A DNA stretch of 37,518 bases from Acidobacteriaceae bacterium (lineage in GTDB: Bacteria > Acidobacteriota > Terriglobia > Terriglobales > Acidobacteriaceae), in contig DAHVZT010000044.1 in assembly GCA_027323885.1 (NCBI GenBank), positions 1-37,518 on the forward strand, written 5' to 3'. Position numbers and translations under genes: made by a program. Below the pieces are notes generated by a model that searched no databases, was not told where the DNA came from, and saw only the letters and a list, made by a program, of their open reading frames with translations. Numbering within the stretch: position 1 is the stretch's first letter; the number at the start of each line of letters is the position of its first letter. Below are positions 1-37,518 of the stretch, one piece after another.

Positions 1-1107
1 TGCGGCACGATGTCAATCGCAAAATCGACGTCTTCCGCCGCCGTCAGCTTCGACAGACTGAAGCGCAGGCTGGCTCGCGCGCGCTGCCGGCACATTCATG
101 GCCGTCAGTACATGGGAGGGCTCGCTCGCGCCCGAAGCACACGCCGAACCGCCGGAAACCGCCAGCCCCTTCAGGTCCAGCGAGATCACCAGCGCTTCAC
201 CTTCCAGATAGTCGAACCAGAGGTTCGTCGTGTTCGGCACGCGTTTCGCTCCTATCGAATGCGCGCCAGCACCTTCCACCCGGGCAAGAATCTCCCGCTC
301 CATGCAATCGCGCAACGCGGCGATCTGTAGAGGCACGCCGTCTTCAATTCCCTTGCGAGCGATCTCCGCAGCTTTCCCAAGACCAACGATCCCGGCCAGG
401 TTCTCCGTCCCTGCGCGGCGTTGCCGCTCGTGGGTTCCCCCGAAAAACAGGGGTTCGATTTTCGTGTCTTTGCGAACGAACAAAATGCCTGTTCCCTGGG
501 GCGCATGCATTTTGTGTCCGGAAATGGACAATAGATGACAACCAATCTTTTCCACATCAAGCGGCAGCTTCCCGGCGGTTTGGACCGCATCGGTGTGGAA
601 CTGCACGCCTGCTTCGACCGCGATCCGTCCGATCTCCTCCACTGGCTGAATCGCGCCGGTCTCGTTGTTTGCCATCATCACGCTAATCAGCCGCGTATTC
701 TGCCGCAGCGCACGGCGAATGTCTCCGGGATCGACGACGCCATCGGAATTGACCGGGACAAATGTCACATCGCGTCCGCAGTGAACAAGCTGCTCGGCAG
801 CATGCAGGACGGCGTGGTGCTCAATGGTCGTCGTAATGACATGATCGCCCTGCCGGGTCGCGCCAAAAAGGGCAAGGTTGTCGCTTTCCGTGCCTCCGCT
901 GGTAAAAACTATTTCCGCAGGCCGGCAATGCAGGAGCGCCGCAACACTCATGCGCGCCATCTCCACCGCTCCACGAGCCTGCTGGCCGAAGGAATGCACG
1001 GAGCTGGCGTTGCCGAAGCGCTCAATAAAATACGGACGCATGGCCTCGAAGACTTCGGGCAGCAACGGCGTGGTGGCGTTGGCGTCCATGTAAACACGAC
1101 GCATCAT
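1..1107 (-). CDS. Cysteine desulfurase (NifS/IscS family), 3' end frameshifted and cut by window edge
   Basis: PLP-dependent enzyme that removes sulfur from L-cysteine as an enzyme-bound persulfide for Fe-S clusters, thiolated tRNA or other sulfur acceptors; cytosolic. Seen: N-terminal MDANATT motif, HTDAVQ at residues 171-176 (PLP contact), SGHK with the PLP lysine K199, and the catalytic loop GSACASG with C323. The uninterrupted frame stops at 13-15 and yields 364 residues, but the last ~30 (after NVPAARA) do not look like the family. The neighbouring frame from about position 75 down to base 1 reads RASLRFSLSKL and then a normal desulfurase C-terminus, still open at the edge. The shift lies in the CG repeat at 76-84. 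Either a real frameshift mutation or a sequencing/assembly indel. Start is one of two adjacent ATGs (1107 or 1104) with GGGAG upstream. It begins 13 nt after arsM on the same strand, so it is probably co-transcribed. Confidence 0.88.
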
Positions 1108-1120
1108 CGAAATTCTCCCA

Positions 1121-1993
1121 CTAATTTGCTCCAGGTTTGAGAGCGTAGACCTTCACACTGGCCGCTGCCTGGTTCACGTCGAACTGCGAGAGCAAGGATG
1201 AGAGCTCGTCGTGGAGAGTGGGAGCAGAGCACGACTGCTGCACAACGGGAAGCGCATCCTGTGTGGTGGCCATTGCAGGTGAGCAGCAACCGGACTGATT
1301 CTCAACCTTTGCATAGGCATTCAGGTCGGCCCCGCTGTCGACAATTTCAACATGCGCAAAACCCGCCTTCAGTAGCTCTTCCCGATAGGTGTCGATCCGG
1401 ATAGCTCCAGAGATGCATCCGACATAGGCGGCCAAGCTTTCAGCAACAGCCTGCGGCAACTCGCCTTTCAGTGCGATATCGCTGACAGCAAGTCGGCCGC
1501 CGGGCTTAAGCACACGAAAGATTTCTCTGAAGACGGCCGGCTTGTCAGGCGCGAGATTGACGACACAATTGCTGATAACGCAATCCACGGAGGAGTCAGG
1601 GAGCGGAAGCTGGTCGATGGCAGCAAGGTGAAATTCCACGTTGGTGTAACCACCGGCCTCGGCGTTGGTCCGCGCACGCTCCACCATGGCGGGTGTCATG
1701 TCAATTCCGATCGCGCGCCCACGCGGGCCAACCTTTTTGGAAGCGAGAAAGACATCCAGACCGCCGCCAGAGCCTAAATCGGCGACCACTTCACCGGGTT
1801 TCAGAGAGGCTGTCGCGATGGGATTGCCGCACGAAAGGCCCATGTTGGCCTCTGCGGGAATCGAGGTCAGCTCCTCGGAGGTGTAGCCAAACGCCTCTGC
1901 AACTGCCTTCACTCCGGCATGGTTGCCTGAGAGGGAACTCTCAGCAACTGCTCCGTACTTTGCTTTGACTGAATCCAACAGATGTTCTGCCAT
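1121..1993 (-). CDS. arsM: Arsenite methyltransferase ArsM
   Basis: SAM-dependent methyltransferase that converts trivalent arsenic to methylated species using thiol-bound As(III); cytosolic arsenic resistance. With the ATG at 1993 the protein has 290 residues. The SAM-binding motif ADLGSGGG is at 71-78. The three cysteines that bind arsenic in ArsM enzymes are all present: C55 (in MGLSCGNP), C143 (in [11 protein letters not shown]) and C193 (in AYVGCISG). The 50-residue spacing between the last two is the usual one. A tail after residue ~232 carries further cysteines (C236, C237, C255). An in-frame upstream start at 2053 would add 20 residues with no family resemblance, and a short purine-rich RBS (AAAAAGGG) precedes 1993. 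It sits 40 nt downstream of the symporter and 13 nt upstream of the desulfurase. No ArsR gene is visible nearby. Confidence 0.93.
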
Positions 1994-2033
1994 GGCGCCC
2001 TTTTTATTGTACGGCGTCCTGCATGTGTCCTGC

Positions 2034-3467
2034 CTAAGGCAAAAACTGCGCAACCTTTTCCCGCTGCGGCGGCGGCGTGAACCAACTCACCACGAACAGG
2101 CAGATCAGCGAGGCCAGCAGCGCCGGAAAGATCGCATCGCGCTGTCCGATAACGGCAGGCAAATGGTGGCGCACGATGTCCGTGTCCCAAAACACAGTGA
2201 CAAACGTTCCCGCGCCAATACAAGCGACAGCGCCATGCGAGTTCACGCGTCGCGAATAGAACGCCGCCAGTATTACCGGCGTCAGCGCAGCCGAGTAAAT
2301 CGTATAGGCATAGAGCGCCTTTTCAAGAATCGACTGGGTGTACGCGCCCTGCACCAGCGCCCAGATGCCGAGCAGCACGACAACCAGCCGCGACACGAGC
2401 AAAATCCGTTGGTTGCTTGCCTCCGGCTGCATGTAGCGAAGAAAAACGTCGTTCACCAGGTTGGTCGCCGGAGAGAACAGATAGTTGTTGGCCGTTGAAA
2501 TGACCTTGGCAAATACGGCGCCCAACAGCAGCGCGCCCAGCAGGGCGGGCAGCCCATGGGTTGCCGTATACGCGATGATCTCGCGCGGGCGCTGGCTGAC
2601 TTCTCCGGTTCGATAGAGCGCGGAGCCGATCACCGCAATGGCTACAATAATCGTTTCTAAAATCACCGTGCCAATGACCCATCCCACCACGGCGTTGCGC
2701 GCGTCTTTTTCCGATTTCGCGGAAAAGAATTTCTGGTACATGGCCTGGTTGCCAAGCATCAGCAGCATGGTTGGAAGAAAAAACTCCATGGCGCGGGCGA
2801 AAGAGATGGAGCCAAGCAAGTGGAAGTGCGACTCCGGCAGCGCAGCGTGCAGACCGGCCATGCCACCGGCATGGTGAAGCAGGATCGGTATGGAGACAAT
2901 TAGCGCAACCGTTACCAGCAGGCCAATCGCGACATCCATATAGGCGACCGACGCCATGCCTGCCAGCGCGGTGAAGCCGATGACAAAGGCCGCGATGATG
3001 TACATCCCCATCGTGCTCGTAATGGCGTTCGGAAAGATGAGGTGCAGGATGTCTCCGCCGCCGCGCAGTTGATAGCTGGCGATGGCGGTATACGCGAACA
3101 GGATCGCGATGACCCCCAGCACGCGCGCTGTCTGGTTGTAGCGGGCCTCCAGCAGATCAGGGATGGTGAACTGGGCGAACTTTCGGGCGCGCGGCGCGAT
3201 GAAATAGATGAGCAGGAGCCCGGCCCATCCGCCAGCGGGCTGCCACAGCGCTGCGAAACCGTTGCGGTAGGCGTTCTCCGCGCCTGCAAAGAGCGAGCCC
3301 GCGCCAATCCATGAGGACAGCAGGGTAAAGACAAGCACGAAGGCCGGCAGCGAACGGCCCGCAAGCAGATAGTCGGCTTTCGTCTTGACGCCACGCAACT
3401 GCGACATCGAGACGATGAGAAGGGTGAGTACGACTGCGCCGAGGACCTCGGCATAGAGCGATGACAT
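2034..3467 (-). CDS. Sodium:solute symporter (SSS family, TC 2.A.21)
   Basis: Inner-membrane secondary transporter expected to couple Na+ entry to uptake of an organic solute; substrate not predictable here. The 477-residue protein is strongly hydrophobic with about 13 membrane spans. The SSS signature region runs through residues 50-70 ([18 protein letters not shown]) and a later [13 protein letters not shown] stretch fits the Na2-site helix of the family. The start at 3467 is chosen because the protein then begins directly with the first membrane helix ([10 protein letters not shown]); an open frame to 3617 adds 50 non-hydrophobic residues and would run across a terminator. It is the first gene of a minus-strand run with arsM (40 nt gap) and the cysteine desulfurase. 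A role in arsenic handling is only suggested by position. Solutes such as proline, pantothenate or monocarboxylates are equally possible. Confidence 0.85.
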
Positions 3468-3532
3468 AGAGGACCCAGGTAGGAAAGTCAACAAACCATC
3501 CAGTGTATGCCGCCAGGAAGCTTTCGAAGCGC

Positions 3533-3562
3533 AAAAAAAGGAGAGGGCGTTGCGCCCTCCCC
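3533..3562 (-). terminator. Rho-independent terminator downstream of yggS
   Basis: Read on the minus strand: a hairpin with arms 3553-3562 and 3540-3549 (ten positions, one A-C mismatch, 3-nt loop) rich in G/C, followed directly by seven T residues (3539-3533). It would end transcription from trxB/yggS and insulate the symporter-arsM-desulfurase run that starts at 3467. Confidence 0.75.
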
Positions 3563-3574
3563 ATTGCTCGTTCT

Positions 3575-3730
3575 TCACCGGAACAACGGAAGGTCGATCG
3601 TTATGGGCGTGCCGCAATCCCAGGTCTGTTGCGACGTAATGGAGCAGTTGAAGGTAATCGGTGCATTGACGACGAACACTTCATTGCAACCTGCTGCATA
3701 CTTATTGAGCCCACCGTTATCTGGAAGACC
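3575..3730 (-). other. Short open frame without start codon, possible gene remnant
   Basis: A 51-codon open frame on the minus strand between the yggS stop and the terminator. It overlaps the last 14 bases of yggS in another frame. Its translation looks protein-like (for example AAGCNEVFVVNAPITFNC, then a WDCGTPITIDLPLF ending), with three cysteines and alternating polar/hydrophobic residues as in a secreted beta-rich domain. There is no in-frame ATG; a GTG inside would give only 34 residues, and no convincing RBS is seen. The stop at 3575-3577 lies 12 nt before a good terminator. It could be the C-terminal relic of a deleted gene, or chance. Product unknown. Confidence 0.3.
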
Positions 3731-4433
3731 TTACGCCGAAAATTGCGGTCCCGATGCGCACCACGGTTGCGCCTTCTTCAATCGCCACCTGAAAATCGTG
3801 CGACATTCCCATGGAAAGCTCATCCAGTTTGAGATTTGGATAGGCTCGACTTAGGTCCGCCCGCAGGACGCGAAGTTGCCGGAAATACGGCCGCACCTGT
3901 TCCGGGTCGTCTGCAAATGGCGGGACTGTCATTAAGCCGCGTAGTTCCAGATGCTGGAAATCCGCCATCCGTTCGAGCAAAGGAGCAAGTTCGGGACCGT
4001 CGGGAGTCAATCCATGCTTGGATTCTTCCGTGCCGATCTTGATCTCAATCAGCACGGGCAGCTTCTTGCCAAGTTTCATCGCAGCCTGATCCAATCCCTG
4101 AGCCAGGCCGAGTGAATCAACCGTATCGATGCCGTCGAATATCTCAACAGCACGTCTCACCTTGTTGGACTGGAGATGCCCGATGCAGTGGACGCTTGCG
4201 CCTCCCTCGCCAAAGATTCCCGCGCCGTGCAGGGCGTCGCGCTTCCCGGCAAATTCCTGCACGCGGTTTTCGCCAAACAGACGCAATCCGGCCGCAAAGG
4301 CTTCGAGAATCGCTTCAGGGGCGTGGGTCTTGGAGACCGCCATCAACTGCACGCTGTCTCGTGAGCGGCCAGCTCGGAGGCAAGCGGCGGCCATTTGCTC
4401 CTTTACTCGCGCGATGTTGTCAGCGACGGACAT
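3717..4433 (-). CDS. yggS: YggS/PROSC family PLP-binding protein (PLP homeostasis)
   Basis: Small cytosolic protein with an alanine-racemase-like TIM barrel that binds pyridoxal phosphate and buffers its supply; not itself a known racemase. 238 residues from the ATG at 4433, the usual family length. Seen: MAVSKTH with the PLP lysine K35, FGENRVQEF, HCIGHLQSNK, IKIGTEESKHG, LRGLMTVPPF and LSMGMSHDFQVAIEEGATVVRIGTAIFG, all hallmark family blocks. A longer frame to 4544 adds 37 non-conserved residues. The RBS before 4433 is weak (GATGAAAAAG). It lies 141 nt downstream of trxB on the same strand and is followed by a rho-independent terminator, so a trxB-yggS transcript is likely. Confidence 0.92.
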   Translation of the reverse strand: MSVADNIARVKEQMAAACLRAGRSRDSVQLMAVSKTHAPEAILEAFAAGLRLFGENRVQEFAGKRDALHGAGIFGEGGASVHCIGHLQSNKVRRAVEIFDGIDTVDSLGLAQGLDQAAMKLGKKLPVLIEIKIGTEESKHGLTPDGPELAPLLERMADFQHLELRGLMTVPPFADDPEQVRPYFRQLRVLRADLSRAYPNLKLDELSMGMSHDFQVAIEEGATVVRIGTAIFGVRSSR

Positions 4434-4574
4434 AACTTTTTCATCCGGCCGCTTCGCAGCGAGCGCGAACCGCGATGCGGCTGTGCCCCACCCGTGGAAG
4501 CGCAGGTCTTTCCAACGCGCGATGCTCCGGGCGGGATGACACAATGAGACAAGCCGGAGGGAAATTCCCGCGGA

Positions 4575-5525
4575 CTATCGGCCGTGCTCTTCCAGGAACT
4601 TCTCCGTTTCGAGGGCTGCCATACAGCCGGTTCCGGCCGCGGTGATCGCCTGGCGATAGCGGCGGTCCTGCACATCCCCGCAGGCAAAAACACCGGGCAC
4701 GCGCGTAAAGACGTTCTGGTGAGTGCGAATGTAGCCGTCATCATCCAGGTCGAGCTGGCCTGCAAACATTTTCGCGTTGGGCTCGTGCCCAATGCCAAGA
4801 AACAGCGCACTGACCATCAGAATGGACTCCTCCAGCGTGACCAGATTGCGCAGCCGCAATCCGCTCACTTCCTTCTCTTCCACTCCCAAGACCTCCTCCA
4901 CAGCGGTGTTGGTCAGAAAATGGATCTTTTCGTGGGCCATCGCTCTTTCCAGCATGATTCGGGAGGCGCGAAAATGTTCCCGCCGGTGAATGACAGTCAC
5001 TTTTGTCGCGAATCGAGTGAGGAACAAAGCCTCTTCCATTGCGGAGTCTCCCCCGCCGACCACGGCAATCTCCTTGCCGGAGAAAAAGAACCCATCGCAT
5101 GTGGCGCAACTGCTGACGCCATGGCCAATCAGCGCCTGCTCACTGGGCAGGCCAAGCCAGCGCGCGGAAGCGCCGCTGGCAATGATCAAAGTTCGGGTAT
5201 GGAGGACCTCCTTCCCCACATGAAGAGCAAAAGGCCGTTTCGAAAGATCCACGCTGCTCAGGTGTCCCATCCGGAAATTTGCGCCGAACCGGGACGCCTG
5301 GACTCGCATATTCTCGATGAGCTGCGGTCCTTGAATCCCCTCCGGCCAGCCAGGAAAATTTTCGACCAGCGTAGTAATGGAGAGCTGGCCGCCCGGCTCA
5401 TGGCCTTCCAGCACGAGTGGTTTCAGGTTGGACCGTGCCGCATAGATTGCCGCTGTCAAGCCGGCACATCCAGTGCCGACAATTATGGTGTCTCGAACCT
5501 CGTGGTTACTAATTTGTTCTGTCAT
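4575..5525 (-). CDS. trxB: Thioredoxin reductase (TrxB)
   Basis: FAD/NADPH enzyme that reduces thioredoxin in the cytosol. 316 residues, typical of the low-molecular-weight bacterial type. Seen: FAD-binding GTGCAG at 17-22, GGQL at 46-48, the redox-active CATC pair at 140-143, NADPH-binding GGGDSA at 157-162 and FACGDV near the C-terminus. The CATC motif separates it from the bacillithiol disulfide reductase-like proteins, which lack the CxxC. Start ATG at 5525. It is divergent from the NADH dehydrogenase at 5655, with 129 nt between the start codons that should hold both promoters. It supplies electrons to thioredoxin, which can also reduce oxidised arsenic methyltransferase and other thiol enzymes; that link is inference. 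Confidence 0.95.
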   Translation of the reverse strand: MTEQISNHEVRDTIIVGTGCAGLTAAIYAARSNLKPLVLEGHEPGGQLSITTLVENFPGWPEGIQGPQLIENMRVQASRFGANFRMGHLSSVDLSKRPFALHVGKEVLHTRTLIIASGASARWLGLPSEQALIGHGVSSCATCDGFFFSGKEIAVVGGGDSAMEEALFLTRFATKVTVIHRREHFRASRIMLERAMAHEKIHFLTNTAVEEVLGVEEKEVSGLRLRNLVTLEESILMVSALFLGIGHEPNAKMFAGQLDLDDDGYIRTHQNVFTRVPGVFACGDVQDRRYRQAITAAGTGCMAALETEKFLEEHGR

Positions 5526-5654
5526 CGTCTCGCTTCTAGTGTATCGGCAGTCCTAATTTCCCATCCAACAGCGGGCATGCAGGCGATTTCGCACCGCCCG
5601 GCATCCAACGAGCAGCAGATGTTTCTTCTCGCAACCCGGAGGAATGTTCCAAAG

Positions 5655-7019
5655 ATGGCGAATTCATCGGAAATCAGACCGCGCGTACTGATTGTGGGTG
5701 GTGGGTTCGCAGGTATTCAGGCTGCAATGCATCTCGCAGGCGAGCCGGTGGAGGTCACCCTGGTGGACCGTCGCAACCATCACACCTTCCAGCCCCTGCT
5801 GTATCAGGTCGCCCTGGCCGCTCTTTCTCCAGGAGATATAGCGCAGCCGATTCGCGCGCTCTTTCGCAAAGAACCGAACATCGATGTGCTCATGGACGAA
5901 GTCGTCGCGATCGATACCGCGGCCAAATCGGTCGGCCTGAAGAGCTCCGCCCATCTCAGCTATGACTATCTCATCCTGGCTACGGGGGCGACCCATTCGT
6001 ATTTCGGGCACGACGAGTGGGCAGCTTCCGCTCCGGGCCTGAAAACGATTGAGGATGCAATTGAAATACGCCGCCGCGTGCTGCTTGCCTTCGAGTTGGC
6101 TGAACGTCAAAAACTCGAAACCGGCTCGCATCCAGCGCTGAACTTTGTGGTGGTAGGCGGCGGCCCTACGGGGGTGGAGTTGGCCGGGGCGATCTCCGAT
6201 ATTTCACGGCTCTACATGCAGAGAGATTTTCGCCACATCGATCCGTCCAAGGCTCACGTCATCGTGGTGGAGGGTTCGCCGCGACTGCTTGCTGCGTATC
6301 CGGAAGACCTGTCGCGCAAGGCGGCCGAGGAACTCGCGCGAATCGGCGTGGAAGTGCGCAATAACGCCCACGTCACGGATATTCAACCGGGGTTCGTTGT
6401 CGCGAATGGAGAACGTATTGAGTCGGTGGTGACACTCTGGGCGGCCGGTGTGCAGGCATCCCCGCTGGGGAAAATGCTGGGCGCGGAAATGGATAAGCGG
6501 GGATCGATTTTTGTGGATGAGCACCTGAATCCCCAGGGACACCCGGAAATCTTCGTGTGCGGCGACCTGGCCCATGCGGTCGAGAATGGCAAGCAGATCC
6601 CCGGCGTGGCCCAGCCCGCAATGCAGATGGGCACCCATGCGGCGAAGGAGATTTTGGCCGACCTAGCGAAAAAGCCCCGCACCAAATTCCACTATTTCGA
6701 TAAGGGGGACATGGCGACCATAGGCCGCCACTCCGCCGTGGCGAATGTCGTGTGGCCGTTTCACGCGCACCTGAGCGGGTTTCCGGCATGGATGGCCTGG
6801 CTGCTGGTGCATATCTACTTTCTGATCGGCTTTCGTAACCGTGCACTGGTACTCCTGCAGTGGACGTGGATGTATTTCGGCTTATCTGGCGGGCCTCGGC
6901 TGATTACGGGCAGTCAGAAATTGCCTGGATGGCCGGAACTGACTGGCTCCGGACGGGCGGCGAATGGCGCTCCGCTGGATGTCAATTCTCCAGGCGCGGT
7001 AGAAGGACCGCTCGATTGA
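5655..7019 (+). CDS. ndh: Type II NADH:quinone oxidoreductase (NDH-2)
   Basis: Single-subunit, non-proton-pumping NADH dehydrogenase that passes electrons from NADH through FAD to quinone at the inner face of the membrane. 454 residues from the ATG at 5655. FAD motif VGGGFAG around 14-20, NADH motif VVGGGPTGVELAG around 167-178, and the second FAD contact FVCGDLA at 300-306, followed by QPAMQMG. Near residues 370-405 a hydrophobic amphipathic stretch (FPAWMAWLLVHIYFLIG and the following) is the usual membrane anchor. The open frame extends upstream but only non-conserved sequence is added; GGAGG lies 12 nt before the ATG, somewhat far. An alternative ATG at 5619 is possible. The following acyltransferase starts 5 nt after the stop, indicating co-transcription. 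Confidence 0.93.
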   Translation: MANSSEIRPRVLIVGGGFAGIQAAMHLAGEPVEVTLVDRRNHHTFQPLLYQVALAALSPGDIAQPIRALFRKEPNIDVLMDEVVAIDTAAKSVGLKSSAHLSYDYLILATGATHSYFGHDEWAASAPGLKTIEDAIEIRRRVLLAFELAERQKLETGSHPALNFVVVGGGPTGVELAGAISDISRLYMQRDFRHIDPSKAHVIVVEGSPRLLAAYPEDLSRKAAEELARIGVEVRNNAHVTDIQPGFVVANGERIESVVTLWAAGVQASPLGKMLGAEMDKRGSIFVDEHLNPQGHPEIFVCGDLAHAVENGKQIPGVAQPAMQMGTHAAKEILADLAKKPRTKFHYFDKGDMATIGRHSAVANVVWPFHAHLSGFPAWMAWLLVHIYFLIGFRNRALVLLQWTWMYFGLSGGPRLITGSQKLPGWPELTGSGRAANGAPLDVNSPGAVEGPLD

Positions 7020-7024
7020 ATTGA

Positions 7025-8116
7025 GTGCAACTGCAACGCCTGCCTCCGCCAGTTAAACCCGAGATCGGGGCGCTGACTGGGATTCGATTCTTCGCAGCTT
7101 TGTACGTTGTTATCTTCCACTACTACACACTTCAGGCAGTCAGGAACCATTCTCTGCGGCCTCTTCAACTGTTCCTGTCCCACGGATATCTCGCGGTCTC
7201 TCTCTTTTTCATTCTTTCCGGCTACATTCTTACCTACAGCTACTTCGATCGGCAGGAGCAGACCTCCTATCTCAGCTTCATGCTGGCCCGTTTTGCAAGA
7301 CTCTATCCGGTCTACATCCTGGCATTGCTTCTGTTGCTGCCGTTCTATGTCAATACGGCGAAGGTGTTTCCATCCATTGCTGTACTCTCGATGGTGCAGT
7401 CCTGGACTGTGCTGCCATCCGACCTGCCTGGGACCTGGAATTACCCGGCATGGACGCTTTCTGTTGAGTTCCTTTTTTACATCCTGTTTCCTTTTTTATT
7501 GGCCTTGCTGACACGACTGCGGGTAAGATTCATCGCGCTCGCCGCAGCATGCGCTCTCTGCATCCTGTTGGGCAGCGCGCAGGTCGCAATCGGCGGCAGA
7601 GTTTCGCTGCTCTCCCGATGGATTCCGATTCCGTTCCTGCGCCTTCCCGAGTTTGTCCTCGGTATGCTGCTGGCGCGTTATCGATGTACGGTCACACGAT
7701 GGGTTCGCGTGAGCCTGTGGCTAACATCCGCGATGGTGGCGCCTCTGCTTCTATTGAATCTGCACCGTCTCGTGACATTGATCGTCATCCCGTTTGCCGC
7801 GCTCCTATGGCTTCTTGCGCACGAATGCACGACGGCGGCACGCATTCTGGCGCACCCGAAAATGAAGCTTCTGGGAGGGGCAAGCTACTCAATCTATCTG
7901 CTGCAGGTACCCGTCTGGATGTGGGTCAGAAAGCTGACGCCGTCATTTTCCCGCTCCAGCGAAATTGAAAACTTGCTCAGCCTGGTTCTGCTGGTCGCGG
8001 TCTCTATTTTCGTCTACATCTTCTTCGAAGGGCCCAGCCGCAAATGGATACGTAAACAGGCTTGGAACCTGACCCGGCGATCGGTCGAAAGGAGCCGGAA
8101 TGTAATGGCGGAATAG
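7025..8116 (+). CDS. Membrane acyltransferase (Acyltransferase_3, OafA/YrhL type)
   Basis: Integral membrane acyltransferase that modifies a sugar or lipid acceptor (for example O-acetylation of a surface glycan). 363 residues with about ten hydrophobic helices. N-terminal signature LTGIRFFAALYVVIFHYY contains the conserved histidine of the family, followed by FFILSGYILTYSYF and later FARLYPVYI and WTLSVEFLFYILFP, all standard blocks. The start is a GTG at 7025, 5 nt after the NDH-2 stop; no strong RBS is seen, so translational coupling is likely. The C-terminal part is basic and soluble (after residue ~335). The acceptor cannot be told from sequence; the polysaccharide locus 16 kb away is one possibility but there is no direct link. 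Confidence 0.88.
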   Translation: MQLQRLPPPVKPEIGALTGIRFFAALYVVIFHYYTLQAVRNHSLRPLQLFLSHGYLAVSLFFILSGYILTYSYFDRQEQTSYLSFMLARFARLYPVYILALLLLLPFYVNTAKVFPSIAVLSMVQSWTVLPSDLPGTWNYPAWTLSVEFLFYILFPFLLALLTRLRVRFIALAAACALCILLGSAQVAIGGRVSLLSRWIPIPFLRLPEFVLGMLLARYRCTVTRWVRVSLWLTSAMVAPLLLLNLHRLVTLIVIPFAALLWLLAHECTTAARILAHPKMKLLGGASYSIYLLQVPVWMWVRKLTPSFSRSSEIENLLSLVLLVAVSIFVYIFFEGPSRKWIRKQAWNLTRRSVERSRNVMAE

Positions 8117-8137
8117 CTGACTTGCTGGGGCGCGATG

Positions 8138-8174
8138 GGTGTTGCAGGGCAGCCTTTCGACTGCCCCGAACACC
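8138..8174. terminator. Hairpin between convergent genes, probable bidirectional terminator
   Basis: Inverted repeat with an inner stem 8147-8152 / 8161-8166 (GGGCAG / CTGCCC, 8-nt loop) and an outer stem 8138-8143 / 8169-8174 (GGTGTT / AACACC), separated by a small asymmetric internal loop. It lies 22 nt after the acyltransferase stop and 18 nt after the ilvE stop on the other strand. No long T-run follows in either direction, so the terminator role is inferred from position. Confidence 0.5.
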
Positions 8175-8192
8175 GTTTGGAAGACCGGGAAA

Positions 8193-9137
8193 CTAGGCTG
8201 TCACGGCCTCGGCTGCTGGAACCTTTACCGGCGTCAGCCAGTTGAAGCGGTCCGGACGCTTGCCGGTTGCGATGCCGAGATACTCCGCGGCCAGCTGTCG
8301 TGTAATGGGGCCCGGCTGGCCATCCTGGATCGGGATTCGGTCAATCGACCGGATCGGCGTCACCTCCGCTGCCGTGCCGCTGAAGAAGACTTCGTCGGCG
8401 ATGTACAGCAGTTCGCGCGGAATCGTCTGCTCGACGACTGAGATGCCCATGTCCCGTGCGAGCGTCAGAATCGATGCGCGAGTAATTCCAGCCAGCACCG
8501 AGCTGCCCAGGGAAGAGGTCAGCAATTGTCCGCGATGAACGACGAAAAGATTCTCTCCTGAGCCTTCCGAGACATATCCGTTGACATCCAGCGCAATACC
8601 TTCCGAGTAGCCATTGATACCAGCCTCCATACGGATGAGCTGAGAGTTCATGTAATTTGCGCCCGCTTTGGCCAGCGCTGGCAGCGTGTTCGGGGCCATG
8701 CGGCTCCAGGAGGAAATGCAAACATCAGCGCCCGCGTCCCCATGGACGTACTTACCCCAGGGAAAATTGCCGATGTAGAGTTCGATGGGATTGTTGCCCG
8801 GATGCACGCCCAGTTCACCGTAACCGCGAAACGCAATAGGCCGGATATAACACGGGGCGACCTCATTCGCCTCGACAGTTTCCACCACGGCTGCTACCAG
8901 TTGATCAACCGTGTAATTGAGATCCATGCGGTAGATCTTCGCGGAATCCAGTAAACGTTGCATGTGATCCACGAGGCGAAAAATGGCTGCGCCCTGCTCC
9001 GTCTTATAGCACCGGATGCCTTCAAAAATAGAGGAACCGTAATGGAGAACGTGCGACATTACGTGCACTTGCGCCTGGTCCCATGGAATGAGCTTTCCAT
9101 TGTGCCAGATGTATTTCGTGGATTGCAGAGCAGCCAT
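8193..9137 (-). CDS. ilvE: Branched-chain amino acid aminotransferase (IlvE)
   Basis: PLP class IV aminotransferase performing the last step of valine, leucine and isoleucine synthesis (and the first of their degradation) with glutamate/2-oxoglutarate. 314 residues. Seen: FEGIRCY at 38-44, YIRPIAFRGYGELG at 97-110, the PLP lysine K157 in LAKAGANY, and the EGSGENLFVV and SSLGSSVLAGITR blocks typical of fold-type IV. The start at 9137 is set by AAGGAG 9 nt upstream and by the family N-terminus; a longer frame to 9257 has no support. It is a single gene facing the acyltransferase, and a consensus -10 (TATAAT) lies 37 nt before the ATG. Confidence 0.95.
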   Translation of the reverse strand: MAALQSTKYIWHNGKLIPWDQAQVHVMSHVLHYGSSIFEGIRCYKTEQGAAIFRLVDHMQRLLDSAKIYRMDLNYTVDQLVAAVVETVEANEVAPCYIRPIAFRGYGELGVHPGNNPIELYIGNFPWGKYVHGDAGADVCISSWSRMAPNTLPALAKAGANYMNSQLIRMEAGINGYSEGIALDVNGYVSEGSGENLFVVHRGQLLTSSLGSSVLAGITRASILTLARDMGISVVEQTIPRELLYIADEVFFSGTAAEVTPIRSIDRIPIQDGQPGPITRQLAAEYLGIATGKRPDRFNWLTPVKVPAAEAVTA

Positions 9138-9173
9138 GACGCGGATCTCCTTTAACGAAAACGTGATGTTTCG

Positions 9174-9179
9174 ATTATA
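9174..9179 (-). promoter_or_regulatory. Perfect -10 hexamer upstream of ilvE
   Basis: TATAAT on the minus strand, about 37 nt upstream of the ilvE ATG and 15 nt beyond its AAGGAG site. No good -35 (TTGACA) is found 16-18 nt further upstream, so this is a half-site call: the start may depend on an activator or on an extended element. Confidence 0.4.
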
Positions 9180-9332
9180 TGGGTGGAGAACCGAGTTCCG
9201 CGAAGACACCGCTCCCCGGCGGAAGCAGTGGCGTATCCCATGAAGAAAAACGGACAAGCGCCATGTTACCCGCCAACTCTGGCGCGCCTGTATCCTGGGC
9301 TATCCGGAGCGCCTGATACGCTGGAGAACGAA

Positions 9333-10055
9333 ATGATTGTTCCATGCAATCTGAGCGCTCTTCTGGTGAATCCGGCGACCTTGGCCATGCGAGGAATGCA
9401 CTCGAACTACGTGCGTTTTTCCGTCCTGGCGCTCAGTTCCATTTTCTTTCTGGTCGATCCGTTCGCAGCCATCCCCGCTTTTCTCGCCGTCACAGCCAAC
9501 GCCGACCCGCCGCGCAGGAAAAGAATTGCGCGCAAAGCGGCGTTGACCTGCTCCATCGTCCTGACATCCTTCGCGATCGCCGGCAGGATGATTTTTCGCA
9601 TGTTCGGCATTACCTTACCGGCTTTTGAAATCGCCGGGGGACTGGTTTTACTGCTGATCGGTATCGATATGCTGGAGGCCAGGCGCTCCCCTACCCAGGA
9701 ATCTTCCGGAGAAATGGAAGAGGCATCGCAGAAGGAAGATGCCGGCATCGTACCACTGGGCATCCCCATGCTCGCCGGACCTGGTGCGATTTCAAGCGTC
9801 ATGGTGCTTGTGGGCCAGGCCCCTTCCCCGTGGCAGATGGCGGCCATCATCCTGGCGATCCTCATCACCGCCCTGTTAAGTTACCTGCTGCTGGGCAGCG
9901 CGGACCGCGTGCGCCGGTTTCTGGGAGAGACGGGAATTCGTATTCTGGTGCGAATCATGGGATTGCTCCTGATGGCCCTTGCGGTTCAGTTCTTTGTCAA
10001 CGGCCTGACGGACCTTGGGGTGATCGCCCGGCATGTCGCGACTCCCGTGGAGTGA
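9333..10055 (+). CDS. MarC family integral membrane protein
   Basis: Inner-membrane protein of the MarC/YchE family with six predicted spans; its biochemical role is not established (the old link to multiple antibiotic resistance is not supported). 240 residues from the ATG at 9333, chosen because GGAG stands 6 nt upstream; an ATG at 9396 would give 219 residues, closer to the usual family length and beginning directly at the first helix. Seen: LVDPFAAIPAFLAVT in helix 1, FEIAGGLVLLLIGIDML, and the loop GIVPLGIPMLAGPGAISSVMV, which is the family hallmark. The frame can be read from 9183 but that part looks non-coding. The M48 protease starts 6 nt after the stop, so the two are co-transcribed. 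Confidence 0.88.
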   Translation: MIVPCNLSALLVNPATLAMRGMHSNYVRFSVLALSSIFFLVDPFAAIPAFLAVTANADPPRRKRIARKAALTCSIVLTSFAIAGRMIFRMFGITLPAFEIAGGLVLLLIGIDMLEARRSPTQESSGEMEEASQKEDAGIVPLGIPMLAGPGAISSVMVLVGQAPSPWQMAAIILAILITALLSYLLLGSADRVRRFLGETGIRILVRIMGLLLMALAVQFFVNGLTDLGVIARHVATPVE

Positions 10056-10061
10056 GACCAA

Positions 10062-11498
10062 ATGATCGTTCGCAAATCTACTCTGATTGGGCTGTGTCTG
10101 GCGTCCCTTGCAGCTCTAACGCCAAGCTCCGCCGTGGCCGTTACGGAACCCTATTACCAGCCCCACTACTGCAATGACGCGTTTACCTACAAACAGGAAA
10201 TCGCGGAGGGCGAAAAAGCGGAGCAGGCGGTCTACAAACAGATGAAGGTGCTGCCTGATTCCAGTCCGATCAGCCAGTACGTGCGGCAGATCGGGGCCAA
10301 GCTTACAGCGGTCGCGCCGGGATACAAATGGCCATACCGTTTCCATGTGGTCGACTCCAAGGAGATCAACGCCTTCGCGCTACCGGGGGGCGCGATATTC
10401 GTGAACACGGGCACCATCGCGGCGGCACAGAACGAGTCGGAACTGGCCGGCGTGATGGCGCACGAAATTTCGCATGTCGTCCAGCGCCACTCTACTTGTA
10501 ACCAGACAAAGCAAAGAAAATCGAACGTGGGATGGGGCCTGGCCGACCTGCTGGCGGGCGTTTTGCCCGGACTCGGCGGAGTGTTGGCGCAGGGCGGTGT
10601 GAACATGATGCACAATTTGAGTTTTCTGCAGATGTCGCGCACAGACGAAAAGCAGGCCGATCTGCTAGGGACGGAGATCCTTGCGCAGGCCGGCTACAAC
10701 CCACGCGGTCTGGTGCAGATGTTTGAAATCATCGAGAAGAGATACGGCTCAGGTGGTGCGCAGTTTCTCAGCGACCATCCGAATCCGGGAAATCGCGTGG
10801 AGTACGTCGATAAGGAACTCGCCGCTTTGCCGGTGCGGAGCAACGTAATCACGAACACTCCGGAGTTCACACGGATTCATGACATGGTGTTGGCCGGGAA
10901 AGGAATCTCCGGGCCATCCGGCGCCGCCACCGTGCCTTCCGCGCCCATTACGCGCATCAAGAACCCTGCTGCAAGCACCACGATGACTTCCTTTGACCAT
11001 CAGGGATATACGTTGAGTTATCCCGACAACTGGAAACTGTATGGCGACAGCGGGTCCATCGTAACCATTGCGCCGCAAGGAGGAATCCAGGCTGCGAGCA
11101 CGACTGGCGGGAGCCAGGGGAACGCCGCACAGGATCAGGTTGCTTACGGGGTCATTGTGGACGGCTTTCAACCGGATCAGGGAGCATCGCTGGACCAGGC
11201 TACCCGACAGCTTGTGGCCAATCTCCGCCAGGCCAACCCGCAGCTGCGCGAAATCGGAAGCGCCGAGAACGTCCTGGTGAACCAGGCAAACGCGCGAAGC
11301 GTGGAACTGGAGAACACTTCCCCGTTGAGCACACCCACGCAACCGGTGAAAGAACGCGATTGGCTTGTGACGGTCGAGCGCCCAGATGGAGAGATTTATT
11401 ACCTGATCTTCATCGCTCCGGAGCAGGACTATCGTGCATTGCATCCCACGTTCGTGAACATCCTTCGCAGCTTCCGCCTGAAGAACACTACGCAATAG
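10062..11498 (+). CDS. Secreted M48 family zinc metalloprotease with extra C-terminal domain
   Basis: Periplasmic Zn-protease of the BepA/LoiP-like M48 group, presumed to act in envelope protein quality control. 478 residues. N-terminal signal peptide (residues 1-27, hydrophobic core LIGLCLASLAAL). Zinc motif HEISH at 134-138 with the third ligand expected at E197 in DEKQAD; NAFALPGG at 103-110 and SDHPNPGNR further on are family blocks. After residue ~300 (linker rich in Ala, Pro, Thr) follows a ~170-residue domain opening with GYTLSYPDNWKLY, which resembles PsbP/Mog1-like folds seen behind such proteases; that assignment is tentative. GGAG 9 nt before the ATG supports the start. Encoded 6 nt after marC. 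Confidence 0.9.
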   Translation: MIVRKSTLIGLCLASLAALTPSSAVAVTEPYYQPHYCNDAFTYKQEIAEGEKAEQAVYKQMKVLPDSSPISQYVRQIGAKLTAVAPGYKWPYRFHVVDSKEINAFALPGGAIFVNTGTIAAAQNESELAGVMAHEISHVVQRHSTCNQTKQRKSNVGWGLADLLAGVLPGLGGVLAQGGVNMMHNLSFLQMSRTDEKQADLLGTEILAQAGYNPRGLVQMFEIIEKRYGSGGAQFLSDHPNPGNRVEYVDKELAALPVRSNVITNTPEFTRIHDMVLAGKGISGPSGAATVPSAPITRIKNPAASTTMTSFDHQGYTLSYPDNWKLYGDSGSIVTIAPQGGIQAASTTGGSQGNAAQDQVAYGVIVDGFQPDQGASLDQATRQLVANLRQANPQLREIGSAENVLVNQANARSVELENTSPLSTPTQPVKERDWLVTVERPDGEIYYLIFIAPEQDYRALHPTFVNILRSFRLKNTTQ

Positions 11499-11533
11499 TC
11501 AGGAATCCAACTGAGTAGCGGAACTGGTTCGCC

Positions 11534-11995
11534 TCAGGAGTGAGCGGGCGTTTTGTTCAGTGTGGCGAGATCGATGTTCTGGTAGTCGCCGCGTTCAATC
11601 CCGTCTCGAATTTGTTTCGGGGTCCACCCTTTGCGGGTCATCATGTATGCGTAGTGACCCTCCTTCGCGCAGGTGCTGCATTCCGCGCCGTGCATGCCAG
11701 AGAAGCAGCTCCGCAGGCTGGTGTGACCCAACGCGCGGTCACAGCGGCAATAGCAAGGCAGTTGATAGAGTACGTTAGGGATTTTTGCCGCTTCCTGGTA
11801 CACCTTGACCTGCCAGGGGAACTGGAACCCGGGGCCGGTCAGCTGCGCGCCGTGCAGGATGGGCGCCTGAATTTCTCCTTTGGGTGGGGCCGCTGCATGG
11901 AATGCGGGAACATCCACCGTCGGGTCCGTCCATTGCGCATTGGCCGCAATGCACCCGAGCGCCAACGCGAGGGTTACAACAATATGTTTGCGCAT
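11534..11995 (-). CDS. CYCXC-family secreted cysteine-rich protein (PCYCGC-like)
   Basis: Exported protein of unknown function. 153 residues from the ATG at 11995 (GGAG 9 nt upstream; a TTG at 12004 is too close to that site). Signal peptide 1-20 with a likely AxA-type cleavage (ANA|Q). The C-terminal half holds the family core: CYCRC at 81-85, then LGH at 89-91 and SC97, then ECSTC at 106-109, a pattern suited to binding a metal or heme or to a thiol switch. NCBI calls the family 'CYCXC family (seleno)protein'; some members carry selenocysteine in the motif, but this one uses cysteine codons only. It starts 21 nt after the citrate synthase stop, so it should be on the same transcript; its link to citrate synthase is unexplained. 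Confidence 0.8.
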   Translation of the reverse strand: MRKHIVVTLALALGCIAANAQWTDPTVDVPAFHAAAPPKGEIQAPILHGAQLTGPGFQFPWQVKVYQEAAKIPNVLYQLPCYCRCDRALGHTSLRSCFSGMHGAECSTCAKEGHYAYMMTRKGWTPKQIRDGIERGDYQNIDLATLNKTPAHS

Positions 11996-12016
11996 CAATC
12001 TCAACTCCTGGGCAGT

Positions 12017-13150
12017 TTACCTGTTTTCCATTGCCACATATTTCGCCGGGTACGCAGGCCCGTTATACTCCGCGCGTGGACGAATCAGGCGGTTATCGTC
12101 GAGCTGCTCGATCACATGCGCAGCCCAGCCGGCAATGCGGCTCACAGCGAAAATGGGCGTAAATAAATCGACATCGATGCCGAGCGTGGTGTAAGTGGAA
12201 GCCGAATAAAAGTCCACGTTGGCATTCAGGTTTTTCTCCTGCTTCACAAAAACTTCAATCTTGCGGGACATCTCAAACCACTTCGGGTTTCCGCTGGAGC
12301 GGCCAAGGTCCTCCGACATGCGCCGCAGGTGAGTCGCGCGCGGGTCCTCCGTATGATAGACGCGATGTCCGAAGCCGGAGACTTTCTTCTTCTGCGCCAA
12401 CATTTGCCGGACATAATCGACCGGATCGGCCCCTTCCTTGTCGATTGCAAACAGGATGCGCATCACCGCCTCATTCGCGCCGCCATGCAGCGGGCCCTTC
12501 AGCGCGCCGATCGCACCGGTAATGGCGGAGTGAATGTCGGACAATGTAGCGGCGATGACCCGTGCAGCAAATGTGGATGCGTTCAATTCATGGTCGGCAT
12601 GCAGGATGAGCGCCACGTCGAGCGCACGCTCTGCCGTGGGAGATGGCTTCTCGCCATTGAGCATCCAGAGAAAATTTGCCGCGTGCGAAAGCGAACGGTC
12701 CGGCTGCATTACAGGTTTACCCTTGCGGATCCGGTCGTACGCGGCGACGATCATGGCGACCTGCGAAGTAAGCCGGTAGCTTTTCCGCACGTTTGCGTCG
12801 TGGAGATTGTCCTTTTCATCCACGTCGTACATGCTGAGCGCAGAAACGGCTGTCCGCAGCACTTCCATGGGCGTCGCGTGCTTGGGAAACCGTTCCATCA
12901 TTTGGATGATTTCCTGCGGAAGCACCCGGCTGTCCGCCAGGTGTTTGCGAAAATCCTGCAATTCCGAGGCCTTCGGCAGTCTGCCAAACCAAAGCAGGTA
13001 GGCCGTTTCCTCAAAATTCGAGTTTTTCGCCAGCTCGTGAATGTCGATTCCGCGATACGCCAGAACCCCCGCATCTCCATCAATCCAGCAGATTCCCGAG
13101 TGGGCGGCAACAATACCTTCCAGCCCGCGCGCCATGGCAGTTGTCGACAT
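12017..13150 (-). CDS. gltA: Citrate synthase
   Basis: Condenses acetyl-CoA and oxaloacetate to citrate, entering the TCA cycle; cytosolic. 377 residues, the shorter citrate/2-methylcitrate synthase type of many bacteria and archaea. Catalytic residues are visible: H187 (LHADHELN), H222 (GPLHGGANE) and D313 (NVDFYSAS), with GFGHRVY at 259-265. Methylcitrate synthase activity cannot be excluded, but no prp genes are nearby. Start at the ATG 13150, preceded by GGAG at 9 nt; a TTG at 13171 would place that RBS inside the gene. A good promoter lies about 77 nt upstream. Downstream, the CYCXC gene follows after 21 nt. Confidence 0.94.
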   Translation of the reverse strand: MSTTAMARGLEGIVAAHSGICWIDGDAGVLAYRGIDIHELAKNSNFEETAYLLWFGRLPKASELQDFRKHLADSRVLPQEIIQMMERFPKHATPMEVLRTAVSALSMYDVDEKDNLHDANVRKSYRLTSQVAMIVAAYDRIRKGKPVMQPDRSLSHAANFLWMLNGEKPSPTAERALDVALILHADHELNASTFAARVIAATLSDIHSAITGAIGALKGPLHGGANEAVMRILFAIDKEGADPVDYVRQMLAQKKKVSGFGHRVYHTEDPRATHLRRMSEDLGRSSGNPKWFEMSRKIEVFVKQEKNLNANVDFYSASTYTTLGIDVDLFTPIFAVSRIAGWAAHVIEQLDDNRLIRPRAEYNGPAYPAKYVAMENR

Positions 13151-13226
13151 TTGTTTTTTCTCCAGGTTCAATTCTATTTGGCAGCCGCCTCACCTGGCAG
13201 CCGGTCCCGCAAAACGTTAACTTCTC

Positions 13227-13255
13227 GTTATAACGCAGCGAATCGGCTCTGTCAC
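13227..13255 (-). promoter_or_regulatory. Sigma70-type promoter of gltA
   Basis: Minus strand: -35 GTGACA (13255-13250, 5 of 6 to consensus), 17-nt spacer, -10 TATAAC (13232-13227, 5 of 6). Transcription should start near 13220, giving a ~70-nt leader before the gltA ATG at 13150. It lies between the decayed thiO and gltA. Confidence 0.6.
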
Positions 13256-13350
13256 GGGCGAGGTGGGCAGGAATATTGGATTCCACCCAACACGCAGATG
13301 ATTTGCGCCTTTCCGATGGCCGGAATTCGCAGGACTCCGGCCCCATCCGC

Positions 13351-13675
13351 TCATTGCAAGCGCATCGGCGAAAAGGCATCAAGCGCCACCTCGGGAGATT
13401 CGCCGAAGATTGCCTGAGCAAGTACGCGAGCGGTGACTGGGGCCAGCAGAATGCCATTTCGAGACTGCGCAGAGAAAGAGGCAGCACCGCGGAAGGGTTT
13501 TCCGGGATCGCCATGCGGCGAGCATTCCCCCGGCCGCCCAGGAAGCGGACCGCATTCTTCGCTCCCGTTCCAGCACTACGACTGAAAGACCGCGAAGGCG
13601 CAGCTCCATGCCGAGCGACAGCCCAATGATCCCTGCGCCCGCGATGACGATGTCGCTCAGGGAACACTTGCTCAT
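13351..13675 (-). pseudogene. thiO: Decayed glycine oxidase (ThiO-like FAD oxidoreductase)
   Basis: ThiO oxidises glycine to the imine used for the thiazole ring of thiamine. Only the two ends of the gene are recognisable. The N-terminus from the ATG at 13675 reads DIVIAGAGIIGLSLGMEL (FAD-binding GxGxxG) and then SWAAGGMLAA, the typical ThiO start. After that the family sequence continues in another frame (IPENPSAVLPLSLR). It then jumps, in a third frame, to a typical C-terminus (RNGILLAPVTARVLAQAI ... DAFSPMRLQ, stop at 13351-13353). About 108 codons remain of the ~370 expected, so the substrate domain is gone. This is an internal deletion with frameshifts; an assembly collapse is the alternative. 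No other thi gene is seen in the window. Confidence 0.72.
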
Positions 13676-13795
13676 CTATTCATTGTAAGAGCCCGTAATC
13701 TATGAAAGATTTGATACGTCGCGTTCGTACCATAAAACCGAAGTGGTTCAGAAGCGCGTTGCAGAACGTTCTACTTGGCAGGGAGTTATTTCTGC

Positions 13796-14650
13796 ATGCG
13801 GGAAGATGGTTTTTACGAGGACTCGGAGCGATCCTCATCAGGATTTTTGGTGCTCATGGCAGGCTTGGCCTTCCTTTTTGCCGTAGGCGCGCTGGCCTGG
13901 ATATACCTGCTGCAGGCCCGTCTGTCCCATGCGGAAGCGGACCTGCGTCTGGAGCAAAAGCACAACGTTAGATTGATGGCTCAGCAGGCGGAAATGCGCC
14001 GCGAACTGCACGCTACCAGCGACGCCTTTGGCGAAAAGGTCGGGATCGCGCAGCACCAGATCGCGGAAAAAGCACAGGAACTTCTTCGCCAGCAGCAGGC
14101 TGCGAGCCATGATCTGGCTTTGCAGCAAGATGAAATTCGCAGACAAGTCGGCAGCGTCACCAATGCAGTTTCCACCGTGAAGTCCGATGTGGGCGGCGTC
14201 AAGCAGGAGCTCGCGACGAATACGCGCGACGTCGCCACCACCCGGAAGGAACTCGCGAGCACGCAACAGCAACTTCAGGCCGCCATTGGAGATATGGGAG
14301 TGCAGAGCGGATTGATTGCGAAAAACAGTACAGAACTGGAGTACTTGAAGCAACTGGGCAATCGCAACTATTTCCCGTTCACCCTCCACAAAGGCAGAAC
14401 GCCCGTCAACGTCTCCACCATCAGGCTGCAGCTTCGCAAAACAGATGCGAAACACGCACGTTTCACGCTGACGGTGTTTGCCGACGATAGAAAGATGGAA
14501 AAGAAGAACCGCGAAGTTGACGAGCCGCTCCAGTTCTACACCGGAAAGCAACCCGCGCTCTATGAAGTTGTCGTCAACGAAGTAGGTAAAGGCGAGGTTT
14601 CGGGCTACCTGTCCACCCCGAAGCTGGCGCCCAAGCTAAGCCTGCCCTGA
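13796..14650 (+). CDS. Hypothetical single-span membrane protein with coiled coil
   Basis: Not assigned to a named family. 284 residues from the ATG at 13796 (GGGAG ~10 nt upstream; a TTG 21 nt earlier is less likely). A short acidic N-terminus precedes one membrane helix (about residues 15-40, LMAGLAFLFAVGALAWIYLL), then a long Gln/Glu/Ala-rich coiled coil (about 45-180, methyl-accepting-protein-like heptads such as NAVSTVKSDVGGVKQEL). A compact C-terminal domain (about 185-284) begins near RNYFPFTLHKG and is rich in beta-type sequence. The topology suggests a periplasmic coiled coil and domain anchored in the inner membrane. It converges with the gene at 14663 (12 nt apart). Confidence 0.75.
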   Translation: MREDGFYEDSERSSSGFLVLMAGLAFLFAVGALAWIYLLQARLSHAEADLRLEQKHNVRLMAQQAEMRRELHATSDAFGEKVGIAQHQIAEKAQELLRQQQAASHDLALQQDEIRRQVGSVTNAVSTVKSDVGGVKQELATNTRDVATTRKELASTQQQLQAAIGDMGVQSGLIAKNSTELEYLKQLGNRNYFPFTLHKGRTPVNVSTIRLQLRKTDAKHARFTLTVFADDRKMEKKNREVDEPLQFYTGKQPALYEVVVNEVGKGEVSGYLSTPKLAPKLSLP

Positions 14651-14662
14651 GCACAGGCGCTC

Positions 14663-15268
14663 TTACTGGAGAGGCAGATCCAGCGACCGGCCGTTCTCAA
14701 AGCTGAAGACGACGTCAGCCTTTTTATGCTGGTCCCATTGCTGCTTGGACCACTGATAGCTGAAGACGACTAGCCCCTGCGCCGACTCGCCCGGTTGGAT
14801 GACCTGATGGCGCGCTAAGAGCGGCATGCGCATCGAGGCCAGGTTTGGAAATCGCTGAAACATTTGATCGATATCTGTGGGCGACGCGGCGATACTCTGG
14901 CTGGTGGACCCGTTCAAGGTTACGTTGGAAACGATATCGAAAACCGTGAGCGGCTTTTGGCTCACATTGGTCACGCGTGCCTGCACCAGGAGGATTGTCT
15001 CATCCTGTTCGGCGGTCTGTCCCGCCATGCCGGGCTGATCGGAGGCGACTCCGGGATCAATCTGTACCGAGTACGCGAACTGGCGCAATATGGCTCCGGA
15101 AGCGTCCGGTTTCGTCTGCCCGAAATGCGCGAACAGCACGGCCGCAATTGCCAATCCAGCAATCACAATGAGTGCGGGAACCAAGAGAGAACGCAGCCCA
15201 TTGGGCGGGTCCACCTGCGCCAGATCCGGCGCGTGCAGATTCATCGGAGAAGATGCTGGGGAATCCAT
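14663..15268 (-). CDS. Hypothetical membrane-anchored protein with C-terminal beta domain
   Basis: Function unknown. 201 residues: a Pro-rich cytosolic N-terminus, one membrane helix (about 28-48, LLVPALIVIAGLAIAAVLFA), then an extracytoplasmic domain. The phrases ILLVQARVTNVSQKPLTVFDI and QPGESAQGLVVFSYQWS look like the immunoglobulin-like folds (DUF4352-type) that occur in small bacterial membrane proteins; this is a resemblance, not a proven match. Start ATG at 15268, with a second ATG 24 nt inside. It follows polX by 45 nt on the same strand, so the two may be co-transcribed. Confidence 0.72.
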   Translation of the reverse strand: MDSPASSPMNLHAPDLAQVDPPNGLRSLLVPALIVIAGLAIAAVLFAHFGQTKPDASGAILRQFAYSVQIDPGVASDQPGMAGQTAEQDETILLVQARVTNVSQKPLTVFDIVSNVTLNGSTSQSIAASPTDIDQMFQRFPNLASMRMPLLARHQVIQPGESAQGLVVFSYQWSKQQWDQHKKADVVFSFENGRSLDLPLQ

Positions 15269-15313
15269 CCTGCAAGCAGTTTACCCGGTATTGCTCCAAG
15301 AAGCAGACGAAAG

Positions 15314-17059
15314 TTATGCGGGCCGCTGCCTCAATTGGCGCATCAACTCCTCCGGTCCCGTTGTATTCAGCACGTCCTCTGCCTGGAGCCATGCCCGGCG
15401 CAACTGACGGATGCCGAATTTCATTTTGTCAAGGTGCGACGTATGGTGAGCATCGGTGTTCACGACGATCTTGCAGCCCAGCTCATGAGCACGCCGCAAA
15501 TTCCGGTCGTTCAGGTCGAGCCGGTCCGGATAGGAGTTGTGCTCCACCGCAACGCCCAGTTCCGCACAGCGGCGCAGAACGGTATCCAGATCGAACGCAT
15601 AGGGCTCCCGGCGCAGCAACAGGCGCCCGGTCGGGTGCCCCAGCACCCGAACAAAAGGATTTTCAATCGCGCGCAATATCCGTTCCGTCATCTGCTCCGC
15701 CGGCTGGTTGAAATACGAATGGACACTCGCTACGACTACGTCCATCCGCGCCAGAACACCGTCGCTAAGATCCAGTGCGCCATCGGCGAGAATGTCCACC
15801 TCGATCCCGGAGAAGATTCTTATCCGGCCTTCCATCTCGCGGTCTACCGCGCCAATCCTTTTCACGTGATCGAGCGCCCGCTGATCGTCCAGCCCGTTCG
15901 TCATGGCCAGGTTTTTCGAGTGATCCGTAATAGCAATGTAAGAGTAGCCACGCTCCAGAGCGGCTTGCGCCATTTCCCGGATGGTGTTTCTTCCGTCGGT
16001 GGCGTCGCTGTGCATATGCAAATCGCCCCGAATATCCGATTGCTCAATGAGCCGGGGGAGCCGGCTCTGCTCCGCAGCCTCAATTTCGCCGAGACCCTCC
16101 CGCATCTCCGGCGGGATCCACTCAATTCCGAGCGCAGCGTAAATTTCTTCCTCCGTACCGCTGGGCAGCGCAACGCCGTCTTCCAGCCGTGCAAGCGTAT
16201 ATTCGTTGAGCGTATAGCCCAGCTTCAAGGCCCGCTGGCGGATCGCAACATTGTGCATTTTGGAACCGGTGAAGTATTGCAGCGCCGCCCCGAAACTTTC
16301 ATCCGGCAACATGCGGACATCCACTTGCAGTCCATGCCTCAGGTGAAAACTCACCTTATTCTGGCCTTTGGCAATCAGGTCCACCATGGACGGGTAGGCC
16401 GCCACATATTCAACCACGGCACTCACCCGATCGGAGGCGCACGCGGGACCAGTAACAAGAAGGTCAAGATCGCCCACGGTTTCCCGTCCACGACGAAGGG
16501 AACCCGCCGTGGTTACGCGCGCAACGCCAGGGAACGCGCGGATATATTCCGTCAGCTTTTCCGCCGCGGTTTCGGCAACGTCCAAATGAAATCTTCCAGC
16601 GTGCTGGCGGTAATCCAAAATGCCCTGCAGAATTTTTGCGACCTGTTTAGGCCCACACCGCGGCAATCCTTCCAGTCGTCCTTCGCGGGCGGCGGCCTCC
16701 AGTTCATCAATGCTGGCGATCCGCAGGGCGTCCCAGAACAACGCGACAGTCTTGGGCCCCATCCCGGGCAGGCGAAGCAACTCCAGCATGGAAGGCTTGT
16801 AGCGAGCCAGCAACTCTTCGCGCAAGGCGAGTTTGCCAGTCCGCTCCATTTGCAAAATATTGGCCGCCATTCCCTTGCCGATGCCGGGGATTTCCAGAAG
16901 CTTTTTCGGCTCATTCGCCAACGGGCCGACAGCCACGGTGCTCGACTCCACAGCTTCAGCCGCTCTGCGATAGGAGCGGATGCGAAAAGAATCTGCCGCG
17001 CTGACCTCCAGCAGGTCCGCGGTCTCGAACAATATCTGGGCGATCTGCCGATTCTCCAT
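15314..17059 (-). CDS. polX: DNA polymerase/3'-5' exonuclease PolX
   Basis: Family X polymerase fused to a PHP nuclease domain, acting in base-excision repair and gap filling. 581 residues, the normal bacterial length. Helix-hairpin-helix segments at about 50-65 (LLEIPGIGKG) and 93-105 (LRLPGMGPKT) bind DNA. The nucleotidyltransferase motif AGSLRRGRETVGDLDLLV at 185-202 supplies D197 and D199, and QVDVRM supplies D247. The PHP domain starts at RGDLHMHSD (344-352, metal-binding histidines 348 and 350) and ends with NTDAHHTSHLD. Start ATG at 17059. Transcribed away from the lipoprotein gene at 17220, and followed by a hypothetical membrane protein gene after 45 nt. Confidence 0.95.
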   Translation of the reverse strand: MENRQIAQILFETADLLEVSAADSFRIRSYRRAAEAVESSTVAVGPLANEPKKLLEIPGIGKGMAANILQMERTGKLALREELLARYKPSMLELLRLPGMGPKTVALFWDALRIASIDELEAAAREGRLEGLPRCGPKQVAKILQGILDYRQHAGRFHLDVAETAAEKLTEYIRAFPGVARVTTAGSLRRGRETVGDLDLLVTGPACASDRVSAVVEYVAAYPSMVDLIAKGQNKVSFHLRHGLQVDVRMLPDESFGAALQYFTGSKMHNVAIRQRALKLGYTLNEYTLARLEDGVALPSGTEEEIYAALGIEWIPPEMREGLGEIEAAEQSRLPRLIEQSDIRGDLHMHSDATDGRNTIREMAQAALERGYSYIAITDHSKNLAMTNGLDDQRALDHVKRIGAVDREMEGRIRIFSGIEVDILADGALDLSDGVLARMDVVVASVHSYFNQPAEQMTERILRAIENPFVRVLGHPTGRLLLRREPYAFDLDTVLRRCAELGVAVEHNSYPDRLDLNDRNLRRAHELGCKIVVNTDAHHTSHLDKMKFGIRQLRRAWLQAEDVLNTTGPEELMRQLRQRPA

Positions 17060-17154
17060 GGCCGCACCTGTACTACGAATGCATCATCGCACAAGAGGAA
17101 GCGAATTCCGGCGGGCAGCGTCCAATCATCTTTTCAATTGCCCCCACATTCCAG

Positions 17155-17180
17155 GCGGACAAATCAATTTGATCGTCCGC
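17155..17180. promoter_or_regulatory. Inverted repeat in divergent polX/lipoprotein region, possible operator
   Basis: Nested dyad symmetry: outer arms GCGGAC (17155-17160) and GTCCGC (17175-17180), inner arms ATCAA (17163-17167) and TTGAT (17169-17173) around one central T. The two arms are offset by one base (AA versus C between inner and outer parts). Located 95 nt upstream of polX and 39 nt upstream of the lipoprotein gene, a suitable place for a regulator binding site; a short RNA hairpin is the alternative. No regulator is identified for it. Confidence 0.4.
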
Positions 17181-17219
17181 AATCTGCCACGATTTCACTA
17201 CACTGGTTTTGAGGACCTA

Positions 17220-18380
17220 ATGACGCACACTTCTCGCAAAAATTCCGGTGCTTTCCACAGCCGAAATGGTTTCTTCTTTGCTCTGTCTCACGTATTCGCT
17301 CCAATGGCGCTCGCCATCTCCGGGGCTATTTATCTCTCCGGGTGCGGAGGGGGTCAGCATGGCCTGGGCGCCGGGATCAGTACTGGTGCTCCGATAGAAC
17401 CGCCGCTGCCGCCGCCCAGCGCTCGCGTCGCAATCGCCAGTGCCGTCAACCCTGCAACCAACATGGTGTATGTCGTGGATTCCGGCCCTCCGCAAAGCAC
17501 TGGCAAGGGGACTCTCTTCGCCGTGAATGGAGCATCCAACAGCATCGTTTCCACGCTCCCAGGGCTGGATGGTCCTGTCGCGGTTGACGTAGACAGCGGA
17601 ACCAATACGATTTACATCGCAAATGTGAACACGAACAAAGTTTCGGTGGTCAGCGGAACCTCGAACGCCTTGGTTGCGACCATCCCGGTCGGCGCGTCTC
17701 CCTCAGCCGTTGCGGTGGACCAAACCACGCATACCGTTTATGTAGCAAATTCGAAGGACGGCACTGTCTCGGTGATCAATGGGACAACCAACGCGGTGAC
17801 CGCAACCATCCCCGTTGGCGTGACCGGACTTGATTTGATTGCGGTGGATCCGGTTCTGAACCAAATCTATCTCGCAAGCAATCAGGGCTATTCCGAAGGG
17901 ATTGCAGTAATCGATGGAAATTCCGGTGGATTAGGGACCACTCTTTACTTGAAGAACACACCGCAGGCTTTGGCGATCGACCCGGCCACACACACTTTGT
18001 ACGCCGAAAGCAATGAGACGACCGTTACACGAGTGACGTCTAGCACCCAGATCGACGTGATCGATGAAATGACCGGCGCATACACCCGCACCATTATCGT
18101 TCCTGGATTCGTGAACAGCCCAGGCCTCGCCTTCGATTCCACGACGTCCCTGCTCTACGCGGGCAACAATACTTCGAGGGCGGTAGACGTGGTCAACCAG
18201 CAGCGGGTGAAAACCAGCGTGCCTTACTCACCGGCGGGATCGACCGTAAACAGCGTTAGTGTCAATGCGGCCACGAATACCGTGTACGCGGTCAACTCCA
18301 CCCAAGGTGGTTCCCACGTCAACGTTCAGGTCATCGATGGCGCGACCAACACAACCGCGTCTACTTTGAAACTGCAATAG
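17220..18380 (+). CDS. YVTN beta-propeller repeat lipoprotein
   Basis: Predicted outer-surface or periplasmic lipoprotein with a seven-bladed-type beta propeller, probably a binding or scaffold protein; partner unknown. 386 residues from the ATG at 17220, which has GAGG 5 nt upstream. The N-terminus has a hydrophobic segment ending in the lipobox YLSGC (lipidated C42), then a Gly/Pro-rich linker. From residue ~65 on, repeats of the type NPATNMVYVVDS, SGTNTIYIANVNTNKVSVVSG and TTHTVYVANSKDGTVSVING recur about every 40 residues and carry the YVTN signature. Strong repetition at DNA level (for example near 17683 and 17803) could complicate assembly. Divergent from polX. Confidence 0.88.
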   Translation: MTHTSRKNSGAFHSRNGFFFALSHVFAPMALAISGAIYLSGCGGGQHGLGAGISTGAPIEPPLPPPSARVAIASAVNPATNMVYVVDSGPPQSTGKGTLFAVNGASNSIVSTLPGLDGPVAVDVDSGTNTIYIANVNTNKVSVVSGTSNALVATIPVGASPSAVAVDQTTHTVYVANSKDGTVSVINGTTNAVTATIPVGVTGLDLIAVDPVLNQIYLASNQGYSEGIAVIDGNSGGLGTTLYLKNTPQALAIDPATHTLYAESNETTVTRVTSSTQIDVIDEMTGAYTRTIIVPGFVNSPGLAFDSTTSLLYAGNNTSRAVDVVNQQRVKTSVPYSPAGSTVNSVSVNAATNTVYAVNSTQGGSHVNVQVIDGATNTTASTLKLQ

Positions 18381-18386
18381 CAGACA

Positions 18387-18439
18387 TTGCTCCGGTCGAG
18401 CAATTCTTCTCCCGCGTGGCGCGATTGCGATCGGAGCAA
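18387..18439. repeat. Widely spaced inverted repeat downstream of the lipoprotein gene
   Basis: TTGCTCCG (18387-18394) and CGGAGCAA (18432-18439) are perfect 8-bp complements separated by 37 nt. They lie just after the lipoprotein stop, in the 189-nt gap between convergent genes. This could form the base of a long stem-loop acting as a transcription end, but no T-run follows. Nothing else recognisable is seen in the gap. Confidence 0.3.
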
Positions 18440-18569
18440 CGTCTCGCTGGCCAGACGCGCGCGGCCAGGCTTTTTGACAACTTCCGTCGGCAGATCTTTG
18501 CAACGCCTTCGACGCGCAATTACGCCAGCAGGAGAAACACGCCTCAGAATTTTTGAGCGACGATACCGC

Positions 18570-18788
18570 TTAAAGAGCAGATTGCAGTCTTAGTACCTGA
18601 TCCGCCTGCGGGCCTTTGTCTCCCTGCACGATGTCGAACTCGACATCATCGCCCTCTTTCAGACTCTTATATCCGTCGGTCTGAATGGCCGTGTAATGAA
18701 CGAATACATCAGGACCGTCATCGCGGCCAATGAATCCGAAACCTTTTGCATTGTTGAACCACTTCACCTTGCCTTTATGGTTAGACAC
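18570..18788 (-). CDS. Cold-shock domain protein (CspA family)
   Basis: Small single-stranded nucleic-acid binding protein (RNA chaperone / antiterminator). 72 residues, a complete cold-shock domain: [12 protein letters not shown] with RNP1 at 15-20, VFVHY (RNP2) at 28-32, and [21 protein letters not shown] at the C-terminal half. The start is a GTG (18788) because the family N-terminus ([10 protein letters not shown]) begins there; AGAGG lies about 11 nt upstream. A 133-nt untranslated stretch separates it from the NUDIX gene on the same strand and includes a hairpin and T-rich sequence, so it probably has its own promoter and leader. Confidence 0.95.
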
Positions 18789-18889
18789 GGGAGATACACC
18801 TCTTCTACGCAGATTGGGACCGCGTCGGGATCCTGCGCATATAGACGTGCAAGAAAAAAATTGGTTATGTGAAAAATTCGGTGGTTGAA

Positions 18890-18916
18890 GGGCAGAGCGC
18901 TCAGAGTCGTCTGCCC
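18890..18916 (-). terminator. Hairpin after the NUDIX gene
   Basis: GGGCAGA (minus strand 18916-18910) pairs with TCTGCCC (18896-18890) over a 13-nt loop, starting 6 nt after the NUDIX stop. A T-run occurs only about 15 nt later, so it is a weak or Rho-assisted terminator at best. It would separate the NUDIX and cold-shock transcripts. Confidence 0.4.
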
Positions 18917-18921
18917 CATTC

Positions 18922-19629
18922 TTACGAACCAGCGACCGTCCGGCGGGCTGCTAAACGGCGGCGCGAATAGAGCAACAGCGCCACGATGGTTTTTGCGTCG
19001 ATGATTTTTCCCGTCTCGATCCACTGCAGCGCTCGTGAAAGGGGTATCTGCCTACACTCGATATACTCGTCCTCGTCAGGTTTAGCTTCTCCAGACGTCA
19101 GACCCTCGGCGACATAGACCTGCATCCACTCCGCCAGAAAGCCTGGGCTGACGTAGAAACGCGCCAGCTTGGACCAGCGCCGGGCCGTGTAGCCGGTCTC
19201 CTCCAGCAATTCGCGTTTTGCTCCGGCAAGCGGCGCTTCTTCCGGGTCCTTGCGTCCGGCGGGAAGCTCCCACATGTACTGCCCGGCCGCATGGCGATAC
19301 TGTCGCTCGACGACGACCATGGGATCAGCTGGATTTTTGGACGAGTCCAAGGCGAGAATCACAACAGACCCTGAGTGCCGGATCACGTCCCGCCGAGATT
19401 CTTCTCCCTCGGGCTCGCGGACATAATCCGTGTACACATCAAACAATGGGCCGCTGTAGGCGAGTTTGGATGAGATCAGAGCAACATGCGCGCCGGCCTT
19501 GCCCTTCGTTTCCGGCCGAGAAGCGGCTTCGCTACGCTCGGTTGCTTCCCCAGTGCTCATCTCTTCGTTGATCGGGGCGTCTATCTCTGCTTCCATCGTG
19601 TTTCCTGCGGGGGATTGGTTCCTTTTCAT
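18922..19629 (-). CDS. NUDIX hydrolase, ADP-ribose pyrophosphatase-like
   Basis: Hydrolyses a nucleoside diphosphate linked to another group; ADP-ribose is the most likely substrate from similarity to the NudF/ADPRase group. 235 residues. The Nudix box is an exact fit: G125, E131, R139-E140, E143-E144 and G146 (GX5EX7REUXEEXGU). Other ADPRase-like features are [20 protein letters not shown] just before it and [17 protein letters not shown] after it. The first ~45 residues are low-complexity and acidic; the start at 19629 is kept because AAAGGA lies 5 nt upstream, but internal ATGs at residues 12 or 24 are possible. Divergent from the DUF2520 gene with 85 nt between starts. Confidence 0.9.
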
Positions 19630-19714
19630 TCTGTCCTTTCGGATTCTCTCTGCCTATGATAACCAGTGTTTGCCGTTTCTCCGCGCTGCGGCGGCGACAT
19701 GAGACGATCAGGAA

Positions 19715-20749
19715 ATGGCTGCGCATACAACCAGACCGGCCTTGGCAAAGCAAGCTGCCCGGAAACCCGCCAGATACACAACAGCCCGTGGTACCCCAAG
19801 CGTCACCCTCATCGGATTCGGCAACTGGGGAACGGCTTTAGCGTTCGCGCTCTTCGGAGCGGGCATTCCAATCAAGGAAATCGTGGTGCGCTCGATCTCC
19901 AAAACGGCCACCGCGCAGCGCCGCAAAATCAGCCGTTCTTTGGGCGCAAAATTCACCACCCTCGACCGCGCTGCGCTCGATGCCGATGTTCTATGGATCT
20001 GCACTCCGGATGCGAACATCGCCCAAACGGCCGTCAAAGTCGCCGCAAAGCTTGAGTCTGCGAACAAGCGCAGGACGGCTCGCCAGGTCGTCTTTCATTC
20101 CAGCGGCGCGTTCGCAAGCGGCGAATTGATGGCCTTGAAGGCCGTAGGTGCGGGGATTGCGTCGGTTCATCCGCTCATGTCCTTCCCAGGCATTACGCAT
20201 GGAGAGGCTCTGGACAGCAGAGTCAATCCGGCTTTAGCCGATTTTCCTCTTGCTGGAGTTCCCTTCGCGCTCCAGGGAGAGACTCAAGCATGTCGCGTCG
20301 CGCGCCGCCTGGTGAAGATGCTGCATGGCGCGGCGTTCACGTTGCAAGAACGCGATAAGGTTCTGTACCACGCCTTCGGCGCCTTCACTTCCCCGCTGTT
20401 GCTCGCACTCCTTACAGCGGCCGCAGAAGCAGGAGCAGCCGCGGGACTGCACAAGAACGAGGTTCGAAGTCTTATGGAACCCATCGTGGCGAAGACAATT
20501 TCGAACTTCTTCAAATCCGGGCCGGAGAGGAGCTTCAGCGGTCCGCTTGCGCGCGGCGATGCGGGAACTGTCGCGCGCCATCTCCTGGCTCTGCACGAGC
20601 ACCCTGCGCTTGAGGCGATATACCGGCAATTGAGCCTCTATGCGGTGGACACTCTTCCGGTTGATCGGCGGCCAACTCTGCGTCAAATGCTTCGGCAGCC
20701 CGCCCGAAATGCCGCATCTCCACAGCGCTCCGGTGCATCCACTGCATGA
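19715..20749 (+). CDS. Rossmann-fold/DUF2520 protein (NADP-binding oxidoreductase-like)
   Basis: Two-domain protein of unknown reaction. 344 residues. An N-terminal Rossmann fold carries GFGNWG (34-39) in the position of the GxGxxG dinucleotide motif; DVLWICTPDANI (91-102), VVFHSSGAFAS (125-135) and SVHPLMSFPG (150-159) are typical of the family that pairs a Rossmann-like domain with a DUF2520 domain. The C-terminal half is all-helical (LYHAFGAFTSPLLLALL, ARGDAGTVARHL), similar to the 6-phosphogluconate/ketopantoate reductase C-domain arrangement. A basic, poorly conserved stretch of ~27 residues precedes the fold, so the start may lie further in. It is 69 nt upstream of bshC on the same strand. 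Confidence 0.85.
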   Translation: MAAHTTRPALAKQAARKPARYTTARGTPSVTLIGFGNWGTALAFALFGAGIPIKEIVVRSISKTATAQRRKISRSLGAKFTTLDRAALDADVLWICTPDANIAQTAVKVAAKLESANKRRTARQVVFHSSGAFASGELMALKAVGAGIASVHPLMSFPGITHGEALDSRVNPALADFPLAGVPFALQGETQACRVARRLVKMLHGAAFTLQERDKVLYHAFGAFTSPLLLALLTAAAEAGAAAGLHKNEVRSLMEPIVAKTISNFFKSGPERSFSGPLARGDAGTVARHLLALHEHPALEAIYRQLSLYAVDTLPVDRRPTLRQMLRQPARNAASPQRSGASTA

Positions 20750-20818
20750 GACACTTGATCTGGCAACCGATTCCGCTGAAAGCCCTTGGCTCGGATGGAT
20801 GGTAAGGAGCACCTGGCA

Positions 20819-22447
20819 TTGACCGCAACCTGTTACCCAGTTACATCCTTACCGCACGTCAGCGCGCTGTTCCGCGACTTCGTTCAAGGTCCGCCCGAAT
20901 CTCTGCGCCGGTTCTACTCTTCTACCTGTTTCGATCAGCGTTGGATGGAGCGATCGCCATCCATGGACAACCGGCGTCAGGAAATTGTCTCGCTGCTGCG
21001 TGACCAGAACCGCAACACCGGCGCGGGAGAGGCAACGGAGGCCAATCTCGACCGGCTCGCAGCAGGCGCTTCGGCCGTTGTGACCGGCCAGCAGGTGGCG
21101 CTCTTTGGAGGTCCGCTGCTTACGCTGTTGAAAGCTGCAACGGCGATCCGTCTGGCTGCGGAGGCTAGCGGTGCCGGCCATCCGCACGTACCGGTCTTCT
21201 GGCTGGCGACCGAGGACCACGATTTCGAAGAGGTGAATCGGGTCGTATTGCCGTGCAGAAACGGTTCTGGAAACGGTTCTTCGGATGATTTGCAGACACT
21301 CCGGCTTCCGCACCATCCCGGCCCCGGAAAACCGGTGGGCAACCTGCTGCTGGGGAATGACATTCAGCCCCTACTGGACCAGCTGCGCCGATGTTTACGG
21401 CAGGCCCCAATTTCCGACACAATCGCAAGGTTCTACACGCCAGGGGCCACCTTCGGCTCGGCTTTCGCCGGCTTGATCTCTCACATCTTCCGTCATCATG
21501 GCCTGATCGTGATCGATGCTTCTTCCAGGCCGTTTCACGCGCTCGCTTCCTCCTCGTTGCGGGCCGCCATCGAACATGCGGACGAACTCCAGCAGGCTTT
21601 ACGGAAGCGTTCCAGCGAACTGGAAAAGGCTGGGTACCACGCCCAGGTTCTGGTATCCGAATCATCCACCCTGCTGTTTTTAATCGATGAAACGAGCGGT
21701 GTGCGGCATGCGCTGAAGAAGACATTTGGGAATGCATGGTCCGCCGCATCGCGCCGATACGAAACCTCGGATTTGCTCTCGATCCTCGAAACCGCGCCAG
21801 AACGCATCAGCCCGAATGCGCTCCTGCGTCCAGTCATGCAGGACGCACTCCTGCCGGCCACCGCGTACGTTGGCGGTCCGGCGGAGATAGCTTATTTTGC
21901 GCAGTCTCAAGTCGTTTACCAGCATGTACTGGGCCGTAACACAGCCGTTTTACCGCGTTTTTCCGCGACCCTGATTGAGCCCAGACTGGCTCGCATCATG
22001 GAGCATTATCAACTGACACTCCCTGACGTGTTCACCACCGGCGAGGCTCTCGCCCAGCGCCTTGGAGCTCGTTTCATGCCTGTGGAGGCGAAGCGGAAAC
22101 TGTCGGCCGCCGGTAATGCGCTGGACCGGGAATTGAAAGCTCTGACGGAGTGGATGCATGGGCAGGATGCCGCTCTCGGCCATGCTGCCGACGTGGCGGC
22201 TTCTAAAATGCTTTACCAGATGAACCGGTTGCGCAGACTGTCGGCGAACTTCGCCCTGAAGCGCGATGAGAAACTGCGCCGCAATGCGGACACATTGTGC
22301 CGCAACCTGTTTCCCCACGGTGATCTGCAGGAACGCGTCCTTGCCGGCGTTTCTTTCCTTGCGGAAATGCAATCTGCGCTTCCCGAGGCTCTGGTCGATC
22401 ACGCGCTGCCTGGCTGTCCCGGGCATTGCGCCCTGCAACTCCCCTGA
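20819..22447 (+). CDS. bshC: Bacillithiol biosynthesis cysteine-adding enzyme BshC
   Basis: Adds cysteine to glucosaminyl-malate, the final step of bacillithiol synthesis; cytosolic. About 542 residues, normal length. Family blocks: LPHVSALFRDF at 11-21, VVTGQQVALFGGP (87-99), PVFWLATEDHDFEEVN (125-140), and YVGGPAEIAYFAQ with ARFMPVEAKRK in the second half, then a coiled-coil region before the C-terminus. The start is best placed at a TTG at 20819 because AAGGAG stands 9 nt before it and the family N-terminus follows at once; an in-frame ATG at 20795 has no RBS. bshA and bshB are not in the window. Downstream lies a short hairpin and then the FNR-like regulator. Confidence 0.92.
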   Translation: MTATCYPVTSLPHVSALFRDFVQGPPESLRRFYSSTCFDQRWMERSPSMDNRRQEIVSLLRDQNRNTGAGEATEANLDRLAAGASAVVTGQQVALFGGPLLTLLKAATAIRLAAEASGAGHPHVPVFWLATEDHDFEEVNRVVLPCRNGSGNGSSDDLQTLRLPHHPGPGKPVGNLLLGNDIQPLLDQLRRCLRQAPISDTIARFYTPGATFGSAFAGLISHIFRHHGLIVIDASSRPFHALASSSLRAAIEHADELQQALRKRSSELEKAGYHAQVLVSESSTLLFLIDETSGVRHALKKTFGNAWSAASRRYETSDLLSILETAPERISPNALLRPVMQDALLPATAYVGGPAEIAYFAQSQVVYQHVLGRNTAVLPRFSATLIEPRLARIMEHYQLTLPDVFTTGEALAQRLGARFMPVEAKRKLSAAGNALDRELKALTEWMHGQDAALGHAADVAASKMLYQMNRLRRLSANFALKRDEKLRRNADTLCRNLFPHGDLQERVLAGVSFLAEMQSALPEALVDHALPGCPGHCALQLP

Positions 22448-22467
22448 CCGGAGCGTGCCGTCTCCGG
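22448..22467 (+). terminator. Short hairpin right after bshC
   Basis: CCGGAG (22448-22453) and CTCCGG (22462-22467) form a 6-bp GC stem with an 8-nt loop starting at the first base after the bshC stop. No T-run follows, so termination is uncertain. The rest of the 156-nt gap to the regulator holds a promoter candidate and nothing else recognised. Confidence 0.3.
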
Positions 22468-22528
22468 GACGGAACAATCGCCGGTTGGAGGGGTCAATGC
22501 GCCAAATGCGGCGAATGAGATGCCCAAT

Positions 22529-22557
22529 TTCAGATTGTGGTTGCAAAGGCGTATAAG
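22529..22557 (+). promoter_or_regulatory. Promoter candidate for the FNR-like regulator
   Basis: -35 TTCAGA (22529-22534, 4 of 6 to consensus), 17-nt spacer, -10 TATAAG (22552-22557, 5 of 6). Predicted start near 22564, about 40 nt before the ATG at 22604. No FNR/CRP half-sites are obvious around it. Confidence 0.45.
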
Positions 22558-22603
22558 ATGAAGGCGGCACTAAATTCACCTGCACCGCCTAAAGGCCGTA
22601 GCC

Positions 22604-23389
22604 ATGGCATCTCCCATGCCCCCTGAAAGCGCACTACAAAAGCAGAAAAAATCTGCGATGAATTTCCATTCCATGCAGCACTGCCAGTCCTGCCGCATGC
22701 AGGAGCATCTGCTGATGCATCAGTTGCCCCCTGCCCTGCGCGAAGAACTCAGCAATCTCTCTTTTCGTATTTCTTTGCCTGCGGGCGCAACGATCTTTCA
22801 TGAGGGCGATGATCCAACGGGAGTTCTCATTCTGCGCAAGGGCCGCAGCAAAGTGACCATGAGCTCTCCGGAAGGACGCACGATCATTCTGTATCTCGCC
22901 AGCCACGGAGAAATACTTGGCCTGAGTTCTGTGATTTCCAACACCAAGCGCCAGGTGACGGCAACCGCGATCGAGCCCTGCGAACTCGATCTGGTGAGAC
23001 GCGAAGAATTTCTGTCATTTCTGAGCCGGCATGAAGACCAGTTCAAGGCAGCTCTGGACGAACTGGCGATGCAGCACACCTGCATTCTTGAAGCGATTCG
23101 CCGCCTCTCCCTGGCGCCTTCCCTCGTTGCCAACGTGGCGCGGTTCCTTCTAGGTCTGAACTGTCCGGAAACGGCTGAGCAGACGAATCGCATTCATCTT
23201 CGGCTGACGCAGGAAGAAATTGCGCAGCAACTCGGCACAACGCGTGAGTCGATCACCCGGACGCTTTCCCGGCTTCGCAAGGAGCATGTCATTGAACAGC
23301 GTGGCCATACGATCACTATTCAAAACCGCGCGATGCTTGAACACCTGGCCGCGGCACGACCGGACGAGGTTGCGCTTAAGTTCGCGTAG
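22604..23389 (+). CDS. CRP/FNR family transcriptional regulator with partial FNR cysteine set
   Basis: DNA-binding regulator: cNMP-type sensory barrel (about 43-150), dimer helix (about 150-185) and winged HTH (about 198-245, LTQEEIAQQLGTTRESITRTLSRL). 261 residues. The N-terminus has HCQSC (C27, C30), matching the HCQDC of E. coli FNR (C20, C23). C126 in EPCELDL matches FNR C122 (VCEIPF). The third FNR ligand (C29) would fall at L36, so one of four cluster ligands is missing; C160 and C187 are further cysteines. The recognition helix reads RESITR, with R, E and R as in CRP (RETVGR) rather than FNR's VETISR. So it may sense redox or O2 in a modified way, or be a plain CRP-like protein. AAAGG lies 8 nt before the start. 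The 23402 gene follows 12 nt later. Confidence 0.9.
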   Translation: MASPMPPESALQKQKKSAMNFHSMQHCQSCRMQEHLLMHQLPPALREELSNLSFRISLPAGATIFHEGDDPTGVLILRKGRSKVTMSSPEGRTIILYLASHGEILGLSSVISNTKRQVTATAIEPCELDLVRREEFLSFLSRHEDQFKAALDELAMQHTCILEAIRRLSLAPSLVANVARFLLGLNCPETAEQTNRIHLRLTQEEIAQQLGTTRESITRTLSRLRKEHVIEQRGHTITIQNRAMLEHLAAARPDEVALKFA

Positions 23390-23401
23390 GAGATCTCCAA
23401 A

Positions 23402-23731
23402 ATGAAGGGAAAGAACTCCAAATCGGCGGCAGAATCCGAAATCTTCGACATCACGTGTCCGGATTGCGGGGCTGCGATCAAAGTGGACGCGGCCACACGT
23501 AGCGTCATCGCGCATACACCAGCGCCGCGCAAAAAGACATTTGAAGATTTTGAAGCTGCTACTCGTGCTCTGAAAGAACAGGAAGAGCGCAAACAAACGC
23601 TGTTCCGCCAATCTGTGGAAGCGGAAAAGAACAAAGATGATGTGCTGGCGAAGAAATTCGAGGAGGCCCTGCGCCGCGCCAGAGAAACGCCGGACACCGC
23701 TCGCCCTCTGCGCGACTTCGATTTGGATTGA
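23402..23731 (+). CDS. Small CxxC (half zinc-ribbon) coiled-coil protein, unknown function
   Basis: 109 residues, cytosolic, not assigned. The N-terminal part has DITCPDCGAAIKVD, a zinc-ribbon-like knuckle with a single CxxC pair, so metal binding would require a dimer or partner. A charged helical region follows (about 45-95, FEDFEAATRALKEQEERKQ and onward) with coiled-coil character, then a short acidic tail (LRDFDLD). AGGAG stands about 9 nt before the ATG and the regulator's stop is only 12 nt upstream, so both are made from one transcript. The protein could be a partner of the regulator, but only location supports this. Confidence 0.75.
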   Translation: MKGKNSKSAAESEIFDITCPDCGAAIKVDAATRSVIAHTPAPRKKTFEDFEAATRALKEQEERKQTLFRQSVEAEKNKDDVLAKKFEEALRRARETPDTARPLRDFDLD

Positions 23732-23735
23732 CAAC

Positions 23736-23756
23736 CCGCGCTATCGTAAAGCGCGG
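23736..23756. terminator. Hairpin at convergent gene ends
   Basis: CCGCGCT (23736-23742) and AGCGCGG (23750-23756) form a perfect 7-bp stem with a 7-nt loop. It starts 4 nt after the CxxC gene's stop and covers the stop of the glycosyltransferase on the other strand. A bidirectional transcription end is likely from position; no T-run is present. Confidence 0.45.
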
Positions 23757-24577
23757 CGAGGAATTGACTTCAATGTCTCCCGGTTCATCCTGCTGCGCTC
23801 CCTGTCGCGCAGCCAACCCCATTTGTTGAAGTATTTGATCGCTGACCGCACGTGCAGCATCAGCAGTTTGCGGCTGCGATACGATCCCATTTGATGGACG
23901 TGTGCGATGGTGACCTGCGGCCAGTAAAGCAACCGGGAGCGCGCAAGCATTCGCCGGCACAGGTCGACGTCTTCCATATACAGAAAAAATCTTTCATCAA
24001 ACCCGCCTATCTCTTCCAGTACGGACCGCCGCGTAAACATGAAGCATCCTGAAAGCGACGGAACATAGGCCGGAGCATCGTAATCGAGATCGCGCAATTC
24101 AAACGACGCGATCCGGTCACGTGCCAGGCGCTTGAGCGGCCCAGGAAAAAAGCGTCGCAGAACCAGATCGACAGGGGCCGGGAGCAGCTTGCACAGGTAC
24201 TGATTCCTGCCGTCTGGATAGATGATCTTTGGCATGATCAGTCCCACGTCCGGGCGCGACTCCATCACCTTCGTCAGTTCCGGCAGCACATCCGCGTCAA
24301 ACGAAACGTCAGGATTGAGAATCGCATGGTACTGCGACTTTACGGCGCTCAGTTCCTTCAATGCCCGGTTGTGACCGCCCCCGAATCCGGCATTCCATCC
24401 GGTACGCACGTAAATTCCGCCAAGCTCGCGCACCGCGCCGGCGATCTCCTCCGAATCCCCGTTATCCACCACCACCCACCGGCAAACTCGCTCCTCATCG
24501 TGCAAACGTTGAAGCAGAGGTGCAATATCGCGCAGTGAATTCCTGTAAGTGACGATGCTGACAGTAATGTTGGGCAT
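23741..24577 (-). CDS. Family 2 glycosyltransferase (WbbL-like)
   Basis: Cytosolic GT-A enzyme that adds a sugar, possibly rhamnose, to a lipid-linked oligosaccharide. 278 residues. N-terminal nucleotide-binding part VSIVTYRN (6-13) and VVVDNGDSEE (35-44), the GWNAGFGGGHNRAL block (60-73) typical of the WbbL/rhamnosyltransferase group, a metal-site-like NPDVSF (88-93), and the acceptor-side motif GGFDERFFLYMEDVDLCRR. The basic C-terminus may touch the membrane. Start ATG at 24577; no clear RBS. It is separated from the rest of the minus-strand polysaccharide genes by the divergent membrane glycosyltransferase, so it marks the left end of the locus. Sugar specificity is inferred only. Confidence 0.88.
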   Translation of the reverse strand: MPNITVSIVTYRNSLRDIAPLLQRLHDEERVCRWVVVDNGDSEEIAGAVRELGGIYVRTGWNAGFGGGHNRALKELSAVKSQYHAILNPDVSFDADVLPELTKVMESRPDVGLIMPKIIYPDGRNQYLCKLLPAPVDLVLRRFFPGPLKRLARDRIASFELRDLDYDAPAYVPSLSGCFMFTRRSVLEEIGGFDERFFLYMEDVDLCRRMLARSRLLYWPQVTIAHVHQMGSYRSRKLLMLHVRSAIKYFNKWGWLRDRERSRMNRETLKSIPRRALR

Positions 24578-24716
24578 GAATGTTTTTCAGGAGATTTACA
24601 GAACGCCCCACGGATCTGCAAACGAATCCGAAAGAGCAATTCCTGGTGTGCCTCGATCCTCCGCGCCGTGAAAATCTGCTCACTCAAGCGCTGCTCGGGT
24701 CAACCATAGTTTTACA

Positions 24717-24722
24717 TATAAT
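24717..24722 (+). promoter_or_regulatory. Perfect -10 hexamer upstream of the membrane glycosyltransferase
   Basis: TATAAT at 24717-24722, 48 nt before the ATG at 24771, in the 193-nt divergent region with the 24577 glycosyltransferase. No matching -35 is present at 16-18 nt spacing. Nothing else recognisable was found in the gap. Confidence 0.4.
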
Positions 24723-24770
24723 CTGACTGAACACTCCTGATCTTCCACTTTTACGAAGGACTTCCTGAGC

Positions 24771-26138
24771 ATGCATGCTCCATCGGTTCGCACCGGCGAT
24801 CGGCTGAATCCTTATCTACTGGGTGCATTGGCAACAGCCTTCCTGCTGCGTGCGTTCATGGTGGCCGTACTTCTCTACACCTCCGGTGTCCAGGGGGTCT
24901 TCAGTCCGGATGCTCCAGAATACCTGGCGCCGATGCACGACATGCTACGCGGATCGTTCAGCACGCCCAATGGACCGGAATTGAAACGCACTCCGGGCTA
25001 CCCGATCTTCCTCATGCTCACCGGCATGGCTGGAAATCATCCACTGCTCACAGTCACCTGCCAAATTCTCCTTGCATGCTTTTCCGTCTTTCTGGTGTAT
25101 CGCATTGGCGTTCTGCTGTTCCAGAACGAGTCCGTGGCCGTCCTTGGCGCAGGTCTCTACGCCATTGAGCCAATTTCCATCTTCTACTCAGTTCTGCTGT
25201 TCGCGGAAGCCCTTTTCACTTTACTCATTCTGGTGTTTGTCTACCAGGTAATCCAATATCTTCGTACCCCATCGTGGAGACCGCTTCTGTGGGCAGCGCT
25301 GGGGCTTTCCGCAAGCGTATACGTCAAGCCCATCGCGTACTATCTACCCGTATTCAGCGCCATGGGTTTCATGTTTCTGCCAAATTCAGTTCGAGTTCCC
25401 GCACGTCTTCTTCGGGCAGGTGCATTTCTAGGCGTTTGCATCATCCTGATCGGCGCATGGCAAGTGCGCAATCACGTGGAAACCGGGTATTCCGGCTTTA
25501 CATCTCTGTCCGACACGCAACTCTACACTTACAATGCCGCCGGTGTACTCGCGCACCGCGAACATCTGGATTTCTTTGCAGAGCGCGACAAACTGGACCA
25601 CGCAGCCCATCCGGAACAGGCCAACTGGACCATTGCGCAAAGGCTCGCCTTTCAGAAGCATGAAGCTTTGCGCATCATCGGACAGAACCGGATGCTTTAC
25701 GCGAAGCTTCACCTGCGCGGCATGCTAACCGCCCTGCTGGATCCTGCCGGGACGGACATGCTGCGGCACCTTGGTCTTTATCCTACGATTGGCGGCCTGG
25801 AATCCATGGTCGTCAATCAGGGAATCCTCAAAACGATGTGGTGGGTACTCGTCCACAAGCCACTTGTGTCGATGCTAACCATAGCCATCGGCTTGATCAC
25901 GGCCATCTATTACGTCCTGGCCATCCTGGGAATGGCATCGGCGCGCAAGCATCGCGAGATTCTCATCGTGATGCTCTTGATCGCCTTCTACTTCATCCTG
26001 GTAGCGGGTGGGCCCGCAGGTATGGGACGGTATCGCTATCCGATCATGCCTATCGTTGCACTCTTCGCCGGATCGGGGCTCGCAAAATTCATTGCATCTC
26101 GCTGTCAAGGCCAGATATCTCAGGCGAAGATCCACTGA
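24771..26138 (+). CDS. Membrane glycosyltransferase (GT39/ArnT/PMT-like)
   Basis: Multi-span inner-membrane enzyme that would transfer a sugar from a polyprenyl-phosphate donor on the periplasmic side. 455 residues with about ten helices. The first periplasmic loop has SPDAPEYLAPMHDM, with D47 and E50-Y51 in the place of the catalytic acidic residues of GT-C enzymes, followed by RTPGYPIFLMLTG, a typical block for this clan. The C-terminal GPAGMGRYRYPIMPIVALFAG is also common in this family. The donor and acceptor are unknown. It is the only plus-strand gene in the left part of the locus; its last 19 bases overlap the 3' end of the convergent EpsG-like gene. Confidence 0.82.
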   Translation: MHAPSVRTGDRLNPYLLGALATAFLLRAFMVAVLLYTSGVQGVFSPDAPEYLAPMHDMLRGSFSTPNGPELKRTPGYPIFLMLTGMAGNHPLLTVTCQILLACFSVFLVYRIGVLLFQNESVAVLGAGLYAIEPISIFYSVLLFAEALFTLLILVFVYQVIQYLRTPSWRPLLWAALGLSASVYVKPIAYYLPVFSAMGFMFLPNSVRVPARLLRAGAFLGVCIILIGAWQVRNHVETGYSGFTSLSDTQLYTYNAAGVLAHREHLDFFAERDKLDHAAHPEQANWTIAQRLAFQKHEALRIIGQNRMLYAKLHLRGMLTALLDPAGTDMLRHLGLYPTIGGLESMVVNQGILKTMWWVLVHKPLVSMLTIAIGLITAIYYVLAILGMASARKHREILIVMLLIAFYFILVAGGPAGMGRYRYPIMPIVALFAGSGLAKFIASRCQGQISQAKIH

Positions 26139-27184
26139 TAGGGGCCGATAAGCTCCAGCGAGGCACGGAAAAACCCAAGCCCCAGCAGCACGATAAACAC
26201 AGCGTAGACGATCCGCAGGTGCCCCTTCAGAAAGTGGATAGGAATCATAAACACCACAAGTTCAAACAGTCCGAAAATGTCTGCGCTGCGCAATGCCAGC
26301 GCATCATTCGCAGATAGCGAAATCAGCAGAAATATTCCGGCGCTTGCGCCAAGTACCGCTAGACGCTGCTCGTCTGAAAGCCTCTTCCAGTAGATAAGTA
26401 CAGCGACCAGCAGCGCCGCCAGACGGATCACAAAGTAAGCCGTAAATACGCGAACATGCGCGGTATCGTAGCCGCCGTTCAGGTAAGGAGTAACACGGCT
26501 GAACCCGGACAACAGCTGCAAAATATTCTGAAGCGCATACTTGAGTACCAGCGAGAGAGGAACCAGCATTGCGAGCCACAACCGTGAACGTATCCTGAAC
26601 CCTCGCCATGTGATGAAAAACATCGGAAATCCTATCAACGCGGAGAGGTGAAAGAGCAGCGCGAGAAAGTAGAAGAGACCTGCTTTTCGCTTTCGGCCAC
26701 GAAACGCAAGGTAAATGCTGATGGACATCAGAGCGATCGCGACGCCCGCCCTGGTCTGCGTCATTTCATGCCGGATGAAGGAACGAGCCAATACAAGATA
26801 GAAGAAGAGAGTAAGCCAACGGCCCTCCGAAACAATCCTGGAAAAATGCAGCTTGGCGCTTACCGAGATCGCCGCATAGATGAGAGTAACTCCAACATAA
26901 CTCCATCCCAGGCTCGCAATGAGATAGGAAATGATGACAAATGCGGGGTCCTTGAACCAGTCCTGGGGGTAAAGCTCGCCGACTGATATACCGTTGAACC
27001 ACTCAGAATAATTTGTGTAGTCGCGGTCCACATCAGACGATCGCAAGCCTGCAAATACCACCAGGAGAACTACAAGTGCATAGAAGTAGTACTTCTGGCA
27101 GCGGCGCCGTAGAGGTATGTCGTTGATAAAGCAGATAGGAACACCGCTCAGGGCAGCGAAATAGATGATGTAATACCATTGCAT
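26120..27184 (-). CDS. EpsG-family polysaccharide polymerase (Wzy-like)
   Basis: Inner-membrane protein proposed to polymerise lipid-linked repeat units. 354 residues, about ten hydrophobic segments. The loop FAGLRSSDVDRDYTNYSEWF (residues ~44-63) is the hallmark of EpsG-type proteins (GLR ... D..Y), followed by DPAFVIISYLIASLGWSY. The region RHEMTQTRAGVAIALMSIS (about 137-155) matches the conserved 'R.G.A' helix, and ALLFHLSALIGFP follows. No other Wzy candidate is in the window, so this is the likely polymerase for the units moved by Wzx. It starts 2 nt after the stop of the glycosyltransferase gene upstream, so translation is coupled. Its 3' end overlaps the convergent gene. Confidence 0.85.
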   Translation of the reverse strand: MQWYYIIYFAALSGVPICFINDIPLRRRCQKYYFYALVVLLVVFAGLRSSDVDRDYTNYSEWFNGISVGELYPQDWFKDPAFVIISYLIASLGWSYVGVTLIYAAISVSAKLHFSRIVSEGRWLTLFFYLVLARSFIRHEMTQTRAGVAIALMSISIYLAFRGRKRKAGLFYFLALLFHLSALIGFPMFFITWRGFRIRSRLWLAMLVPLSLVLKYALQNILQLLSGFSRVTPYLNGGYDTAHVRVFTAYFVIRLAALLVAVLIYWKRLSDEQRLAVLGASAGIFLLISLSANDALALRSADIFGLFELVVFMIPIHFLKGHLRIVYAVFIVLLGLGFFRASLELIGPYQWIFA

Positions 27185-27186
27185 GC

Positions 27187-28083
27187 CTAGTTGAACCGTC
27201 CCAGTCTGCCCTGTAATCCGTCTCGAAAAGCACGCAGGAGTAAATACAGGCTTCTTACTCTATGGCCGGAGTACCAGGAATATAAAAGAATGTAGCGTGG
27301 AATTCGCGGCACCGTTACTACTCTCCATTCCCATCCCATTGTCCGAACGCGGAGCAGAAACGTCGCATTGCGCACGATGTAGCAGTTTCTTATGTCGCTG
27401 TGGAGGGAAAATTCCCTGCCCAGCACCTTGATTCCGGCATCCCCGACGCTATGTCGGAGAACGGTGGTGGGGACGATGTAGCTTCTGTATCCGCGACTGC
27501 GTGCGCGCAAACCCCATTCGATGTCTACCCAGTCGATAAACAGCTCGTCCCTCATCAAGCCAATTTCCTGAAGGACACAGGTCCGAATGAGCGAGCCTGA
27601 AGAAATCAGGTAATCGGTCTCAACAGGGACTCCCGCCGTTTGGTCGACTGGTTTCCGGTCAATCTTCAGCCATCTGTGGCGGTGGGTGCGGGAGACGGAC
27701 CCTGTTTTCTCATCGATGAACAGCGGGCCCACGGCCGCAACTTTCTCCCCTGCCGCGAGCAACCTCTCCTCCGCGCGCAGCAATTCCGCCACCATGCCCG
27801 CAGGCAAAGCGCTGTCCTGGTCCAACAGCAGAACGTGCGAACAACCCGCCTTGATGCTCTCCCGGATTCCAATATTGTGCGCTGTGGCGATGCCGCGGTT
27901 TTCACCCAGCGGAATATAGGTCAAGCCGGACGTCCGCTCCGGCTGGAACCGGGCGAGCAGATGGGAATTTTCTGGCGTATTGTCGACGACAAAAAGCTTC
28001 TCAACCTGACCTTTCACGCTGAGTAGCAGGCGATCCAGAAGTGCCATGTCCGGCGCATAGAGGACGATTACCGCAGCAACCAT
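27187..28083 (-). CDS. Family 2 glycosyltransferase, rhamnosyltransferase-like (RfbF/WsaF type)
   Basis: Predicted cytosolic rhamnosyltransferase using dTDP-L-rhamnose. 298 residues from the ATG at 28083; an ATG at 28119 (12 residues longer, AGG just upstream) is possible. Seen: VAAVIVLYAPD at the N-terminus, LFVVDNTPEN, the GENRGIATAHNIGI block, the metal motif LLLDQDS, and RDELFIDWVDIEWGLRARSRG, which together define the RfbF-like rhamnosyltransferase group. The C-terminal ~60 residues are basic and aromatic, suggesting membrane contact. It lies 76 nt after the next upstream gene and 2 nt before epsG-like. The related gene at 29170-30066 has the same motif set, so they may add successive rhamnoses. 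Confidence 0.88.
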   Translation of the reverse strand: MVAAVIVLYAPDMALLDRLLLSVKGQVEKLFVVDNTPENSHLLARFQPERTSGLTYIPLGENRGIATAHNIGIRESIKAGCSHVLLLDQDSALPAGMVAELLRAEERLLAAGEKVAAVGPLFIDEKTGSVSRTHRHRWLKIDRKPVDQTAGVPVETDYLISSGSLIRTCVLQEIGLMRDELFIDWVDIEWGLRARSRGYRSYIVPTTVLRHSVGDAGIKVLGREFSLHSDIRNCYIVRNATFLLRVRTMGWEWRVVTVPRIPRYILLYSWYSGHRVRSLYLLLRAFRDGLQGRLGRFN

Positions 28084-28159
28084 AGCTTTGATTATGGCGC
28101 ACTGGCGATTTCCGGCCATAAAACCTGTTCGCCGGTGTGATTGGCGACCACCCGCGTCA

Positions 28160-29173
28160 TCAGGACTCCTTGTCGTTGGGCAAAAGTCCCATCATGAGGT
28201 CGCCCACCATACACTTCCACCCACTTTCGAAGCGGTGATAATTGCGGGCGTTTTTCAAAATGATCAAGATTCGCATGGTCCGGCTCTTCGACAGCCTTCC
28301 CCTGCTTTCCACGAAGCGAAATTTGCTTCGCAGCTGCCGGATGATTTTCGGGTCAGGTACGTCGGATCTTGCGGCGAGCCGTCGCGCCAATTCATCGATC
28401 TCGCGCGCAAACATCAGGCGGATGGGAGGCTCCCGCCGGCGGGCATTTTTCAGTCTTTCAATTAACGGCGGCCGGTTTCGTGAGCGCCGGGTCTGTGGAA
28501 CGCCTACCTGTTGATCAGAATGCCTGCGGTAGCGGACGAGCGGTTCCTCAATGAAGTCGAGCTTCGAGTAAAGCGCCACCATCCACGCAATCCACCCATC
28601 GTGATGCCAGCACGCCGGGATGGGCCAGAAAAGGTCTCTGAGGTCGGCCCGAATCATGAGTGTCGCGCCAGTGACCACGTTCCACTTAAGCAGAACACTG
28701 ACGGCTCCTTCTTTACGAAACCTGTCCTGGTGGGCCGGAGGGAAGCGGAAACCTTCCCAGAGCCGGACTCCGATGGGCTGGGAGTTCTCATCCACCACTT
28801 CCGCATCGGAAAAAACCCCGCCCAGCGCAGGATCCCGTTCGAACATTGCAGCCTGGCGCTCAAGCTTGTCTGGCATCCAGATGTCGTCCTGATCGCTCAG
28901 GACAATCAGGTCGCCGGAGCAAAGAGCGATCGCTTGCTCAAAGTTTTTGGTAGAGCCTAGATTTTCTGGGTTGCGAAACCACCGGACCGGAAAAGAAGCG
29001 GACGCTGCGAAATCCGCGACAATGCTGGGGGTGGAGTCGGTCGAGCCGTCATCGCAGATCACCACCTCATCCGGCAGCCGGGTCTGCGCGGCGATGCTCG
29101 CCAATTGCTCCGGCAGAAAACGGCTCCCATTGTAGGTACACATTGCGACCGAAATGCGGCTGACGTGACTCAC
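28160..29173 (-). CDS. Family 2 glycosyltransferase
   Basis: GT-A glycosyltransferase of the surface polysaccharide locus; sugar unknown. 337 residues. N-terminus RISVAMCTYNGSRFLPEQL, donor-binding VVICDDGSTDSTPSIV, the DxD-like LIVLSDQDDIWMPDKLE, and the acceptor-side HHDGWIAWMVALYSK ... VRYRRHSDQQVG, which is the pattern of the WcaA/alpha-L-Rha alpha-1,3-transferase-like group. The start is a GTG at 29173: it overlaps the stop of the upstream gene by 4 nt (GTGA) and AAAGGG stands 8 nt before it. The ATG inside (MCTYNGS) would cut the first beta strand. The C-terminal ~90 residues are basic. Confidence 0.88.
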   Translation of the reverse strand: MSHVSRISVAMCTYNGSRFLPEQLASIAAQTRLPDEVVICDDGSTDSTPSIVADFAASASFPVRWFRNPENLGSTKNFEQAIALCSGDLIVLSDQDDIWMPDKLERQAAMFERDPALGGVFSDAEVVDENSQPIGVRLWEGFRFPPAHQDRFRKEGAVSVLLKWNVVTGATLMIRADLRDLFWPIPACWHHDGWIAWMVALYSKLDFIEEPLVRYRRHSDQQVGVPQTRRSRNRPPLIERLKNARRREPPIRLMFAREIDELARRLAARSDVPDPKIIRQLRSKFRFVESRGRLSKSRTMRILIILKNARNYHRFESGWKCMVGDLMMGLLPNDKES

Positions 29174-30066
29174 AACGCAACCCTTTGGCCCAGCCGGTTG
29201 AAAATTGCGTCCCAAAAGCCAAGAACCATAAATTTTGCCTTGGAAAGCCGGTCCTTCTCAAACATAAAAATGAGTGCTGTTTCTCTCAACATTCTCTTGC
29301 CATCGAACGCCGTCCATTCTCGATCCCTGAAGAAGTAGCGTTTCATCAGAACGAGGCGGTTTCGGGTAATGTAGTAGCGCCGCCGGGCGTTATGGTTGGT
29401 GGTGTAGTAGTGACGTCGCAGCAGTTTATATTTGCCTATCCGTCCCAGCGAGTGCACCAGAATTGCGGTTGGACACTCCAGAATCTGCAAGCCCGCGGCG
29501 CGCAGGCGGAGGCAATATTCGTGATCGACAGAATCGATGAAGAAATCATCTTCCAGAGAACCCACCGCATGAAATGTCTCGGCTGGAATCAGGGCTCCTG
29601 AGGTGATACAGACGAACACTTCCCCGTTTTTCGAACGGGGTGCAACATCCGGGATTCCCAGAAGCTCGTCCTGATATCTGGGACACACCATCCCAACCCT
29701 TTTGCTCGCGGCAGCCCGCCTGTATGCCGACAACATTTCTTCAACATAACCATCCCGCATCCAGCTATCCTGATCCAATGTAATCACCCAAAGAAAACCG
29801 GCTGCAAGCGCATGGCGGATTCCAAGGTTCAGCGCGGTTGCAATGCCAAGGTTTGCTCCCTGGCGCAAAATGGTACAAGACGGTTCCCGTTCCAGATAGG
29901 TAAGGGCCTCTGGAATTTCCTCTGTGGGAGTGTTATCCACAATTATTACGTGCGCGAGTTGCGACAGGGCCGACTGCACGTTGTGAACCAGGTCTTGGGA
30001 TGGTTTGTACGAAACCACGACGGCGCAAACCTGGATTCTTTCAGTATCGGACATGGCGTTACGCAT
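29170..30066 (-). CDS. Family 2 glycosyltransferase, rhamnosyltransferase-like (RfbF/WsaF type)
   Basis: Predicted rhamnosyltransferase, paralogous in motif layout to the 27187 gene. 298 residues. Seen: CAVVVSYKPSQDL, VIIVDNTPTEE, QGANLGIATALNLGIRHAL, the metal motif VITLDQDSW, and DDFFIDSVDHEYCLRLRAAG with LVHSLG after it. A basic, tyrosine-rich stretch (RRHYYTTNHNARRRYYITRNR) near residue 220-240 is characteristic of this group. The ATG at 30066 has AAGG 5 nt upstream; a second ATG four codons in is possible. The stop overlaps the next gene's GTG start by 4 nt. Wzx ends 62 nt upstream. Confidence 0.89.
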   Translation of the reverse strand: MRNAMSDTERIQVCAVVVSYKPSQDLVHNVQSALSQLAHVIIVDNTPTEEIPEALTYLEREPSCTILRQGANLGIATALNLGIRHALAAGFLWVITLDQDSWMRDGYVEEMLSAYRRAAASKRVGMVCPRYQDELLGIPDVAPRSKNGEVFVCITSGALIPAETFHAVGSLEDDFFIDSVDHEYCLRLRAAGLQILECPTAILVHSLGRIGKYKLLRRHYYTTNHNARRRYYITRNRLVLMKRYFFRDREWTAFDGKRMLRETALIFMFEKDRLSKAKFMVLGFWDAIFNRLGQRVAL

Positions 30067-30128
30067 ATCACCTTATTGCGAGATTTCGAGTCATCCAGGG
30101 CCGGCGCAACGACCCGGCAGCTCTGATT

Positions 30129-31601
30129 TTAGCCAGACGTATTGAATGTCGTCGCCCGTCTCGGCAGAAACCTGTGCAGAGCGTGGAAGGTTTCTCTGGC
30201 CTTAGGTTCCGAGTAGAAGGCCCATGTCCCGCATGCTACCGAGAGCACGATAGCGGCGATGAAATGAGAGACAAAACCCACCCCAAGGCGCTGCGCAACG
30301 AGGACGGAGGTTGCGACCCATGCCGTGGAGACAAGCAGCCGCCTGCCTACGCCGCGCAACATTCCCGAAAGCACCATAAAAGCGACGGTGTCGATGCTGC
30401 TCCGCAACGCTATCGCATACGCCGCCCCGATCATACCGAAATAGTGGACTCCGATCCACACTGCCGCGATGAGCAAAGGCGACTCAACAACGTGCAATAA
30501 CGCCACGGTACGCGGCCGTCCCTGCGCCTGCAGCAGTGTGTACGGCACGTAGGCCATGCTTGTAATCCACACCGCAAACGCCAGGATTTCGCCGACCGGA
30601 CTTGCATGGCCGGCAAAACTGCTACCCACCCAGACATTCATGAACGGGTAGAGGACGAGTGTGCTGAAAACCACGGCGGGGGCGGTTAAAGCCGCCAATG
30701 CGGAGACAGCGCTCACGCCCAGGGAATGGGCCTCAACAGCCGAATAGCCGGAAAATCGAGGGAAAAGAGACCGGACCAGCGCGCCCGGCAGGATGTCCAG
30801 ACGACGTACAAGACTGTTCGGGACGGTATACCACGCAACGGCGGACATGCCGAGCGAGGAGGCGATTAGAAACTTGTCGCTCGCGGTGAGAATCGGCTCA
30901 AGAATCGCATTGATAGTGACCCAACCGCCGTAGCCAAGCAGCGCACGGCCCTGGGCGCGGTTCAACTCAAAGGAGCCGCGAATGGGCAGCAGTTTGACCA
31001 CTGCGACACAGATGGGGATATTCGAGATGACACGAGTGATAATTGCCGCCGGGATCAGCCACCGGAGGTCCGGACCGTGCAAATAAGCCACGGCCAGTGG
31101 AACGACGTGATACGCGACGGAACCGCCGACCTGCAACGAATTCAGCACGCCGAATTCGCCCAACCCTTCGAGCGCGCCCGTGAACACACCGGTGATGGTG
31201 GCGATGGGAACCACGGAAGCCAACCAGGGAAGCGTGGACAGAACTTGCTGCCGCATGTCCGCGGACATTTTTGAAAAATGACTAAGCACCGGACCGGCGC
31301 ATACGTACAGGATCGCCGCACCTAACGTGCCGAAAAAAGTGTTCAGGCTGATTCCGGTCCAGAAGACATGCTCGCGTTCCGCCGGGGAGGCTGCCTTGAG
31401 CTGTGCAATGCGATTGGCGGTCGCGCGTGACAGGCCCAGATCAAACAATCCGAAGTAACCGATCAGAAGCCAGACAATCGCCAACACGCCATAGCGACGA
31501 TCGCCAATGCGATGGAGATAAAGAGGAACCGTGACAAATGCCACCACCAGAGGAACGACGCTGCCCGCAAGGTTATAAATTGTGTGACGCTTGATACTCA
31601 T
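30129..31601 (-). CDS. wzx: Polysaccharide repeat-unit flippase (Wzx-like)
   Basis: MOP-superfamily membrane protein that flips undecaprenyl-linked repeat units across the inner membrane. 490 residues with 12-14 hydrophobic helices. The N-terminus [40 protein letters not shown] and [18 protein letters not shown] are the Polysacc_synt signature, and a typical charged central loop ([22 protein letters not shown]) follows helix 8. Start ATG at 31601 with AAGG about 11 nt upstream. It is the first gene of the minus-strand block that continues with three glycosyltransferases and the EpsG-like polymerase, and it is divergent from the methyltransferase gene (241 nt apart). Confidence 0.9.
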
Positions 31602-31744
31602 TCGGGAGCGGACCTTAGGGCAATACGTTGGCGGTCATAGATGTGCTGATATATGATTCGGGCAGACTCCCGCAATAAAAGTCATCCCGGGAGCGTTGGA
31701 AGATTCTCAGACTCCGTTCCTCTAGAGACGCATTCTTTCAACGA

Positions 31745-31773
31745 TAGCATTCCGTGAGAACCTTGGAATGTTA
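31745..31773. repeat. Stem-loop in the wzx/methyltransferase intergenic region
   Basis: TAGCATTCC (31745-31753) pairs with GGAATGTTA (31765-31773): nine pairs including one G-T, with an 11-nt loop. A second, weaker dyad, CTCCCG (31667-31672) and CGGGAG (31688-31693), lies 50 nt to the left. The gap is 241 nt long and should hold two divergent promoters. The 31745 stem would fall in the leader of the methyltransferase mRNA or be an operator; neither is proven. Confidence 0.4.
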
Positions 31774-31842
31774 ACACCAGATGCTCCTGGATGTTCACGC
31801 CGGAAGATCTGATCGAAGAACAATCCGCACGAGGGTAATAGC

Positions 31843-32622
31843 ATGTCCGCCGAAGTTTTCTCCCATCTAAGCCTCTCTGCGTTTCAACAGCCTCGGCGTC
31901 AACACGTGGAGGGAGCGTGGAAAGGGCATATCCCGTTCGCCTTCTGGTGCATTGAGCGGTTCCGGCCACAGGTTCTGGTGGAGCTTGGCACACATGTGGG
32001 AGACTCCTACTTCGCCTGCTGCCAAGCCGTGGAAACCTACGCAACCGCAACCCGGTGTTTTGCGGTCGATACCTGGCAAGGCGATCCACACTCCGGTGAT
32101 TACGATGACGAAATCTACAACGACGTGAAGTCTCACAATCTGGAGCACTACAGCGCTTTCTCAAGCCTGATGAGAATGAAGTTTGACGACGCGCTCGAAC
32201 AGTTTTCCGACGGCAGTATCGACCTGTTGCACATTGACGGTTTTCACACGTATGAAGCCGTTCGCCATGACTTTGACACATGGCTGCCAAAAATGAGCAG
32301 ACGCGGAGTTTTGCTGTTTCACGATAGCAATGTCTTCGAAGATGGCTTCGGTGTATGGCAACTGATGCGTGAACTCGAGCAACGCTTTGCACACTTCCAT
32401 TTTCTCCATTGCAATGGGCTGTCCATGTTTACGCTTTCAGATGAGTCACCGGCAGACGCTCGCTGGATGACCTCTTTATCGCCCAGCGAGAGTGACATTT
32501 GGCGGCATATCTTCGCGCGCCTTGGGAATTGGGCAATCCAAGAGGCCACGCCTGCTCCGGATCCAAGCCTCAGGGCACATGCCATCCGGTCCTTCCAGGC
32601 AAGATTTCTTAAAAAGCGGTAG
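31843..32622 (+). CDS. Class I SAM-dependent methyltransferase (Methyltransf_24/CmcI-like)
   Basis: Probably O-methylates a sugar of the surface glycan; the acceptor is not known. 259 residues. SAM-binding strand VLVELGTHVGDSYFACCQA (about 46-64), an acidic loop end CFAVDTWQGDPHSGDYDDE, and the post-motif LLHIDGFHTYEAVRHDFDTWLPKMSRRGVLLFHDS, which carries the metal-type acidic/histidine residues seen in CmcI and macrocin O-methyltransferase relatives. Similar proteins often occur as separate units or fused to glycosyltransferases in O-antigen loci. GAGGG stands 7 nt before the ATG. It is the only plus-strand gene between wzx and gmd, converging with gmd (9 nt apart). Confidence 0.85.
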   Translation: MSAEVFSHLSLSAFQQPRRQHVEGAWKGHIPFAFWCIERFRPQVLVELGTHVGDSYFACCQAVETYATATRCFAVDTWQGDPHSGDYDDEIYNDVKSHNLEHYSAFSSLMRMKFDDALEQFSDGSIDLLHIDGFHTYEAVRHDFDTWLPKMSRRGVLLFHDSNVFEDGFGVWQLMRELEQRFAHFHFLHCNGLSMFTLSDESPADARWMTSLSPSESDIWRHIFARLGNWAIQEATPAPDPSLRAHAIRSFQARFLKKR

Positions 32623-32631
32623 CTTCGACAT

Positions 32632-33717
32632 CTATTCCTTGCGCTCAAATGATTTGTAGCCGTGGCTGCGAACCAGGTAATCGCGTTGAGCTTCGGCCAG
32701 GTCGGCCTGGACCATTTCCCGAACCAGAGTTTCGAAGCCGATGCGCGGCTTCCAGCCGAGTTTCCTGTGGGCGTGGGTCGCATCTCCCAGCAGCGTCTCC
32801 ACCTCCGCCGGTCGAAAGTAGCGCGGATCCATGGCGACGACGGTGCGGCCCTGAGCGTCGCGGGCTTTTTCTTCCGGGCCCTCACCAGTCCAGGTGAGCG
32901 GCAGGTCGAGTTCGGCAGCGGCCACGGAGACAAATTCCCGGACGCTGTGCTGCTCACCCGTGGCGATCACGAAATCCTCTGGAGACTCCTGCTGGAGCAT
33001 CAGCCACTGCATTTCGATGTAGTCGCGGGCGTGTCCCCAGTCCCGCAGCGCGTTCATATTTCCCAGATAGAGACAATCCTGCAGGCCGACTTTGATCCTC
33101 GCCAGCGCGCGCGTTATCTTGCGGGTGACGAAGGTCTCGCCGCGATTCGGGGATTCATGGTTGAAAAGAATTCCGTTGCACGCGTACATGCCATAGGATT
33201 CCCGATAGTTTACCGTGATCCAGTAGGCGTAGAGTTTGGCCACCGCATACGGTGACCGCGGGTAGAACGGAGTTTTTTCCGTCTGCGGGGTCTGCTGCAC
33301 CAGGCCGTAGAGTTCCGACGTGGAGGCCTGATAGAAGCGCGTCTTCTTTTCCAGTCCCAGTATGCGGATGGCTTCGAGCAAACGCAGCGTGCCCATGGCG
33401 TCCACATCGGCGGTATACTCCGGCTGTTCGAATGAGACGGCAACATGGCTCTGCGCGCCCAGGTTGTAGACCTCATCGGGCTGAACTTTCTGGATGATGT
33501 GAATCAGACTGCAGGCGTCCGTCAGATCCCCGTAATGCAGGATGAAATTGGGATGGTGGACGTGGGGATCCTCATAGAGGTGGTCGATGCGATCGGTGTT
33601 GAAGAGCGATGTCCGGCGCTTGATGCCGTGCACCCGATAGCCCTTCTCCAGCAAAAATTCTGCAAGATAGGAACCATCCTGACCTGTAACACCCGTAATA
33701 AGAGCGACCTTGGGCAA
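32632..33717 (-). CDS. gmd: GDP-mannose 4,6-dehydratase
   Basis: Converts GDP-D-mannose to GDP-4-keto-6-deoxy-D-mannose, precursor of GDP-L-fucose, GDP-D-rhamnose, GDP-6-deoxytalose or GDP-perosamine. SDR-fold cytosolic enzyme of 361 residues. Seen: [19 protein letters not shown] (NADP site), [19 protein letters not shown] (the usual Gmd block), STSELYG with the catalytic Ser/Thr and Glu, [10 protein letters not shown] (the YxxxK pair), and [17 protein letters not shown]. The start is a TTG at 33717: AGGAG lies 10 nt upstream and the protein then begins at the family N-terminus; no ATG is available nearby. It follows rmlD by 27 nt. No dedicated reductase (Fcl, Rmd) or aminotransferase follows in the window. 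Confidence 0.95.
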
Positions 33718-33744
33718 AGCTTTCGATTCTCCTGGGCCAACTGG

Positions 33745-34677
33745 CTATCCGCGGTTGGCGGCGGCCTGGTGGGCCAACTCGTATTCTTCCATAACCTTTG
33801 CCAGAGAATCGTCCCATTTCGGCAGACGGCAATGGAACGCTGCGGCAAGCTTGCTGCAATCAAGCTGCGAATTTTTGGGACGGACGGCGGCCGTCGGATA
33901 CTCGGCCGTCGAGATGGGAATCAGCCGCGCAAGTTTTTCATGTTGATCCGGGTGAGCCTCGGACAGCAGCCGAATCGCCTGCGAGGCGAATCCGTGCCAG
34001 GTCGTGCTGCCGCAGGCGGTCAGGTGGAACACCCCGGAGTTTGCCCGGCCGGGTAGCCACTTTGCTGCGATGGCGGCGGTCGCTTCCGCGATGTCCCGCG
34101 ACCAGGTAGGCGCCCCGGTCTGATCCGCCACAATGCGGAGTTCCGGCTTTTGCTGTGCAAGTCGCAAGATCGTCAGCAGAAAATTTTTGCCGGTTGCTCC
34201 GTATACCCAGCTCGTTCGCAGCACCAGGTACGGGATACCGGCGGCGGCCAGCACCTGCTCCCCCGCAAGCTTGGTCTTTCCGTACACGCTCAAGGGATGT
34301 GTAACGTCATCTTCCGTGTAAGGCGAGGTCTTGGCTCCGTCAAAGACATAGTCGGTGGAATAGTGGATTACCGCTGCCCCAACCGATTTCGCTTCTGCTG
34401 CCAGCGTGGCCACCGCGTCATGGTTAATGCGCCGTGCCAGTTCCGGCTCGCTCTCCGCCTTGTCCACTGCCGTGTACGCGGCCGCATTCACGATCAGATC
34501 GGGCTTAAACGCCCGCACAACCGCTGCTATGGCTTCGTCGGATGTAAGGTCGAGCTCGGCCCGGTTGGTTGACTTCAATTCACCCAGAGAGCCCATGGAT
34601 CGAACAAGCTCGCTGCCCACCTGACCATCGCGGCCGGTCACAAGAATCCGCAGCTTGCCAGATTGCGCCAACGTCAT
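33745..34677 (-). CDS. rfbD: dTDP-4-dehydrorhamnose reductase (RmlD)
   Basis: Last step of dTDP-L-rhamnose synthesis: NAD(P)H-dependent reduction of dTDP-4-keto-L-rhamnose. 310 residues from the ATG at 34677. Seen: [16 protein letters not shown] (cofactor site), [50 protein letters not shown] (YxxxK) and [19 protein letters not shown], the full RmlD set. A longer frame to 34803 runs into rmlA and is not used. Its ATG overlaps the rmlA stop (ATGA), giving translational coupling. gmd follows after 27 nt. Confidence 0.95.
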
Positions 34678-35549
34678 GCTTCGGCCTCGCGAACGACCTG
34701 GAGAAGGTAGGTACCGTATCCGCTCTTGCCCAGCTTCGCTGCAAGTTGCTCCATCTGCGCGGCGGAAATGTACCCCAGATGATAGGCAATCTCCTCCGGG
34801 CATGCGACCTTCAGCCCCTGCCTCTTCTCAATCGTCTGTATGAATACCGCTGCCTCGATGAGGGAGTCCTGGGTGCCGGTGTCCAGCCACGCAAAGCCGC
34901 GGCCCAGCACCTCCGCGTAAAGCTGTCCCCGCTCCAGATACCAGCGGTTCACGTCTGTGATCTCGAGCTCTCCGCGTGCGGAAGGCTTCAGGGATTTTGC
35001 AACGTCCACCACCTGCCCGTCGTAGAAATAGATCCCCGTGACGGCGAAACGAGACTTGGGTTCGGCCGGCTTTTCCTCGATGGAAAGGGCTCGGCCCCCG
35101 GCGTCAAACTCCACCACACCGTAGCGTTCCGGGTCCTGCACAGGATAGGCAAACACAGTCGCACCGCGGTTCCGTTGAGCGGCCGTCCGCAGCATGCGCG
35201 GCAGGTCGTGTCCATAGAAAATATTGTCCCCAAGCACCAGCGCGCAGGGTTCGCCCTGCACAAACTGCTCGCCTATAAGAAACGCCTGAGCAAGGCCGCC
35301 GGGTTCCGGCTGAACCGCGTACTGCAGCGAGAGCCCCCATTGTTCCCCACTGCCAAGCAAGGCGGCAAATCGCGGAGTGTCCGCGGGCGTGGAAATGATG
35401 AGAATGTCGCGAATTCCGGCCAGCATCAGCGCGGAAAGCGGGTAATAGATCATCGGCTTGTCATACACCGGCAGCAGTTGCTTGGAGGCAGCGATGGTAA
35501 GTGGATACAGCCGAGTGCCGGAGCCTCCTGCGAGTACGATCCCTCTCAC
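34674..35549 (-). CDS. rfbA: Glucose-1-phosphate thymidylyltransferase (RmlA)
   Basis: First step of the dTDP-rhamnose pathway: glucose-1-phosphate + dTTP to dTDP-glucose. 291 residues, the standard short bacterial form. Seen: [16 protein letters not shown] (nucleotide-binding signature at 3-18), [32 protein letters not shown] (catalytic Asp and metal site), [17 protein letters not shown], and the C-terminal [13 protein letters not shown] with the lysine/aspartate-rich regulatory helix. Start codon is GTG at 35549, overlapping the rmlB stop by 4 nt (GTGA). rmlD overlaps its stop by 4 nt as well. Confidence 0.96.
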
Positions 35550-36655
35550 GCGCGGCTCCGTTCACCGTAGTTCTGTTGTATCCATTGCTGGTACCCGCCG
35601 GTTACCACGTCCTCCACCCATCCTGCGTGGTCCAGGTACCATTGCACCGTCTTGCGCAATCCCGTCGCAAAGGTCTCCCGCGCGCGCCAGCCAATCTCCT
35701 GCTCCAGCTTGGCGGCATTGATGGCGTACCGCCGGTCATGACCAGGACGATCTTTGACGAATTGCATCAACTGCCGATGCGGCCGATAGCTGGAGCCGGG
35801 CCGCAGCTCATCCAGAATTTCGCAGATCGCTTCCACGACTTCGCGATTGCTCCGCTCGTTCCGGCCGCCGATATTGTAGGTCTCTCCGGGACGCCCACGC
35901 TCCAGCACCATCCGCAACGCCTCACAATGGTCCGTAACGTAGAGCCAGTCGCGCACATTGAGTCCGTCGCCATAGATGGGCAGCGGCTTTCCGGCAACAG
36001 CATGCGTAATCATCAAAGGAATAAGTTTTTCAGGAAACTGCAGCGGGCCGTAATTGTTCGAGCAGTTCGTGATGATCGTGGGCAGCCCATAGGTGTGGAA
36101 ATACGACCGCACCAGATGGTCCGAACCTGCTTTGGTCGCGGAATAAGGGCTGTTGGGCGCGTATGCGGTGGTCTCCGTGAACGCTGGATCGTCTGGCCCG
36201 AGCGAGCCATACACTTCGTCCGTCGAGACATGGATGAATCGAAAACTTTTGCGCTCCTCATCCCCGAGTGATGCCCAGTAGGCGCGGGCGGCGTCCAGCA
36301 AGACAAACGTCCCGCGCACATTCGTCTCGACGAAGGCGTCAGGGCCCATGATCGACCGGTCCACATGGCTTTCCGCGGCAAAATGCAAGATCGCTCGTGG
36401 ACGCTCTTCCTGCAGGAGACGCTCCATCCGCGGACGATCACAGATGTCGGCATGAACAAATCTGTAGTCCGGGCGGCCGCTCAGCCGCTCCAGGTTGCGA
36501 GGATTGCCGGCATAAGTCAGTTTGTCCACGTTCACCAGCGGATTACTGCGCGCCTCGGAGCCAGCGGAGCGGCCAGAGTCGAACCATTCCAGCACAAAGT
36601 TGGAACCGATAAATCCCGCGCCACCTGTAATCAAAATCGGCGGTTGTTGCTTCAT
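35546..36655 (-). CDS. rfbB: dTDP-glucose 4,6-dehydratase (RmlB)
   Basis: Second step: dTDP-glucose to dTDP-4-keto-6-deoxyglucose. SDR enzyme of 369 residues from the ATG at 36655. Seen: [18 protein letters not shown] (NAD site, GGAGFIG at 11-17), [39 protein letters not shown] (Thr-Asp-Glu catalytic set), and [15 protein letters not shown] (YxxxK), then [19 protein letters not shown]. The first ~45 residues include a slightly longer loop than usual ([12 protein letters not shown]). The longer frame to 36706 is not supported. First gene of the rmlBAD-gmd run; AAGGA lies 13 nt before its ATG, somewhat far. Confidence 0.96.
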
Positions 36656-36809
36656 AAAGGCGAATTTTTCCTTGTGATCCGAAGATGTTCCGCCGCCCCC
36701 GTGCATTCACCAGCGGGGCTGGGCGCCGTGGGTTACGCAGTTCAGTGTACCGGATGGCGCAAGCACAAATTCCAAGTGCGGAACGCCGGGCAGCAATTAA
36801 ACTCGTTCT

Positions 36810-37355
36810 ATGGAAATTGTCCCAACAGAATTGCCTGGCGTGTTGCGCCTGCGGCCGCGCATCTTCTCCGATGAGCGTGGCTGGTTTGCCGAGACCTGGA
36901 ATGAAAAGACCTTCGCGAAACTGAATCTGCCCACTCATTTCGTCCAGGACAACCAATCGCGATCTCATCAACATGTCCTGCGCGGCCTGCACTTCCAGCT
37001 GCAGCAGCCACAGGGAAAAGTGGTTCGCGCTGTCGCGGGCAGCATCTTCGACGTGGCGGTTGACATTCGCCGGTCCTCGTCCCACTTTGGAAAGTGGGTG
37101 GGCGTGGAACTCAATGCGCAAAATCCGGAAATGCTTTGGATCCCTCCCGGCTTTGCGCATGGTTTTCTGGTGCTTTCGGAATCAGCGGATGTGGCCTACA
37201 AAACCACTGATTTCTATTGCGCTCCGGGTGAACGCACCATTCTTTGGAACGATCCCACCATCGGAATCAAGTGGCCCATTGCGGGCAGCCCCGTTATCTC
37301 CAGCAAAGATGCCGAAGGAACGCCGCTGGACCGGACAGAGCTTCCACTCGCCTGA
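36810..37355 (+). CDS. rfbC: dTDP-4-dehydrorhamnose 3,5-epimerase (RmlC)
   Basis: Third step: double epimerisation at C3 and C5 of the keto sugar, feeding RmlD. 181 residues, a cupin fold. Seen: DERGWFAETWNE at 21-32, the catalytic histidine H61 in VLRGLHFQ, K70 in QGKVVRA, DVAVDIRRSSSHFGKWVGVEL at 81-101, IPPGFAHGFLVLS at 111-123 and Y130 with D167 near the C-terminus. All expected residues are present. It lies divergent from rmlBAD, with 154 nt between the start codons, so it is controlled by a separate promoter. No gene is recognised in the last 163 bases of the window after it. Confidence 0.95.
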   Translation: MEIVPTELPGVLRLRPRIFSDERGWFAETWNEKTFAKLNLPTHFVQDNQSRSHQHVLRGLHFQLQQPQGKVVRAVAGSIFDVAVDIRRSSSHFGKWVGVELNAQNPEMLWIPPGFAHGFLVLSESADVAYKTTDFYCAPGERTILWNDPTIGIKWPIAGSPVISSKDAEGTPLDRTELPLA

Positions 37356-37518
37356 GCGGCTGCTGATAAGCGTCTCTCGGTGAAGTTTTTTGTCGTGTTA
37401 TTTCCCGAAATGGGATAGACTCAGGCAGAAATTCCAAGTTCAACACCTGACCTTTGCAGCGTTGCCGACTGGAACATAGGCCCGGATGTGTCCCATCCAG
37501 GCCGTGCTATCCAGGCTG

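Follow-up and report, generated by a model that had tools for sequence, protein, structure and literature searches.

A Crp/Fnr regulator of an Acidobacteriaceae bacterium with what looks like a dismantled four-cysteine site

The oxygen-sensing [4Fe-4S] cluster of Escherichia coli FNR is held by four cysteines (C20, C23, C29 and C122), and published work describes what follows when residues in or around this site are changed: FNR without C122 showed no significant cluster uptake in vivo, although reconstitution in vitro was possible (PMC4214427); L28H renders the cluster oxygen-tolerant (PMC6659574; PMC12343034); and replacement of D154 by alanine raises aerobic FNR activity (PMC6659574). An FNR-type protein without C29 is already in print, as the protein of the acidophile Acidithiobacillus ferrooxidans has serine at position 29, keeps C122 and reportedly still holds its cluster (PMC6659574). 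Non-cysteine ligands have been described as well: Bacillus subtilis Fnr uses three cysteines and Asp141 (PMC3520743), RsrR holds a [2Fe-2S] cluster with Cys, Glu and His, and NsrR employs Asp8 (PMC5411485).

A Crp/Fnr-family regulator encoded in a 37,518-nt stretch of an Acidobacteriaceae genome (contig DAHVZT010000044.1 of assembly GCA_027323885.1; here called the window) was described in an initial annotation as an FNR lacking one of these four cysteines. With E. coli FNR it shares the Crp/Fnr fold and an N-terminal CxxC in the columns of C20 and C23; it differs in the absence of C29, of C122 (there D129) and of D154, and in its reading helix, which is RESITR instead of VETISR. With E. coli CRP it has in common R180, E181 and R185 of the reading helix, the R82 column and a cysteine in the C92 column (C126), but it carries an extra N-terminal CxxC arm and has not kept E72, S83, T127 and S128 of the cAMP pocket. 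The A. ferrooxidans protein resembles it in lacking C29, yet has Ser29 and C122 where the window protein has L36 and D129 (PMC6659574); B. subtilis Fnr is likewise a Crp/Fnr protein and its Asp ligand a precedent for D129, but its three cysteines are C-terminal (PMC3520743). The closest kin are Acidobacteriota proteins with the same reading-helix pattern which keep four cysteines, three in a C-x2-C-x8-C triad and one in a CxGRVK motif of the beta-roll, whereas the window protein and its orthologues (the window branch) keep two of them. Judged from alignments, the protein looks like a Crp/Fnr regulator with a dismantled version of this unusual four-cysteine site, and not like an FNR missing C29 alone.

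The gene, its orthologues and its surroundings

The open reading frame is intact and contains, as first described, HCQSC (C27, C30), C126 and RESITR (Table 1). Both a cNMP_binding domain (64.1 bits, cut-off 27.5) and an HTH_Crp_2 domain (71.5 bits, cut-off 27) are recognized in its product, which places it in the Crp/Fnr superfamily; the FNR model NF008365 (49.2 bits) and the CRP model (57.8 bits) score below their cut-offs of 228 (curated) and 266, respectively. It also matches the PDB entries 5e44 and 8qto, an "FNR type regulator" presumably from Aliivibrio fischeri. The start codon is unsure: the column of Met19 is Met in two of the three orthologues, so the first 18 residues are perhaps untranslated.

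Table 1. Positions of the features of the window; "all four" are the window protein and its three orthologues
Feature	Coordinates	Strand	Basis
BshC, bacillithiol cysteine-adding enzyme; neighbour	20786..22447	+	family search
Crp/Fnr-family regulator, 261 aa (243 aa if started at Met19, base 22658)	22604..23389	+	ORF, domains, three orthologues
CQSC: C27 and C30, FNR C20 and C23 columns; same in all four	22682..22693	+	alignment
H35 (FNR L28 column) and L36 (FNR C29 column); same in all four	22706..22711	+	alignment
H39, where the kin triad has its third cysteine; H/H/S/H in the four	22718..22720	+	alignment
R78, aligned with the kin's beta-roll cysteine (FNR R72 column); R in all four	22835..22837	+	alignment
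C126, CRP C92 and FNR S119 column; cysteine in 75 of the 116 kin with the triad	22979..22981	+	multiple alignments
D129, FNR C122 column; D in all four	22988..22990	+	multiple alignments
Reading helix RESITR, CRP R180/E181/R185 columns	23243..23260	+	alignment
Small CPDC-motif protein; adjoins bshC in genus genomes without the regulator there	23402..23731	+	translation, comparison

Among 398 genomes of the family three orthologues were found, in G512 (76% identity), G588 (67%) and G468 (67%); no further ones emerged from 397 genomes of the order (E 1e-55), and two genomes of the genus of G468 contained none beyond those already known. The assembly that holds the window comprises 2.26 Mb and is 73.6% complete, and within this incomplete genome there was no second match to this Crp/Fnr family at 1e-15; intact four-cysteine paralogues exist in G512 and G588. 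AlphaFold models made from four-row alignments were poor for both the window protein and the four-cysteine relative L036 (mean pLDDT 49.4 and 51.4), too poor for distances to be measured.

The regulator gene sits between bshC and the gene for the small CPDC-motif protein. The latter protein is 79–82% identical across the genus and matches no Pfam family above cut-off (DUF7560 scoring below it) and no NCBIfam family. In six of the nine genus genomes with the CPDC gene, bshC adjoins it directly, with no regulator between them, and the three carriers do not form one clade in a nine-row tree of bshC and the CPDC gene, in which G588 covers only 27% of the columns (three changes, of which support forces at least two). 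In G468 the regulator is found elsewhere, after a gene which, judged from its translation, is thymidylate-kinase-like. With carriers scattered in this small genus tree the regulator gene comes and goes, and repeated loss is the simplest reading. A link to bacillithiol by way of bshC was considered and rejected: because the neighbours are shared without the regulator, its carriers are scattered and its place in G468 is a different one, we claim no functional link, and no pathway can be deduced from the neighbourhood.

Cysteines of the window branch and of its kin

When the protein is aligned by MAFFT with 127 family ORFs, and again with 80 more added, C27 falls on FNR C20, C126 on FNR S119 and D129 in the column of FNR C122; C30 pairs with C23 and L36 with C29. 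The column of C126 is a cysteine in CRP as well (C92, mature numbering). An opposing result comes from a two-sequence BLASTP, which pairs C126 with C122 through a three-residue gap; such a gap also appears when the family profile is aligned by hhalign with FNR as a single sequence. Proteins from outside the phylum support the gap-free register: plasmid records supplied 18 Crp/Fnr loci, of which 16 were compared (L225, which lacks the triad, and L237 were left out), and in each of the five with an N-terminal cysteine triad (from Bernardetia, Sphingobium, Caballeronia, Paraburkholderia and Rhizobium phaseoli) the C122 column is occupied by a cysteine. As this cysteine is also present in five of the 11 outside-phylum proteins without the triad, it is by itself no mark of a cluster. 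The initial annotation had aligned three cysteines with those of FNR; for C27 and C30 this holds, while C126 as the counterpart of C122 is contradicted by the multiple alignments, with the gapped pairwise ones disagreeing. Leucine does occupy the C29 position, but C29 is not the only cysteine missing, D129 being in the C122 column, and the protein lacks the complete FNR ligand set, as had been proposed.

A different set of four emerges from the Acidobacteriota kin, sampled as 166 full-length Crp/Fnr sequences (best or listed matches, excluding the window branch). Dropped before counting were L109 (the same protein as L021), L001, L004, L034 and L035 (copies of sequences already included), L037–L041 (distant or partial) and L056 2259-2786. 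The triad is present in 116 of the 166, all of them distinct, and each of these has a cysteine at the position of residue 78 of the window protein, two residues before the glycine of the beta-roll motif (CxGRVK); none has a cysteine in the C122 column. Outside the phylum the pattern is reversed, with C122 in all six proteins compared (the five triad proteins and E. coli FNR) and the beta-roll cysteine in none. The C126 column is not a cysteine in 41 of the 116, which leaves it outside the four-cysteine set.

Where the triad is lacking (50 sequences), the beta-roll cysteine occurs eight times and the C122-column cysteine three times. In L018 1451-2188, L124, L134 and L159 the CxxC is kept beside the beta-roll cysteine, while the third cysteine is missing or stands elsewhere, so loss is not always joint; the beta-roll cysteine without the CxxC is found in L113, L175, L184 and L188 and, in addition, in two further genus proteins (L253, L259). 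On a 205-row tree from which these columns were excluded, the triad requires 15 changes and the beta-roll cysteine 14; seven independent pairs on supported branches gave on average 4.6 changes in the same direction, 0.0 in the opposite one and 2.4 without a difference, and a median p of 0.0625, which is suggestive. The coupling is also seen in ORFs that lack the HTH domain: among those with a letter in the beta-roll column, the cysteine is there in 19/19 with the triad and in 2/17 without it. One triad-bearing ORF of this kind that was counted, L015 3203-3688, is truncated by the end of its locus; in a twentieth triad ORF, L056 2259-2786, the whole beta-roll segment is missing and with it any letter in that column.

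We infer that the beta-roll cysteine is the fourth ligand, placed on another strand than C122 of FNR, and the kin may hold an FNR-style iron-sulfur cluster in an unfamiliar way. Searches of open-access papers, including ones on RedB and on the CRP/FNR family, yielded no description of an acidobacterial four-cysteine Crp/Fnr pattern.

The HTH-less ORFs (a cNMP domain, up to 230 aa) occur next to four-cysteine regulators: of the 55 loci with flanks, 33 show such a neighbour, 18 of them with the full triad; examples are L005:2320-2889, L049:794-1417 and L058:819-1475. A role as dimer partners, or as sensors that do not bind DNA, is conceivable.

Compared with this set, the window protein has kept the CxxC and has H39 and R78 in place of the third triad cysteine and the beta-roll cysteine; measured against its own kin, "one cysteine missing" is an undercount, since both are absent. 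C27, C30, E34, H35, C126 and D129 are the same in all four branch proteins. The annotation had staked its reading on conservation of C27, C30 and C126 in orthologues, and this conservation is observed; at 67–76% identity their sameness is not due to chance. The run CRMQEHLL, also the same in all four, stands out. Of 236 core positions, however, 131 are identical in the four proteins, which makes single invariant residues weak evidence among such close relatives. A CxxC in the 45 residues that precede the domain occurs in 124 other full-length sequences, and 120 of them have the beta-roll cysteine; the other four are three near-identical proteins with CQLC elsewhere and L170, so that a CxxC without the beta-roll cysteine is rare in this sample.

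Identity of the closest kin to the window protein reaches 39%. The window branch receives an SH-aLRT of 100, and it groups with four-cysteine proteins with an SH-aLRT of 93 (a 62-row group in a quick tree that is compatible with a nested or a sister position); given this grouping, obtained in a short search, the third and the beta-roll cysteine were likely lost within the branch. FNR D154 and R140 (PMC6659574) correspond to I161 and F147 in the window protein; as 116 of the 136 rows of triad-bearing kin have alanine in the D154 column, absence of D154 is a trait of the family.

Reading helix and DNA site

That the reading helix resembles that of CRP is borne out, with R214, E215 and R219 aligned to R180, E181 and R185. 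The pattern R-E-[T/S]-x-x-R is found in all 116 triad-bearing kin and is therefore a rule of the family, not a peculiarity of the window protein. The 260 bases preceding each of 67 four-cysteine genes were scanned for TGTGA-N6-TCACA, and the site is found there far more often than by chance: 13 had a perfect site, 25 one within one mismatch and 35 one within two, where dinucleotide shuffles lead one to expect 0.02, 0.68 and 6.94; equal lengths inside the genes yielded 0, 1 and 4, and a control palindrome 0, 0 and 12. The 67 genes are related and hence not independent, but the spacers and distances of their sites differ. The 43 triad-less genes gave 1, 1 and 11 (shuffles 0.01, 0.52 and 4.36). 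The position of the palindrome upstream of the regulators' own genes suggests self-regulation, and it is the likely target of the four-cysteine group, readable from the group's own promoters.

For the window protein itself the TGTGA-like site that had been predicted is backed by part of the evidence. Five genus paralogues that do not belong to the window branch share the helix LGTTRESITR, and four of them (L242, L243, L245 and L246) have a perfect TGTGA-N6-TCACA 87–88 bases upstream of the aligned start, the fifth (L244) being without one. On the other side, none of the four promoters of the window branch has the palindrome within two mismatches, compared with 35/67 in the kin, where it is common, not universal; TTGAT-N6-ATCAA within two mismatches occurs in 2/4 branch promoters versus 1/67 in the kin. 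The four branch upstream regions share no palindrome with 6-base arms and spacers of 4, 5, 6 or 8.

Genome-wide, perfect TGTGA-N6-TCACA sites number 0 in the window genome (G000; 73.6% complete, as given above), 0 in G512, 6 in G588 and 1 in G468, and 2 to 8 in each of seven genus genomes without an orthologue; the control palindrome gave 0 to 1. Perfect TTGAT-N4-ATCAA occurs 1 to 6 times in all 11 genomes, with no contrast between carriers and non-carriers. A TGTGA regulon in the window genome was rejected on these counts.

Two recurrent palindromes were noted in the genus. One, TGTGATGGCCATCACA, is present in identical form in five genomes (G527, G447, G492, G565 and G553), and the loci around it at L207 and L210 encode a protein with a CxxCH motif of the haem type. 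A second Crp/Fnr group with the helix REVVTR (L254–L257, L261 and L268) has a near-identical palindrome, AGTGACTTAAATCAC[CT], about 80 bases upstream.

What the remaining residues may do

The reading we favour, and consider somewhat probable, is that of a dismantled-site regulator, which would hold no FNR-type [4Fe-4S] cluster, read a TGTGA-like palindrome and be either controlled through its CxxC or independent of a cofactor. It builds on direct observations, namely the missing cysteines, the conservation of the CxxC and the DNA site of the family. The protein would belong to a branch of the Acidobacteriota in which C-x2-C-x8-C and the beta-roll cysteine are otherwise present, presumably by way of an ancestor with all four; in the window branch the third and fourth would have gone and the CxxC been left, to act as a dithiol/disulfide switch or to bind a simple metal, if a cofactor-independent mode does not apply, and the protein would presumably work as a dimer. 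With two of the kin's four cysteines lost, oxygen is probably not sensed by an FNR-style iron-sulfur cluster. D129 in the C122 column bears on this in both directions: C122-less FNR, with its lack of a cluster in vivo, counts for absence of the cluster, and the reconstitution in vitro counts against it (PMC4214427).

Other uses of these residues have to be weighed against the dismantled-site reading. E34, H35 and D129, unchanged in all four branch proteins along with C27 and C30, together with the published non-cysteine ligands of B. subtilis Fnr, RsrR and NsrR, make a mixed-ligand site conceivable, that is, a non-canonical metal or Fe-S site formed by C27 and C30 with H35, E34 or H39, and D129; it is possible but unlikely, as invariance says little among proteins so alike, H39 is serine in one orthologue and the geometry is without structural support. 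Unlikely, too, is a cofactor-free regulator controlled by its own amount alone or by a small molecule that occupies the cNMP pocket, with the CxxC as a remnant. R116 (CRP R82 column) is shared by all four and differs from the 136 triad-bearing kin rows, with 110 Tyr and 19 His, and a gene that comes and goes among scattered carriers would suit such a role; a pure remnant is at odds with the conservation of the CxxC. Of the residues which we take to bind cAMP in CRP (E72, R82, S83, T127 and S128) only R82 is kept; with E72 absent and the other three replaced, cAMP is unlikely to be bound as in CRP. Very unlikely is the FNR-like [4Fe-4S] oxygen sensor with three FNR cysteines in which C126 replaces C122: the gapped BLASTP and hhalign pairings would allow it, and the acidophile's FNR offers a protein that holds its cluster without C29 (PMC6659574), but both the multiple alignments and the intermediate sequences assign C126 to S119, in a column that is cysteine in CRP also and often another residue in the triad-bearing kin.

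A further reading, distinctly improbable in our estimate, joins the kin and the window branch: the four-cysteine proteins would be a separate class of Fe-S sensors with the fourth ligand shifted from the strand of FNR C122 to the beta-roll, and the window lineage would have rebuilt its site from C27, C30, H35 and D129 (Cys2/His/Asp).

If the beta-roll cysteine is indeed a cluster ligand, the 116 distinct full-length acidobacterial regulators of this sample would sense with another ligand set, and motif searches based on C122 of FNR would misread such regulators. The window branch is a natural loss-of-ligand experiment within the same family and, should the Cys2/His/Asp reading be true, one end of a natural series leading from a four-cysteine sensor to a mixed-ligand or thiol sensor.
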